DNA of 64,000 bases from Acidobacteriota bacterium (GTDB taxonomy: Bacteria > Acidobacteriota > Terriglobia > Terriglobales > Acidobacteriaceae): positions 1 through 64,000 of the forward strand of contig JARLGI010000124.1 in NCBI GenBank assembly GCA_031296115.1, written 5' to 3'. The notes beneath the pieces are model-generated. The model was given only the letters and a program-made list of their open reading frames with translations. It had not been told where the DNA came from and searched no databases. The position numbers were made by a program, and so were the translations under genes. Positions 1 through 64,000 of the stretch are shown piece after piece. Position 1 is the first letter of the stretch. Each line of letters begins with the position of its first letter.

Positions 1-361
1 ATGCAGCAGCGCAGAGGTACTCGCGTTAATTCTGCCGGTGCAGCGGACGGTAATCTCCTCGGGAGTTCTTACCGTTTCCAGATTCAATTCTGGGGCGGGG
101 TGCGCGACCATACAGAGCCTCCTTAGCCGGAATTTCCTTCTAGCCCTCGAAGAGCGACCATTCTACACCCAGCCTATCGTGGGCCCGAATTCCCATGGAG
201 ACCGGGTGCCAGCGGGATAGAGAGCCAGGGCGGTTGCAGAAACAGCTCGGTTCTGGGATTACGTGTGATATGGCGATTTATCAACAGTGAATCCAAAGCC
301 AGCAGGTGTCCCGTATGTGACTACCCACTCGTGCAGTTAGGCTGAGCCTCTGCGAGTCGGT
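1..361. other. Gap with no supported gene
   Basis: I see no convincing coding sequence, RNA gene or terminator here. Short open frames exist but lack a ribosome binding site or recognisable protein. The left window edge may cut a neighbouring gene, but no long frame runs off it. Confidence 0.4.
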
Positions 362-1339
362 CTACGGTACCGTCGTAGTCGGGGGCGAAAGCAACCGTTC
401 ACACTCTGTGACTTTCGGATCATTGTCCCCTAGTGATTTCCTGACATTGAGCACCACGTGGCATTGACGACCGGCTTCTTCGGGTTGATGTGCGCTGACC
501 GCGATCTTGGCGAGCATCCACGAATCCTCGGCGATTGCGCGGGAATAAACATCTTGTGCGCTGGGCATCGTTACCGCAGCCTTGTAGTTCTTTTGGTAAA
601 TCGAGACTGCCTTCTGCAATCTATCGCGGGCCAGCTCAGGCTTGTTTGACTCGAAGTACAAAACGCCGATGGCACTGAGAGAAGCGGCGGCTTCGGGAGA
701 ATCCTTGTGGTCTTTCTGCAGGCTGAGTGCATCTGTGTATTGTTGCTCGGCATCGCCAAAGCGTTTCTGCTTGCGATCCAATGCCCCCATTGACATCGCC
801 CATTGCCAATGCTCTGAAACGTGTTGAGGGGCAGGTGCGGCGGACGACAACAGGGTATGCGCATTCTGTAATGCCTGTTCCGTCTCTGAAAGGTTTGAAG
901 CATTCAGCGCGGTTTGTGCTCGGTCCATTGCCGCCCAGAATTTGTCTTGGAAAACAACTTCGGCTTTGTCTTCAACATCGTGGTTAGCGGGATTTCCAAA
1001 CCTCACAACAACCAGAGTGACTGCCGAAACTGGTTGTCCGTTCAACTCGAAGGGAGCGTACTTCCAGTTACGCACAACCGCGATAGCCGCTTGCACTAGC
1101 ATAGGATGCCCGCGCACTACCCGCAAAGTAGAGACGCTCCCACTCGGATCAATGGAAATTTGAAGGATCACGTTCCCCTGTATTCGGGCCGCCTGTGCAA
1201 GGGGAGGATATTCGGGAGCGGGGCTGCTCTTCAGGTGTGTCGCTGCTGCGTCCGAAGGAACGCGGACGTGTGTGGTTTGGGCAGCGACTGAAGAACCGAA
1301 TGCGACCACTAGGAAAACGAAGAACCAGTAGCGAGCCAT
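362..1339 (-). CDS. Secreted TonB C-terminal / TPR protein
   Basis: Protein of 325 aa. A signal peptide (MARYWFFVFL start, ending near VAAQ) is followed by a TonB C-terminal-type domain at about residues 35-115 (PEYPPLAQAARIQGNVIL, then NWKYAPFELNGQPV). The second half is alpha-helical with TPR-like repeats. TonB C-terminal domains contact outer-membrane receptors, but this protein has no long Pro-rich spacer and looks fully exported, so it is probably a periplasmic TonB-like protein rather than a classical energy transducer. The start was chosen at the ATG just before the hydrophobic leader; the frame stays open 49 codons upstream without a leader. No operon partner is adjacent. Confidence 0.8.
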   Translation of the reverse strand: MARYWFFVFLVVAFGSSVAAQTTHVRVPSDAAATHLKSSPAPEYPPLAQAARIQGNVILQISIDPSGSVSTLRVVRGHPMLVQAAIAVVRNWKYAPFELNGQPVSAVTLVVVRFGNPANHDVEDKAEVVFQDKFWAAMDRAQTALNASNLSETEQALQNAHTLLSSAAPAPQHVSEHWQWAMSMGALDRKQKRFGDAEQQYTDALSLQKDHKDSPEAAASLSAIGVLYFESNKPELARDRLQKAVSIYQKNYKAAVTMPSAQDVYSRAIAEDSWMLAKIAVSAHQPEEAGRQCHVVLNVRKSLGDNDPKVTECERLLSPPTTTVP

Positions 1340-1605
1340 ACAGTGAAGTGTATTTCGGATCAGTGCTTTGCGCGAGAGTTTCGCTCCAGCAGGTTGCCTG
1401 CGGCTCACGATTGCTGTTGTAAACAGCCGATTACACTCACAATCCTGCTCCGCCCGATTGCTTGTGTAATGGCGATCTATCAACATCCATCGCCTACAGC
1501 TCCCCGATTGGAGCAGGTGCTGTCGTCCCGTGCTTCTTCCAAATGTTCAAGGAGAGGTGGTAGATTGGCATCCTTGCCGAATCGGGCGCGCCTGTGGAGG
1601 GGAAG

Positions 1606-2097
1606 ATGCCGACTCAAACACTTGACCCAATTTTCCAAGAATTGCTGCGAGGGCGCTACATCGCTGCACTTGGGACCGAGAACGCGGACGGGACCATCCA
1701 CCTGACTGCGGTCTGGTATCTCTTCGAGGATAGCTATTTATTCATCGCGACCTCTTCCAAAAGTCGGAAGGCTCGCAATATCACGGCGCGGGCAAGGGCC
1801 TCACTGATGGTGGACGTGCGAAAACCGGGAGCCGAGCGAGGTGTCAACGGGGCCGGGAAAGCTGAACTGATTTCAGGCGAGCAGTCTGAAGAGATAAACC
1901 GGCGCATACACAGCCGATATATGAGTGCAGCAGCGATGACCGATCCCCACGTCGGGCCTGTGTTTGCATCCTTTGATGATGTCACCATAAGAATCACGCC
2001 CGGTTCGTGGACTGCGTGGGACATGGCGGTGCTGGACGCCCAAGCCTTTGGAGGACGATTGGGCGGAACTCCCGGATACCTTCTATCGCTGGATTGA
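1606..2097 (+). CDS. Pyridoxamine 5'-phosphate oxidase-fold protein (PPOX class)
   Basis: Protein of 163 aa with a split-barrel flavin/F420-binding fold. An early block carries AALGTENADGTIHLTAVWYL and FIATSSKSRKARNI, the usual PPOX strand pattern (general family knowledge). Such proteins bind FMN, F420 or heme and reduce small substrates; the cofactor cannot be told from sequence alone. The ATG at 1606 sits behind GGAGGGG, so it is preferred over the GTG at 1594. It stands alone, transcribed away from the upstream TonB/TPR gene. Confidence 0.8.
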   Translation: MPTQTLDPIFQELLRGRYIAALGTENADGTIHLTAVWYLFEDSYLFIATSSKSRKARNITARARASLMVDVRKPGAERGVNGAGKAELISGEQSEEINRRIHSRYMSAAAMTDPHVGPVFASFDDVTIRITPGSWTAWDMAVLDAQAFGGRLGGTPGYLLSLD

Positions 2098-2200
2098 GAT
2101 TGGTGACGGTCAATGAGCGCAATGGTTACGACAGTGGGCGCAAGGAGCATCACGTCCACTCTCCGGCCACGCGCCATTGTCAACTGTTGAGAACAGCCGT

Positions 2201-2344
2201 AGGTGTTGAAAAAGTCCGTTTTTCTGAAAATCGAATCAAAACGGGTGACCAGAAATGTATACGAGGTCGGAGAAGATCGTTTATAGGGCATCCTAGCGCG
2301 ACGTTTTTTCAGCGCGATCTCTGCGAGCGAGTTTTTCAACAGCC
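2201..2344. mobile_element. MITE-like element with 8-bp target duplication
   Basis: A 144-bp non-coding segment with imperfect terminal inverted repeats. The left end reads AGGTGTTGAAAAAGTC and the right end, reverse-complemented, GGCTGTTGAAAAACTC (13 of 16 matching). It is bordered on both sides by the exact 8-bp direct repeat ACAGCCGT (2193-2200 and 2345-2352). TIRs, a TSD and no internal transposase are the defining marks of a MITE. The parent transposase family is not identified; 8-bp duplications occur in several IS families. Confidence 0.7.
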
Positions 2345-2424
2345 ACAGCCGTTATCACAAGTTTGCGCCGTCTGTTCGCATACGCGCAACAGCCGATTAC
2401 ATTCAAACACCCCGAAGCCAACCC

Positions 2425-2672
2425 CCAGCCCCGTCGCCATGCCGTCGAAAGCCGCATTTTTGGCTTGAAAACCTGCAATTCGGCCTTGGCGCAGCCTGTT
2501 GATGTTAATGACAAGGTGTCCTGCAAGGACGCTGTTACCACCTAACGCATAGATTTACTGGCATCCGCACACTCGCCTTTTTTAGCGAAAAATTGCCAGA
2601 GTCGCATCTATGACGGACAAGGCGGGGTATGCCTGAGGGGGGCACCTACGGTGCAAAAAAGAATGCTTCGCA
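2425..2672. repeat. Diverged dispersed repeat, copy 1
   Basis: Shares long matches with 5471-5708 in the same orientation, including CGTCGCCATGCCGTCGAAAG, CTCGGCCTTGGCGCAG-like and TGTCCTGCA blocks, and ends in a poly-A/GAAT motif. The match fades through indels, so this looks like an old repeat or IS remnant. No intact gene is visible in either copy. Confidence 0.65.
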
Positions 2673-2949
2673 ACGGTGAAATACCAAGCGCAAGGGCCTT
2701 TCACCTGTGCGGACGTGCCAGCTCCTTGTGTACCAGTTTCTCTAACATTTGCCCTGGTACAAAATTCGCCGGTCACGTCAACAGATTGGAGCTTTGCGTT
2801 ACCTCCCGTTGGCCGACAATACATCCAGCGTCGTGGCAATCTTTCCAACCCGCTGCACAGGCTATAATTGCGCGCACAGATGCCTCTTACCTGGAGTCCG
2901 GGCGCTTGTAATGACAACTCTGTGGGGTATCAACGAGACTCGGGAGCAC

Positions 2950-2977
2950 AAAAAAGCCGGGCACCGAAGTGCCCGGC
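2950..2977 (-). terminator. Rho-independent terminator of the 3010-4341 gene
   Basis: On the minus strand GCCGGGCAC-TTCG-GTGCCCGGC forms a perfect 9-bp stem with a UUCG tetraloop followed by six U. It lies about 30 nt downstream of the stop codon of the secreted-protein gene. Confidence 0.9.
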
Positions 2978-3009
2978 AGGGGAGGTGGGAGTGACACGTC
3001 ACATCGGGT

Positions 3010-4341
3010 TTAGTAGGGAGGTCCAAAGTAGAAGCCGGCAGAACCCTCGCCGTAACTCCAGCAGGAAGGGGGGCCTGCGGTGCAGCCGACGGGGTGCGGA
3101 GCCTGTCCGAGTGTGTGTTCGTTCGGCCAGCTATAGATGCCTCCGTTGAACGGATTGCGCCGGAACCAATCCAGCGTGCAGGTGTTCTGCAGGGTGTAGG
3201 TGTAGGGACCACCACCGGTGCTGAGAGGGACGTTCCAAATCACATCGGGGGCGGCCATTGCCTCGATACAATCTCCGGTCTCCAAGTTAGCCTGTGCGAA
3301 CGATACCGACCCGTCAACATACGGCGATACGTTGGTGTCGACGAACGGGTCGTTGACCAACTCGGAGATTTCATGGGACAGGACCATGGTGTCCTCTCCG
3401 AAGGCCCCGAACGGGTTGTCCTCGCTGTGAGCGATGTAGGTGCTCCACCCCCACACCAGGACGCCCGGACCATTGATGTCCGTGTTGGGCTGAGCGGTGT
3501 GGTAGCCCAGAATGCAGCAGCCTCCGCTGGAGGGGTCGAACGCGGTTAGGTAGTCGGTGACTATGACCGGCGCCGTGGTGTTCGCCGGAGCTTCGGTGGC
3601 AAGGATGAACGCGAAGTTGTTGGAGATGGTGTTGATGTTGAAGACGGGGAAGTTGTTGCCCATCGAGTCGCAGCAGGCAAAGGTCCAGTCGCCGTTGTTG
3701 AACTCCAGGAACTGGATCCAGACGACGCCCGAGCTGGTAGCGTTTAACTCGGTGTGCCAGTTGCCGTAGGTGTGATAAGCGACCCGCTGTGCCGTGTCAA
3801 CGATCTGGCCGGTATCGGCCGGAGGGCCTGGGTAAGTAGTCGTCGCATCATACAGCGGCGACTCGGTGATCAGGGTCATGTCGTCGCCCTGAGGGTCATT
3901 CGGGATGGTGGGATCGTATTCCGCGACCTGGACGCCGCCGACCAGCAGGACCGTGATCAAAGGAATCAGCTGGGTGTTGAGGGTCGTGGTCCCACCGTTG
4001 GTCGGCGAACCGCCGACCGTCGCGAAGGGGTAGATGCTGTTGCGCGACCCTGTGATGAACCAGCCCTGGAAGTACGGAACGGTGTTGACTACACCGGGGA
4101 TGTACCCGTCCTTGGGGGCCTTCCCGGCGTTGGCCCGGATCTTCTGGTTCATGGCGTAAGTCAGATGGTTCTGCGCCTTGAACGATGCCAGGGAGTGCGG
4201 GTCAAACTTCGCACCCTGGATGGTGGGGACCGGCTTGCCCGATGTGGTCCTCGGTACGGTCTTGTAGACCGTGGCGGCGAATGCCCCAACGGCTGCCAGG
4301 GTCAACGCCAGTAGGGTTAGCAAACTCAAAAGCTTTCGCAT
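3010..4341 (-). CDS. Large secreted protein of unknown function with HExxE motif
   Basis: Protein of 443 aa. The ATG at 4341 follows a GAGAGGAA ribosome binding site and opens a clear signal peptide (MRKLLSLLTLLALTL, cleavage near AFAA). The mature part is rich in Asn, Thr, Gly and aromatics. It carries the segment MVLSHEISELVNDPFVD at about residue 335, reminiscent of metal-binding helices in secreted proteins; the third ligand position is E rather than the H of HExxH, so protease activity is not established. Several Cys suggest disulfides. It has its own strong terminator. I do not recognise the family. Confidence 0.8.
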   Translation of the reverse strand: MRKLLSLLTLLALTLAAVGAFAATVYKTVPRTTSGKPVPTIQGAKFDPHSLASFKAQNHLTYAMNQKIRANAGKAPKDGYIPGVVNTVPYFQGWFITGSRNSIYPFATVGGSPTNGGTTTLNTQLIPLITVLLVGGVQVAEYDPTIPNDPQGDDMTLITESPLYDATTTYPGPPADTGQIVDTAQRVAYHTYGNWHTELNATSSGVVWIQFLEFNNGDWTFACCDSMGNNFPVFNINTISNNFAFILATEAPANTTAPVIVTDYLTAFDPSSGGCCILGYHTAQPNTDINGPGVLVWGWSTYIAHSEDNPFGAFGEDTMVLSHEISELVNDPFVDTNVSPYVDGSVSFAQANLETGDCIEAMAAPDVIWNVPLSTGGGPYTYTLQNTCTLDWFRRNPFNGGIYSWPNEHTLGQAPHPVGCTAGPPSCWSYGEGSAGFYFGPPY

Positions 4342-4436
4342 AATACGATGTTCCTCTCTTCGCAATGGAGTGGCGCGATCGGATGAGGAGCGCGCTTGCG
4401 GGCTGGACTCAATTCGCCAGCCGGATTCCTGCCAGT

Positions 4437-4458
4437 GCCGGAGACTCTGCACTCCGGC
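4437..4458 (-). terminator. Weak hairpin after the PEP-CTERM gene
   Basis: GCCGGAG and CTCCGGC form a 7-bp stem with an 8-nt loop, 28 nt downstream of the PEP-CTERM gene stop. There is no U run, so it may be an RNA stabiliser or attenuator rather than an intrinsic terminator. Confidence 0.35.
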
Positions 4459-4485
4459 GGCGACATGCGACGAAGGGCCCTGTGT

Positions 4486-5199
4486 TTACCGGCTCAGCTT
4501 GCGACGAAGCACGCCGGCCATACCGAGCAGTCCGCTGCCCAGCAGCACCAGCGAGCTGGGCTCAGGAGTAGTAACCCCGTAGCCGATGCTGATGGCGTCA
4601 ATGGCGAAGTCATCGTTGGAATACGGCGGGTTCGCATCGCTGCTGATGGTGAACTCGACGGTCGAGATGTTGTCGCCGCTCGTGTCCCCGATGCCCAGGA
4701 ACAGGGCCGAGCCGTTTTCCAAACTGTTGCTGACGCCGTTCTCGGTCAAGCTGAAGAGCGGGTTGCCGGACGAGTCAAACGCCACGAGATAGGCCGTGAA
4801 CGGACCGTAGAAATCAGCCTGAATGGAAAAACCAACCGACCCTACGGGATGCAAGAACACCATGGCCATCGGACCCAGTCCACCGATGCCGAAGGCGGAA
4901 TTGCCAGTCCAGATCAGGTTCTCGCCGTAGTCGAAGTTGCCGATCCAGGTAGAGCCTTCCTGCGCCGTCAGGAACTGGGAACCGTTAATGTTGCCCACCA
5001 GGCCGGCGTTGGTTCCGCTGAAAGAGGTCACGAACTGAGGGGTGTTGACGATGGTGCCGGGAGGCGCGATCTGGCCCCAGTCATAATAGTCGGACGGGTT
5101 CTGTTGAACCCGCGTGGAATAGGTGGTGAAATTGTCGGCGCTGGCGTACGTGCCCAGACACAGCACCGCAATGGTCAACAGCAAAAGGGTTTTCTTCAC
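4486..5199 (-). CDS. PEP-CTERM sorting domain protein
   Basis: Protein of 237 aa starting with GTG behind AGGAGGG. A signal peptide (MKKTLLLLTIAVLCLG) is followed by a beta-rich Gly/Ser/Asn body. The C-terminus is a textbook PEP-CTERM tripartite signal: TPEPSSLVLLGSGLLGMAG then basic VLRRKLSR. Such proteins are exported, cleaved by exosortase and tied to exopolysaccharide or the cell surface (established for the family). No exosortase gene is in the window. It lies upstream of, and in the same direction as, the large secreted protein at 3010-4341, so the two may be co-expressed surface proteins. Confidence 0.9.
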   Translation of the reverse strand: MKKTLLLLTIAVLCLGTYASADNFTTYSTRVQQNPSDYYDWGQIAPPGTIVNTPQFVTSFSGTNAGLVGNINGSQFLTAQEGSTWIGNFDYGENLIWTGNSAFGIGGLGPMAMVFLHPVGSVGFSIQADFYGPFTAYLVAFDSSGNPLFSLTENGVSNSLENGSALFLGIGDTSGDNISTVEFTISSDANPPYSNDDFAIDAISIGYGVTTPEPSSLVLLGSGLLGMAGVLRRKLSR

Positions 5200-5470
5200 T
5201 GTCCCTCCTGAATGGTAATTTTGGTTTTAGCTACCCCGTGCGCGGCACTATACACCTATTCAGCTATTCCAGCGGATAATTATTTTCCTTGGCCGGGCCC
5301 GTGACCCGGGGCGCCGTCCCGGCTGGCCCAATTCGAGTCCCCCAACTCCTGACCACGGCCTTCCCATCCGGTTTTCTCAGACACTCCTCCGTCCCCTCTT
5401 GGCTCTGAATCGATTTCCCGGCCACGGCCTCATAGTTGTTGAGATCAGGGTCAGCATGACGGTTCCCGTC

Positions 5471-5708
5471 AGCCCAGCGCCGTCGCCATGCCGTCGAAAG
5501 CCGCATTTTTACCTTGAAAACCTGCAACTCGGCCTTGGCGCAGACTGTTGATGAAAATGACAAGATGTCCTGCAGGATGCTGCACAGATTTCCTGGCATC
5601 CGCGCCCTCGCCTTTTGCGGCAAAATTCTGTGCGCTGGATATGTGCGCAAGCTGGCCGGGTGCCGCGCTTGGGGGGTGCCCCCGCCCCCAAAAAGAATTC
5701 CTTCCGCC
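5471..5708. repeat. Diverged dispersed repeat, copy 2
   Basis: Direct-orientation partner of 2425-2672. Longest shared words include GTCGCCATGCCGTCGAAAGC and AAAACCTGCAA. Together the two copies bracket the two secreted-protein genes at 3010-5199, so recombination between them could delete or duplicate that module. Confidence 0.65.
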
Positions 5709-6033
5709 CCGCGCTGTGGGAACGTCTAAAACTGGATGTGACGACGCGCCGGTCTGAGTGTTCGCCACAGGCGCACAGACACCCTGTAGCGGGCCACTGC
5801 GGGCTGTAGGACGCGCCGTTGACATCGGGGACAGAGAGATGCATCCTAAAAACCACTGGCACACTGGCGAGCACGAGCGTTGTGCTGGTGTCAGTTCTGG
5901 TGTCAGTTGGGTTTTCGTTCCAGCGCAGAGTCGTGCGGAACGGTGCGGAGTCGGAATTGTTCAAACCCCTGTCAATACAGGGTTCTTGCGCAATCGTGCC
6001 GAACGATGCAAGTGGGCGCGCATGGCACAGAAG

Positions 6034-6074
6034 GCATTAAAAGTGCGTTGCTCTACCAACTGAGCTACGGGCCC
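6034..6074 (-). pseudogene. Truncated tRNA-Lys(UUU), 5' half only
   Basis: On the minus strand the sequence begins GGGCCCGTAGCTCAGTTGGT and continues AGAGCAACGCACTTTTAATGC. This gives a bacterial tRNA-Lys acceptor 5' strand, D-arm and anticodon loop (CTTTTAA, anticodon UUU). The match stops just after the anticodon loop: no variable loop, no TTCGA T-arm and no 3' acceptor strand follow within 700 nt. This is a tRNA fragment, as left when an element integrates at a tRNA gene and later decays, or by a rearrangement. Confidence 0.7.
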
Positions 6075-6125
6075 ACATTCATTAATCTACCACAGCAAAT
6101 TGACAAACCTGGTGGAGGAGAAACC

Positions 6126-6545
6126 TTGAAATTGCGCACTCTCATCGTCGTTGCCATCATTCTGTCATTCGCCACTCTGTGCGTGTCTCAGGCCCAGGAC
6201 AAGATAAAGACCGCTGAAGCCGCGTCCGAAGCCTGGCTGAAGTTTGTGGACTCAGGTGACTATTCGCAAAGCTGGCAGGACGCGTCTTCGCTGTTCAAAG
6301 CTGCCGTGAGCGAAACAGATTGGGAGCATAAGCTCAAGGCGGCGCGCGGACCTCTGGGCGCCTTGTTCTCCCGCAAGCTGAAGTCGGCGGAGTACAAGAC
6401 GCAACTTCCAGGAGCGCCGGACGGCCAGTACGTGGTCATCCAATACGACAGCAGCTTCGCGAACAAAAAATCGGCGGTAGAGACCGTCACCCCAATGCTC
6501 GACAAGGACGGCAAATGGCACGTGTCGGGCTATTTCATTCGATGA
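6126..6545 (+). CDS. Secreted DUF4019 domain protein
   Basis: Protein of 139 aa. The proposed start is TTG at 6126, 6 nt after a strong GGTGGAGGAG ribosome binding site; no ATG fits the leader. A signal peptide (MKLRTLIVVAIILSFATLC) precedes the DUF4019 domain, recognised by AWLKFVDSGDYSQSW, the APLG-like GPLGALFSRKL block, and FANKKSAVETVTPMLDKDG near the C-terminus. The fold is a small NTF2-like-sized exported domain; its role is unknown. Monocistronic, lying between the tRNA remnant and the NDH-2 gene. Confidence 0.85.
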   Translation: MKLRTLIVVAIILSFATLCVSQAQDKIKTAEAASEAWLKFVDSGDYSQSWQDASSLFKAAVSETDWEHKLKAARGPLGALFSRKLKSAEYKTQLPGAPDGQYVVIQYDSSFANKKSAVETVTPMLDKDGKWHVSGYFIR

Positions 6546-6610
6546 AGGGTTGGCGATCCCGGCAAGCGAAGTTGTCACCAAACCTCACATAAGCGCATCA
6601 CATCGTTTAG

Positions 6611-8002
6611 ATGATGCCGGATGGCAAACCTCCGAGGGTGGTAATCGTTGGCGGCGGTTTCGGCGGTCTGCAAGCGGCTGAAAACCTCGCCCGTCTGCCC
6701 GTGCTGATCACACTGGTGGACCGCAAGAACCATCACACGTTTCAGCCACTGCTCTACCAGGTAGCTACCGGAGGTTTGTCCCCTGGTGAAATTGCCGCGC
6801 CCATCCGCGAGATTCTGGCCAAACATCAGAACGTGGAAGTTCTGCTGGGCGAGGTGACCGGCTTTGATCTCGAACGCCGCGTGGCAAAGCTCCAAGGATT
6901 CGAACTCCCCTATGATTACCTGATCGTTGCCGCTGGCGCGTCCCACGCCTACTTCGGGCATGATGAATGGGAGCCGCTGGCGCCCGGCCTGAAGACGGTC
7001 GAAGATGCGCTGGAGATTCGCCGGCGGGTGTTGCTGGTGTACGAACTGGCTGAGCGTGAGGCCGCGCTGACCGGACACCGTCCGCTGTTGAACTTTGTCA
7101 TCGTCGGTGGTGGTCCTACCGGCGTCGAACTGGCGGGAACCCTGGCCGAGGTCGCGCGCAAGTCACTGGCTCACAACTTCCGCAACATTGATCCGGCGAG
7201 AACCCGTATTTTGCTCGTGGAAGCCGGCCCAGGCGTGCTGGCCGCATATCCGCCGGACTTGCAGCGCAGCGCCGCGAAGCAGTTGCAGCATCTGGGCGTC
7301 GAGGTCCACACGAACTCGGCAGTAACCGATGTGCGCCTCGGCGAGGTCCGCGTGGGCGAGGAGATCATGCCTGCGGCAATCGTGTTGTGGGCGGCGGGAG
7401 TTTCGGCATCGCCTCTCGGCCGAGCTCTGGGAGTGCCAGTGAACAGCGCTGGACGTGTCCTCGTCGAGCCGGACCTCAGTATTCCCGGACATCGCGACGT
7501 ATTCGTCATCGGCGACCTAGCCAGCATGAGAGACGCTGCGGGAAAGCAACTGCCGGGCATAGCTCCGGTGGCCATGCAGCAAGGCCGGGCCGTGGCCAGG
7601 CAAATCGCGGATGATCTTGCCGGCAAGCCCCGCGGGAAATTTCATTACGCAGACAAGGGCTCGCTGGCCACAATCGGACGAGCGGCCGCCGTCGCACAGT
7701 TCGGCAAGGTGCATATTTCTGGCTTCCTAGCGTGGCTGTCGTGGCTGTTCATCCACATTTTCTTCCTGATTGGGTTCCGTAACCGTGTCGTCGTCATGTT
7801 CCAGTGGGCCTGGAGCTATCTCACCTATGAGCGCTGGGCGCGGCTGATTACCGGCGAGTCGCCGACTTCCAAGGTGACTTCGATGCAGTACGTCGAAGAG
7901 TCGGAAGCGAATGCCGAGGGTGAGAGCTCGCGGCTGGCAAAGGAATCTTCCGATAGATCCGCCGCTAAAGCTGGTGCTCCTGCGATTCGCAAAATTAGTT
8001 GA
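6611..8002 (+). CDS. ndh: Type II NADH dehydrogenase (NDH-2)
   Basis: Flavoprotein of 463 aa that passes electrons from NADH to the quinone pool at the inner membrane without pumping protons. The N-terminal FAD-binding Rossmann motif is VVIVGGGFGGLQAAENL, followed by NHHTFQPLLYQVATGGLSP, typical of NDH-2. The NADH-binding motif is VIVGGGPTGVELAGTLAE (about residue 160). The second FAD block is VFVIGDLASM. The C-terminal amphipathic/hydrophobic region (WLSWLFIHIFFLIGFRNR) is the membrane anchor. Two ATGs are tandem at 6611 and 6614; either may be used. The C-terminal tail is Ser/Ala-rich. Confidence 0.93.
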   Translation: MMPDGKPPRVVIVGGGFGGLQAAENLARLPVLITLVDRKNHHTFQPLLYQVATGGLSPGEIAAPIREILAKHQNVEVLLGEVTGFDLERRVAKLQGFELPYDYLIVAAGASHAYFGHDEWEPLAPGLKTVEDALEIRRRVLLVYELAEREAALTGHRPLLNFVIVGGGPTGVELAGTLAEVARKSLAHNFRNIDPARTRILLVEAGPGVLAAYPPDLQRSAAKQLQHLGVEVHTNSAVTDVRLGEVRVGEEIMPAAIVLWAAGVSASPLGRALGVPVNSAGRVLVEPDLSIPGHRDVFVIGDLASMRDAAGKQLPGIAPVAMQQGRAVARQIADDLAGKPRGKFHYADKGSLATIGRAAAVAQFGKVHISGFLAWLSWLFIHIFFLIGFRNRVVVMFQWAWSYLTYERWARLITGESPTSKVTSMQYVEESEANAEGESSRLAKESSDRSAAKAGAPAIRKIS

Positions 8003-8097
8003 CGTAGTCTGCCGCTGGCAAGCGTTAGGGATTGGACTGGCGGAACGCCGACTGGGCTACGGCGCTACTCGCCAACCAAGGTCGCGCAGCGCCTCAG

Positions 8098-8808
8098 CTA
8101 ATGCTTGATGATGGGGTTGTATCCTTCCGCCACCAGTTTGGCCTTCATGGCGTCGGCTTCCTGCATGGTTGAGAACGGACCAACCTGCACGTGATAGAAC
8201 TTGTCCTTGGTGACCGGATTGTTGACCACGAAGACGTTGTAGTTCTTCTTACGCAGGGCGCCGGCGAGTGCGACGGCGTCATCTTCCCTCGTAACCGCCG
8301 CGATCTGTACCACGAACGTTCCCGGACCCGTCACATTATTTCCGTGGTTAGCGGCGCCAGCGGTGTGCGGCGCGGTCTCTGTTGGCGCAGGAACCGTCGG
8401 CGGCAGAGTCGCGGCGGCGGTCTTTATCTCGGGCTCTTTGTCCGTGGCTGCCGTCACGGGGCCCTTGGCCGCAGACTTCGCGTCGCTCGAGTTCTGTTGC
8501 ACGGCTTTGTAGAACGTCAGGTTGGACTGCGGATTGGAGGCGGGCGTCTGCTCAGCGGGAGTGGCGCTGCTCTCTGATTTCACCACAACTCCTGCCGACG
8601 GCTTGTCGGCAGCGTCGGAAGGTGCAGTCGCCGGTGGCGCCGCTGCCAGAACTTGTCCCGGCTGGTCGTTCAAAGCCTGATCGCGCGCGGTGCTCCTGCC
8701 TAACGAATAGCCGATGGCAAAGAACACTCCGCAAATCACTGCCAACAGAAAGAACAACCCCAGCAGTTTTCCCGGGCCTAACGTGATCTCGGTGTCGTCC
8801 GCAGCCAT
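8098..8808 (-). CDS. Membrane-anchored SPOR domain protein
   Basis: Protein of 236 aa. An N-terminal cytoplasmic stretch (MAADDTEITLGPGKLLG) is followed by one membrane helix (FFLLAVICGVFFAIGYSLG), a long Pro/Ala/Ser-rich periplasmic linker, and a C-terminal SPOR domain at about residues 160-236 (FVVQIAAVTREDDAVALAGAL, YHVQVGPFSTMQEADAMK). SPOR domains bind denuded septal peptidoglycan, so a cell-division or cell-wall role is likely. It begins 18 nt after the slipin gene and is probably co-transcribed with it. Confidence 0.88.
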   Translation of the reverse strand: MAADDTEITLGPGKLLGLFFLLAVICGVFFAIGYSLGRSTARDQALNDQPGQVLAAAPPATAPSDAADKPSAGVVVKSESSATPAEQTPASNPQSNLTFYKAVQQNSSDAKSAAKGPVTAATDKEPEIKTAAATLPPTVPAPTETAPHTAGAANHGNNVTGPGTFVVQIAAVTREDDAVALAGALRKKNYNVFVVNNPVTKDKFYHVQVGPFSTMQEADAMKAKLVAEGYNPIIKH

Positions 8809-8826
8809 GTTCCTCGCTTTCTCTCG

Positions 8827-9624
8827 CTACTTAGCCGGCGGCTCGGGCTTGGTAAGCTTCGCCGTGTCCGCCGATACCAGTTTTTCCAATCCGGCCAGCA
8901 GATCGACTGGCACCGGGAAGATAATCGTAGTGTTCTTCTCAACCCCGATCTCGGTCAAAGTTTGCAGATAGCGCAACTGAATACTGGTGGGCTCACTGGC
9001 CAGCAGGTGCGCCGCGTCAATCAAGCGCTGCGCGGCGGCGAATTCGCCTTCCGCGTGGATGATCTTGGAGCGCTTCTCGCGCTCTGCCTCGGCCTGCTTG
9101 GCCATGGCGCGTGTCATAGTCTCCGGCAGGTCGACCTGCTTCACCTCGACGTTGGTGACTTTCACGCCCCACGGATCGGTGTGCTGGTCGAGAATCGACT
9201 GCAACCGCAGGTTGATCTTCTCGCGATGCGCCAGCAACTCGTCGAGGTCTACTTCGCCCAACACCGAACGCAGCGTGGTCTGCGCGAACTGCGACGTCTG
9301 ATACATGTAGTTGGAGACCGCCACCACCGCTTTGTTGGGATCTATTACCCGCAAGAAGATGACGGCGTTGACTTTCAGCGTAACGTTGTCGCGGGTAATG
9401 ATGTCCTGGGGTGGAACTTCCAGCGCCTCCTGCCGTAGTGAAACCCGCACGATGCGGTCAATGGGCGCAAAGACGAGGATGATGCCCGGACCTTTGGGAG
9501 TTCCCAACAATCGTCCGAGCCGGAAGATAACTCCGCGTTCATACTCGGCCAATATCTTGATCGAGTTGAGGATGTACAGGACGAAGATGACAACGACAAC
9601 AATGCCGAACAGATTGGCGGGCAC
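8827..9624 (-). CDS. SPFH/Band 7 domain protein (slipin, stomatin-like)
   Basis: Protein of 265 aa; start GTG at 9624, 6 nt after GGAGG. One N-terminal membrane helix ([19 protein letters not shown]) is followed by the Band 7 domain with the slipin hallmarks [45 protein letters not shown] and [26 protein letters not shown] proteins oligomerise in membrane microdomains. Slipins often pair with NfeD; none is present here and the following gene encodes a SPOR protein instead. Confidence 0.92.
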
Positions 9625-9759
9625 GGCGTGCCTCCACAGTACACAGAAGTTTAGAACGACTACCCGTAAGGATTGTAGGCCTAAGTGGCGGAGTAACCCA
9701 ACTTGGTAATAGCGGCCCACCGGGCGCCGCTCGCAATGGCAGCTGACTCACGGGATGCC

Positions 9760-10593
9760 TTATGGCGCGGCTGTAACGCGGGTTTGCGCTGTCCCCAGTA
9801 CCTGGACGGCATTCAGCGGGCTGCGCGGGTCTTCCTCGTGCTTGAAGAAGGCATAGGTCTCTAATCCGGCAGCCAGGCAGCGCTCGATACGCTCGGCCAA
9901 TTTCATCAGGTCGTCGTGGGAGTATGCGGACTGGCGGAAGCGGTAATACGTGTATTTCGCGGTGTGAACTTCTGGCGTCTTGAGCTTCTCCGTCTCCGCG
10001 ATGCATAGCGCCGCATTGTGGTCATGCAGCGTCTCGAACACGTCGCCCGTGAGCCATGATTCGTGGCGAAACTCCAGCGCAGCCTTGAAGTTTCTCGGTA
10101 GCAATGTCAGGAATTCTCGCAGCAACTTCACGTCGGCTTTCAGGTTAGGCGGCAGTTGAAACAACACCGGCCCCAGATGCTTTCCCAGTGGCTGCAGGGT
10201 TGGCAGGAACCTCTGCAATGCCTCCTCGACATTTTTCAGCCGGCGAATGTGGGTAATGTATTGGTTCGCCTTCAGTGCAAAGCGGAAGTTTGGCCCGACG
10301 TCAGCGACCCAGCCGTTGGCGGCTTTCTCGGACAGCCGGCTGCGAAATGTGTAGTTGACCTCGACCGCCGAAAGGCGCGTCGCGTAGAACTTCAAGAAAT
10401 TCTTGGACGCAACCTCCTTGGGATAGAACTCCGGCTTCCAGATGGTGTACGACCAGCCGGAAGTTCCGACATAAAGCGGCAGACTCGAGGCTCCGGCAGG
10501 TGCCTGGGTTGCAGGCCGGGCAGCAGCTGGCGCAGGGGCTTGTGACTTGACCGTCTTCTTACTAGCAGCGGGCTTCATCGCGCCGGATACCAT
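9760..10593 (-). CDS. DUF72 family TIM-barrel protein
   Basis: Protein of 277 aa. After a basic/Ala-Pro-rich tail of about 45 residues comes the DUF72 domain: YVGTSGWSYTIWKPEFYPKE, AVEVNYTFRSR, LPPNLKADVKLLREFL, AALEFRHESW and YAFFKHEEDP. The start at 10593 is one base after the ligD stop, with GGAGGTGAT inside the end of ligD as its ribosome binding site, so the two are translationally coupled. DUF72 has no firm biochemical function. The coupling to a repair polymerase hints at a nucleic-acid role (inference). Confidence 0.9.
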   Translation of the reverse strand: MVSGAMKPAASKKTVKSQAPAPAAARPATQAPAGASSLPLYVGTSGWSYTIWKPEFYPKEVASKNFLKFYATRLSAVEVNYTFRSRLSEKAANGWVADVGPNFRFALKANQYITHIRRLKNVEEALQRFLPTLQPLGKHLGPVLFQLPPNLKADVKLLREFLTLLPRNFKAALEFRHESWLTGDVFETLHDHNAALCIAETEKLKTPEVHTAKYTYYRFRQSAYSHDDLMKLAERIERCLAAGLETYAFFKHEEDPRSPLNAVQVLGTAQTRVTAAP

Positions 10594-10594
10594 A

Positions 10595-11689
10595 TCACCT
10601 CCTCTTGCGTGCGGGAGCATCTGGAAGGCTGGCTCTTGAAGTGCGCCGCGATTCTTTGGCAGCAGTCGCCAAGCCCGTTTTCGCCGTGGCCCGGGGGAGG
10701 GCGCGTCGTGGGGTCGTACTCTTCACTGCTGCAGATTTGGCCGGGACGGCAGCAGCCTCACCAGCGGCCTCTTTCAGAGCCTCGAGGCTCGGCAGCCTCT
10801 GCTTGAGCTTCAAGACCGGCTGGAACAGGTCCCCACACCTCTGCGCCCGCTCCAGCACCTTGTCAGCTTCAAATACCAGCAGTTTGGGGTCGCCCTTCTT
10901 CAAGCAGTTCTCCACCTCTTCCCATTTCACGGGGGTGGAAACCGTCGGCCGTTCCCTGGCGCGTAGCGAGTACACGCAGATGGTGGTCTTGTGATCGTCG
11001 TTCTGGCTCCAGTCCACAAAGATTTTTCCGGTGCGCAAAACCTTTCTCATGTCAGAGACGACAAGTTCCGGATGTTCCCGCTCCAGCAAGCGCGCCATCT
11101 CGTGCGCAAACGGTTTGGTTTGCTCGTAGGTCACCGCGGCATTCAGCGGCACATACAGTTGCAGGCCCTTCGACCCCGAGGTCTTCGGAAAACACCGCAG
11201 CTTCAAGCGCGTGAAGATTTCGCGAATCCACAGCCCGACCTGGCAGCATTGCACGATGTTGGCGGGCGCTCCCGGATCGAGATCGAAGACCAGGGACGTG
11301 GGCCGCATGATGTCTTTGCCCAACGAGAGGCTGCTGTGTAGCTCCAGGTCAGCCAGGTTCGCCGCCCACACCAGCGTCGGCAGGTCCTGAGCCAGACAGT
11401 AGTTCATCCACTTGTTGTTGCCGACGCTCCACACCGGCGCAACCCGCACCCATTCCGGGCGATATTCCGGACAGTTCTTCTCGTAGAAAAATTGGCCGCT
11501 CACGCCGTTGGGATAACGCTTCATGGTGAGCGGCCGCCCGCGCAGATGCGGCAACAGCACGGGAGCAACACGCACGTAATATTCAATGACCTGACCCTTG
11601 GTAAATCCAGCCGCAGGATAGAGCACCTTGTCGAGGTTCGACAGCTTCAGGTGTTTACCTTCGATGTTGACCACGACCTCTTTACTCAT
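10595..11689 (-). CDS. ligD: LigD-type polymerase/primase domain (NHEJ)
   Basis: Protein of 364 aa comprising the archaeo-eukaryotic-primase-like polymerase domain of LigD: LSNLDKVLYPAAGFTKGQVIEYY, RGRPLTMKRYPNG, catalytic SLVFDLDPG (metal-binding D-x-D), TSGSKGLQLYVPL and the late VDWSQND motif. The ligase and phosphoesterase domains are absent, so this is a stand-alone PolDom that would fill gaps at broken ends together with Ku and a separate ligase. No ku or ligase gene occurs in the window. A basic Ala/Lys/Arg tail of about 60 residues may bind DNA. First gene of the ligD-DUF72 pair. Confidence 0.9.
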   Translation of the reverse strand: MSKEVVVNIEGKHLKLSNLDKVLYPAAGFTKGQVIEYYVRVAPVLLPHLRGRPLTMKRYPNGVSGQFFYEKNCPEYRPEWVRVAPVWSVGNNKWMNYCLAQDLPTLVWAANLADLELHSSLSLGKDIMRPTSLVFDLDPGAPANIVQCCQVGLWIREIFTRLKLRCFPKTSGSKGLQLYVPLNAAVTYEQTKPFAHEMARLLEREHPELVVSDMRKVLRTGKIFVDWSQNDDHKTTICVYSLRARERPTVSTPVKWEEVENCLKKGDPKLLVFEADKVLERAQRCGDLFQPVLKLKQRLPSLEALKEAAGEAAAVPAKSAAVKSTTPRRALPRATAKTGLATAAKESRRTSRASLPDAPARKRR

Positions 11690-11892
11690 TGTCCCTCATT
11701 GCAATATGAGAAATGATGCATTGTGGCACAATCCGGCTTTTCTTTTCGCCGTCAACAACGCCCGGCGCCGCCTACCTGGTCTTCGAGGGCTGAGTCAATG
11801 CAGATAACACCTATGTGCATTTCCGTGTAGCCTGATTTGGGGTACTAGCACGATTGTTGGAGAAACCCGGCGCTCAACTCGTAGGATTTCGC

Positions 11893-11898
11893 TATAAT
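11893..11898 (+). promoter_or_regulatory. -10 box for the 11935 gene
   Basis: TATAAT at 11893-11898, about 37 nt before the ATG. No good -35 hexamer lies 16-18 nt upstream, so this is only a partial sigma-70 promoter match. Confidence 0.45.
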
Positions 11899-11934
11899 TC
11901 TGCACCGCAGTTGAAAGTGATGAAGGAGTGTGCA

Positions 11935-12729
11935 ATGAAGAAGCTGTTTTTCCTGGCGGCCCTTGCGGCCTTGTTGTTGCCCACGCTGGCGGTGGCGCAG
12001 AGCGCCTTCGACGGCACATGGAAGATTGATATGAACAAGGTCGATTTCCCCAAGAAGCCCGACGTCTACGTGCTGCAGAATGGCATGTACGATTGCAAGA
12101 CTTGCGTTCCGCCTTACCAAGTCAAAGCAGACGGTGCGGACCAACCGGTCACTGGACATCCCTACTTCGATACGGTCGCGGTTAAAGCAGTAAACGATCA
12201 CGAAGTTGAAATGACGCAGAAGAAAAACGGAAAGGTTGTTGCCACGTCGACCACAACCGTCTCGCCTGACGGCAAGACTGCGATGTTCAGCTTCAGCGAT
12301 TCCAGCAACACGAATGGCGGTCCTCCGGTAACCGGCAAGGGCGAAGCGGTACGTGTGGCGAAGGGTCCGGCTGGCTCCAACGCCATCTCTGGTTCCTGGC
12401 GAACCACCAAGATCGAGAGCATGTCTGACAACGCAACTACGTGGACGTACAGGGTCAGTGGTGACGAGATCACCATGACCAATCCGACGGGCCAGTCTTA
12501 CACCGCCAAATTGAATGGCGCGGACGCGCCCATGAAGGGCGATCCGGGCGTCAGCAGCGTGTCGGTAAAGATGATGGGCAAGGACACGCTGGAGGAGACC
12601 GACAAGCGCGATGGCAAGGCGATCGGCGTCTTCAAAATGAAGGTGGCCTCCGACGGCAAGACCGCCAAAGCCAGCTACGAGGACAAGCTGCAAAAGACCA
12701 CGACTGACTTCGACGTGACCAAGCAGTAG
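11935..12729 (+). CDS. Secreted beta-rich protein with two lipocalin-like repeats
   Basis: Protein of 264 aa with an AAGGAG ribosome binding site 7 nt before the ATG. Signal peptide MKKLFFLAALAALLLPTLAVAQ is followed by SAFDGTWKIDMNKVDFPKKPD. The body holds two similar halves: FDGTWKIDM... and ISGSWRTTKIE..., each followed by SYTVK/TYRV and threonine-rich strands, which suggests an internal duplication of a small beta-barrel unit. Several acidobacterial secreted proteins look like this, but no function is known. It stands alone, with a hairpin (12772-12813) and a bidirectional terminator downstream. Confidence 0.75.
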   Translation: MKKLFFLAALAALLLPTLAVAQSAFDGTWKIDMNKVDFPKKPDVYVLQNGMYDCKTCVPPYQVKADGADQPVTGHPYFDTVAVKAVNDHEVEMTQKKNGKVVATSTTTVSPDGKTAMFSFSDSSNTNGGPPVTGKGEAVRVAKGPAGSNAISGSWRTTKIESMSDNATTWTYRVSGDEITMTNPTGQSYTAKLNGADAPMKGDPGVSSVSVKMMGKDTLEETDKRDGKAIGVFKMKVASDGKTAKASYEDKLQKTTTDFDVTKQ

Positions 12730-12771
12730 GTCTTTCGTCACAACTGGCCTTTCTTTGGCCCTAGAAAGTGC

Positions 12772-12813
12772 CAGCCTTCACGCTCCGGACTGATTGACCG
12801 AAGCGGAAGGCTG
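12772..12813. repeat. Long imperfect hairpin with adjoining dispersed repeat
   Basis: CAGCCTTC and GAAGGCTG close an outer stem; inside, CGCTCCGG pairs imperfectly with CCGAAGCG. Just after it lies GCTCAGGATGACAG (near 12830), a word seen again at 57105 and 58725 in this window. It looks like a dispersed palindromic repeat rather than a simple terminator. Confidence 0.5.
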
Positions 12814-12879
12814 GGCTGTACCGTTCGGCGCTCAGGATGACAGCAGCTAAGCACTCGAATTCCGGCTGGCACTGAGAGA

Positions 12880-12903
12880 AAAGCCCGGCTTCCGCCGGGC
12901 TTT
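12880..12903. terminator. Bidirectional rho-independent terminator
   Basis: AAAGCCCGGC-TTCC-GCCGGGCTTT forms a perfect stem with A/T runs on both sides. It sits between convergent genes (11935-12729 plus, 12929-13957 minus) and could stop both transcripts. Confidence 0.85.
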
Positions 12904-12928
12904 AACGTGACTTCCATTCGCAAAGGGG

Positions 12929-13957
12929 TTACTGCGTGATGGTCTTGACCGCGTCGCCCACCTTGAAGTCAGAGCCGGAAACCGGAGTACCGACAGCGGA
13001 AATGTCGTCCACATCCGTTAGGCGAATCACGCCCACGGGTGACGTCATACGGCGAATCACCGCCCCGCTCGATGGGTCCTTGATTTCCTTGGTCACGCGC
13101 TGCACGGTAAGCTGATCGCCGACCTTCAGCCCGGCCTTAGCGCCAACGTTGAGCACGACCTGGCCGCCGTCCACCGCCGCAACCACACCTTCGACGACGA
13201 CGGTACGCATCTCCAGCTTGCTGTTGTCGGCGATGAGTTCCCCGCTCATCTGCTTGACGGCAGCGTTAATGGCTTCCCCGATAATGGTCTGCTGGAAATC
13301 GCTGCTGCCGAAGTCCACCGCGCCGCCGCCCCAGCCATGCCAGTTGCCGCCGCCGCCCAGCAGCGAGGTGCTCTCCCGCGTCGACTCGCCCTTGCCGGTC
13401 GCGACTCCCATGATTTCCGCGGTGTCGATGTTCACAAGGCGGGCGTCAACTACGCAAATGGCCTTACTGCTCTTATGCTTGAAGCCGCCCAGGCCATATC
13501 CACCCCAGCCGCCGCCACCGCCGCCGACGTTGGTGTTCTTGTTATCGTTGCCGAACTGCGTGATGCTGCCCACGATGATGGCATCCACGCCCAGCAGCTT
13601 GCCGATCTTGGCGGCCGAATTAGAGTTGGCGCGGTCGCTGTTGGAGAAGTTTTGCTCAGCCAAAATTTTGTCCATGGCCTTGCGTTCGATGACCGAGTAG
13701 GTACCGTCCTGCACCAGGTTCCGCACCAGCAGGTCAGAGATACCTTTGCCGATGTCCACGTTGGTGCCAAACACCGCAGCGGAATTGCTCATTACGGTCG
13801 CGTAGTCGAAATCGAATATGGCGACCCGTTTCTTGCGGCCCTGGTGCGCGGGCGCGGACGGGGAGGTTCCGGTGGAGGAAACCGGCATGGATTGCGCTTG
13901 TGCGCCGGCAACAAATGACGCCAGAATCAAAGTGATCCAAAAAATCTTGCTCATCAT
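12929..13957 (-). CDS. CsgG-family secreted protein
   Basis: Protein of 342 aa. The ATG at 13957 follows GGAG by 6 nt; a second ATG at 13954 is equally possible. After the signal peptide (SKIFWITLILASFVAGAQAQ) comes the CsgG-type domain: KKRVAIFDFDYATV, GKGISDLLVRNLVQDGTYSVIERKAMDKILAEQ and GKLLGVDAIIVGSITQFG. Two Gly/Trp-rich inserts (GGGGGGWGGYGLGG and LGGGGNWHGWGGG) interrupt the domain. CsgG proper is a curli secretion channel; this protein lacks an evident lipobox and other csg genes, so it is probably a CsgG-like periplasmic/outer-membrane protein. The C-terminal 90 residues are an extra beta-rich domain (AKAGLKVGDQLTVQRV). Confidence 0.85.
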   Translation of the reverse strand: MMSKIFWITLILASFVAGAQAQSMPVSSTGTSPSAPAHQGRKKRVAIFDFDYATVMSNSAAVFGTNVDIGKGISDLLVRNLVQDGTYSVIERKAMDKILAEQNFSNSDRANSNSAAKIGKLLGVDAIIVGSITQFGNDNKNTNVGGGGGGWGGYGLGGFKHKSSKAICVVDARLVNIDTAEIMGVATGKGESTRESTSLLGGGGNWHGWGGGAVDFGSSDFQQTIIGEAINAAVKQMSGELIADNSKLEMRTVVVEGVVAAVDGGQVVLNVGAKAGLKVGDQLTVQRVTKEIKDPSSGAVIRRMTSPVGVIRLTDVDDISAVGTPVSGSDFKVGDAVKTITQ

Positions 13958-14129
13958 CCTTCGCTCCATTTGATATTCGAAGAGGGACTGGCCTATCGGG
14001 AGACAGCTTGGACTAGCTGGCCTCCCACAACAGTGGAAGCCAATCTTTTACCGCCGACACGGATTGTACTGTGAAACATAGGTTCACGGCACCGATTTCT
14101 GCGGCGCGCCGGCCGGTGTGCTGCCTCTC

Positions 14130-14246
14130 TTATCTTAACTTCTTCGCGGCTGCTTGGGTCGCCACCGGCTTCACGCTGGCGGCGGGAACATAACCCACGC
14201 GCCGCGCCGCGGCGGCCAGTTCCTTGATCTCTATGACGAAAGTCAC
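14130..14246 (-). CDS. Possible 38-aa protein overlapping sua5
   Basis: A GTG whose last bases overlap the sua5 TGA stop (GTGA) opens a 38-codon frame, VTFVIEIKELAAAARRVGYV then a basic PVATQAAAKKLR end. GGAGGAA lies 12 nt upstream, inside sua5. The placement is that of a coupled last gene of the thrC-DUF1906-sua5 unit. No family is recognised and it may be a chance frame. Confidence 0.35.
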   Translation of the reverse strand: MTFVIEIKELAAAARRVGYVPAASVKPVATQAAAKKLR

Positions 14247-15214
14247 GAATACGCGGGTTCTTCCTCCCAACTAGCGCGCCGCAGGCGGTCGAGCACGGCC
14301 TCCCATTCGGCCACATCCTCCGGAGTGTCGACCGCAATCCAGTCCAGCTTGCTTTCATCCAGGTAATGCAGCACTTGGTAGAGTTTCGCCGCATACGCCT
14401 CGGCATGGCCCGGCATCTGCACCGGTTCTTGCACGGGATGCGCGGGGCGACATCGGAGTTGTAGGTAAGCCCCCTTTCCCTCATCAGGGACTTCCCCTTT
14501 GTGAACCAGCAGTAATCGCGTCTGCGGGCTGTAATGCTGCGCATGCATCCCGGGGGAGGGATGGGCTTGCAGAGGCGTTTCGGTGCTCAGCGTGATGGGC
14601 CCTATGAGCGCTTCAATCTGCGGTCGCGACACGCCGCCCGGACGCAGGTGCACTGCCTTGCCTCCGGCGAGCGAGAGCACGGTCGACTCGATTCCCACCG
14701 CGCAGGGGCCGCCATCAAGAACGTAATCTACGCGGTCGCCAAGACTGCGCCGAACATGCTCGGCAGTCGTCGGCGAAAGCTGGGTGAAACGGTTGGCGCT
14801 CGGGGCGGCGATGGGAACTCCGGCAGCTTCAATCAGCTTTACGGCGACGGGATGGGATGGCATCCGAATGCCGACGGTGCCCAGCCCTGCGGTTACCAAA
14901 TCGGGAACAGATGGCCGTTTCTTGAGTACTAGAGTAAGCGGTCCCGGCCAGAACGCTCGTGCCAGCACCTCCGCCTGCTCCGGCCACTCGGCCGCAACGA
15001 GCTTTACCATCTTCATGCTGCTGACATGCACGATGATTGGGCTCGACTGCGGCCTGCCTTTTGCGTCGAAAATCCGCTGGACTGCCTCACCATCGAGCGC
15101 ATTCGCGCCCAGCCCATAAACCGTCTCGGTGGGAAACGCCACGAGTTTGCCGGAGCGCAACAGCCCAGATGCGTGGAGAATCTCGCCTTCCGGAGAATTG
15201 GCGCGGTGCGTCAT
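14243..15214 (-). CDS. sua5: L-threonylcarbamoyladenylate synthase
   Basis: Protein of 323 aa. It makes threonylcarbamoyl-AMP from threonine, bicarbonate and ATP, the first step of the universal t6A37 tRNA modification. The YrdC/Sua5 domain is clear: GKLVAFPTETVYGLGANALD, IFDAKGRPQSSPIIVHV, FWPGPLTLVLKK, VGIRMPSHPVA, PIAAPSANRFTQLSPTTAEH and ESTVLSL. The C-terminal ~110 residues match the extra Sua5 domain (SPGMHAQHYSPQTRLLLV), so it is the long form. The ATG at 15214 overlaps the stop of the upstream gene as ATGA. Threonine is its substrate, fitting its place downstream of threonine synthase. Confidence 0.95.
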   Translation of the reverse strand: MTHRANSPEGEILHASGLLRSGKLVAFPTETVYGLGANALDGEAVQRIFDAKGRPQSSPIIVHVSSMKMVKLVAAEWPEQAEVLARAFWPGPLTLVLKKRPSVPDLVTAGLGTVGIRMPSHPVAVKLIEAAGVPIAAPSANRFTQLSPTTAEHVRRSLGDRVDYVLDGGPCAVGIESTVLSLAGGKAVHLRPGGVSRPQIEALIGPITLSTETPLQAHPSPGMHAQHYSPQTRLLLVHKGEVPDEGKGAYLQLRCRPAHPVQEPVQMPGHAEAYAAKLYQVLHYLDESKLDWIAVDTPEDVAEWEAVLDRLRRASWEEEPAYS

Positions 15215-16041
15215 GGCGTTCGTCCATGCGACGGGTCGGGGGAGTTCGCGGTGTCCACGTCCACGTGCAGGCCCGAGCTCGAGGGCGTTCCCGGCGGATA
15301 GCAGTTGCCGTCCTGAGCATAGGTCTGGCGACAGGCCGCTGTCATCTCCGGGCGTCGCGGAGATTGGGCAAACTGCCATGCATCGGCAAACGCAAGGCCA
15401 CTTTCTGCTGGCCTTGGTGGCGCTTTGGGAAAGACACATCCTGGCGACGGTCCACACTGGTCATTGCTGATGAAAAAGTGAAGGTCGCGCGCTCCGGCGT
15501 GCTCGCGAATGTCGTTCGCGGTTACCACCGAGACAGTGCTCGATTCGCGGAACGGTATGCCGGAGCAGTAAATGCCGGCGCGATATCCGCCAGCCACCAC
15601 GGCATCCGCCCAGGCGTGAATGTAAACGCGCTGCTCGGGCAACATGCGCCCACCCTGCTCCTGATCAAGAAAGAGGACCGCGCCTTTGGGAAAACCTTCG
15701 CGTCGCGCGGCTTGCAAAGCCGTCGCTGAATCGCTGGCACCCACGCGGGCGGCATTGCCAGACGCTTTGAGTTGTGAGTATTCCCGCCCATTGAACAGCA
15801 GCAGAAATCCGTAGCCCACATCTTGCAGCGCCGGCCGCTTGCCTTGCCACACATTGCGATTCGCGCCCGGAGGATTGTTCAGCCAGTATCCGGTGAACGC
15901 GAACGTCTCGTGCAGCGTTTTCATGGCGGCGTCGCCAGGATAGTCGTTGCGGTCGAAACCGAGATACGACTGCGCCGCAGCCGGCAGGGCGCAGACGAGC
16001 AGAATCAGCCCTACCGTGAACAGCGACCTAATAGGGCCCAA
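15211..16041 (-). CDS. Secreted DUF1906 (Rv2525c-like) glycoside-hydrolase-like protein
   Basis: Protein of 276 aa. The start is TTG at 16041, 5 nt after GGAGG and inside the end of thrC. A signal peptide (SLFTVGLILLVCALPAAAQ) is followed by YLGFDRNDYPGDAAMKTLHETFAFTGYWLNNPPG and GKRPALQDVGYGFLLLFNGRE. Later come VLFLDQEQGGRMLPEQ and GGYRAGIYCSG. These match the DUF1906 TIM-barrel related to lysozyme-like glycosidases and suggest a cell-wall or surface role (family knowledge). The Asp/Glu pair in FLDQEQGG is a plausible active-site element. Why it lies between thrC and sua5 is unknown. Confidence 0.82.
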   Translation of the reverse strand: MGPIRSLFTVGLILLVCALPAAAQSYLGFDRNDYPGDAAMKTLHETFAFTGYWLNNPPGANRNVWQGKRPALQDVGYGFLLLFNGREYSQLKASGNAARVGASDSATALQAARREGFPKGAVLFLDQEQGGRMLPEQRVYIHAWADAVVAGGYRAGIYCSGIPFRESSTVSVVTANDIREHAGARDLHFFISNDQCGPSPGCVFPKAPPRPAESGLAFADAWQFAQSPRRPEMTAACRQTYAQDGNCYPPGTPSSSGLHVDVDTANSPDPSHGRTP

Positions 16042-17251
16042 TGATACCTCCGATACTGCGCGAGGCCGGGAGCTTTGCTTTGGGCACGAAAGCGTCAACT
16101 CCCCAATACGTGGCAAAGGTATCCAGATACTTGTAGCCGGAGCCGGTGTTGAACAGCACCACACGATCGCCGCTCTTGAAAAACCCGTCATCGAGAAGCT
16201 GCTGGTAGGCCGCCAGCGCGGCGCCTCCTTCGGGACAGGCAAAGATGCCCTCGGTCGAGGCCAGCTCCTTCACACCAGCCATGATCGCGTCATCGCTGAC
16301 CGCGACCGCGGTGCCGCCACTCCGACGCACGATGTTAAGAATAATGAAGTCACCATAAGCCTTTGGCACCCGCAACCCGGCCGCTAGCGTGTGCGCATCC
16401 TGCCACATTTCCGAGGCGGCTTTGCCTTCATGCAATGCTTTAGGGATAGGAGCACAACCGTCTGATTGTACGCAAATCATCTTTGGCCGCTTCCCCGCCT
16501 CGATCCAGCCCAGTGCCTCCATTTCCTCGAACGCCTTCCACATTCCGATTAGGCCGACACCACCCCCGGTGGGATAGAGAATCGCGTCGGGCAACGTCCA
16601 GCCCATCTGCTCAGCCACCTCGTAGCCCATGGTCTTCTTGCCCTCGACGCGAAAAGGTTCCCTCAGGGTCGAGACATCGAACCAGCCTTCGTTATCCTTA
16701 CGCTCCGCCACCATGCGCCCACAATCGCTGATGAGGCCGTCCACCAGCGTAAGGTGCGCGCTCGCGGCCTCGACCTCCAGCCGATTGGCGATGGGCACAT
16801 CCTTGGGCATGAAGATGTGGGCTTCCAGTCCGGCGGCGGCGGCGTAGGCGGCCAGCGCTCCTCCGGCATTGCCGGCCGACGGCGCGGCCAGCTTCTTAAG
16901 CCCGTAATGGCGGGCCATGGTGATGGCCGCGCTCATGCCTCGCGCCTTGAACGATCCGGTCGGATTCAGGCCTTCGTCCTTGATGAGCAGTTTGGGGTAC
17001 TTGCGGCTGGGCAGCATCGGTGTGAGACCCTCGCCCAGCGTGACCGGCTCGGCGTCGGGCAGTACCGCCGCGTAGCGCCACATACTCTTGGGCCCATTGA
17101 TGACCGATTCGCAGGTGGCGTTGCGGCGAATCTCCGCTAGATCGTAGCGCACGTACAGCGGTCCGCCATCCTTCGGACAGATGGTTGGCGCAGCCTGCGG
17201 CGGGAGCGTGTCACCGCACCTGCTGCACTCGAAGCCGATGATCTTTGCCAT
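16028..17251 (-). CDS. thrC: Threonine synthase
   Basis: PLP enzyme of 407 aa converting O-phosphohomoserine to threonine. It opens with a zinc-ribbon-like MAKIIGFECSRCGDTLPP...ICPKDG. The PLP-binding lysine is in KDEGLNPTGSFKARGMS and the phosphate-binding loop is SAGNAGGALAAYAAAAG. Further matches are YPTGGGVGLIGMWKAFEEM and CPEGGAALAAY near the C-terminus. Its last 14 nt overlap the start of the DUF1906 gene, making it the first gene of a coupled three- or four-gene unit. Confidence 0.95.
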   Translation of the reverse strand: MAKIIGFECSRCGDTLPPQAAPTICPKDGGPLYVRYDLAEIRRNATCESVINGPKSMWRYAAVLPDAEPVTLGEGLTPMLPSRKYPKLLIKDEGLNPTGSFKARGMSAAITMARHYGLKKLAAPSAGNAGGALAAYAAAAGLEAHIFMPKDVPIANRLEVEAASAHLTLVDGLISDCGRMVAERKDNEGWFDVSTLREPFRVEGKKTMGYEVAEQMGWTLPDAILYPTGGGVGLIGMWKAFEEMEALGWIEAGKRPKMICVQSDGCAPIPKALHEGKAASEMWQDAHTLAAGLRVPKAYGDFIILNIVRRSGGTAVAVSDDAIMAGVKELASTEGIFACPEGGAALAAYQQLLDDGFFKSGDRVVLFNTGSGYKYLDTFATYWGVDAFVPKAKLPASRSIGGIIGPY

Positions 17252-17433
17252 GAGTGCGGACCCCTTGAGCTATGAAGGGACATCCTGCGGTGTAACCTAC
17301 CATTCAATCACACCTTCCCTCCTCCTGTTCCGCGCACCCACCTCCGGCTTCAACAAACTCCCTGCCGGTTTGGCAGAAAATCTCCCAATGAAGTAAGGAG
17401 TGCTATGATAGAGTAAGGAAACTGGAGGTGTTG

Positions 17434-17673
17434 GTGCAAAAGCAGGCCAAAATCACGAGCAAGGGGCAGATCACCGTGCCCCACGAGATTCGCCGGGTGC
17501 TGGGTGTGCGCTCAGGTGACCGATTGGTCTTCGAAAGCGATGAGAAAGGTATCCGGGTACGGCCTGTTCGGATAGAAAGTCCATTCGCCAAGTATCGTGC
17601 AATCGGAAACCCGGCGATCAAGTCCGGCAGGGCGGCAGTTAGCCGTTGGACGCGGGAGTTACGCGGGCGATGA
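17434..17673 (+). CDS. MazE/AbrB-type antitoxin
   Basis: Protein of 79 aa with a SpoVT/AbrB swapped-hairpin DNA-binding fold: QAKITSKGQITVPHEIRRVLGVRSGDRLVFE. The likely start is GTG at 17434, 6 nt after GGAG; a GTG at 17428 overlaps that site. The C-terminal part (residues 45-79) is the probable toxin-neutralising tail. Its stop overlaps the toxin start as ATGA, so the pair is translationally coupled. Antitoxins of this class usually repress their own operon. Confidence 0.9.
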   Translation: MQKQAKITSKGQITVPHEIRRVLGVRSGDRLVFESDEKGIRVRPVRIESPFAKYRAIGNPAIKSGRAAVSRWTRELRGR

Positions 17674-18092
17674 CAACCGCCATCGATACCAACGTCATCA
17701 TTGCTCTCTGGGATCGCGATACGGTGCTCAGTTCGGCGGCGCAAGCAGCCTTGGACAAGGCACTGGCACAGGGCGGGCTGGTGGTCGGGGCTCCAGTTTT
17801 CTCGGAACTGCTGGCCGCACCTGGTCGGAGCGAACCTTTTCTCAATTCATTTTTCGGCAACACGGCCACCATGGTTGAGTGGAATTTGCACGAAGCCGTC
17901 TGGCGCGCCGCGGGCCGGGCCTTCCAGAAGTACGCCGCACGTCGGAAAGAAAAACGGGATCCCGGTCCTCGCCGTATTCTGGCCGATTTTCTTATCGGCG
18001 CCCACGCCTTCGAGCGCGGCTATCGCCTGCTGACCCTCGATGATCGCCTCTATCGGGCGGCCTTCCCCGGCCTCGTACTGGTGAGAGTGTAG
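17670..18092 (+). CDS. PIN-domain ribonuclease toxin
   Basis: Protein of 140 aa. The four acidic PIN residues are visible: D in TTAIDTNVIIALWD, E in FSELLAAPG, D in RRILADFLIGAHA and D in LLTLDDRLYRAAFPG. PIN toxins cleave RNA, often tRNA or rRNA. Partner of the overlapping AbrB-type antitoxin, a MazE/VapC hybrid pairing. The ATG at 17670 is used because of the ATGA overlap. Confidence 0.92.
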   Translation: MTTAIDTNVIIALWDRDTVLSSAAQAALDKALAQGGLVVGAPVFSELLAAPGRSEPFLNSFFGNTATMVEWNLHEAVWRAAGRAFQKYAARRKEKRDPGPRRILADFLIGAHAFERGYRLLTLDDRLYRAAFPGLVLVRV

Positions 18093-18113
18093 TCGAACGC
18101 CAACTCGAATTAC

Positions 18114-19040
18114 CTACACCCCGATGACGCCCACCAGCTCCTTCACTGAGTCGGCGCTCTTTTGCAGGGCGGCCTGCTCGTCCGGGGTCAGCTTGATCTC
18201 GATGATCTTCTCGATGCCGTTCGCGCCCAGCTTGCAGGGAACGCCTACGTACAGGCCCTTGATGCCGTACTCGCCTTCGAGATAGGCGGCGCAAGGCACG
18301 ATCTTCTTCTTGTCCTTCAGGATGGCCTCCACCATCTCGACCGCGGCCGCAGATGGCGCGTAGTAGGCGCTGCCGGTCTTGAGGTACTTCACGATCTCGG
18401 CACCGCCGTCACGAGTGCGCTGCACTAGGCGGTCGATGGTGGCCTGGTCCAGAAGCTCGGTGATGGGGATGCCGGCCACCGTCGAATAGCGCGGCAGCGG
18501 GACCATGGTGTCGCCGTGGCCGCCCAGCACGAAGGCGGTAACGTTCTCCACCGAGACCTTCAGCTCCATGGCGATAAAGGCGCGGAAGCGCGCCGAGTCG
18601 AGAATGCCGGCCATGCCGATGACGCGGTTGCGCGAGAAGCCGCTGAGCTTGTAGGCGGCCTGCGCCATGGCGTCCAGGGGGTTGGACACCACGATGAGGA
18701 TGCAGTTAGGCGAGTACTGCACGACCTTGCCTACCACGTCGCTCATGATTTTGAAGTTGGTGTTGAGCAGGTCGTCGCGGCTCATGCCGGGCTTGCGCGG
18801 GATGCCGGCCGTGATGATGACGATGTCGGAATTCGCCGTGTCGGCGTAATCGTTGGTGCCGATCGCGAACGAGTCGCGCTTCTCAATTGGCATGGCCTGG
18901 AGCAAGTCAAGGCCCTTGCCCTGCGGCACGCCTTCGATGATGTCGATGAGTACGACGTCGGCGAGCTCCTTCGACGCCAGCCAGTGAGCGGCGGTTGCGC
19001 CCACATTTCCCGAACCAACTACGGTCACTTTGTTACGCAT
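18114..19040 (-). CDS. mdh: Malate dehydrogenase
   Basis: Protein of 308 aa, the LDH-like MDH type, oxidising malate to oxaloacetate with NAD in the TCA cycle. The NAD motif is [20 protein letters not shown] with acidic LIDI following. Substrate-loop residues: [14 protein letters not shown]. Catalytic His sits in [17 protein letters not shown]. It lies downstream of icd in the same direction with 153 bp between, so the two TCA genes may be co-transcribed. Confidence 0.96.
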
Positions 19041-19193
19041 GAGACCTCACAGTGTATGGATGAAATGTCACAGCAAAATTCTAGACTTGCGGCGCAGGCT
19101 GGAGCCCGCGCCTTACCAAAAAGATGCGCTTGACGCGGCGCTAAAGCTCCGCTCTACCCGTTCTCTGCGCGCGTTCGCGCGTTCGAGCCTGAT

Positions 19194-20615
19194 TCACTTC
19201 GCCGCCAACACCGATGCCATGTTGTTAATCATGTGGCTGGCGAACTCGCTGGTCTTGACCTTGGTCGCGCCTTCCAGCATGCGCTCAAAGTCGTACGTAA
19301 CTTTCTTCTGCAGAATGGTCTGTTCCATCGAGCTTTCGATGAGGCGCGCCGCCTCCTGCCAGCCCATGAAGTCGAACATCATGACGCCCGACAGCATGAC
19401 TGAGCCGGGATTGATGACGTCCTTGTCGGCATACTTTGGCGCGGTGCCGTGCGTGGCTTCGAAGATGGCGTGCTGATCGCCGATGTTGGCGCCCGGTGCG
19501 ATGCCCAGTCCGCCAACCTGCGCGGCGGCAGCGTCGGAGATGTAATCGCCATTCAGGTTCGGCGTCGCCAGCACAGCGTACTCATCCGGTCGGGTGACAA
19601 TCTGCTGGAAGATGCTGTCGGCGATGCGGTCGTTGACCATCAGCTTCGACTTCCACGCACCCTTGCCGTGGGTCGCGTAGATGCTGTCGATGACGCTCTT
19701 CACTTCCTTGTAGAGCGCGTCGCGGAAGTCCTGCGGCGCGAACTCCAAGCCGGGCTCGACCATCTTGCCGTTGGCCTCGATCGAGAGTCCCGGATTGCGG
19801 TCGAGGTTGTCGACCATCCAGCTCTCGCGCTCGGTGATGACCTGGTCGCGGAACTCCTGCGTGGCCAGCTCATAGCCCCACTCGCGGAACGCGCCTTCGG
19901 TGAACTTCTGGATGTTGCCCTTGTGCACGATGGTCACCGACTTGAGTTTGTTCTTCAGCGCATACTGGATGGCCATGCGAACCAGGCGCTTGGTCCCGGT
20001 GATGGAGATCGGCTTGATGCCGATGCCGGAATCTTCGCGCACGTGCTTGTTGGTGCCCGCCAGCATCTTGGTGTTGATGAAGTCGATGAGTTCCTTCGCC
20101 TGCGCCGTGCCCTGTTTCCATTCGATGCCCGCGTACACGTCCTCTGTATTCTCGCGATAGATGACGATGTTCATGCGCTCAGGATGTTTCACCGGCGACG
20201 GGATACCCTTGTAGTACTTCACGGGGCGAACACAGGCGTACAGGTCGAGGATCTGGCGCAACGCGACGTTCAGCGAGCGAATGCCACCACCGACCGGCGT
20301 GGTCAGCGGGCCCTTGATGCCGATGCGCAGCTCGCGGAAGGCGGCGACGGTGTCGTCGGGCAGCCAGGTCTGGAAGCGGTCCATGGCCTTCTCGCCGGCA
20401 AAGACTTCATACCACGCCACGCGGCGCTTGCCGCTGTACGCAATATCAACCGCCGCATCGAACACACGCACCGAGGCTTTCCATATGTCGCGCCCGGTGC
20501 CGTCGCCTTCGATGAAAGGGATGATGGGATTGTCAGGGATGACCAGCTTGCCGTTTTCGTAAGTGATCTTGGTCCCGCTGGAGGGCAAAGAAATTCCGTT
20601 AAAAGTAGCCGCCAC
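19194..20615 (-). CDS. icd: NADP-dependent isocitrate dehydrogenase
   Basis: Protein of 473 aa converting isocitrate to 2-oxoglutarate and NADPH. Type I (E. coli-like) features: [37 protein letters not shown] (Ser of the phosphorylatable active-site loop), [13 protein letters not shown], and the C-terminal [31 protein letters not shown]. The catalytic Lys-Tyr region ([16 protein letters not shown]) is conserved. It precedes mdh. Confidence 0.96.
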
Positions 20616-20886
20616 AAAACACCTCGAGGAGTATGGGTATAAAAGGACCCTAAGCTGTAAACAGCCTTGTGTCGGGAATAGGTAGCACTAGCAGAACCAG
20701 CAACAGCCAGGAATGATGGCGTAAGACTTGCGGTCCACCCGTTGGCAACATCGCCGCGTCCGGATCAGACAGGCTTGCCAGCTAGTCCCGAACTTTCTAC
20801 GGTATCACCGGCGACTTTGAGGTTCAACGAAAAGCCATGTTCATCCGTCACACATAGGTGTGAGGTATCGCAGGAAAAACCGGGCT

Positions 20887-23814
20887 TCAAAGCTTGTGTC
20901 GCAGATAAACTTCTCTGGTCTGCCGCAGGACCTCCGCCAGCCGCATTTCCGGATCGAAGCTGTCGTCCGCTTTCAGCACCCGCCACAATACCTTCTGCAC
21001 CGCCCGCCGGGGATGCTCGGCCACCGGCATCCACTTCCGAGCTCGTCCCGTGACCAGGCGGACCACGTGCTCCAGGGTACGCAAAAACAACACGCCATCT
21101 GACAATTGCTGATAATCGCCGGCTTGCAGCAGCCCGCGTTCGTGCAGCAAATGCAGGCGTTCGTGGAGGTTTCCCGACATCCAAAGCTGGCTCCGCGCTT
21201 GCAGCGCTCCTGCCAGATAGTCCACGTCGTAGATCCCACCGATGCCGGTCTTCAAGTTTAGAACGGCTTCGCTGCGTTCCAATCGTGCGCGAACGGCGCT
21301 CAATTCGGCGTCGAAGTCAGGGCGAGTGGCGATCCTGGCGGTTCCCTCTTGCACGGCCTGCATCGCGCGATGTGCAACCTCGGCATCGCCCGCCACGCGG
21401 CGCAGCTTCAGATAGGTCAGCGCCTCCCATGGTTTGGCTTCGTCAGCGAAGTATGTCGCCAGTTGCACCGGCGTGACAATCAACTCGCCTTCCCTGCCAT
21501 GCGGCCGCAAGCGGGTGTCCACGGGAAAGACCGTTCCCTCGCCGGTATAGGCCGTCAGGGCTTCCATCAAGCGCTCCGCTACCCGGCGGGGCTCTTCCGG
21601 GTTGCTGCTCGCATCCGCGACGAACAGTACGTCCGCGTCGGACAGCAGATCGAATTCGCAGGCGCCCAGGCGGCCCAGCCCCATGACGGCGAATCCCTGG
21701 GCAGCGCCGGCCATGGCCAGCGCGGACTGAATGGCGGCGTCCGCCGCGGCAGTATTCTCCGCCAGCGACTCGAAGACTTCGCGCAGCTCAAACACATCGT
21801 GCGCACCGGCGAGGAACACGCGACGCCGGTAATGACGCCGTAGGATCGACATGGCTTCCACGCGTTCTACTTTTTCCTGCGCGAGATAGGCGAACACTGG
21901 ATCACGCGATACACTGCTTGCCTGCCGGCTCTCTTCGAACAACTCGTCGCCTTCCATCGCCGCGGGCTCGTGGATTCGTTCCAGCAGCGCCACTTCCGCC
22001 GGATGCCGCACTAGGATGTCGGTCAGGAACTCGCTGAACTCGAAGATGGTCAGCGCGCGCTCCACCGCTTCCGGCGAACGCAGCACAGCTCCATAGCGCT
22101 CCGAAGTCGTTCCCGCCGAACTCAGAAAGCGGTCGAGGTTGCGGCGGGCATGCTGCGAAAGATCCGGCCGTCCCGCAATCTCGCGCAACCGCGGCGAATC
22201 GATCGCCAGCCGCTGCAGCATCTGGCTGTACGAGTTCTCGTGCGTGGCCGGTGTCTCCGCGCGCAGCTCAAATCTCTCCGTCGAGGGGTCCTGGCCCTGC
22301 TCCTGGTAGATGACACGCTGATAGATCTCGGCCACCGCCGCCATGCGCCGCTGTACGTGCTGGACAAACTCCTCGGGCGTGGGCGCGGCCGTGCCTTCTC
22401 GCGCCAGGCTGCGAGCCAGCGATTGCAACTCCGGTCGCGACTGCGGCAGGCGGTGCGTCTGCTGCCCCTGGCGCAGTTGCAGGCGGTGCTCCACATTACG
22501 CAGGAACTCGTACGCGTTGGTCAGGTTGTGGAAGTCTTTGCCGCTGATGTGCTCTTTGTCGTGCAGCTTTTGCAGTGCGAACATGGTCCCGCGCGAGCGC
22601 AGCCACGATTCGCTGCCGCCGTACACCCGCTGCAGACACTGGACCAGAAACTCGATATCGCGAATGCCGCCGCGGCCCACCTTCACATCGGTCCCGCTGG
22701 CCATTGATTGCTTGAGCGCGCGCCGCCGGTGGTGTTGCCCAATCTTCTCGCGCGTCTCCAGCGCGGTCTTGATGGCTACGAAGTTCAATTCCTCGCGGTA
22801 GACATACGGTTGCACCGCACGGATGAACTCGCGCGCCAAGCCGACGTCACCCGCCGAGTGACGCGCCTTGATCATGGCCTGCAGCTCCCAATCGTGAGCA
22901 ACGTGAGTGTAGTAGTGGACGGCGTGCGGTAGCGGCACCGCCGGCTCACCCTCGTTGCCTTGCGGACGCAGCCGCAAATCAATGCGGAACACAGGTCCTT
23001 CCAGCGTATGGCGCGCCAGGATCTCCGTGGCCTGTTGCGCCAGGCGAATGAAGTACTCGCGATTGGAAATCTCCGCCCCGGGCGTCTCGGCGCCCCCATC
23101 GTAGAGATAAAGCAGGTCAATGTCGGAGCTGTAATTCAGCTCGTTTCCGCCCAATTTGCCCAGCGACAGCACGGCGAAGCGCGCATTCACCACGCGGCCC
23201 TGGGCATCCAGTCGCTGCGCAGTCCCAAAGCGGTGCTGCAGTTGCGCATCGGCCTCGCGCAGGGCCTCCTCGATGAGCACATCCGCCAGTGCGGAAATTT
23301 CCGCGGTGGTTTCCGCGAGCGCGGCCAGCCCGAGCACGTCGCGCAGCATGATGCGGACGTATTCCCGCTTCTTGAAGCGCGCCAACAGAGCCGCCGCATC
23401 GCTCTCGAAGGAACGCGAGCGCAGCCGCCCCAAGCTTTCCCGGAATTCTTCCCGGGAATGCGTGCGGTCGAGACCTCGGTCGCGAGTAAAGCCGTGAGAA
23501 AGGTCCGGATTGTGAATCAGGGTCTCGCCCAGCCACGGGCTGTAGCCAAAGACCACGATGGCATAGTGGACCAGGAACGCGTGTTTCTCCAAGAGTCGCA
23601 TGAGTTCCGGTGAGGCCGACTCCGCCAGGCGCTCGAACTGGTTGACCGCCGCGTCGGGATCGGGCGACGTCGCCAGCAACGGAACCAGGGTGGAGTACAC
23701 ACTACTCGGAACCGCCTTCCGTAAACGGCCCAGATTGCGGGCTGCCGACTCGGGATCGCGAAACTCTACCTTGGGCGGCAGCAGCGGGGATTCGAGTTGC
23801 GTAGCTTCAGACAC
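20887..23814 (-). CDS. glnE: Bifunctional glutamine synthetase adenylyltransferase/adenylyl-removing enzyme
   Basis: Protein of about 975 aa, the usual length. It adds and removes AMP on glutamine synthetase in response to PII and glutamine. Two nucleotidyltransferase domains are visible: the N-terminal deadenylylase with [20 protein letters not shown], and the C-terminal adenylylase with [22 protein letters not shown], each with the D-x-D metal site. [15 protein letters not shown] and [15 protein letters not shown] follow each. The start is uncertain: GTG at 23814 is chosen; the frame remains open to 23928, over the trpD promoter region. Divergent from trpD. Confidence 0.93.
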
Positions 23815-23912
23815 GGGTTTCGGAAAGTCACCTGCCGAACGATAGCATGTCACCGCAGAGATGCGGCGGCTGCGCCGCCGGCCAATATCCATTACACTGC
23901 TGCCACACATCC

Positions 23913-24965
<1,053 letters not shown>

Positions 24966-25092
24966 GAACACATGCTCGCCGTTCAGACGCAAGGCCGCTC
25001 TTTCGTTTGTTCCCTTCAGTCTTTCTCGGCCAGTTCATTTCCTATAAGATTCCATTGCAACTCCAAGGCCTGCTCCCCGGACGTATTCGTTC

Positions 25093-27072
25093 ATGACACC
25101 ATCTCCATCAGATCCTTCCCTTTCTATTCAAGCCGAGGAAGCGGCGGGAAAAGAACAGCGACCGAATGCACACAAGAACTCGATGGGCACGCACGCTTAC
25201 GGCCCGGGAATAACTCAAGGTTGGCTCGCTCGGCGGAATATCCAGGCAATCCTGCTAAGTATCCTCCTGGTCCTTGCCACCCTGATTCTCTATTACCCGG
25301 CACACAATCATCCCTTCGCCAACATCAATGACAGCGGATATATATCGGAAAACCCTCATGTTGCGGCCGGCCTGAATTGGGAAACGATCACATGGGCACT
25401 GACCACCTACGATGATTCCAACTGGCATCCAGTAACGTGGCTTTCGCTGGCCCTGGATTGCCAGATCTTCGGAGTCAATGCCGGACTGCATCACGACGTC
25501 AATGTTCTGATCCACGCTGCTAACGCGGCGTTATTACTCTGGGTCCTGTTGCTGGCGACGGGATACCTCGGGCGCAGTTTCATGGTGGCTGCACTGTTCG
25601 CATTGCATCCCATCAACGTTGAGTCGGTAGCCTGGATCGCCGAGCGCAAGAATGTGCTGAGCATGACATTTCTTATGCTGGCACTGGGCGCGTACCGCTG
25701 GTATGCGCAGAAGCCCGGATGGTCGCGTTACTCCGTTGTGGCCGTGCTGTTCGCGATTGGCTTGATGACCAAGCCACAGATCATTGCGCTGCCTCTGGCT
25801 CTTCTGCTTTGGGATTACTGGCCTTTGCGGCGCATGTTCGCGACCGTTCCGGGGGCGGCGAACGGCACAAGGACTGGCGAAGTTATCCCGCCCAGGAGAT
25901 TCACCTGGTTACTCGAAGAAAAACTGCCTCTCCTTGGCCTTTGCGCGGCCAGCGCTGTGCTTACCGTGCTGGCCCAGCGAGTAGGCAGTCCGAAGAATTG
26001 GCAGTACACGCTGCCGATTCGTATAGCCAACGACATCGTTGCCTACGCGCGCTACGTCGGAAAGGCAGTGTGGCCATCCAAACTGGCGCTGATGTACCTT
26101 CACCCCGGCGATGCGATTAAGGGCTGGCAGGTAGCGGTGGCACTTGTCTTTCTGCTTTCGGTTACCGCCTGGGTATTGATGGCCTGGAAACGCCGCTATC
26201 TGCTGGTCGGCTGGTTCTGGTTTCTTATCCTAATGGTGCCGACGAACGGACTGCTTCAGGTTGGACGGCAGGCCATGGCCGACCGATACGCCTACCACAC
26301 ATTCATTGGCCTGTTCATCATGTTGGGTTGGGGAGGCGCCGACCTCGCCCAACAATTGCATGTGGGCAAAGCACTGTTGACCGCCGTCAGCTTGAGTATT
26401 TTGGCGGTGCTGTCCGTCGTCGCCCGCCGGCAGCTCAACTACTGGAGCGACAACCTCACGCTCTGGTCGCATGCGCTGCAGGTGACGGACAACAACTGGG
26501 TAGCCGAGGACCTGGTTGGCGAGTTGTTGGCCAGCAAGGGAAAAACCGAACAGGCTATGCCTCACTTCTACCGCGCCGCCGAGATACTGCCGGAGGACCC
26601 CGTCAGCAATCTGCCGATTGCAATCAACGAACACCGCCGCGGGAACTTGCCGGAAGCCCTCAAGCACTACGTGCAGGTAACAAAGTCCGGCGAGGTCACG
26701 ACCGACCAGAAGGCCAACGCATATGCCGGTGAAGGTTATACCTATCGCGAGATGGGCGACTACGCCCGCTCGCGGGAAAACCTGCAGATGGCTGTTGCAT
26801 TGAATCCCAAAGACCCTGAGATGTGGATGTTCCTCGGCGTGGCAGCTTACAAGACGGGGAATGCTTCGGAAGCTGTGCAGGCTTACCAGCACGGCCTTGC
26901 GATTCGTGCCGTAGACTGGGGCTATCTCTTGCTCGCGCGGGCTTTCGACCACAACGGCCAGAAAGAACAAGCGCAGCAGGCCACAGAGCGCGCGCGGCAG
27001 ATCTCGAAAAACTTTACCGAAGCGCAGAAGGCTGCGGAAGGCGTTCTTGCACTGCCCGCTGCTGCCCACTAA
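25093..27072 (+). CDS. Multi-pass membrane protein with C-terminal TPRs (TMTC/glycosyltransferase-39-like)
   Basis: Protein of 659 aa. Residues 50-460 hold about ten membrane helices; residues 470-655 hold several TPR units (QAMPHFYRAAEILPEDP, GDYARSRENLQMAVALNPKDPEMW, GNASEAVQAYQHGLAI). The luminal loop after the first helix (NHPFANINDSGYISENPHV; later DSNWHPVTWLSLALD, HPINVESVAWIAERKN) is characteristic of the TMTC/O-mannosyl-transferase-like family of GT-C proteins. A role in transferring sugar to exported substrates is likely but unproven. No partner genes are obvious. Confidence 0.82.
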   Translation: MTPSPSDPSLSIQAEEAAGKEQRPNAHKNSMGTHAYGPGITQGWLARRNIQAILLSILLVLATLILYYPAHNHPFANINDSGYISENPHVAAGLNWETITWALTTYDDSNWHPVTWLSLALDCQIFGVNAGLHHDVNVLIHAANAALLLWVLLLATGYLGRSFMVAALFALHPINVESVAWIAERKNVLSMTFLMLALGAYRWYAQKPGWSRYSVVAVLFAIGLMTKPQIIALPLALLLWDYWPLRRMFATVPGAANGTRTGEVIPPRRFTWLLEEKLPLLGLCAASAVLTVLAQRVGSPKNWQYTLPIRIANDIVAYARYVGKAVWPSKLALMYLHPGDAIKGWQVAVALVFLLSVTAWVLMAWKRRYLLVGWFWFLILMVPTNGLLQVGRQAMADRYAYHTFIGLFIMLGWGGADLAQQLHVGKALLTAVSLSILAVLSVVARRQLNYWSDNLTLWSHALQVTDNNWVAEDLVGELLASKGKTEQAMPHFYRAAEILPEDPVSNLPIAINEHRRGNLPEALKHYVQVTKSGEVTTDQKANAYAGEGYTYREMGDYARSRENLQMAVALNPKDPEMWMFLGVAAYKTGNASEAVQAYQHGLAIRAVDWGYLLLARAFDHNGQKEQAQQATERARQISKNFTEAQKAAEGVLALPAAAH

Positions 27073-27173
27073 ATCCGGACCGTCAGCGCGGCAGTTTTCA
27101 GAAATCGGCGCCGCAGGGAATGCCGTGACAATTTGCGTTTCCTTGACGGAAGCACGTCTCGCTGGTCCAGGCC

Positions 27174-28262
27174 TTACAAGTTGAAGACCCTGGTAGCGAC
27201 CAGCACCATGCCCAGCGTGACTGCAGCGATCACGGCTTCTCCGATCGCGCCTACTGCGAATGGCCGCAAGCCCTGCAGCTTTAACTCCTTCAGATTGGTA
27301 CGCAAGCCCACGCCCGCAAACGTCAGCAGGAAGGCCCAGCGCGACGAGTTGGCCAGGCTGCCGATCTGCGGCTTGCTGAAGACACCAACGGTGGCCAGCA
27401 GCGAAATCAGCAGGAAGCCCAGCACGAACTTGGGGAACTTGTGCCACAAGAAGGCGGCCTTGCCTTCCACTTGCTGGGCCTCTCCTTTGCGCGACCAATA
27501 CAATGCGTAGCCCAGCACCACGAAGCCGATCATCGCATTGCGTGTCGTCTTCGCCAGGACTGCAATTTTTCCGGCCGCGTCGGAATACATCGCGCCTGCG
27601 GCTGTCGCCTCCGCGGTGTTGTCGACGGCCAATCCGGCCCACATGCCGTAGGCGCGATCGCCAAGGTGCAGCCAGTGTCCGATGAGCGGAAAGGTGAACA
27701 GCGCAATCGCGCCCAGCGCCAGAATGGCGGCGACGGCGTAGGACGAGTCGTCATCGTCGGCGTCAATCGCTCCCTTGGTGGCGATAATGGCCGACACGCC
27801 GCACACCGCCGAGCCCACCGCCAGCAGGCTGGTCAGCTTGGGCTTCAGCCCGAACCACCGTCCCAGCAGTGTCATGAAGGTGAATGCGACCGCCAGTTCC
27901 AGCACCACCAGCGTGAGGCTGATTCCGCCGAGCCTGAGCACATCGCCCAGCAGGAACCGCGCGCCCAGCAGCACGATGCCCGCCTTCAGCCAGAACTCAT
28001 AGGTCAGCACGCCGGGCTGAAACACTGCAGGCACGCCGACGGTGTTCGACACCACCATGCCGAAGACGATGGCCCACAGCACATACTCGATGTTGGGAAC
28101 GTGCAGATGGTGCGCCTTGGCGTAGGCCGCAACCGCCTGCTCCACGAACTTACCGAGATATCCGATGGCCGCCAGCAGCAGAACTCCGGGCACAAGCTGC
28201 AACAACTTCGGTCCCAAACGGAACGCCTGCGCCTGTGGTAATGCAATCGATCCTTGCGCCAC
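27174..28262 (-). CDS. YeiH-family membrane transporter (putative sulfate exporter)
   Basis: Protein of 362 aa with about ten membrane helices. YeiH hallmarks: LLGARFLLGDVLRLG, SLLAVGSAVCGVSAIIATKGAI, GLAVDNTAEATAAGAMY and WAFLLTFAGVGLRTNL. GTG at 28262, 9 nt after GGAGGAG, is the better start; a TTG at 28280 overlaps that site. The family is annotated as sulfate exporter mainly by association. Just upstream lies a 43-aa membrane protein read in the same direction. Confidence 0.88.
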   Translation of the reverse strand: MAQGSIALPQAQAFRLGPKLLQLVPGVLLLAAIGYLGKFVEQAVAAYAKAHHLHVPNIEYVLWAIVFGMVVSNTVGVPAVFQPGVLTYEFWLKAGIVLLGARFLLGDVLRLGGISLTLVVLELAVAFTFMTLLGRWFGLKPKLTSLLAVGSAVCGVSAIIATKGAIDADDDDSSYAVAAILALGAIALFTFPLIGHWLHLGDRAYGMWAGLAVDNTAEATAAGAMYSDAAGKIAVLAKTTRNAMIGFVVLGYALYWSRKGEAQQVEGKAAFLWHKFPKFVLGFLLISLLATVGVFSKPQIGSLANSSRWAFLLTFAGVGLRTNLKELKLQGLRPFAVGAIGEAVIAAVTLGMVLVATRVFNL

Positions 28263-28295
28263 GTTTGCTTGCTCCTCCAAATTTTGATCCGATGG

Positions 28296-28427
28296 TTACC
28301 AGGGCACGCGATGAATCAGCCCCAATCGCACCAGCAGTGCGAGGACGAGAGCGACGGCGACGGCCCAGCCGTCAACCGAGAGGCGAAAAGTTTTTGGCGG
28401 CGGTTCTTTAAGAGGGTCTGCTGACAT
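28296..28427 (-). CDS. 43-aa single-helix membrane protein upstream of the YeiH gene
   Basis: A short gene, ATG at 28427 behind AGGAG (8 nt). The product starts MSADPLKEPPPKTF, has one membrane helix (GWAVAVALVLALLVRLGLI), and ends HRVPW. Strong ribosome binding site, cytoplasmic Pro/Lys head and hydrophobic core all support a real protein. It stops 33 nt before the YeiH start, so the two are probably one operon, and it may be a small accessory subunit (inference). Confidence 0.75.
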   Translation of the reverse strand: MSADPLKEPPPKTFRLSVDGWAVAVALVLALLVRLGLIHRVPW

Positions 28428-28480
28428 GAACTCGGCTCCTGAAAAATTTGTTTGTGGCCCTGACTGGCGTCAACGCGGGC

Positions 28481-28822
28481 TTATTTTTTCTTCCCCTCAT
28501 CCAGGATTACGTGTTCCTGGGAGAGGAAAGAAGCAACTTTACTGCGGTCGATGAAGTTGGCTTCGTCTTCGTTGGAGGCCTGCCACACGGCCGAATTCCG
28601 TGCCGCGAGCAGCGCCTCCATGTCGTCAAACCAAAGCTCTGCCGCGCCGTCGTAGTCGGGCTGACGGCTGTCAACGGCCAGCGGGATACGGTGGCTCTGC
28701 ACCAGCCGGCGAAGGTTTGGAATGCGCGCGCCGATGGGCCCGTGGACCCTCTTCCAGTAGTGGAAGAACTCCTCATCGGTCAGGCCCGGCTTCTTGGTGA
28801 TGCAATACACAAGCTTAATCAT
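28481..28822 (-). CDS. EthD domain protein
   Basis: Protein of 113 aa with the dimeric alpha/beta-barrel EthD fold: MIKLVYCITKKPGLTDEEFFHYWKRVHGPI, RLVQSHRIPL, YDGAAELWFDDMEAL, and FIDRSKVASFLSQEHVI. EthD-like proteins accompany oxidative degradation or act as small cyclase/monooxygenase relatives. The ATG at 28822 is preferred over the GTG at 28828. No catabolic cluster is adjacent. Confidence 0.88.
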   Translation of the reverse strand: MIKLVYCITKKPGLTDEEFFHYWKRVHGPIGARIPNLRRLVQSHRIPLAVDSRQPDYDGAAELWFDDMEALLAARNSAVWQASNEDEANFIDRSKVASFLSQEHVILDEGKKK

Positions 28823-29489
28823 GGACACCTGCTACCAATGCCAGCTCCGAGCTGCGAAGATCACCCTCGTCGCTTGAGAACACCAGGGAGAAATTTGCCG
28901 CTACCCCCCACCCCACCCCACCGCTCACGCTAAGGTAATCATTTCAGCAGCGTAGCTGGGGTTTCGTGGTGAGAACGTGATTCTAAAGCAGTTAACGTAT
29001 CATATTAAATAATAAAGACTTATACCCCACATTTTCCCACCCTCGAGCGACCCGCCAGCCTCCTCCGCGTAACCACGAACACCATAGCCCTTGGAAACCA
29101 GCCCGCCGGCACCTCCGGTCGGAGTTGTCAAAGAACCCTGAGGACCGCGCACTGGGCGCGGTCGGCGGAGAGGCACACAGATCCTTCCCTCGCTTCTAGC
29201 CATATCGCGACCGATCCGTTTGCGCAAGGACGCAGGTCACGCCGGGATGTGATGCGTCGGAACCGGCGGGAACCTTCACGCCGGTAAAGGCAGATCGGGA
29301 GCCCGTGGTGCGGAACACAGGTAGCCCAAGCCGACATCCCGTGTAAGCGTTACACTGGAATGTGAGTGCCCCGGGGACAGCACAAGCACTTGTGATGTGC
29401 GTCCTATTGCCGCGCGGCGACCCGCGCGAAACTGCTGGTAGGACCGCTTATGCCGGATGGCCGCCGGCAGCGGCAACCGAGGAGTAGGT
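28823..29489. other. Gap with no supported gene
   Basis: About 665 bases with no convincing gene. The stretch near 28995-29040 is AT-rich (TTAAATAATAAAGA) compared with its surroundings. A 22-base word, GAGTGCCCCGGGGACAGCAC plus AA (29364-29385), recurs at 29768-29789 with two differences. The best open frame (minus, 29000-29227) is low-complexity and lacks a ribosome binding site. Confidence 0.45.
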
Positions 29490-29675
29490 ATGTGGATCAA
29501 GGTACTGGGTGTCGGAACGATCGTTCTATTTGTGGCCTGAATCGGTCTTGTGCTCCAGGCTTGGAGCACCGGCGGTGTTTTTGTGAGGCTCATCAGCGTG
29601 GCCTTCCTCGTCGGCACGGCTGTCGCAGCCCGCTGGGGATTCAGGGTGCTGACGGAGGGAAGCCACGAAAGCTGA
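29490..29675 (+). pseudogene. Small two-helix membrane protein interrupted by in-frame TGA
   Basis: ATG at 29490 sits behind GAGGAG. The frame encodes MWIKVLGVGTIVLFVA, then TGA (29538-29540), then continues in frame as IGLVLQAWSTGGVFVRLI and SVAFLVGTAVAARWG to a stop at 29675: 61 codons in all. Hydrophobic helices fall on both sides of the stop, so the frame looks truly coding with a nonsense mutation. Sequencing error or stop-codon recoding are alternatives; no selenocysteine signal was recognised. Confidence 0.55.
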
Positions 29676-30267
29676 AGCTCGAAGCGAGCGCTTCAGTTCT
29701 CCTCCGGCACGGGGCGCATCAACGAGCCCGCAGGGCGGCAGCTCTGGGTAAGCGTTCATGAGAATCCGAGTCCCCCGGGGACGGCACAACAATTTCAGCG
29801 CCGCGTTTGCCGGAGCATTGACCACCTGTCGGGCGCGAGCCTGAAGGCTCATTTTTCCTTATGCCGTGCCTACAGCACTCATTGCAAAACTTGCTGGCTA
29901 CCCAGGGCTCACGCCCCGGGCTACGGTTGTGCCGCCCTGCGGGCTCGCTCTTGTCTCCGCAATCGGTTGCTTCTCCTCTGCCGTCATCGCGACCGGGAGG
30001 CTGCCTTGCCTACCTGCCATCGCGAGCGAGGGCCTCAACGCCCTCGTGCAGTCATCCCGAGCTGAGGGCTTCCGCCCTCTCTGTTGTCATCCCGAGCGAA
30101 GCGAGTGCAACGAGCGCAGTCGAGGGACCTCCTGTCGGTCTGGGAAAAGCAGGTCCCTCGACTCGGACTAGTCTAAAGTCCTCGCTCGGGATGACAGTGT
30201 CTGAAACCTCGGGCGCGGGCACAGAGCCGCCAGACACGGCCTACAGGCCGTTCGCTGGCGCCAGGCG
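29676..30267. other. Hairpin-rich intergenic region
   Basis: No gene is supported. A run of short perfect hairpins occupies 29837-30196, described as a repeat cluster. The remainder shows nothing recognisable beyond the second copy of a GAGTCCCCCGGGGACGGCAC word at 29768. Confidence 0.5.
29837..30196. repeat. Cluster of palindromic hairpins (REP-like)
   Basis: Successive hairpins: GAGCC-TGAA-GGCTC (29837-29850, followed by ATTTTT), CCCAGGGC-TCAC-GCCCCGGG (about 29901-29920), CGAGGGC-CTCAAC-GCCCTCG (about 30028-30047), GAGGGC-TTCC-GCCCTC (30064-30079). The last unit is a long inverted repeat, from TGTCATCCCGAGCGA (about 30085) to TCGCTCGGGATGACA (about 30196), with GAGTCGAGGGACCT / AGGTCCCTCGACTC inside. 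The CATCC(C/T)GAGC word recurs elsewhere in the window. Confidence 0.7.
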
Positions 30268-30750
30268 CTACATCACGTGCAGGCGGGCGCGCATCTTCTG
30301 CGCCATGTCCTGCACCAGGTGGATCTTGGCGGCGACTTCCTCCGGGATGGCGCCGTGACGCAGCGCCAGCTCCGAGGTCAGCAGGATGCCGGTGATCTCG
30401 CTGCGCAGCTCGTTGCGCACCAGCCGTTCGGCCCGGGCATGGCGATGCCCCGTGTTTTTTCCGCGCGCCGCAGCGCCACCTGGGCCTCGCGCACCACCCG
30501 CTCGCAGGAGTGCAGTCCCAGGTTCACGTACAGCGACGTGGCCAGGCCGACATGGTTGAGCAGGGTATCGAGGGCGCGAAAGTCGGCCTCCAGCAAGGTC
30601 TGGTCGATGGCCAGGGCGTCGAACTCGCCGCCCCAGGCGGGCCAGTGCCTGCGGTATGGAGGTCGCCACCTGGGTCGCGTGGCCGGTCCCCTGTTGAAGG
30701 GCCGCGGCACACTCCTTGCCGCGGGAAGATGCGGTAATTAACAGGATCAT
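30268..30750 (-). pseudogene. Frameshifted receiver-like / histidine-kinase-like signalling protein
   Basis: Reading frame 1 begins MILLITASSRGKECAAALQQ and runs to SIPQALA; the coding signal then moves to another frame (EFDALAIDQTLLEADFRALD, LLNHVGLATSLYVNLGLHS, VVREAQVALRRAEK) and returns to frame 1 for RAERLVRNELRSEITGILL and KIHLVQDMAQKMRARLHVM. The second shift coincides with a run of six A on the coding strand (about 30456-30461). Joined, the protein would be a receiver-like domain plus a DHp-like helical pair. It lies about 100 bp downstream of the NtrC-type regulator. Real decay or assembly/sequencing indels are both possible. Confidence 0.6.
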
Positions 30751-30852
30751 AGCTTGGTCTCCCTGCCGCCGGGCACACTTTACCCGCGTGGGCACACTTC
30801 ACCCGGGCCGCCGGCGCGGCCGCTTGCCTTGGCCAGTGTCAACCGCCTGCAA

Positions 30853-32841
<1,989 letters not shown>

Positions 32842-32910
32842 AGCGAAATGCCTTCTTGTTTGCTTCCAGTTGATACTTACGCTTCCGCTTTGCGAACGGT
32901 ATTCCTAAGG

Positions 32911-32925
32911 GCACGATCTGTGCCA
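32911..32925 (-). promoter_or_regulatory. Candidate sigma-54 (-24/-12) promoter
   Basis: Minus strand TGGCAC-AGATC-GTGC has the GG and GC elements exactly 10 nt apart, as in the sigma-54 consensus TGGCACG-N4-TTGC. It is about 70 nt upstream of the NtrC-type regulator start, so autoregulation is plausible. Confidence 0.45.
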
Positions 32926-33129
32926 GAACTGCGCATTGACTCGCATATTGATTGCAAGGCACTTGCGTCGCAGGTCTGCAGGCGTTCGAGTTAAGGCTGC
33001 AGCACCGCCAGTCCCAGAATGAAACCCGCCCGTGCAGGGAACGACTGTAAGGCACTGCCCAGCCACCTCTTACAGGGGCTTCCGTCTGTGGGAAGTAATC
33101 TCAAGGAGATTCAAATCGGGCAGAACCAG

Positions 33130-33165
33130 CCATCCGCCATCGCCGGGTTGGACGATGGCTGATGG
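33130..33165 (-). terminator. Hairpin downstream of the BNR-repeat gene
   Basis: CCATCCGCCATCG and CGATGGCTGATGG form an 11-of-13 pair stem. It begins 15 nt after the BNR gene stop. There is no U run, so it is a possible but not typical terminator. Confidence 0.35.
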
Positions 33166-33180
33166 CCGATGACTACAAAG

Positions 33181-35310
33181 CTATTGCCTACTGCTGGACG
33201 AGGATTTCTTCTTCTCCGCCACCGCCGGCACTCCCCCGGGAGCGGGCGCTTCCGCCGTCGCCCCGGCTTGCTCCAGCAGCAGACCGTTATGCGCGGAGGC
33301 CGCCAGCAGATGTCCCTGGAAGTTCATTACGGAGCGGATGGACACCACGGCTTCCGGACTGCTCTGCCAGGTCTGGCCCCCATCTTTGCTGACGAAGACG
33401 CCGTGCGAGTGCAGCGCGGTGGCCAGCAAGCGCTGCCCGGTTGCATCATACCGGACCGCCAGCACATCGTTCCTGGGCATTCCGCCCAGCGCGTAGTGCC
33501 AGCTCTTGCCACCGTCGGTGGAGCGCTGCGCGCCCTGCTTGGTCCCCAGCCAGAACGTAGGGCCGGGCGTGATGGTCAGATTGAAGACCCCGCTGACGTA
33601 TTCGGGCAGCGTCACCGCCGTCCAGGTCTTGCCCTCATCGCGCGAGATAAACGCACCCTTCAGACCGGACAGGGTGACGATGCCGTCCTCGTAGGCATTC
33701 ACCGCGCTGAAGTCGTGATCGCCTTCGACCGGCTGGCCATACCACTTCAGCCCCTGGTCCACGCTGACGAACAATCCAGCGTCCGTAGCAGCAAACCAGG
33801 CCTTTTCGCTCATCTCAATCGAACGCACTCTGGGTGTCGAGGCCGAAGCAATCACCGGCTCAAGCGGAACCTTGGCCTTGGCGGCGGCTTGTCGCCCGAC
33901 GACGCCCGCTTTGGAGGACTTGGCTTTTGACGCCGCCGGCGTCGGCTCCGGCTCCGGAGGTTTGGGCTGCCATTCCGGCACCGGCCCCAGGATCATGCTG
34001 GCCGGCAGCCACGATCCATTTACCGCTACCTGGCGAAAGATGCCGTGGTTGGTGCCGGCAAACAGCGTCCCATTTTCGGCCTGCCGCAGGCTCAGGACAT
34101 CGCGGCCGTCCAGCCCTTTGCTGGATTGCTGCCAGCTCTTGCCGGCGTCATCGGAGAAAAAAACGCCGCCCAGGTCCTTGTCATTCATGACGCCGACGAG
34201 CAGCCGGTTGGGGTCCTTGTGGTCGGCCACCACTCCGCCCACCACGCGATGGGAGAAGCCGCGGTTGGAGGTGGTATGGTGCGCGAAGCCGTCGTTGCTG
34301 GACAGCACGCCGCGGTAGTCGGTCGCCACCAGGACGCGCTCAGGATTGCGCGGATCGATCATGACGTCATTGACGATGACATCGGAGGCGGTTACCAGCG
34401 ACCACTTGGTGCCACCGTCCACTGTCTTCCAAAGGCCGCCGGTGGTCCCGGCGTACACAATCGCAGAACGCTGCGGGTCCTGCTTCAGCACCCGGGTACG
34501 GATGGCCGAGTGAGGAAGGCCCTGAACGCGGTGAAACAGTTCAGCCCCGTTGTCGCTCTTATAGATGCCCGAGCAGGCGCTGGCGTAGACCCGGGACGGG
34601 ACCTTGGGGTCGATGATGATGCTGAACACGTCGGAGTCGTCGAGGATACCTTCCTTCAAGTTGTGCCAGGTCGCGCCGCCGTTGGTGGTCTTCCACGGCA
34701 GGTGCCGCGTGCCGGCATAGATTGTGTCCGGGTTCTGGGGATCGATGGCAACGGAGACGAAATTCCGCAGCGAGGAATGGTTCTCGATGGCGACGTGGTT
34801 TTCCGGCGTAACACGCTCCCAGGTGGCGCCGCCATCGCGGGAGCGGAACACGCCGTCCAGGGCCCCGATCACCAGGGTGTTGTGGTCGCTGGGCGCCATG
34901 GCCAGGGCGCGAATGGATTTGCCGTGCGTTGCCTCCAGTTCCCGCCAGCTTTGTCCGCCGTCATCGGAGCGGAAAACGCCGCCCTCGGTGTCGTCGAACA
35001 GGCCCCAGCCCGCGACATAAATGGTGGCGGGATTGGTGGGATCAAAAACGATGTGGTCGAGAACGTAGTCCTCGCCCTTGCCCAGGTGGGCGAAGAGCAT
35101 CCACGAATTTCCGCCGTCCTGCGAAGCAAACAGCTGGCCCGCGCTGGTACCCAGAAGAATGTGATTGGGATTGCTGGGATCGTAGGCCAGGCTCCGAACA
35201 TTGCCGCCCTCCGGCCCGATTAACGCCCAATCCGATGCAAAACCTGCGATGGCGAACAACAACCCGACGCAAACAACCAGCCTACCCGTGATCCCGACTG
35301 CATTACGCAT
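33181..35310 (-). CDS. Secreted BNR/Ycf48-like beta-propeller protein
   Basis: Protein of 709 aa. Signal peptide (ITGRLVVCVGLLFAIAGFAS) followed by many copies of the Asp-box pattern S-x-D-x-G-x-x-W: SQDGGNSWM, SDDGGQSWR, SRDGGATWE, SDDAGKSWQQ, SRDEGKTWT, STDGGKSWH, SKDGGQTWQ. Interleaved DPxNPxxIYAGT repeats mark a sortilin/Ycf48-type propeller, probably two blades sets separated by a Pro/Lys-rich linker near residue 490. Such proteins occur widely in acidobacterial surface inventories; binding partner unknown. It ends in a Ser/Lys tail. Confidence 0.85.
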   Translation of the reverse strand: MRNAVGITGRLVVCVGLLFAIAGFASDWALIGPEGGNVRSLAYDPSNPNHILLGTSAGQLFASQDGGNSWMLFAHLGKGEDYVLDHIVFDPTNPATIYVAGWGLFDDTEGGVFRSDDGGQSWRELEATHGKSIRALAMAPSDHNTLVIGALDGVFRSRDGGATWERVTPENHVAIENHSSLRNFVSVAIDPQNPDTIYAGTRHLPWKTTNGGATWHNLKEGILDDSDVFSIIIDPKVPSRVYASACSGIYKSDNGAELFHRVQGLPHSAIRTRVLKQDPQRSAIVYAGTTGGLWKTVDGGTKWSLVTASDVIVNDVMIDPRNPERVLVATDYRGVLSSNDGFAHHTTSNRGFSHRVVGGVVADHKDPNRLLVGVMNDKDLGGVFFSDDAGKSWQQSSKGLDGRDVLSLRQAENGTLFAGTNHGIFRQVAVNGSWLPASMILGPVPEWQPKPPEPEPTPAASKAKSSKAGVVGRQAAAKAKVPLEPVIASASTPRVRSIEMSEKAWFAATDAGLFVSVDQGLKWYGQPVEGDHDFSAVNAYEDGIVTLSGLKGAFISRDEGKTWTAVTLPEYVSGVFNLTITPGPTFWLGTKQGAQRSTDGGKSWHYALGGMPRNDVLAVRYDATGQRLLATALHSHGVFVSKDGGQTWQSSPEAVVSIRSVMNFQGHLLAASAHNGLLLEQAGATAEAPAPGGVPAVAEKKKSSSSSRQ

Positions 35311-35496
35311 AGAACGAAACCGCCTGCCTAGTCTTTTCTTTGATGGAAGAGGAAGAAAAACCATGCCCCTCGATGAATGATAACTCGCCGCTGCTAGCCC
35401 GTGTAAGCGCGCAATCGTATCGGTATCTGTCTTGTAACTTCGCGACCGTTTTCTGGCCCGAGGGAAGCCGTGCCTCGCCTTGCCCGGCTGACCCAC

Positions 35497-35532
35497 AAAA
35501 AGGCCGGCAAGAAGTTTCCCCCTTACCGGCCG
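35497..35532 (-). terminator. Rho-independent terminator of the barrel/OmpA-like gene
   Basis: Minus strand GGCCGGTAAG-GGGGAAACTT-CTTGCCGGCC-TTTTTG forms a strong stem followed by a U run, 22 nt after the stop codon. Confidence 0.85.
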
Positions 35533-35553
35533 GTGGTTCAGCTAGCCAATCAA

Positions 35554-37248
35554 CTACGGCGCCGGAGGCGCGGCAGGCTTAGCCTTGGCCTTGGCTTTCT
35601 TCTTAGGAGCAGGCGCGTTACGCGACTGCGGCTGTACCGCGGTCTCGTCGACTGTGGTTCCCTCTTCCAGCTGTCCACCGCACATGTTGCCTTCGGGGAC
35701 AAAGTAGAAGTGAGTAGCCTTGCCTTTGGCGCCGCCCGCACGCGGCTGGACGCGGCTGGCGTCCACCTTGTTCGGACCGTCGGTCGTCAAGTAGTACTTG
35801 ACGTTGACCGAGCGCTGCGAGCCCAGGGTCTCCTCGTGCACTTCCAGCGTCTGGTCGGTGTAGCCCACAACGTCCAGCTTGCCGTTGGGCATCTGCTGCA
35901 AGCGCAGCGACAGTTTGTCGAGCACGTCCTTGCAATCGTTGTCCACGCGCCACGGTTTCTTGGGGTTCTTCTCGAAGGTGCACTCGCCCCAATCCTGGAT
36001 GCTGACGCAGCTCACCACCGGAGGCACGCTGACGGACGCCGTGCAACTGGCGCTCAGAGTGGCCGGGTTCCCGCCGGGGCGATCAGTCGTCGCCGTGCCG
36101 GTCACCGTGATGGTGTTGCCCGCGTCAGCAGCGGACGCGGTCAGTGTGGCGGAGGTGCCGCTGCCGCTCAACTGGCCGCCGGTGGCGGACCAGCTATAGG
36201 TCATGGGCCATCCCTGCGGATCGGTTGCGGTCATGGTGATGGTGGACGGCTCGCCAACGGCGATGGTGGTCGGATTGGCCGAGCAGCTTACCTGTGGCGG
36301 GAGCGGCTGCTTGATAGTGAAGTTCGCCGCACACTTCGCCGGCGGGATGGGGTCTGGCTTGCCGAAGATGTTGAGATGATGGCCGGAGTCAAGATTCTTA
36401 AACTTGGGCCATGTGTCGGTAATGGTGGAATTTGCCGTGTAGCTGCCCGGCGCCACGCCCGTGGTGTCCACGGTTGCGTTCTGCGCGGTAGCGCCGTCCA
36501 CCTTGCCGCCATTGGTGGCCCAAGAATATGCGACCGGATGCTTCGGGTTGAAACCGGAGCCCGTGGTGGTGACCTTCACCGGGTCTGGCGCAAAAACCGC
36601 GTCCGGCGTAGCCGAGGCGGTGCAGGTAAGCGGCGGGTTGTAGTAGCTGCCCAGGTTCAGCACAATACCTGCCGCCAGGCGGATGCTGTTCCACTGGGTC
36701 GTGCGCCCGCTGAGATATCGGGGACTGTAATTGTTATAGATGTAGTCCACCTGCGCCAGACGGATGGACATCTTCGGCCAGACCGACAAGTCGAAACCGC
36801 CGCCGCCGCCCACTGCCGGTGACCACTGACTTCGGTTGGGCCCGGAATGGTCCGCCGCGCCGAGAAAGGCCCGGACAAACGGCGAAAACGTATCGGTGTG
36901 ATACTTGTACTGCAAACCACCCAGGATAAAGGCGACTTTCACATCATTGATGTCCGTGCCAGTTATCTTGCCATTCCAGTGGTAACTGAAGTCGCCCAGC
37001 AAGCCCAGATTGTGCGCCTGGGGAAGGTAATAGGTGTTGGAAAAATCAATGCCATCGGCGATGTCGCCGGCTTTGTAGCCGTGGTCGACGTAGCCATTCG
37101 TATGCAACCAAGAATAGCCACCGAATATTTCATCAACAGGCTGATTTTTTTGCGCCGCGGCGAATGTGCCCATCAGGCAAACAGCCAAGACCAGCGCGAT
37201 CAACGAAACAAAAATACGTGTCGGGATTACTGAAAAACGAGAAGACAT
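35554..37248 (-). CDS. Outer-membrane barrel protein with Ig-like repeats and OmpA-like C-terminus
   Basis: Protein of 564 aa; ATG at 37248 behind GGAGGAA. After a signal peptide (IFVSLIALVLAVCLMGTFAAA) comes a beta-barrel-like region to about residue 215 (FGGYSWLHTNGYVDHGY, SYHWNGKITG, LGGLQYKYHTD, NNYSPRYLSGRTTQWNS). Two PKD/Ig-like modules follow, each with a CxAxP...YSW pattern (LTCTASATPDAVF..AYSWATNGG; VSCSANPTTIAVGEPSTITM..TYSWSATGG). The C-terminal part is OmpA-like (DVLDKLSLRLQQMPNGKLDVVGYTD, SQRSVNVKYYLTTDG). The tail is Lys/Pro/Ala-rich. A likely cell-envelope anchoring protein. Confidence 0.85.
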   Translation of the reverse strand: MSSRFSVIPTRIFVSLIALVLAVCLMGTFAAAQKNQPVDEIFGGYSWLHTNGYVDHGYKAGDIADGIDFSNTYYLPQAHNLGLLGDFSYHWNGKITGTDINDVKVAFILGGLQYKYHTDTFSPFVRAFLGAADHSGPNRSQWSPAVGGGGGFDLSVWPKMSIRLAQVDYIYNNYSPRYLSGRTTQWNSIRLAAGIVLNLGSYYNPPLTCTASATPDAVFAPDPVKVTTTGSGFNPKHPVAYSWATNGGKVDGATAQNATVDTTGVAPGSYTANSTITDTWPKFKNLDSGHHLNIFGKPDPIPPAKCAANFTIKQPLPPQVSCSANPTTIAVGEPSTITMTATDPQGWPMTYSWSATGGQLSGSGTSATLTASAADAGNTITVTGTATTDRPGGNPATLSASCTASVSVPPVVSCVSIQDWGECTFEKNPKKPWRVDNDCKDVLDKLSLRLQQMPNGKLDVVGYTDQTLEVHEETLGSQRSVNVKYYLTTDGPNKVDASRVQPRAGGAKGKATHFYFVPEGNMCGGQLEEGTTVDETAVQPQSRNAPAPKKKAKAKAKPAAPPAP

Positions 37249-37822
37249 TGTATTCCTCCGGAACTCCTGCAGTACCGCAGCAAAGTGGCCCAGCTCGGGT
37301 TCTAACGTCATTTTCTTCTTACACAAGTGCTAGGGATATCGTCCTGCTCGCAACAGCAATTGATTGTACAGGACGGGCGCAGATTCACAAAGCAAATCTT
37401 CTTTACGCTCTCAATAACTTGCAGGAGATGTTTACTGACTTTGCACCCCGAAACTCGAGGGGGTTCACCCCCAAAGTTTAGCACTTTCGCAGCAGGATGT
37501 ATCAAAATCCTGTTGCGTTCGCGGGAATCCTGCGTGCTACTTTCTGGTGATTCTACCTGGCAGCGCGACGGGCAGAACCACTTACCGGCAACTCGCATGG
37601 AAACTACCAACTCCCGGCGATCCAGATTTTGTCTCACTCCCGCGGCCTGCGCATCCCACGAACGTGCTTGAGAAGTGTTAGTTTATTGCTAGCGACTCGA
37701 CCCTGCCCGTGCGGCCCCGTCCGAGCCGGTGCAAGCGTAGACCCTCGCCGTTGCTGCGCATCTAAATTGCTGTTTCATCGGCTGTGGTCAACCTGTTGGA
37801 AATGTACGAGGCGTCTGTTCCC
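37249..37822. other. Divergent intergenic region
   Basis: 574 bases between the barrel gene and the NtrC-type regulator. It holds a candidate promoter for the barrel gene (37363-37390). No gene is supported; frames on the plus strand lack a ribosome binding site. Confidence 0.45.
37363..37390 (-). promoter_or_regulatory. Candidate sigma-70 promoter of the barrel/OmpA-like gene
   Basis: Minus strand TTGTGA (-35, 4 of 6) - 16 nt - TACAAT (-10, 5 of 6), about 115 nt before the start codon at 37248. Confidence 0.35.
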
Positions 37823-39223
37823 ATGATGCACGAGAAAGTCTTAATCGTAGAAGACGAAGAGAATGAACGCACCGGCATGGCGGAGTTGATCGCCTCCTGG
37901 GGCTACCAGACCGAAACCGCCAACGACGGCGTGGAAGGGCTGGACAAGGTTGAATCGTGGAACCCCGGCATCGTGTTGACCGATCTGAAAATGCCGCGCA
38001 TGGACGGCATGCAGTTGCTGGAGGCCATCGCGACCCAGCCGCAGCAGGTTGCCGTCATCCTGCTCACTGCCCAGGGAAGCATTGATTCCGCGGTCAACGC
38101 CATGAAGGTCGGCGCCTTCGATTTCATCGAGAAGCCGGTCAATCCAACACGGCTACGCAACATCCTCAGCAACGCGGCACGCATGCGCGGCACAGAACGC
38201 GAACTGGAAGCCAGCCGCCGCAAGCTGCGCGACGTGGGCGTATTGGGCTCGCTGGTGGGGCCTTCGAAGAAGATGCAGGAGGTCTTTCGCCTGATCGAGA
38301 TGGTGGCGCCCAGCACCGCGTCGGTCCTGCTCACGGGCGAAAGCGGCACCGGCAAGGAACTGGTGGCGCGCACCATCCACTCGCTCAGCAATCGCAAAAC
38401 GAAGCCGTTTGTCGCCATCAATTGCGCGGCCATCCCTGAAACCCTGATCGAAAGCGAGGTCTTCGGACACGAAAAAGGCGCCTTCACCGGTGCGGTGGAG
38501 CGGCGCACCGGATGCTTCGAGCTGGCGGAAGGTGGCACGCTGTTGCTGGACGAGATTGGCGAGATGCCCATTGCCACCCAGGCCAAATTGTTGCGGGTAC
38601 TGGAAGACCGCAAGCTGCGCCGCCTGGGCAGCAAGTCGGAAACATCGGTGGATGTGCGTGTACTGGCGGCCACTAACAAGCCGCCGGAGGAAGCGGTGGC
38701 CCGCGGACAACTGCGCAATGACCTGTACTACCGTCTCAACGTTTTCAACATTCACCTGCCGCCTCTGCGTGACCATAAGGACGACCTGCCTGACCTGGTG
38801 CAATCGTTGCTCTCCGATATGAACGAAAAGCACAACCGCACGGTCGCCGGCATCAGCGAGGCGGTGAGGAATACATTTCAGTCCTACGCGTGGCCGGGAA
38901 ATGTTCGCGAGTTGCGTAACACCCTGGAGCGCGCTGCCATCGTCTGCGATGGTGCCCTCATCGAGCCCAAACATCTGCCGCCGGGCTTTGGGCAGGTGGT
39001 TCCGCGCGCCCCGGTGCAGGAAGCCAACGCCGTGCGCCTGGGCGTCGGCACCACAGTAGGCGAAGCCGAGCGCTTGCTTATCCTGAAGACCCTGGAAGCG
39101 ACCAACAATAACAAGACGCGCGCCGCCGAGATCCTGGGCATCAGCCTCAAGACTCTGCACAACAAACTGAAGGAATATAGCGGCCAAGCCGGCGGGCACA
39201 GCGAGGCGGCGGAAGCAAGCTAG
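37823..39223 (+). CDS. NtrC-family sigma-54-dependent response regulator
   Basis: Protein of 466 aa. Receiver domain with EKVLIVEDEENER and phosphoacceptor in GIVLTDLKMPRMDG; AAA+ domain with VLLTGESGTGKELVAR, an intact sigma-54 contact loop GAFTGA, LLLDEIGEMP, VRVLAATNKPP and the conserved YAWPGNVRELRN; C-terminal Fis HTH (NKTRAAEILGISLKTLHNKLKEY). All expected activation motifs are present, unlike the regulator at 30853-32841. The first ATG of MMHEK is chosen because homologous receivers begin there; the frame extends to a GTG at 37784. No kinase gene is adjacent. Confidence 0.93.
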   Translation: MMHEKVLIVEDEENERTGMAELIASWGYQTETANDGVEGLDKVESWNPGIVLTDLKMPRMDGMQLLEAIATQPQQVAVILLTAQGSIDSAVNAMKVGAFDFIEKPVNPTRLRNILSNAARMRGTERELEASRRKLRDVGVLGSLVGPSKKMQEVFRLIEMVAPSTASVLLTGESGTGKELVARTIHSLSNRKTKPFVAINCAAIPETLIESEVFGHEKGAFTGAVERRTGCFELAEGGTLLLDEIGEMPIATQAKLLRVLEDRKLRRLGSKSETSVDVRVLAATNKPPEEAVARGQLRNDLYYRLNVFNIHLPPLRDHKDDLPDLVQSLLSDMNEKHNRTVAGISEAVRNTFQSYAWPGNVRELRNTLERAAIVCDGALIEPKHLPPGFGQVVPRAPVQEANAVRLGVGTTVGEAERLLILKTLEATNNNKTRAAEILGISLKTLHNKLKEYSGQAGGHSEAAEAS

Positions 39224-39302
39224 AACCGGCAATTGGCAATTGGTGTTTGCACTTCGCTGAAAGCAACTGCCAAGCACCAATTACTAATTGCCAATTGACG
39301 CT

Positions 39303-39788
39303 TCACGTCGCATCGCTGTGCTTCTTCTTCAGATACCTGGCAAACATGCGATGGGGATCAATCTCAATAAAGGTCGCCGTGCTGGTGGCCAGCACCTCCC
39401 CTTCGCGATTGCGGATTTCTGCGGCTCGGTAATGCTCGCGGCCGATGACGCGCAGCTCCCAGCCCTCAACAATCAATGGCTTGAACAGCGGCACCGGTTT
39501 CATGTACTTCACTTCCATGCCCCCGGTGAGCGCGATGAGGTTGTGCAGCTTGTTTACCTTGCCCATCGCCTCATCCAGGATGGTGGCGATGATGCCTCCG
39601 TGGGCGTGCGCCGGCGGGCCGACAAAGCGCCGCGGAAGGCGGAAGCGGCAGATGAAGCGCTGCCGTTCTTTGTCCAACACAAATTTCAATTGCAGTCCGC
39701 TTTCGTTGCCGGGGCCGCACCCGAAGCACTTATTGGCGATCTGCTGCTGCTTGACCACGTGGCCATGAACCTTCTCGTGCAGGGGCAT
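39303..39788 (-). CDS. Hotdog-fold thioesterase (PaaI/4HBT type)
   Basis: Protein of 161 aa. Motifs: NKCFGCGPGNESGLQLKF, PPAHAHGGIIATILDEAMGKV (catalytic Asp/Glu region of the hotdog helix) and LATSTATFIEID near the C-terminus. It hydrolyses acyl-CoA thioesters; substrate unknown. The ATG at 39788 is chosen; a TTG at 39824 is possible. Tandem with a small hypothetical gene upstream. Confidence 0.85.
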   Translation of the reverse strand: MPLHEKVHGHVVKQQQIANKCFGCGPGNESGLQLKFVLDKERQRFICRFRLPRRFVGPPAHAHGGIIATILDEAMGKVNKLHNLIALTGGMEVKYMKPVPLFKPLIVEGWELRVIGREHYRAAEIRNREGEVLATSTATFIEIDPHRMFARYLKKKHSDAT

Positions 39789-39834
39789 GAAGACAGGATG
39801 CGGCACAACTGCGCTGGAGCGCAACTTTTGCGAA

Positions 39835-40140
39835 TCAAAACATCCGCGGGTTGTTGGGCGTACCGGAGTCGATGGTGATCTGTTCGTCGGTCTTACGGCG
39901 TGCGTACCAGCAAGGCTTGCTGCCCATCTGCGGAAAAAGTGAATTCGTGCAACTGACGTCGTGGTCGCCGGCGTAGTCGTATTCCGTGCGGCCGTTCTTC
40001 AGCTTGACCACGTAATACGTGTGCACGGTTACGCTGCCCATCGCGTCACGGTGAGGAATCTGCAGACGCAGGGACAAAAAATCGCAGAGGTAGAGCAGCC
40101 CTGCCCCGGCAATAGCGAGAATCGGCCAGCGCTTCATCAC
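39835..40140 (-). CDS. Small exported or membrane-anchored hypothetical protein
   Basis: Protein of 101 aa. It starts MMKRWPILAIAGAGLLYLCDFL, a signal peptide or anchor helix. The rest contains TYYVVKLKNGRTEYDYAGD, two Cys (VSCTNSLF, KPCWYARR) likely to be disulfide-linked, and TDEQITIDSG. No known domain. It precedes the thioesterase gene by 46 nt in the same direction. The ribosome binding site is unclear. Confidence 0.65.
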   Translation of the reverse strand: MMKRWPILAIAGAGLLYLCDFLSLRLQIPHRDAMGSVTVHTYYVVKLKNGRTEYDYAGDHDVSCTNSLFPQMGSKPCWYARRKTDEQITIDSGTPNNPRMF

Positions 40141-40333
40141 GGAATGTTCAGCGTCCGATTGTAAGCCACTCTGATGAGAGGAAGGAGCGATGAGTAATTT
40201 CGAGCTGTGAAAATTTCCTGGCGGAACGGATTGAGTTCCTTCGCAAATGCGCGCATCATAATGTCACAGAGGGGTAGGACGCGGCCGAGCAGTTGGGACG
40301 CCGCGTTGCTCACAACAACAAAGGACAGCGGTT

Positions 40334-41083
40334 TTGAGCCGGAGAACCGGTATTCGAGCACCGAAGACTTCGCAGGGTGGCGAAGGACGCGGCCCCACGG
40401 CCGGCTGGCCGGGTGGCGGGGGTGGCGGCGGCGGACGGGGCGGCGACGATGCGCCCAGCTATGGTGAGCATCTGCACCGATACCGGCTGGGAGTAATGCT
40501 CGGCCTCTCCTCGGTAGTGATGCTCTTCATCTCCTTCACTACCGCTTACGTCGTGCGCAAAGCCGGCGCGGTCTGGGACCCGGCGCACAACGATTACGTC
40601 AGCAACTGGGTGCCGCTGGCCCTGCCGCTTCGAATTCTGCTGTTCAACACCTTTGTTCTTCTCGTGAGCAGCTTCACCTTGGAGGTCGCGCGTCGCCGCG
40701 CCGCCGAAGATGTCGCGCTGGCGCCCATCGCGGACATTCCCGGCATTCGCGTCAGCGATCGCGATGCCCTTCCCTGGCTGTGGACAACGATCCTACTAGG
40801 ACTGGCTTTTCTTGGCGGACAGTTCTACGCATGGCATGTTCTACAGCATGAAAACCTGGCGTTTGGGGCAAACGCCAGCAGTTCGTTCTTCTTCATCTTG
40901 ACCGGTGTGCATGCCGTGCACTTGATTGGCGGGATCGTCGCGCTCCTGTATGCCGGGGTTAGCAGCTGGTTCCATCGGTCCCCGGAGACGCGCCGCATCG
41001 TGATTGACGTGACCGCGTGGTACTGGCACTTCATGGGCGCGCTCTGGATTTACATCTTCGCCCTGCTGTATTTTGCGCGGTAA
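40334..41083 (+). CDS. Cytochrome c oxidase subunit III family protein
   Basis: Protein of 249 aa. An unusual N-terminus has a Gly run (WPGGGGGGGGRGG). Then HRYRLGVMLGLSSVVMLFISFTTAY begins the first of about five helices; later WTTILLGLAFLGGQFYAW, SFFFILTGVHAVHLIGG and TAWYWHFMGALWIYIFALLYF match subunit III of heme-copper oxidases. The start is uncertain (TTG at 40334 used); the Gly-rich tail is typical of acidobacterial subunit III. Subunits I and II are not nearby. Confidence 0.88.
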   Translation: MSRRTGIRAPKTSQGGEGRGPTAGWPGGGGGGGGRGGDDAPSYGEHLHRYRLGVMLGLSSVVMLFISFTTAYVVRKAGAVWDPAHNDYVSNWVPLALPLRILLFNTFVLLVSSFTLEVARRRAAEDVALAPIADIPGIRVSDRDALPWLWTTILLGLAFLGGQFYAWHVLQHENLAFGANASSSFFFILTGVHAVHLIGGIVALLYAGVSSWFHRSPETRRIVIDVTAWYWHFMGALWIYIFALLYFAR

Positions 41084-41115
41084 ACAACGCGCGAGCAGGC
41101 CTCCCACCAAACATT

Positions 41116-41121
41116 TATAAT
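41116..41121 (+). promoter_or_regulatory. -10 box upstream of uvrA
   Basis: TATAAT at 41116-41121, 90 nt before the uvrA start, just after the subunit III gene. No convincing -35 at the expected distance. Confidence 0.4.
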
Positions 41122-41210
41122 AAGAAGTTTCGGCGGCCGTATTTGAAGAATTCTGTGGGGTAGCCGCAGCAAGCGGTCTTCCCCATCCTGCCCGCCGGAA
41201 CACGGTACCC

Positions 41211-44115
<2,905 letters not shown>

Positions 44116-44129
<14 letters not shown>

Positions 44130-45477
44130 ACTGGCGGCGGCAACGCTGACAGCTGCGCTTCTCGCCGCAGCCATGGCGAGCCTCGGCCTCGCCCAGGAAA
44201 GCAAGCCGACCGTCCGCCATCATCGCGTGGAAGAAGTTGTTCCCGACGACAGCAGCTCGCCCGAAGTGTCGCAGGCTGAAACCGCGCTCCAGCACAGTGA
44301 TTTCGCCGCGGCCGAACCTCTGCTGCAGAAAGCCATTGCCGCCAAGCGCAACGACTATCGCGCCTGGTTCGACCTGGGATACGTGTACAACGCGACCAAA
44401 CGCCCCACGGATGCCATAGAGGCTTACCGCAAGTCGGTGGCTCTCAAGCCCGACGTCTTCGAAGCCAACCTGAACCTCGGGATTCTCCTGGTGCAGCACG
44501 GAGACAAGGCTGAAGCGGCGAAGGTCTTGCAGGGAGCCACCCAACTTAAGCCGGAGTCACGTCCTGACGAGGGCATGGCCCGCGCTTGGCAGTGGCTGGG
44601 ACTGGCGGAACAAGATACCGACGCCAAGCAAGCACTCGCTGCTTTCTCCGAAGCGGCAAAGCTCAGTCCCAAAGATGCGCAGCCGCATCTGCTCGCGGCA
44701 CAATTGCAGCAGAAAGGTAACAACATGGATGCGGCTGCACAGGAATTTCAGGCGGCGGCCAGTCTCGATCCGAAGTCGAAGGAAGCTCTGACTGCACTGG
44801 TCGACATCTACAACAAGCAGAAGAAGTATCCCGAGGCGGAAGCCGCGCTGCGTAACCTTCTCGCTATTGATCCGTCAAACAGCCGCGCCCGTGTGCAGTT
44901 GTCGCATGTCCTGACCAGCGAGGGCAAGCACGAGGAAGCCGTCGAAGAATTGCAGAAGGGGCTGCAAGGGAATTCCGGTGACCCGCGGGCGGCGCTGGAA
45001 CTGGGTGCCATGTACGTGCAAGCCGGCAAGTACCCCGAAGCGGAGCAGCAGCTCCGGCTGGCGGTGCAGAAAATGCCGAAGGACGCGGAGGCGCACCTTG
45101 CGCTAGGCTCGCTCCTGATGCATTTGAAGAAATATCCCGAGTCGCAACAGGAACTGCTCATCGCCTTGCAGCTCAAGCCTGACTTGCCCGAGGCCTACGG
45201 CAACCTCGCCGTCGTGGCGGCGGAGAACAAGAATTACCAGCTAACGCTGAAGGCGCTGGACTATCGCGCCAAGTTTCTGCCCGAAGGCCCGGCCACCTAT
45301 TTTCTTCGCGCTACGACCTTCGATAATCTCAAGGCAGTGCCCCAGGCGGTGGATTACTATCAGCGATTTTTGGAAGCCGCCGCTGGCCAGCTCCCCGATC
45401 AGGAATGGCAGGCGCGGCATCGGTTGATGGCGCTCGACCCCAAACACGCCGACAAGTACAGTGTGAAGAAGAAGTAA
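44116..45477 (+). CDS. Secreted TPR protein
   Basis: Protein of 453 aa. ATG at 44116 lies inside the end of uvrA. Signal peptide SLSKLAAATLTAALLAAAMASLGLAQ is followed by a Pro/Ser segment and about ten TPRs (FAAAEPLLQKAIAAKRNDYRA, PTDAIEAYRKSVALKPDVFEA, DAAAQEFQAAASLDPKSKEA, GKYPEAEQQLRLAVQKMPKDAEA). TPR rods usually scaffold protein assembly; partners unknown. Second gene of the uvrA unit. Confidence 0.88.
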
Positions 45478-45478
45478 G

Positions 45479-45925
45479 ATGCTGGCCACTTTTCGATTTG
45501 CGGCGACGGTGGTTGTGCTCGCCGGTCTGGCACTGGCGGCGACCGGCCCAGACCCGGGTTTGAAGACCCGGGCCGACGCTGCAAAAGGCGGCGAGAAGGC
45601 CAAGCTCTGCCTGGAATACGCGCACCAGCAGCTTCTGCAAGCCGACACGCTCTTCAACCACGGCGAAGTGGACAAGGGCATGGCGGACATTAGCGAGGTC
45701 GTTGAGTACTCGCGCAAGGCGGCCGACGCCGCCGCCAGTTCCGGCAAGCACCAGAAGCAGACCGAGATCGAACTGCGCAAGCTCTCCAAGCGGATGCACG
45801 ACATCGGCGAAACCCTGGCCTTTGAGGACCGCGCCCCGGTGCGCAAGGCCGTCGAGGAGATCGAGCAGATACGCTCCGATCTGTTAGGCAAAATGTTTGG
45901 ACTGAAACCAGAGGGGAAATCGTGA
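45479..45925 (+). CDS. Secreted helical hypothetical protein
   Basis: Protein of 148 aa beginning one base after the TPR gene stop. Signal peptide (LATFRFAATVVVLAGLALAAT) then a helical, charged body (AAKGGEKAKLCLEYAHQQLL, YSRKAADAAASSGKHQKQTE, LRKLSKRMHDIGETLAFED). No known domain. The tight spacing puts it in the same transcript as the TPR protein and the next gene. Confidence 0.75.
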   Translation: MLATFRFAATVVVLAGLALAATGPDPGLKTRADAAKGGEKAKLCLEYAHQQLLQADTLFNHGEVDKGMADISEVVEYSRKAADAAASSGKHQKQTEIELRKLSKRMHDIGETLAFEDRAPVRKAVEEIEQIRSDLLGKMFGLKPEGKS

Positions 45926-46473
45926 TGGGTGCAACCCGGTGGCTAATGTGGGTGGTTCTGCTGACTTGCTCTTTCTCCTCCTTCTTGTCGGCGCAGCACC
46001 GCGATCCGCTGACCGAGAAAGAAGTGGACCAGATGCGCGAGTCGGCAGACTATCCCAACCAGCGCCTGGCGTTCATGGTGGGTTTCGCGCGCGCGCGTCT
46101 GGTCGCCATCGATAAGGTGCAAGCCGACAAGACGGCAAAAGACCGTCCGCTGCAAATTCACGACCTGCTGCAGGACTTTACTTCGCTGCTCGACGAGATT
46201 GACGACAACGTTGACCTTTACGCCGCGCACAAGACGGACATACGCAAGGGCCTGACGCTGGTCATCGAAGGCTCCAGCGAGTGGCAGTTGAAGCTGCGGA
46301 CCCTGAAGCAGCAGTCTCCTCCGGAAGAGTTGGACCAGTATTCCTTCGTGCTGGCCAATGCCAGCGATGCCGTCAGCGATACTGCGGACAGCGCGCGCAA
46401 GGAACTGCAGGAACAGAACCAGCTCGCCAAGGAGAAGAAGTTGAATAAAGTTTATTCGGAGCGGAAGGACTGA
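45925..46473 (+). CDS. Secreted helical hypothetical protein
   Basis: Protein of 182 aa. The ATG at 45925 overlaps the preceding TGA stop (TGATG) with GAGGGGAAA as ribosome binding site. Signal peptide (RWLMWVVLLTCSFSSFLSAQ), then helices with LTEKEVDQMRESADYPNQR and LTLVIEGSSEWQLKLRTLKQQ and a Lys-rich end. Resembles the preceding gene in style but not obviously in sequence. Last gene of the uvrA-TPR-two-protein unit, followed by a hairpin. Confidence 0.75.
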   Translation: MGATRWLMWVVLLTCSFSSFLSAQHRDPLTEKEVDQMRESADYPNQRLAFMVGFARARLVAIDKVQADKTAKDRPLQIHDLLQDFTSLLDEIDDNVDLYAAHKTDIRKGLTLVIEGSSEWQLKLRTLKQQSPPEELDQYSFVLANASDAVSDTADSARKELQEQNQLAKEKKLNKVYSERKD

Positions 46474-46490
46474 TTCAGGGCAAATGGAGA

Positions 46491-46521
46491 GGGCCGCCGA
46501 TTCCCCCGAACGGCGGCCCTT
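46491..46521 (+). terminator. Terminator-like hairpin after the uvrA operon
   Basis: GGGCCGCCG-ATTCCCCCGAA-CGGCGGCCC forms a perfect 9-bp stem, 17 nt after the last stop. Only a short U run (TT) follows. Confidence 0.65.
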
Positions 46522-46654
46522 CCCAGTGGTTCTAATACTAAACAGATGAGACGTTAGCAGTGATATCGGACGGAAACAAGACCTTGAACAAGTTCTTACA
46601 AGCCCCGACTATGGTTCGACACCTCTCCTATTTCGCAGCCAGGTGAATTGAATT

Positions 46655-47341
46655 TTGCGGCCAGATTTGCAGGAAGTATTTCAGAGGTCCTACCGCGAGC
46701 TGCGGCCGCGTGCGCCCATGCCGGAATTTCGGGTTGAATTTTATCCCTTCGCCAGCGTGAACAACACCATTCGCCTGCGCGACTCACGGCTTCACGTGCG
46801 CATCTCGGACCTGCTGGAGGGCGCACCCGAGGGCGTGCTCGAGGCCATTGCGCACATCCTGCTGGCAAAAATCTACCGCCAGCCTATCGAGCGCTTGCAC
46901 GCCACGCGTTTCCGCCGCTACGTGGGCAGTCATGACCTTCGCGCCAAAGCCCACCTGGTCCGCCAGGTGCGCGGGCGAAAGCGGATCCAGTCACCGCGGG
47001 GAATGTTCTACAACCTCGAGCCCATCTTTGACGATCTGAACGTACGCTTCTTTCATGGACTGCTGGCCCGCCCGCAGATGACCTGGAGCGAACTCCGCTC
47101 GCGGCACAGCCTGGGGCACTACGACCCGGCACACAACGCCATCGTCGTCAGCCGCATCTTCGATTATCCTCGCGTGCCGCGTTATGTCCTGGAGTACATC
47201 GTCTATCACGAGATGCTGCACCTGAAGCATCCGGTAAAACTGCGTGGCAGCCGGCGCTGCGTTCATGGGCCGGAATTCCAGGCGGAAGAAAAGCTCTTTC
47301 CAGAATTGAAAAAAGCAAAGGCATTTTTGAAGCGGCTGTGA
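46655..47341 (+). CDS. SprT-like zinc metalloprotein
   Basis: Protein of 228 aa. Zinc-binding helix YIVYHEMLHLKHP (HExxH, about residue 186) and downstream His in CVHGPEFQAEEKLFPE match the SprT/M48-like peptidase family. The N-terminal half is Arg-rich and probably binds nucleic acid. Such proteins act in DNA-protein crosslink repair in eukaryotes (SPRTN); the bacterial role is undefined. The start at 46655 lacks a clear ribosome binding site. Confidence 0.85.
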   Translation: MRPDLQEVFQRSYRELRPRAPMPEFRVEFYPFASVNNTIRLRDSRLHVRISDLLEGAPEGVLEAIAHILLAKIYRQPIERLHATRFRRYVGSHDLRAKAHLVRQVRGRKRIQSPRGMFYNLEPIFDDLNVRFFHGLLARPQMTWSELRSRHSLGHYDPAHNAIVVSRIFDYPRVPRYVLEYIVYHEMLHLKHPVKLRGSRRCVHGPEFQAEEKLFPELKKAKAFLKRL

Positions 47342-47349
47342 CCGCCGTT

Positions 47350-48348
47350 CTAGTACAGCCGGAAATTTACCTCGACATTGATCTGCACGGCTACCGGCTT
47401 GCCGTCTTTCATCGCCGGTTGAAATTTCCAGTTTTTCACGGCTTCGATGGCTCTCTCATCCAGTCCCATGCCAAGCGCGCGCGCCACCTTGACGTCGTGC
47501 GGCCGGCCATCAGCACCAACGATAAGCCACAGCAAGCACGTTCCCTGATACTTCGCTTTGCGGGCTTCTTCGGAATATTCCGGGTCAGGCGTGTCGAGAG
47601 CGCGCGGGGCCGAGACGCCACCGCCCACGCGAAACACGCCGCCCCCCACGCCGCCGCCACGACCGGGGCCAACGCCCGGACCGGTACCAGAACCTACGCC
47701 ACCGCCTGCTCCCGATCCAATGCCGCCACCGCTGCCGGTCCCGTTCGATGGAGGCCCGTTCGGCACGGCGTTCAGAGGATTGCCCAGATTTGGCATATTC
47801 GAGGCCATCTTGATTTCCGGCGGAACGACAACTGTCGGTTCCACCGCCAGCTTGGGATGGTCATTGCGGATCACTATTGCCGGAGGCGTAATCTGCTCCA
47901 TCGCCAGCTTGGGCAGTTTGCCTTTGGGAGCTTGCAGCTTGTCGTGGTCGCCGCCACCGCCGCCTCCGCCCATCGTGACGCTCTTCTTGGGCGTTATCGG
48001 CAATTGCGGCGTCAGGTCGGGGGCAATCAACATCACCGTTTCCTTCGGCTTTTCGATGTTCCTGACCGCCCGAGCGCCCAGGACGGAAATCCCGATCAGT
48101 CCCGCGACCATGAAGACATGCACCACGAGCGACATGCCGGCGCTCTGCTTCTTGTAGATGTCCTCGTCCCAGATTTCGCGGACCTGCACCGGCTTCGAGG
48201 TCAACTGCAACGGCGGCAATTTCTCGGGGAACAAAGCTGCGCGCAGATTGCTCTTCAGCGAGCTCCACAGCGACTCATTCATGTTCGTCCGCGGCAGGAG
48301 ATTTAGTTCTTCCTGCCCGGATGGGGGAATCAACACCGGATTAGCCAT
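47350..48348 (-). CDS. tonB: Energy transducer TonB
   Basis: Protein of 332 aa. One N-terminal membrane helix (SAGMSLVVHVFMVAGLIGISVLGA) follows a cytoplasmic segment; then a long Pro/Gly-rich periplasmic spacer with runs such as GVGSGTGPGVGPGRGGGVGGG, and a C-terminal TonB domain (APRALDTPDPEYSEEARKAKY, GMGLDERAIEAVKNWKFQPAM, VAVQINVEVNFRLY). It transmits proton-motive force to outer-membrane receptors. ExbB/ExbD are not adjacent. The ATG at 48348 was chosen; upstream codons are also open. Confidence 0.88.
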   Translation of the reverse strand: MANPVLIPPSGQEELNLLPRTNMNESLWSSLKSNLRAALFPEKLPPLQLTSKPVQVREIWDEDIYKKQSAGMSLVVHVFMVAGLIGISVLGARAVRNIEKPKETVMLIAPDLTPQLPITPKKSVTMGGGGGGGDHDKLQAPKGKLPKLAMEQITPPAIVIRNDHPKLAVEPTVVVPPEIKMASNMPNLGNPLNAVPNGPPSNGTGSGGGIGSGAGGGVGSGTGPGVGPGRGGGVGGGVFRVGGGVSAPRALDTPDPEYSEEARKAKYQGTCLLWLIVGADGRPHDVKVARALGMGLDERAIEAVKNWKFQPAMKDGKPVAVQINVEVNFRLY

Positions 48349-48697
48349 ATCGTCATCTACGTCCTTGGATCTGCCTGGCGCCTTCTCTCGCTGCCACGTC
48401 ATGAAGCAGCGCTTCCCATGCCAAGCCGTTCGTCGTTAAAACCCGCGACTTGCGCATAGGTTTCGCCGGAATCCACACCCAAGCCTGCAGAGGGTGTAGC
48501 TTTGGCATGCTCAACTTAGATGCTGCTCTACCCACATCGGTGTTTGCGTTTCTCGACAATAATTGAGAAGCATCCCCTCGGTAAAGGCGAGCCGTGAATG
48601 TAACCCGCTGATAGACGCGGGTTTTGCCGCTCCCTATAATGAAGGAATAAGAAACGCAACCGTTACAATTCCATGACAAGTTGAGGTGAAGCAGGAA
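48349..48697. other. Divergent intergenic region (tonB / ileS)
   Basis: 349 bases between the divergent tonB and ileS starts. It contains the ileS promoter and a small hairpin, ACCCGC-TGATAGAC-GCGGGT-TTT (48603-48625), that overlaps the -35. CATGCCAA (near 48417) and TTGGCATG (near 48505) form a distant inverted repeat. No gene or T-box leader is seen. Confidence 0.5.
48612..48640 (+). promoter_or_regulatory. Sigma-70 promoter of ileS
   Basis: -35 TAGACG (48612-48617), 17-nt spacer, -10 TATAAT (48635-48640). Start expected near 48647, about 50 nt before the ileS start codon. Confidence 0.6.
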
Positions 48698-51538
48698 GTG
48701 CCGCTCGACCTGAAATCCACGCTGAATCTGCCCAAAACCGACTTTCCCATGAAGGCGAACCTGCCGCAGAACGAGCCCAAAATGCTCGAGCGCTGGGAGA
48801 ACGGGCGGATTTACGAGCGGCTCCGCGAGGTCCACCACGGGCAGCCGATTTATGTGATGCACGACGGCCCACCGTATGCCAACGGCCCCATCCACCTGGG
48901 CACCGCGCTCAACAAGACGCTGAAGGACTTCGTGGTGAAGTGCCGCAGCATGGCCGGCTTCGACGCGCCCTACGTTCCCGGCTGGGACTGCCACGGCCTG
49001 CCCATCGAGATCAAGGTGGACAACCTGCTGGGCCGCAAAAAGCTTGAACTCGATCCGCTCGCGGTGCGCGAGGAGTGCCGCAAATACGCCCAGACCTACC
49101 TCGACCTGCAGCGCTCGCAGTTCAAGCGCATCGGCGTCTTCGGCCGCTGGGAGCGGCCTTACTCCACCATGGATCCGCAGTACGAGAGCGTGGTGCTGGA
49201 GACCTTTTACACGTTCTACGAGCAGGGCACCGTCTACAAGGGCCTGAAGTCCGTCTACTGGTGCATCCACGACAAGACCGCGCTGGCCGAAGCCGAGGTG
49301 GAATACGAGATGGACAGCAGCCCCAGCATCTGGGTGCGCTACTCCCTTACCAGCGACCCGGCGAAGATTGATGCGTCGCTGGCCGGCAAGAAAAATGTCG
49401 CAACCATCATCTGGACGACCACGCCGTGGACGCTGCCCGCCTCGATGGCCGTGACCTTCGCGCCCGACGCGCAGTACGTCGCGCTCGACGCCGGCGAGTG
49501 GATCTACATCGTCGCGAAGGAGCTGGCGCAGCAGACGATCGAGAAGTGCAACCTGGGCGATGCCGAAGAGATTGCGGCGTTCCCGGGTGCGAAACTCGAA
49601 CACGCCACCTTCGCGCATCCGTTCCTGGAGCGCACCGTGCTGGGCGTGCTCGGCGACTACGTCACCATGGACACCGGCACCGGCGCAGTGCACACTGCAC
49701 CCGCCCACGGCGCGGACGACTTCGCCACCGGCGTGAAGTACGGCATTGACCCGCACTGCGAGGTGGACGAGGGCGGCGTCCTGCGGGATGGATTGCCAGA
49801 GTATGACGGACAGCAGGTGTTTAAGGCGAACCAGCCGATCGTCGAGCTACTGAAGAGCCGCGGCGCGCTGCTGGGCTTCGAGAAGATCGAACACTCGTAC
49901 CCGCATTGCTGGCGCTGCCACAACCCGATCATCTTCCGCGCGACCGAGCAATGGTTCATCGCCATGGAAGGCACACTGCCCGGCGGTGGGACGCTGCGCA
50001 CCCGCGCGCTGGAAGAGATCAAGAAGGTCGTCTGGGATCCGGCGTGGGGCGAAGAGCGCATCTCCAACATGATCGCTCCGCGCCCCGACTGGTGCATTTC
50101 GCGCCAGCGCATCTGGGGCGTGCCCATCGCCATGTTCCAGTGTGAGGGCTGCAACCAGTTCCTGGGCGACAAGGCGGCGCATCGCGCCGTGGTGGAGTTG
50201 TTCGCGCGCGAAGGCTCCGACGCCTGGTACCGGCACCCGGCGGAAGACATCTTGCCGGCGGGGACGAAGTGCCAGCGATGCGGCGGCACTAGATTCCGCA
50301 AGGAGATGGACATCATCGACGTGTGGTTCGAGTCGGGTTCGAGCCAGGCGGCGGTGCTGGGACACGAGCCCGGACTGCCGTGGCCCGCCGATCTCTACCT
50401 CGAAGGCGGCGACCAGCATCGCGGCTGGTTTCACTCTTCCCTGCTCTGCGCCGTCGGCGCTAAGGGCGCCGCACCGTATCGCCGCGTGGCTACCGCGGGC
50501 TGGACGCTCGATCCCCAGGGCCGCGCCATGTCGAAGTCACTGGGCAACACCGTCGACCCGGTGGAGATCTCCGAAAAGCTGGGCGCGGAGATCGTTCGTC
50601 TGTGGGTGGCGTCGGTGGATTTCCGCGAGGACGTGATGGCGTCGGACGACCTGATGCTGCGCATTTCCGAGGGCTATCGCAAGCTGCGCAACACGTTCCG
50701 CTACATCCTGAGCAACCTGAGCGGCTTCGACCCGCAGAGTGACGCGGTGGACTTCGCGGACATGCACCCGCTCGACCAGTACATCCTGCTGCGTGCTGCC
50801 GAGGTCACGCGCGACGTGCGCGGACACTACGACAATTTCGTCTTTCACAAGCTTTACCAGCGGATGAAGGACTTTTGCATCGTCGACCTGAGCTCGATTT
50901 ACTTCGACGTAATCAAGGACCGGCTGTACACCTCGGCGCCGAATTCGCAGGCGCGACGTTCGGCGCAAACCGCGCTGTGGAGATTGGGCGACGCGTTGGT
51001 GCGGCTGCTGGCTCCCGTCATGAGCTTTACCGCCGATGAGGTCTGGCAGTTCCTCCCCGCTGCGGAAGGACGGCTGGAGAGTGTCCACCTCGCGCTCTTC
51101 CCCGAGCCGCAGGAGCTGACGGGCGAGATTCCGGCGGGCTTCGATGTTGCCGAACTGCAAGCCGACTGGGGCACGCTGCTGCAGGTCCGTGACGAAGCCT
51201 TGAAGGTGCTGGAAGCGGCGCGCAATGAGAAGACGATCGGCAGCGGCCTGGAGGCGCAACTCCGCCTGGTGGCGCCGGAAAAGCTTTACCCGGTGCTGGA
51301 GCGGCATCGCGATCAGTTGCGCTACCTGTTCATCGTGTCGGATGTGGCGCTGGAGAAACTGCCGCCGGGCAACGGCGATACCGGGCTGGTCATCACGGTA
51401 AACAAGGCGCCGGGCGCGAAATGCGAGCGTTGCTGGAACTATTCCACACGCGTCGGGGAAGACAAGGCGTACCCGACGGTGTGCGAGCGCTGTAGCGCGG
51501 TGCTGTCGGAGATCGAGGCCACGGCCGGAGCGAGATAG
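48698..51538 (+). CDS. ileS: Isoleucyl-tRNA synthetase
   Basis: Protein of 946 aa charging tRNA-Ile. Class I motifs: PPYANGPIHLGTALNK (HIGH-type) and AMSKSLGNTV (KMSKS-type). The editing domain shows WTTTPWTLPASMAV and GTGAVHTAPAHG. Conserved WDCHGLPIEIKV and the C-terminal zinc site CERCWNYS...CERC confirm the family. GTG at 48698, 7 nt after GAGGTGA, is preferred over the GTG at 48686 inside that site. Followed by lspA at 48 nt. Confidence 0.96.
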   Translation: MPLDLKSTLNLPKTDFPMKANLPQNEPKMLERWENGRIYERLREVHHGQPIYVMHDGPPYANGPIHLGTALNKTLKDFVVKCRSMAGFDAPYVPGWDCHGLPIEIKVDNLLGRKKLELDPLAVREECRKYAQTYLDLQRSQFKRIGVFGRWERPYSTMDPQYESVVLETFYTFYEQGTVYKGLKSVYWCIHDKTALAEAEVEYEMDSSPSIWVRYSLTSDPAKIDASLAGKKNVATIIWTTTPWTLPASMAVTFAPDAQYVALDAGEWIYIVAKELAQQTIEKCNLGDAEEIAAFPGAKLEHATFAHPFLERTVLGVLGDYVTMDTGTGAVHTAPAHGADDFATGVKYGIDPHCEVDEGGVLRDGLPEYDGQQVFKANQPIVELLKSRGALLGFEKIEHSYPHCWRCHNPIIFRATEQWFIAMEGTLPGGGTLRTRALEEIKKVVWDPAWGEERISNMIAPRPDWCISRQRIWGVPIAMFQCEGCNQFLGDKAAHRAVVELFAREGSDAWYRHPAEDILPAGTKCQRCGGTRFRKEMDIIDVWFESGSSQAAVLGHEPGLPWPADLYLEGGDQHRGWFHSSLLCAVGAKGAAPYRRVATAGWTLDPQGRAMSKSLGNTVDPVEISEKLGAEIVRLWVASVDFREDVMASDDLMLRISEGYRKLRNTFRYILSNLSGFDPQSDAVDFADMHPLDQYILLRAAEVTRDVRGHYDNFVFHKLYQRMKDFCIVDLSSIYFDVIKDRLYTSAPNSQARRSAQTALWRLGDALVRLLAPVMSFTADEVWQFLPAAEGRLESVHLALFPEPQELTGEIPAGFDVAELQADWGTLLQVRDEALKVLEAARNEKTIGSGLEAQLRLVAPEKLYPVLERHRDQLRYLFIVSDVALEKLPPGNGDTGLVITVNKAPGAKCERCWNYSTRVGEDKAYPTVCERCSAVLSEIEATAGAR

Positions 51539-51586
51539 CCGCCGGGCTGCTCCTTTCGCCGGGCCAGCGCGTCTAACAAACAGGGC

Positions 51587-52105
51587 ATGAAGCCAAGACC
51601 CATGCGCAAGTACTTCTTTCTCATCGCCGCCGCCGTGCTGCTGCTCGACCGCCTGGCCAAGTGGGCGGTCGCGGCCAACATTCCGCTGCACGACGGCACC
51701 GCTGTCATCCCCGGGTTCTTTCACCTGACCCACGTGGAGAACAGCGGCGCGGCCTTCGGCCTGTTCGCCGAATCCGCCGCACAGTGGAAGATCGGCGCGC
51801 TGGTCAGCTTTTCGGTCATCGCCCTGCTCATCGTCTCGGCGCTGCTGTGGAAGAACGGTCACGCCCTGACGACCACCACCATCGGCCTGTCGCTCATCCT
51901 GGGCGGCGCGACTGGCAACCTGTGGGACCGCATGATGAGCGGCCACGTCGTCGACTTCCTCGACTTCAACCTCGGCACCTATCACTGGCCGGCCTTCAAT
52001 GTCGCCGATAGCGCCATCGTGGTCGGCGCCATCCTGCTGGTCGCCGAGATCGTCTTCGCCAAGTCACGCGACGAAGCGGTGAAAGAAACGCCGCTGCGCC
52101 ACTAA
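51587..52105 (+). CDS. lspA: Lipoprotein signal peptidase II
   Basis: Protein of 172 aa with four membrane helices; cleaves prolipoproteins after lipidation. The conserved blocks are HVENSGAAFGLF, GGATGNLWDRMMSGHVVDFLDF (first catalytic Asp region) and AFNVADSAIVVG (second catalytic Asp). The ileS-lspA pair is a common arrangement. Two ATGs at the start (51587, 51602). Confidence 0.96.
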   Translation: MKPRPMRKYFFLIAAAVLLLDRLAKWAVAANIPLHDGTAVIPGFFHLTHVENSGAAFGLFAESAAQWKIGALVSFSVIALLIVSALLWKNGHALTTTTIGLSLILGGATGNLWDRMMSGHVVDFLDFNLGTYHWPAFNVADSAIVVGAILLVAEIVFAKSRDEAVKETPLRH

Positions 52106-52152
52106 TCCTCTAACAGCCGTTCCCGTCCACAGCCCGCAACCGGCGGCGGTTC

Positions 52153-54561
52153 TCATGGCGTTCCGTACACCCGCTTGTACACTTCCTGGTTGCGCACGAT
52201 GGCCTGCACGTATTCGCGGGTCTCGGTGAAAGGAATGGACTCGACAAACTCCTCCACGTCGCGGTACGTGCCCGAGGCGCGCCAGTCCTCAACGCGCTGC
52301 TCGCCTGCGTTATAGGCCGCGAGCGCGTACTCGATCTGGCCTCCAAAGTGGTCCACCATCTGGCGGAAGTAGCGCGTGCCCAGCTCGATGTTGGTCGTGG
52401 GGTCGAGCAGCGAGTCCGTGCTGTAGTGCTGCAATCCCTCTTTCTTCGCCTCGCCCTTGCCCGTCCTGGGCAGCAGCTGCATCAATCCGTAGGCGTTGGC
52501 GTGCGAGATAGCTTCGGGATTGAACTCCGACACCTGCCGGATGAGCGCTGCCACCAGGTAAGGATCAAGTCCGTTCTCATCCGAGTAGCGGCGCAACGCG
52601 TCCCAATAAGGCCGCGGGAACAGACCGTGCCAGTACTCGCCGGGCAGAGCGCTTACGTCCATCGCGAAGTATCCCGAGATGGCGTGCTTCAAGGCCTGCA
52701 GCGCGCGATAGTACTCGCCGCCGCTGGAATAGATGCGCGCGATCTCCAGCATCTCCCAGGAAGGGCCAGTCGCACTGCCGGCTTGCAGCTCGCGCACCGC
52801 CAGGTCGGTCACGCCGGCATTCTGCAGCAGGCGGGCGCGCATGTAGTGCAGGTCGTCTTCCGGCGGATCGGTGATCTGCGCGTCGGCATCGTACGACGGC
52901 GCGGTGCCGACGTGCTGCAGCGCCGCCACCGTAACCGCCGGAGCGGAAGGCATCGTCGCCAGCCGCTTGCGCGCCAGCACGCTGTAGTAGTAGTTACGAT
53001 AACGATCGGCCAGCTTCTGGTAGTAGGCCCGCGCCATGCCGTAATCGCGATCATCCTCGGCCATGCGCGCGCGCCAGTACATGGCGTTGGGTACTTCGTT
53101 GGTGCCGGGATAAAACTCGACCTGCTCCTCGAAATACTTCTTGGCCTGCTCCGGACGGTTCTGGCGGTAAGTCAGCCAGGCGCACTTCCAGTGCGCATAG
53201 GACGCCTTGCTGCTGGCCGGGAAGCGCACATGGATCTCGCGATAGAGATCGATGGCGTGGTCGTAGTTCTTGCTCAGCAGGTACATGTTGGCGCTGGTGA
53301 GCAGCGCCGACTCCAGCCACGGCGACTTGGGCGTGGTGGCGCGCATGTGGTCGAGGATGGTCGCCAGCCCTTCTTCGTCGTTGGTGTTGCGCGCGATCTC
53401 CGCCCGCTGATACCACTTCTCCGCGCTGGCATCGCTGCCATCGTCGGGAATACGGTCGAGCACGGCACGCGCCTCACGGGTGTTGCCGTCCTTCATGTAG
53501 CAGTTGGCCAACTGGATCAGCACTGCCGATTGCTGGGTGGCGCCGGCCAGGTCGAGCATGGCCTTGTACTCATCAGCCGCGGCAGGATAGTGCCGTGCCT
53601 TATACAGCGCGTCGGCGCGCTTCTCGTGCTCGCTGTACGTTGGCGGCGGCAGAGTCGCCACTTCCGGAATCTTCTTCAGATCGGCGGCGGCGTTGTCGGC
53701 CGTGTAGTTGGTCGCGTAGCTGTAGTACACGCGACGCAGGGTCTCGGCGCCGGCGCGCAACTGGCCATTCTGCACGTAGGCCTTGCCCAGGAAATATTCG
53801 GTTTCGGCGCTGGCGGGGGTGCGGTGCGCCTCCAGAAGACGGACAGCTTCGCCGGAGCGATTGGTCGCCAGCAACGCCTTCGCATACGCGATCAGCGCAT
53901 CATGCGAGTAAAGCGAGTCGGGGAAGCGCGTGCCGAAGTCGCGCAGGTAGGCGAACGATTCCTCCGGGTTGTTGCTCAGCACGTAAGCGTTGCCGATGAA
54001 GAACCCGGTGTAGTCGTTGAGCTCGCCAATCTGGGGCTGCGCCTTCTGCATGGCGGCGATGGCGGCGGGATACTGCGCATCGAGATAGTGCGCATAGCCG
54101 ATGGCGAACCAGGCCAGCGCGCCCGCCTCGGTGCCCGCATGCGCGTGCGCGTAGGTCTCGACTCCGCTGTAAGCGGCGGGGGTGCGGAACTCGACCAGTT
54201 GGCGTGCCATAGGCCGCAGGTCGCTGGAGGCGACAAAGGTGCGCTTCAACCGGTGCGCTCTCGCGACCGTGGCTTTTTTGCGCGGCTTGTTGGAACGGGC
54301 CGACGTCGTCTTCTTGTGCGCACTGCTGGTCTTGGTTGTGCTGCTCGACTTCGGCGCAGTTGTGCTGCTGGTCGTGGATTTCTTCTTGGGCGCAGTGCTG
54401 GAAGTGCTGTCTTGCGCAGGCAAAATGCTGCCCGGCAACAGCAGCAGGAAGGCCAACAGCGGTAGAACGAAACGGCTTGGGCTCACTTCGTTCAGTGTAA
54501 CGCGATTCGGCCTGCGCTCAGATGGCAATTCGTTTACAGAATCGGTTCCGGTCCGTGACAT
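52153..54561 (-). CDS. Slt-type transglycosylase homologue lacking catalytic Glu
   Basis: Protein of about 802 aa. After a signal peptide (SRFVLPLLAFLLLLPGSILPAQ) come a Ser/Thr/Lys-rich segment and many TPR-like helical repeats (residues 130-600), as in soluble lytic transglycosylases. The C-terminal SLT domain reads LIRQVSEFNPEAISHANAYGLMQLLPRTG and AAYNAGEQRV. The normal motif is RQES, with the Glu acting as general acid; here Val677 (codon GTG, 52531-52533) takes its place. Start uncertain: 54561 (ATG) or 54486 (GTG, directly before the leader). Confidence 0.88.
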   Translation of the reverse strand: MSRTGTDSVNELPSERRPNRVTLNEVSPSRFVLPLLAFLLLLPGSILPAQDSTSSTAPKKKSTTSSTTAPKSSSTTKTSSAHKKTTSARSNKPRKKATVARAHRLKRTFVASSDLRPMARQLVEFRTPAAYSGVETYAHAHAGTEAGALAWFAIGYAHYLDAQYPAAIAAMQKAQPQIGELNDYTGFFIGNAYVLSNNPEESFAYLRDFGTRFPDSLYSHDALIAYAKALLATNRSGEAVRLLEAHRTPASAETEYFLGKAYVQNGQLRAGAETLRRVYYSYATNYTADNAAADLKKIPEVATLPPPTYSEHEKRADALYKARHYPAAADEYKAMLDLAGATQQSAVLIQLANCYMKDGNTREARAVLDRIPDDGSDASAEKWYQRAEIARNTNDEEGLATILDHMRATTPKSPWLESALLTSANMYLLSKNYDHAIDLYREIHVRFPASSKASYAHWKCAWLTYRQNRPEQAKKYFEEQVEFYPGTNEVPNAMYWRARMAEDDRDYGMARAYYQKLADRYRNYYYSVLARKRLATMPSAPAVTVAALQHVGTAPSYDADAQITDPPEDDLHYMRARLLQNAGVTDLAVRELQAGSATGPSWEMLEIARIYSSGGEYYRALQALKHAISGYFAMDVSALPGEYWHGLFPRPYWDALRRYSDENGLDPYLVAALIRQVSEFNPEAISHANAYGLMQLLPRTGKGEAKKEGLQHYSTDSLLDPTTNIELGTRYFRQMVDHFGGQIEYALAAYNAGEQRVEDWRASGTYRDVEEFVESIPFTETREYVQAIVRNQEVYKRVYGTP

Positions 54562-55065
54562 CCGCGGGGCTCGCACGTCCGTACATATATGAGACGCTTC
54601 ATCAGAGCGGTTGTACGGTGCTTGGCGATGTGTGTGCTCAAAAGGGTGGAGCAGGCCTTGAGGCCTGCAGCAAGCGTCGGATGTGGAGTGGCGCTTTAGC
54701 GCCTGAGGTAAGTGGCCCGACTTTACCTCAGCGGCTGAAGCCGTGCACGGCGAACGATCGGGAATGCAGCGCTGAAGCGCTGCTCCACCCGTATCTCCAT
54801 CGTGCAGCGTTGCTTGTTCAGCTATCCTGAGCCGCCCTTCGGGCTGAGGTTTTGGCAATCCGCTCTGCACTGGCCAGAACCAAGTCGACGGCATCAGTAC
54901 ACCAAGGACTTTTGCCTTGGCTTGTCTTGCAAATCTACTGGGGTATTGTGCACCCGAGTTCATCCATCGAAATTCCCTTTCCCGGCTTCCCCCAACCGAC
55001 GCCCGAATGGGTAAAATGGTCGCGGGGATTTTGTTCCGGGCGTAAAATCCTGAATCTGCGCAAAC
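54562..55065. other. Intergenic region with structured element
   Basis: About 500 bases, no gene. It holds the 147-bp multi-hairpin element (54644-54790). TATATGAGA near 54588 is the only AT-rich patch. Confidence 0.5.
54644..54790. repeat. 147-bp multi-hairpin cassette closed by an inverted repeat
   Basis: GGGTGGAGCAG (54644-54654) and CTGCTCCACCC (54780-54790) form a perfect 11-bp outer stem. Inside are five hairpins: GCAGGCC-TTGA-GGCCTGC (54651-54668), GGCGC-TTTA-GCGCC (54690-54703), TGAGGTAA..TTTACCTCA (54704-54730), CGGC-TGAA-GCCG (54732-54743) and CAGCGC-TGAA-GCGCTG (54767-54782). The outer stem overlaps the first and last hairpins, so alternative folds compete. Tetraloop hairpins recur at 29837-30079. 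Confidence 0.75.
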
Positions 55066-55692
55066 ATGGGAACCATCCAACCAAAAGTAGAAGAGCCAGC
55101 CGATGAGATCTCGCTGGTACACGCGGCGAAAGCCGGCGACATCAGCGCGTTTGAAGAACTGGTAAAGCGGTACGACCGGAATGTATTCCGGATCGCGCAG
55201 CACATCACGCAGAACCGCGAGGACGCGGAAGACGTGGTGCAGGACGCGTTCCTGAAGGCGTACCAGAACCTGAAGAATTTTCAGGAGCAGTCGAAGTTCT
55301 ATACGTGGCTGGTGCGGATTGCGGTGAACGAGGCGCTGATGCGCCTGCGCCGCCGCCGGCCCGAGCGCATGGTGTCGCTCGACGAGGACATCAAGACGGA
55401 AGAGGATTCCATGCCGCGCGAAGTCGCGGACTGGTCGCCGAATCCGGAACAGCTCTACACGCAAGGCGAGCTGAAAGAGATTTTGGGCAAGACGATTCAA
55501 GGGTTGCCTCCGAGCTTTCGGACGGTCTTCGTCTTGCGCGATGTAGAAGGCCTCTCCACCGAGGAAACGGCGGACGCCTTGGATTTGAGTATTCCCGCAG
55601 TCAAGTCCCGCTTGCTCCGGGCCCGGCTGCAACTGCGCGAACGCTTGAGCAAGTACTTCAAAAATCGCACTGGTGGAGATGGCAAAAAGTGA
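55066..55692 (+). CDS. ECF-type RNA polymerase sigma factor
   Basis: Protein of 208 aa. Region 2: GDISAFEELVKRYDRNVFRIAQHI, EDAEDVVQDAFLKAYQNL, FYTWLVRIAVNEALMRLRRRR. Region 4: LPPSFRTVFVLRDVEGLSTEETADALDLSIPAVKSRLLRARLQLRERL. Group 4 (extracytoplasmic function) sigma factor, presumably controlled by the anti-sigma factor encoded directly after and overlapping it. Its stop TGA overlaps the anti-sigma GTG. Confidence 0.95.
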   Translation: MGTIQPKVEEPADEISLVHAAKAGDISAFEELVKRYDRNVFRIAQHITQNREDAEDVVQDAFLKAYQNLKNFQEQSKFYTWLVRIAVNEALMRLRRRRPERMVSLDEDIKTEEDSMPREVADWSPNPEQLYTQGELKEILGKTIQGLPPSFRTVFVLRDVEGLSTEETADALDLSIPAVKSRLLRARLQLRERLSKYFKNRTGGDGKK

Positions 55693-55979
55693 CCTGCTCT
55701 GATTTCCTCAAGGAGCTCACCGATTACCTGGACGACTCGATGGACGCCCAGACAAGGGCGGAATTGGAAGATCATCTCCAGTGGTGCCACAACTGCTACG
55801 TGGTGTGCAACACCACCAAAATGACCATCGAGATTTATCGCGACTCTCATCTGTACGAACTTCCGGACGATCTGCGCGGCCGTCTGCGCAGCGCCATACT
55901 GACCAAGTGCAAGTGCGGCGCTGCGCCGGCGGAATCCGACGCCTCCTCGCCCTCCGCCCACGCCGAACCCGACAAGTAG
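55689..55979 (+). CDS. Zinc-binding anti-sigma factor (zf-HC2 / ASD type)
   Basis: Protein of 96 aa. GTG start overlapping the sigma stop as GTGA. Zinc motif: Cys3 in VTCSDFLKELTDYLDDSM and HLQWCHNC (H-x3-C-x2-C). No membrane helix follows, so this is a soluble anti-sigma factor, possibly redox-sensing; additional Cys (KCKCG) lie near residue 75. Binds and holds the sigma factor in typical members. Confidence 0.88.
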   Translation: MTCSDFLKELTDYLDDSMDAQTRAELEDHLQWCHNCYVVCNTTKMTIEIYRDSHLYELPDDLRGRLRSAILTKCKCGAAPAESDASSPSAHAEPDK

Positions 55980-56102
55980 CCGCTGGGAGCGAGTTCCCCT
56001 ACGACTGGACGCAGATGAAGCTCGTCTCCCCGACCCCCAACTCCGCGAAGACGGCAGAACCAGTCACCGTGGTTTCCGGCCCCAAAGCCGCTTGATTTCC
56101 GA

Positions 56103-56843
56103 TTAAGCTTGACGCGGCCGTTCGCACCAGCGAGTGGCCTTCGTAACTCTGAGACTGGCGCGGCCGCCCGCTAAGGCGGCGCGGGTCGCTTGCGCCCGCC
56201 GCGCTTGCCTGCCCGCGACTCCACCCCGAACCACATGGCTGATGGCTCCTTGCGCGGTGGGGCTGGTGTGCCCGGCGACGGGCTCGCGAGCGGCGGGCAC
56301 TATGTCCCCAGGCTCTGCGCCGCTGTCAGCCTGGCCGATCCCGCCCTCCGCGTCGCCGCCAACCGGCAAAGGCTGGTACGCGCCTTTCTGCTCCTCCGGC
56401 GGCTCGGGCGGCTGGCGCCGCTCGCCGCTGGAGATTTGCGACTCGACGCTCTGGGCGACGTCATTCGCCAGCGCTTCCCCGCCCTCGGCCTGCAGCTCCT
56501 CGACGGCCTTGCGCTCCAGCTTGACCATGGGCAGGTTGCGCGCCGCCGCCCGCAACGCCGCCGGCGCCACGCGCGAGCGCGGCAGATACATCTGCCCGCT
56601 GAGCACACCATGAATGATCTGCATGTAGGCGGTCTGCAGCGAGGTGGCGTCCTCTGGCAACGGCATGGGGATCATGCGGATGCCGCGGTCGGTTTCGTTG
56701 TTGTAGCTTTCCCAGTTGTGGAAGCGCTTGGGCAGCAGCCGGCGCAACGAGTAGTGGTAATAACAATGAGTGTGGCCGCGCGCGGCGGGCGAGCCGCATC
56801 CCACGCCGGCAATCATGACATGCTGGAAAAGTGGATAGGGCAC
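56103..56843 (-). CDS. Hypothetical protein with N-terminal Cys/His motif
   Basis: Protein of 246 aa. The N-terminus has VGCGSPAARGHTHCYYHYSL, a putative CxnCxxH zinc knuckle. The middle contains LPEDATSLQTAYMQIIHGVLSG and AALRAAARNLPMVKLERKAVEEL, helical. The C-terminal half is Pro/Gly/Ala/Arg-rich and low-complexity. It resembles hypothetical proteins recurrent in acidobacterial genomes (recalled, not searched), function unknown. The C-terminal half may be coding only nominally; frames are all long in this GC-rich stretch. Confidence 0.6.
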   Translation of the reverse strand: MPYPLFQHVMIAGVGCGSPAARGHTHCYYHYSLRRLLPKRFHNWESYNNETDRGIRMIPMPLPEDATSLQTAYMQIIHGVLSGQMYLPRSRVAPAALRAAARNLPMVKLERKAVEELQAEGGEALANDVAQSVESQISSGERRQPPEPPEEQKGAYQPLPVGGDAEGGIGQADSGAEPGDIVPAAREPVAGHTSPTAQGAISHVVRGGVAGRQARRAQATRAALAGGRASLRVTKATRWCERPRQA

Positions 56844-57191
56844 GTAACGTTCCTCATCGATCTAAGATTTTTGCCTCGAGTAAGTGCCGTGTTTTTAATA
56901 CTTTGCTTGTAAAGTATTCCATCCATTTAAGTTACTGTCGCAGCTAAGTGGTTTTTTTCCAGCTGGTTACAGAATTAGCGGTAAAGTCTTGAAGAGATTT
57001 GACTTATGCGTAATGTATTGCAGTTATTGGGGTTGGAAGCTGCCCCTGGCATAAGCTGTGGGTCGGGAGTTGTTGTTGGCAGCAACTGAGGGAACCTTCT
57101 CCCTAGCTGTCATCCTGAGCGGCTTGCACGACCTTTAGCACACTGGAATTAGAGGAGGCGTGTTGCGCTGCGTACAGGATAGGCACGAAAG

Positions 57192-57223
57192 GTAACTATT
57201 ATCAAGGTACTAATGTAACTATT
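57192..57223. promoter_or_regulatory. Direct-repeat operator candidate
   Basis: Exact direct repeats GTAACTATT at 57192-57200 and 57215-57223, 23 bp apart start to start (about two helical turns). About 80 nt upstream of the RHH antitoxin, which would be its natural ligand. Confidence 0.4.
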
Positions 57224-57266
57224 TAATAGATCACGGTAAGATGATCTTGATGCATCCTCTCTCACT

Positions 57267-57295
57267 TTCGCATCAATTACAGACTAGGGCATAAT
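57267..57295 (+). promoter_or_regulatory. Toxin-antitoxin promoter, possibly leaderless
   Basis: -35 TTCGCA (57267-57272, 4 of 6), 17-nt spacer, -10 CATAAT (57290-57295). Transcription would start at about 57302, the A of the antitoxin ATG. No Shine-Dalgarno precedes that ATG. Confidence 0.4.
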
Positions 57296-57301
57296 AATCA
57301 T

Positions 57302-57529
57302 ATGAGAACTACAATTACCATCGATGATGACATTGCCGCCATTGCTGCACAATATGCCGAAAGCCGTGAGCTGACGCTGAGCAAGGCGATTGCCGAGCTC
57401 ATCGTGCGGGGCACGCGCACTGCGCCGCGCATCAAGTACCTCGACGGCCTGCCGGTCTTCGACCTGCCGAAATCGCGGCACGCCATCACCAGCGAACACG
57501 TCAAGGCGCTGGAGGCGGAGGACCGGTGA
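57302..57529 (+). CDS. Ribbon-helix-helix antitoxin
   Basis: Protein of 75 aa. MRTTITIDDDIAAIAAQYAE is a typical RHH DNA-binding strand and helix, followed by SKAIAELIVRGTRT and a toxin-binding C-terminus ending KALEAEDR. Its stop overlaps the toxin GTG as GTGA. No ribosome binding site upstream, consistent with leaderless translation. Confidence 0.88.
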   Translation: MRTTITIDDDIAAIAAQYAESRELTLSKAIAELIVRGTRTAPRIKYLDGLPVFDLPKSRHAITSEHVKALEAEDR

Positions 57530-57960
57530 CGACGCACCTGCTCGACGTCAACGTGCTGATTGCGCTGGTGCGGGAAGACCACGTGGGGCACAAGACGGTG
57601 AAGCGCTGGTTCCAGCACACCGGCTCGCGCAGTTGGGCGACGTGTCCCATGACGCAAGCCAGCTTTGTGCGGATCGTATCCAATCCGAAGTTCTCCGAGC
57701 CCGCGCTCGACCTGAGCGAAGCCGTGGAGATGCTGGAGATCGTCACCCGCCTGCCGGGCCACCGTTTCTGGCCGATGGACATTGCTTTAGCCGATGCGGT
57801 GGCGCCCTTCAGCGAAAGGCTGTTCGGCCATCAGCAGGTGAGCGACGCCTATTTGCTGGGACTGGCGCTCAAGAAGAAGGGCGTGCTGGTGACGCTGGAC
57901 CGCGCGATTGCGGCGCTGGCGGGCGAGAAATTCCGTCCGGCTGTTGCCGTGCTGGAGTGA
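57526..57960 (+). CDS. VapC-type PIN-domain ribonuclease toxin
   Basis: Protein of 144 aa. PIN acidic residues: D in TTHLLDVNVLIALVREDH, E/Q region QASFVRIVSNP, D in QVSDAYLLGLALKKKGVLVTLD (two D). The GTG start overlaps the antitoxin stop. Probably cleaves RNA when free of the antitoxin. Second PIN toxin system in the window, unrelated in antitoxin type to the first. Confidence 0.9.
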   Translation: MTTHLLDVNVLIALVREDHVGHKTVKRWFQHTGSRSWATCPMTQASFVRIVSNPKFSEPALDLSEAVEMLEIVTRLPGHRFWPMDIALADAVAPFSERLFGHQQVSDAYLLGLALKKKGVLVTLDRAIAALAGEKFRPAVAVLE

Positions 57961-58156
57961 TTCGGCCCTGTACCGTCCCTGAAGGGACTCGGGTTTCTTT
58001 GGGAGCACCTTTACCCAGGGCTTCCGCCTAGGCTAAATTCGGTAGCGCGCCTGCGGCGCTCGCGGCGCGTTGTGACACGGACTAAAGCCCGCTGGAGAAA
58101 TAAAGAGCGGCTTAGCGGCACGCCTGAAGGAGTGCCCTTTCAAAACGGTGCGCGCC

Positions 58157-58612
58157 CTATTTCTCGATCAGCTCGAAGACCGGGTAATCGGCCGCGATGG
58201 CAGAGAAGGCCTCCGGCGGCGAGCCAGCCTTGACCGGGAAGTAGCGCTGAACTGTCGTCTTGAAGCGGTCGAGATATTCCTTCAGATATGGCGGCTTGCC
58301 GGCGTCTGGGATGGGGCGCAGTGCGTAGGTCTTCTGCAAGCGGCCGCGCTTCAGCGTGACCTCGCCCGCCGCCTGGGCGTTACGTACCCACTGCGTCAGT
58401 CCGCGCGGGGCCACCAGGAAGCGCTTGCCTTCCATCTTCAGTAGATCGATCGGGGTGGAATACAGTTTGCCGCTTTTGCGCCCGCGCACTTGCAGCAGGT
58501 AGTTGTGCTTCATGCCCAGGCCGTGTCCCACCAGCCATCCGAAGACGCGGTTGAAGAGGCGCTCGATCGCAGTGGGTTGGTCGAACGCGGGCGGGTTGGG
58601 ATTGGTGCTCAT
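58157..58612 (-). CDS. Deazaflavin-dependent nitroreductase-family protein
   Basis: Protein of 151 aa. The motif LLQVRGRKSGKLYSTPIDLL and LVAPRGLTQWVRNAQAAGEVTL match the DDN/F420-dependent oxidoreductase family of split-barrel proteins. Reduces substrates with F420H2 or FMN; the cofactor is not proven here. Stands alone. Confidence 0.85.
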   Translation of the reverse strand: MSTNPNPPAFDQPTAIERLFNRVFGWLVGHGLGMKHNYLLQVRGRKSGKLYSTPIDLLKMEGKRFLVAPRGLTQWVRNAQAAGEVTLKRGRLQKTYALRPIPDAGKPPYLKEYLDRFKTTVQRYFPVKAGSPPEAFSAIAADYPVFELIEK

Positions 58613-58939
58613 GTGGCTATTGTAGAGTGCCCCGGAGTGTCGCGGAACGACCTTGCGCGCCAGGCGTAGGTCGGGGTTCGGGAAGCAATAGGGGTCCTTC
58701 GACTCGCGGCAAAGACGGCCGCTCGCTCAGGATGACAAAAATCGGTTGTCAGTTGTAGGTTCTGAGTTCTCAGAGGTCGAGGTTGGAGCCCGAAGGGCGA
58801 CATTTGATTTAGCCGTGGGTGTCAGCCCGCGGACAAGCGGCAAACATCGAGCGAGCCGCGGAGCGGCCGCAGGGTGAACAGCAGGGCAAGGTCTATCGCG
58901 GCAATAGGGGCCCTTCGACTCGCGGCAACAACGACCGCG
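58613..58939. other. Intergenic region with dispersed repeats
   Basis: 327 bases. A 28-nt word starting GCAATAGGGGTCCTTCGACT occurs at 58685-58712 and at 58901-58928 with one mismatch, as part of the family with GCTCAGGATGACA. No gene is supported. Confidence 0.6.
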
Positions 58940-59365
58940 CTACTCCCGGTATATCCAGCCCGCGACCAGCGTCGCCAGGATGGCGCCGACCCAGAGTTCC
59001 ATCATCCACCACAAGGGAAAGATGCGGGGCAGCGGCGACCAGGTCGCCATGGCGAAGTTGCTGGGGAACCCGGCGAGGAAGCCGACGAAGATACCGACTC
59101 GAAACGCGGTGCGCGGACCTGCGCCCCGGGTGGCACGTACTGACGCGTAAATCCACGCCACAATGTAGGAGGCGACGAACAGCATCAGGATCCACTGCCC
59201 GACGAAGAAGGGATAGCGCGGCTGCGCCAGCATGGCGCCCGCCTGCTGCGCGGCGGCATAGTGCGGCCCCAGGACCAGCTGGTTGATGCCCATGCTCCAG
59301 AGGTTCCACACCACGCCCCCGGCCAGGGCGCCATACAATACACGCCGGCCATTGATAGCGGCCAT
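58940..59365 (-). CDS. Four-helix membrane protein of unknown function
   Basis: Protein of 141 aa with four predicted helices: RRVLYGALAGGVVWNLWSMG, FFVGQWILMLFVASYIVAWIY, FRVGIFVGFLAGFPSNF and WWMMELWVGAILATLVAGWIY. Arg/Gly-rich loops. No known domain recognised. Followed downstream by dispersed repeats. Confidence 0.75.
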   Translation of the reverse strand: MAAINGRRVLYGALAGGVVWNLWSMGINQLVLGPHYAAAQQAGAMLAQPRYPFFVGQWILMLFVASYIVAWIYASVRATRGAGPRTAFRVGIFVGFLAGFPSNFAMATWSPLPRIFPLWWMMELWVGAILATLVAGWIYRE

Positions 59366-59440
59366 AACACCACCTCGTGTGAAAAGATTTTTGCCGAATG
59401 GGTCTTGTCGGGCTGACGCTAGCAGCGGCCTGCGGCAAAG

Positions 59441-59641
59441 TCAAACACCATCTTGCCTCTGGCGTGTGGCCTTTCGCTTCGCGGCCCGGCGCGGCGCGGC
59501 GGCAGGATGGGTCTTAGATGCCCGGTGCTTTCCCAGGGCCGTCAGCCGCGCATCCAGAGAATTCAGCGCGTCGAGGATAGCGTTCATCAGCTCGGCGGTA
59601 ATGAGGTCGCCCGGTTTGAGGTGCTGAAATTTCTTGCCCAT
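59441..59641 (-). CDS. Small basic hypothetical protein
   Basis: Protein of 66 aa. MGKKFQHLKPGDLITAELMNAIL starts with a helical DALNSLDARLTAL segment (coiled-coil-like), then a basic tail (AAAPRRAAKRKATRQRQ). GGAGGATCC supplies the ribosome binding site. The N-terminus resembles short acidobacterial phage-tail-fibre-like peptides, but no family is assigned. Confidence 0.6.
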   Translation of the reverse strand: MGKKFQHLKPGDLITAELMNAILDALNSLDARLTALGKHRASKTHPAAAPRRAAKRKATRQRQDGV

Positions 59642-59942
59642 GTTTGGATCCTCCTGATTTTGGCACCCCGAGCATGCTGTTCACGGTGCCAACGCTCCGC
59701 GGCGCTGTCAAGGATGGTTGCCGGTGACCGCAAGCTCACGCCCACGGCTACCACAAATTTCGCCCTTCGGGCTCCCACCGCAGAAGCGAATGATACAGCA
59801 GCGTTGCCAAAACGGTTTCGTATACGGCCATCGCCGGCGCACACACCTGTGCAACATGCGTCACAGACGTGCGGGATGCCGGGTGGGATAATGCGGCGTA
59901 ATCGTTTAGCGCCGTATCGGGCCTGTCCGCCCTGAACTCGCC
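59642..59942. other. Gap with no supported gene
   Basis: 301 bases. Contains a GTGACCGCAAGCTCACGCCC word near 59723 and the hairpin GCCC-TTC-GGGC (about 59762), both similar to the hairpin repeats elsewhere in the window. No gene is supported. Confidence 0.45.
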
Positions 59943-61712
59943 ATGTGCAGCCACAACCTAGTTTCTTCAGACCAAGCCGGGAGTCGGAATGCGCAGCAGA
60001 AAAGCCCCGAAGAGACCGCAGGGACCGCGTCGTCCGGGGCGTCCCGCGATGCGGAAACGCAGTTCGATTACGACTACATCATTATTGGCTCGGGATTCGG
60101 CGGCAGCGTCAGCGCGTTGCGGCTGGTGGAAAAAGGTTATCGCGTCGCGGTGATGGAGATGGGGCGGCGCTGGACGCCGGAAAACCTGCCGCGCACCAGT
60201 TGGTCGTTCCATCGCTGGTTCTGGCGGCCGGGACTGGCGCTGCGCGGCTTCTTCAACATGCGCTTCTTCCGCCATGTCACCATCCTGCACGGCTGCGCCG
60301 TGGGCGGCGGTTCCATCACGTACGCCTGCACGCTGCTGCGGCCGCCCGACAAAGTGTGGGACAACGGCGACTGGGCGGGGCTGTCGGACTGGAAGACCGA
60401 GATGCCCGCACACTACGACACGGCGTCGCGCATGTTGGGCGTCACGGAAAACAGGATTCTCGGGCCGGCCGACAAGCTGCTTAAGAAGGCGGCGGAATCG
60501 ATTGGCGTGGGCAATACCTTCTATCCCACGCAGGTTGCCATCTTCCAGGCGGCGCCGGGCGAGCCCGGCGGACAGACTTTTCCCGATCCTTATTTCGGCG
60601 GCGAAGGCCCGGAGCGCACCACCTGCACCGCTTGCGGCGGCTGCATGATGGGCTGCCGTCACGGCGCGAAGAACACGCTCGACATGAACTATCTCTATCT
60701 TGCGGAGAAGCGCGGCGCGCAGGTCTATGCCGAGACGAAGGTCGTGGATGTGCAGCCGCTGAGCGGCGCGGCCGACGGCAGCCGTGGGTACGAGGTGTCC
60801 ACCCAGAAGTCCACCGCGTTCGTAATGAAGCATCCGCGGCGCTTCACCTGCAGGGGCGTCATCTTCGCAGCGTCATCGCTGGGCACTACCGAGTTGCTCT
60901 TTCATCTGAAGGAGAAGAAGTCGCTGCCCGCGGTCAGCGATCGCGTGGGCAAGCACATCCGCACGAATTCGGAATCGCTGATCGGCGTGCGCGTGCCCGG
61001 ATCGAGCGACGACCTGTCGAAGGGCATCGCCATCGGCTCCGGGGTTTACATTGATGAGCACACGCACATCGAGGCAGTACGCTATCCCAACGGCTCGGAT
61101 TCGATGTCGGCGTGGTCCACCATCCTGACCGGCGGACGGCCGGGCGCGGGCCGGATCGGGCTGTGGCTCAAGAACCTCTGGGTCTCGGCCATCTGCCATC
61201 CCATCCGCACCTTCCGAGTGTTCCAGCCTTTCGGCTGGGCGCGGGAGTCGGTGATCTTGCTGTGCATGCAGGCGCTGGACGCGCACATTGACATGCGCTG
61301 GAAGCGGACGTGGTTCTGGCCGTTCCGCAAATTCATGGTCAGCCATGGGGACAAGGTACCCACCTACATCCCGCAGGCCAACGACTTCGCGCAGAAGCTG
61401 GCACAGATGGCGGGCGGCACCGCCATGAGCATGCTGCCGGAGATCCTGTTCGACATTCCAGGCACGGCGCATTGCCTAGGCGGCTGCGTCATCGCCGACT
61501 CGCCGGAGCGCGGCGTGGTCGACGCCCGGCATCGCGTCTTCGGCTACCAGAACATGTACATCTGCGATGGCTCGGTGGTGGCGGCCAACCTGGGGGTCAA
61601 TCCCAGCCTGACCATTACCGCGCTGGCGGAGCGAGCCATGAGTTTTATCCAACCGGCATCGCAAAGCGAGTGGAAGCACAGAGCCGAGCGACAGAAGGCG
61701 CAGGTCGCGTAG
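59943..61712 (+). CDS. GMC-family flavin oxidoreductase (cholesterol oxidase-like)
   Basis: Protein of 589 aa. The FAD motif is IIIGSGFGGSVSALRLVEKGYRVAVME (about residue 45). A Cys-rich block CTACGGCMMGCRHGAKNTL resembles the ferredoxin-like signature of this oxidoreductase subset. C-terminal GMC-type flavin contact: GTAHCLGGCVIADSPE, YICDGSVVAANLGVNPSLTITALAERAM. Substrate is unknown; sterol or hopanoid/alcohol oxidation is a family guess. Start may be later than 59943; the first 40 residues are low-complexity. Confidence 0.88.
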   Translation: MCSHNLVSSDQAGSRNAQQKSPEETAGTASSGASRDAETQFDYDYIIIGSGFGGSVSALRLVEKGYRVAVMEMGRRWTPENLPRTSWSFHRWFWRPGLALRGFFNMRFFRHVTILHGCAVGGGSITYACTLLRPPDKVWDNGDWAGLSDWKTEMPAHYDTASRMLGVTENRILGPADKLLKKAAESIGVGNTFYPTQVAIFQAAPGEPGGQTFPDPYFGGEGPERTTCTACGGCMMGCRHGAKNTLDMNYLYLAEKRGAQVYAETKVVDVQPLSGAADGSRGYEVSTQKSTAFVMKHPRRFTCRGVIFAASSLGTTELLFHLKEKKSLPAVSDRVGKHIRTNSESLIGVRVPGSSDDLSKGIAIGSGVYIDEHTHIEAVRYPNGSDSMSAWSTILTGGRPGAGRIGLWLKNLWVSAICHPIRTFRVFQPFGWARESVILLCMQALDAHIDMRWKRTWFWPFRKFMVSHGDKVPTYIPQANDFAQKLAQMAGGTAMSMLPEILFDIPGTAHCLGGCVIADSPERGVVDARHRVFGYQNMYICDGSVVAANLGVNPSLTITALAERAMSFIQPASQSEWKHRAERQKAQVA

Positions 61713-62020
61713 GACGCGGCACAAGAACAGGTAACCTGCGGCCACGTGACCTCTCAACGACACGTCCGAACTCACGGACGTGATTCCAGCAAGAAACGAC
61801 ATTTAAGACTTGATTACATTGGCGATTTCTAAGGTAATTCTTGGCCAAAGCTGGGTTACAATTCGCACAAACGATGCTTCAAGTCGCCTCCGGCGCGGCG
61901 GAAAGAACCGAACATTCCGATGCTGAAGCAAGAACGCGGTTGCGGCACCAAACTATTTCGGCATTTCTGACGACGGGCTGCGCCCGGACGGACGCGGTCA
62001 ACGCAGTACCAGGAGTGGGA
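61713..62020. other. Gap with no supported gene
   Basis: 308 bases between the GMC gene and the cytochrome. The frame before 62021 is open but lacks coding character and the AGGAG at 62011 serves the cytochrome. No -10/-35 pair is convincing. Confidence 0.45.
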
Positions 62021-62959
62021 ATGAATCTCGCCAAAAGAGCTTTCCCGTTGGTTCCAGCTTTCTTGATCGCCTGCGGCATTCTTTCGGCCGGCGCTGCAAG
62101 ACCGCAGGCCGGCAGCCCGCCAACGCAGTCTTCCGCCGTGACGCCCCTCCCGACGGGCGGCCAATACGCCGACAACAACATTTGCCAGACGTGCCACCAG
62201 GAAGTGTGGGACAGGCACTTCGCCAACACGCCGCACTCTGCGCTGCTCAAGGGCGAGCAACACGGATGCCAGTCGTGTCATGGACCGGGACAGGCGCACG
62301 TGGACGGGGGCGGCGACGTCACTAAGATCACTCGCTTCGAAACGCTCACCCCGGCGCAGACGGCGGCCATCTGCACCAAGTGCCACCAGTCGAGCCTGGA
62401 GACGCAGAACTTCGCAAAGTCGGCACACCTGGCCAGTGGCGTCAGTTGCACGTCGTGCCACAGCCCGCACAAGTCCAGCGATGTGAATTTCATGCTCATA
62501 AAGCCGCAGACGGAGCTGTGCTACGGATGCCACGCCGCGCAGAAAGCCGAGTTCGCCCGGCCCTACCGTCACCGCGTCGATGCCGGGCTCATCCAGTGCA
62601 GCGACTGCCATAATCCGCACGGGACCCAGGTGGGCCACCAGGTGAGGGCTGCCGCCGGGCAATTCGCTGTGTGCACCAAGTGCCACACCGATACCATGGG
62701 GCCGTTCGTCTTCGAACACGCACCGGTCAAGACGGAAAGCAGTTGCCTGAACTGCCACACGCCGCACGGCTCGACCAACCCGCGGCTGCTGCAGGTGAAC
62801 AACGTCAACTTCCTGTGCCTGCGTTGTCATACGCCCAACACGAATGGAGCGGCTCCGGGTGCGCCTTCGTTCCATAACCAGAACACGAAGTACCAGGCGT
62901 GCACCCTCTGCCACACACAGATTCATGGTTCCAACTTCAGCCCGGTGTTCTTCCGGTAG
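62021..62959 (+). CDS. Decaheme c-type cytochrome (MtrA/DmsE-like)
   Basis: Protein of 312 aa; ATG at 62021 behind AGGAG. Signal peptide (FPLVPAFLIACGILSAGAA) followed by ten CxxCH heme sites: CQTCH, CQSCH, CTKCH, CTSCH, CYGCH, CSDCH, CTKCH, CLNCH, CLRCH, CTLCH. Spacing and length match the periplasmic decaheme cytochromes MtrA/DmsE/PioA that pass electrons through an outer-membrane porin. Ten nt downstream starts a beta-barrel gene, so the pair looks like a porin-cytochrome module. Confidence 0.93.
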   Translation: MNLAKRAFPLVPAFLIACGILSAGAARPQAGSPPTQSSAVTPLPTGGQYADNNICQTCHQEVWDRHFANTPHSALLKGEQHGCQSCHGPGQAHVDGGGDVTKITRFETLTPAQTAAICTKCHQSSLETQNFAKSAHLASGVSCTSCHSPHKSSDVNFMLIKPQTELCYGCHAAQKAEFARPYRHRVDAGLIQCSDCHNPHGTQVGHQVRAAAGQFAVCTKCHTDTMGPFVFEHAPVKTESSCLNCHTPHGSTNPRLLQVNNVNFLCLRCHTPNTNGAAPGAPSFHNQNTKYQACTLCHTQIHGSNFSPVFFR

Positions 62960-62968
62960 GTGCGAGGC

Positions 62969-64000
62969 ATGTCAATGGATTGTCCAAAGATTGGCGTTTA
63001 CTCTCTCCGGCTGGCGATGCTGGTGCTATGCGTATTGCTGGCCATCGCGGCCTCGGCGCAGAACCCTCCGGCTCCGGCCAGTCCACCGCCCGCTCCGTCG
63101 CCAAGCGCGGATGAAGGCAAGGACATCGGCGGCTTTCATGTGACGCAGTCAATTGAGTTGGGCGGCCGCATCACCGAGGTCAACGGCAGCCAGGCGATGT
63201 ACGACACGCTGATTAATCAGCAGACGGGCGCGCGCATCCTAGAGCAGTCGCTCACCATGCAGTCGCTCAGCCACGAGGATTATTTCGACACGCTGACGCT
63301 CAGTAGCTTCGGATGGGGCGGCGATCCCGAGCAGGCGGCGCGCCTGCGGATCTCGAAGTATCGCTGGTACACCTTCAGTGGCAGCTACCAGCACATGCAG
63401 AATTATTTCGATTACGACCTGTTTGCTAACCCGCTGAATCCGCCGACCGGCCAGCCGTTCATCCCGATCCTGAATTCACCGCACGCCTATTACAACCGGC
63501 AGAACCTCTACAACTTCGGCATCGTGGTACTTCCCATGAGCCGCATCTCGTTCCGCTTCGATTACAGCCGGAACCGCTTCATCGGGCCATCGTTCAGCAG
63601 CGTGCACCAAGGGACCGAGGCACTGCTCGACCAGGGAACCAACAACACGCTGAACGGATATCGCTTTGGCGCCGATTTCCGCGCCACCAAGAAGACCACC
63701 ATCAGCTACACGCAGTTGTTCCAGTACTACGATGGCAACACGACGTACCAGCTGAACCCGTTTAACTCCTGGCCGCTTTCCAACGGCCAGCCAGTAACGT
63801 TGGGGCTCTCCTGGTTCAACGGCGGCAGCCCGTGCGCCGCGCCGCTGAAGAACGGCATCGCCAATCCCACGTGCAACGGGTACTTCAACTATAACGTCTA
63901 TCAGAACCAACGCACGGTGATTCCGACGGAACAGGTGAACCTGAAGTCGTCGTCCCTGAAGTGGCTGGACTTCAACGGCCAGTTCCAGTACAGCCATGCG
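62969..64000 (+). CDS. MtrB/PioB-like outer-membrane beta-barrel protein, cut by the window edge
   Basis: Open to the last base, 344 codons visible. ATG at 62969, with GAGG 5 nt upstream and 9 nt after the cytochrome stop. Signal peptide (GVYSLRLAMLVLCVLLAIAASAQ), a Pro-rich linker, then GGFHVTQSIELGGRITEVNGSQAMYDTLINQQTGAR. The rest alternates aromatic/polar strands (YRWYTFSGSYQHMQNYFDYDL, SRISFRFDYSRNRFIGPSF, YRFGADFRATKKTTISYTQLFQYY) like an outer-membrane barrel. It lacks the CxxC sometimes found near the MtrB N-terminus. Sequence beyond 64000 is needed for the full barrel. Confidence 0.82.
   Translation, partial: MSMDCPKIGVYSLRLAMLVLCVLLAIAASAQNPPAPASPPPAPSPSADEGKDIGGFHVTQSIELGGRITEVNGSQAMYDTLINQQTGARILEQSLTMQSLSHEDYFDTLTLSSFGWGGDPEQAARLRISKYRWYTFSGSYQHMQNYFDYDLFANPLNPPTGQPFIPILNSPHAYYNRQNLYNFGIVVLPMSRISFRFDYSRNRFIGPSFSSVHQGTEALLDQGTNNTLNGYRFGADFRATKKTTISYTQLFQYYDGNTTYQLNPFNSWPLSNGQPVTLGLSWFNGGSPCAAPLKNGIANPTCNGYFNYNVYQNQRTVIPTEQVNLKSSSLKWLDFNGQFQYSHA

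Follow-up and report, generated by a model that had tools for sequence, protein, structure and literature searches.

A decaheme cytochrome and a divergent MtrB-like barrel as a predicted outer-membrane electron conduit in a peat-soil Acidobacterium

The closest described counterparts of the locus reported here are conduits in which a decaheme cytochrome is paired with a barrel protein. In Shewanella, this is the MtrAB(C) system, for which the structure 6R2Q is named as the MtrAB complex (PMC10654088) and in which the OmcA/MtrC cytochromes are assigned to electron output (PMC3669403). PioAB of Rhodopseudomonas and MtoAB of Sideroxydans are described as consisting of a decaheme and a barrel, without a surface decaheme (PMC10654088). 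For Geobacter sulfurreducens, a single transcriptome showed higher expression of both GSU2203 and GSU2204 on hematite and magnetite (PMC4070692). Within the Acidobacteria, MtrA/DmsE-like decahemes from arctic peat have been tied to possible iron or humic reduction (PMC3669403), and a porin–cytochrome complex of Holophaga was presented as the first in the phylum to its authors' knowledge, the Holophaga complexes being MtrB-like and ExtB/E-like in a 2020 survey that used HMMs for MtrB, OmbB, ExtB/E, and ExtI (PMC7399161). Acidobacteriota MAGs were also among 36 MAGs reported with porin–cytochrome complexes (PMC13264449). Taken together, PMC3669403, PMC7399161, PMC10654088, and PMC13264449 mean that this kind of conduit is already known in the phylum. 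The barrel branch described below was not found as a family of its own in the literature searched, nor was it named in the Pfam and NCBIfam scans.

We analyzed a window of 64,000 nt, which is the start of a 115,143-nt contig (C80) in the genome of an Acidobacterium from peat soil (3.75 Mb, 125 contigs, MAG completeness 93.6%). Its gene pair resembles MtrAB(C) in that a DmsE/MtrA decaheme stands directly before a barrel with remote homology to the MtrB type, whereas it differs from that system in that the barrel lies outside the Pfam family PF11854 (MtrB_PioB) and the host genome encodes nothing over the OmcA/MtrC cut-off. The two-part arrangement is shared with PioAB and MtoAB, but PF11854, to which the host barrel does not belong, is the Pfam family named for PioB. 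A likeness to GSU2203/GSU2204 was also detected: the only NCBIfam match of the barrel was to the GSU2204 model (NF041027), this weak match was common to 14 of the 17 related barrels in our profile (best E-value, 1.2e-8), and the cytochrome scored 205.2 bits against the GSU2203 family model (NF041028). However, neither protein came close to its curated cut-off (28 bits against 350 for the barrel and 205 against 325 for the cytochrome), and the GSU2204 model is named as CXXCH-containing, whereas none of the 17 barrels contains a CxxCH motif.

The cytochrome gene and its barrel partner

The cytochrome gene occupies positions 62021..62959 of the forward strand, from an ATG at 62021 to a TAG stop codon at 62957–62959, and is preceded by a likely ribosome-binding site, AGGAG, read from the sequence at 62011..62015 (+). 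The encoded protein of 312 amino acids contains ten CxxCH motifs and 23 histidines, and its N-terminus is Sec-like as judged by eye. When its residues were shuffled 2000 times, the mean number of CxxCH motifs was 0.1 and the maximum was 2. No other frame on either strand of the window contains two or more such motifs. The protein scored 242.4 bits against the DmsE-family decaheme model TIGR03508 (cut-off, 192.2 bits), covering positions 3–256 of the 258 in the profile, and was the only one of the 10 matches to this model in the host genome to exceed the cut-off. Its best solved relative was 6r2q_A, matched over residues 46–306 with an E-value of 1.5e-33; this chain is MtrA, and the molecule name printed with the match is that of another protein. 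The preliminary description of this DNA, which had named a decaheme of MtrA/DmsE length with ten CxxCH sites, was confirmed.

The barrel gene follows on the same strand, at 62969..64000 in the window and to 65320 on the contig. Its ATG at 62969 lies 9 nt past the cytochrome stop codon, the spacing given earlier, and an in-frame GTG at 62960 is also a possible start. The ORF is cut by the end of the window; extension into the contig gave a complete reading frame, with 783 codons if translation begins at the ATG and 786 if it begins at the GTG. The N-terminus is of a Sec-like export type by eye, and the C-terminus is YAF, an ending of a kind that is common in outer-membrane barrels. The four named relatives of this barrel belong to Acidobacteriaceae MAGs labeled palsa or bog.

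A Pfam scan of the barrel returned no match, including to PF11854, which also had 0 matches in the whole host genome. We built one profile from the barrels of 17 of 35 related loci, including the window's own sequence (A1), and another from 15 of 20 acidobacterial loci with PF11854-type barrels (A2). PF11854 was absent from all 17 A1 members and from 10 further barrels (eight distant ones and two others); the general barrel model PF13505 was weakly matched by 3 of the 17 (best E-value, 8.3e-6) and PF10082 by 1 of the 17. The preliminary description had asked for a profile search against MtrB/PioB, and the relationship was seen at the level of profiles but not at that of the Pfam model: when A1 and A2 were compared with hhalign, they matched at 98.8% over 609–614 columns in both directions, compared with 0.3–0.6% for LptD, 8.8–12.0% for TonB-type barrels, and 4.7–6.7% for a reversed profile. 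E-values from single-pair hhalign comparisons are not calibrated against a database, and the homology claim rests on these controls. A further profile, made from eight remoter barrels of the A1 type, matched A1 at 100% and A2 at 99.6%, and A2 itself matched 6r2q_B (chain B of 6R2Q) at 4.4e-94. The barrel profile found no PDB sequence at an E-value of 10. One place in another genome (G074, contig C6) matched both barrel models, weakly in each case (2.3e-6 and 4.1e-5). The strong A1–A2 match, the low controls, and the silence of PF11854 together indicate, at the sequence level, a remote but specific relationship of this barrel to MtrB, one that the Pfam model does not reach.

Structural approaches were less informative for this protein. 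An AlphaFold prediction from an alignment of only 5 sequences (A3, consisting of four relatives and the part in the window, with the 784-aa barrel of locus L041, 74% identical to that of the window, as its first sequence) had a mean pLDDT of 24.4 and a pTM of 0.16. A count of amphipathic peaks gave 27–43 depending on the threshold, higher in A1 and A2 than in shuffles, but values for LptD and TonB-type barrels were similar, and the count fixes no number of strands for comparison with the 26 expected of an MtrB/PioB barrel.

Conservation of the pair and its surface end

The barrel was sought in 61 genomes (the host's own and 60 relatives), of which 32 carry it, and 35 barrel loci from these 32 genomes were examined, a number that excludes one further weak match (G051, contig C36). 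In 32 of the 35 loci, the gene directly upstream of the barrel encodes a cytochrome with 9–10 CxxCH motifs; the other three are cut by contig ends, two of them retaining a cut pair (L043 and L073) and one having no cytochrome (L072). At L073, which belongs to a relative of the same genus, the cytochrome frame (255–1064, reverse strand) has only eight CxxCH motifs and its adjoining barrel is cut by the contig end. In the PF11854-type loci, an ORF with ten CxxCH motifs adjoins the barrel in 19 of 20 cases and one with seven in the twentieth.

In a tree of the cytochromes, 30 sequences from A1-type pairs were separated from 17 of the PF11854 type by one dividing branch with a support of 100/100. 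The tree omits two near copies (L041 and L042), two cut sequences (L043 and L073), the locus that has no cytochrome (L072), and three members of the PF11854 set (L097, L104, and L106). G178 and G204, two genomes from the same family as that of the window, carry PF11854-type pairs whose cytochromes fall on the other side of the tree, so the split does not simply follow taxonomy. In this set of sequences, the cytochrome and the barrel type are inherited together.

Other arrangements were also observed. G188 (contig C107, 17637–24069) has a tandem of two decaheme–barrel pairs in which one barrel is of the PF11854 type and the other of the A1 type. In two distant genomes, the A1-type barrel precedes the decaheme (G120, C6, 152541–155477; G161, C449, 3142–5915).

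With regard to the surface end, OmcA/MtrC-family decahemes adjoin the pair in two relatives (L062 and L067), scoring 513 and 457 bits against a cut-off of 209.3; therefore, complete mtrCAB-like sets with an A1-type barrel do exist. In the whole host genome, the best score against the OmcA/MtrC model (TIGR03507) was 18.3 bits, against the same cut-off. It had been suggested that an MtrC-like cytochrome might lie beyond position 64,000, but the search for downstream extracellular multiheme cytochromes did not bear this out: no further stop-to-stop frame with two or more CxxCH motifs occurs on the contig to position 115000. The MtrC-domain model PF22113 was passed by two cytochromes on another host contig, C3 (33.9 bits, and 31.4 bits with neighbors), and also by the window's own decaheme (34 bits), so this model is no marker of surface cytochromes.

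Proposed electron source and direction of flow

A candidate electron source is encoded on host contig C3, where a CRP/FNR-type regulator, a 19-heme cytochrome, a b561-type protein, an 11-heme–b561 protein, and a six-heme NapC-type protein lie on one strand (L080, 6674–15451). This cluster is unlinked to the pair in the host, and genes related to it lie on both sides of the pair or near it in G023 (L051), to whose proteins the b561 label refers by likeness. Identities to that locus were 85% for the regulator, 77% for the 19-heme cytochrome, 73% for the b561-type protein, 62% for the NapC-type protein, and 61% for the 11-heme–b561 protein; in G029 (L055), they were 84%, 60%, and 61% for the regulator, the 11-heme protein, and the NapC-type protein, respectively. 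NapC-type relatives occur near the pair in 7 of the 35 loci, a count for which the flanks differed in length; an eighth (L044) has a smaller protein of the NapC type. In the Mtr system, CymA supplies quinol electrons to MtrAB. By analogy, these observations suggest that quinol may be the electron source for the pair through a C3-type module, which in the host is encoded on a different contig from the pair.

We consider the pair to be an MtrAB/PioAB-like trans-outer-membrane conduit with a divergent barrel, a predicted function to which we assign a probability of roughly 0.8. This assignment draws on the tandem genes, the export-type starts, the DmsE decaheme, the remote homology to MtrB, the conserved pairing, and the split in the cytochrome tree. 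The porin–cytochrome pair proposed in the preliminary description is upheld by the DmsE cut-off, the match to 6R2Q chain A, the relationship to MtrB, the conserved pairing, and the OmcA/MtrC neighbors in two relatives. In the proposed mechanism, the barrel would sheathe the decaheme in the outer membrane as one complex, and the heme chain would carry electrons between the periplasm and the cell surface. The electrons would be drawn from quinol through the separate NapC-type, b561-type, and 19-heme cluster, and the acceptors may be Fe(III) or humic substances, used when oxygen is short under the control of the CRP/FNR-type regulator. As the host has no protein that scores over the OmcA/MtrC cut-off, electrons would pass from the conduit straight to soluble or chelated acceptors, or a surface protein that escapes recognition here would take part. 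We somewhat favor a mainly outward flow of electrons.

The same conduit might instead run inward, as in PioAB and MtoAB, conduits that have no surface decaheme. In that case, Fe(II) or some other external donor would supply the electrons, which would enter an aerobe's respiratory chain. The two-gene layout and the lack of any OmcA/MtrC protein over the cut-off in the host genome agree with this, as does a count of PioA/MtoA homologues in Acidobacteriia given in PMC10654088. However, the A1 barrel is paired in two relatives with cytochromes of the OmcA/MtrC family, and the NapC/b561-type module with its CRP/FNR-type regulator fits quinol oxidation at low oxygen; neither point is decisive, and we regard inward flow as a tentative alternative with a minority share of the probability. 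Shewanella OmcA/MtrC cytochromes serve electron output. That the cytochrome and the barrel are unrelated neighbors, a periplasmic redox protein beside a nutrient porin, might be argued from the missing MtrB-family Pfam match and the pLDDT of 24.4, but such an accident is hard to reconcile with a pair that is kept in 32 of 35 loci and is cut by contig ends in the remaining 3, with a profile match specific to MtrB-type barrels, or with a cytochrome tree that divides by barrel type, and we judge it highly improbable.

Two other roles concern the partners of the pair. Extracellular DMSO respiration of the DmsEF type, in which the pair would feed a surface molybdenum reductase, is brought to mind by the name of the model that the cytochrome passed, but both molybdopterin genes in the host genome are on contigs other than that of the pair, one being NuoG (485 bits, over the cut-off) and the other a 1054-aa frame with one TGA on contig C17. 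We rejected this role, as the pair's contig has no reductase gene, and consider it very unlikely. A GMC oxidoreductase of the cholesterol-oxidase type (59943–61712, forward strand; NF058674, 916 bits vs a cut-off of 850) lies directly upstream, 308 nt before the cytochrome gene and on the same strand, so the pair could be imagined to export the electrons of sterol oxidation. In the relative L040, however, an M13 peptidase gene stands two genes before the cytochrome; for the other relatives, the comparison of upstream genes used ORF sizes alone. With no support from L040, this link was set aside, and we hold it to be highly improbable. The 308-nt leader between the oxidase gene and the cytochrome gene (61713..62020, +) was aligned with its counterparts, and conservation across 3 relatives was too low to name a regulatory site.

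Distribution in Acidobacteriota and genomic context

In one sample of 149 Acidobacteriota genomes, scored for presence per genome rather than for adjacency, PF11854 was matched in 45, A1 in 32, and both in 11. A DmsE decaheme over the cut-off was detected in 66 of the 149; among these 66, a PF11854 barrel was present in 42, only the A1 type in 16 more, and neither in 8. Five of the 32 A1 genomes had no DmsE decaheme over the cut-off (G089, G091, G117, G155, and G168). In four of them, a lower-scoring decaheme adjoins the barrel by coordinates; in G089, where the barrel match (5.9e-4) may be due to chance, there is none.

Many peats and soils in which methane formation competes with the reduction of iron and humics are rich in Acidobacteriota. 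We give about an even chance to the broader proposition that soil Acidobacteriota carry a conduit lineage, with its own barrel family and decaheme clade, that is invisible to model-based surveys. If so, many supposed plain aerobes would respire, or feed on, outside electrons through a dedicated quinol module. As this branch is missed by the Pfam barrel model, the capacity of the phylum for outside electron exchange has probably been undercounted. The gene pair and the module provide a defined target for testing.

A plasmid origin found no support, as tblastn of the barrel sequence returned nothing from plasmids. An NDH-2 had been noted in the window; an NDH-2-like start sequence is present at 6611–7999, as read by eye only, and the genome also encodes NuoG, so an NDH-2 would not be its sole NADH dehydrogenase. 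Downstream of the pair, a gene fusing a STAS domain to a response-regulator receiver (L001, 5318–6046, equivalent to contig positions 65317–66045, reverse strand) converges on the barrel gene and overlaps its stop codon. It is followed, by eye, by a frame-broken radical-SAM maturase-like gene and then transposase-like remnants (L001, 6171–7808). Elsewhere in the genome, on contig C112, an NrfH (158 bits, over the cut-off) occurs with an NrfA-like five-CxxCH protein that scores below its cut-offs (L081, 5434–7441), which suggests that this presumed aerobe may also carry out nitrite ammonification.
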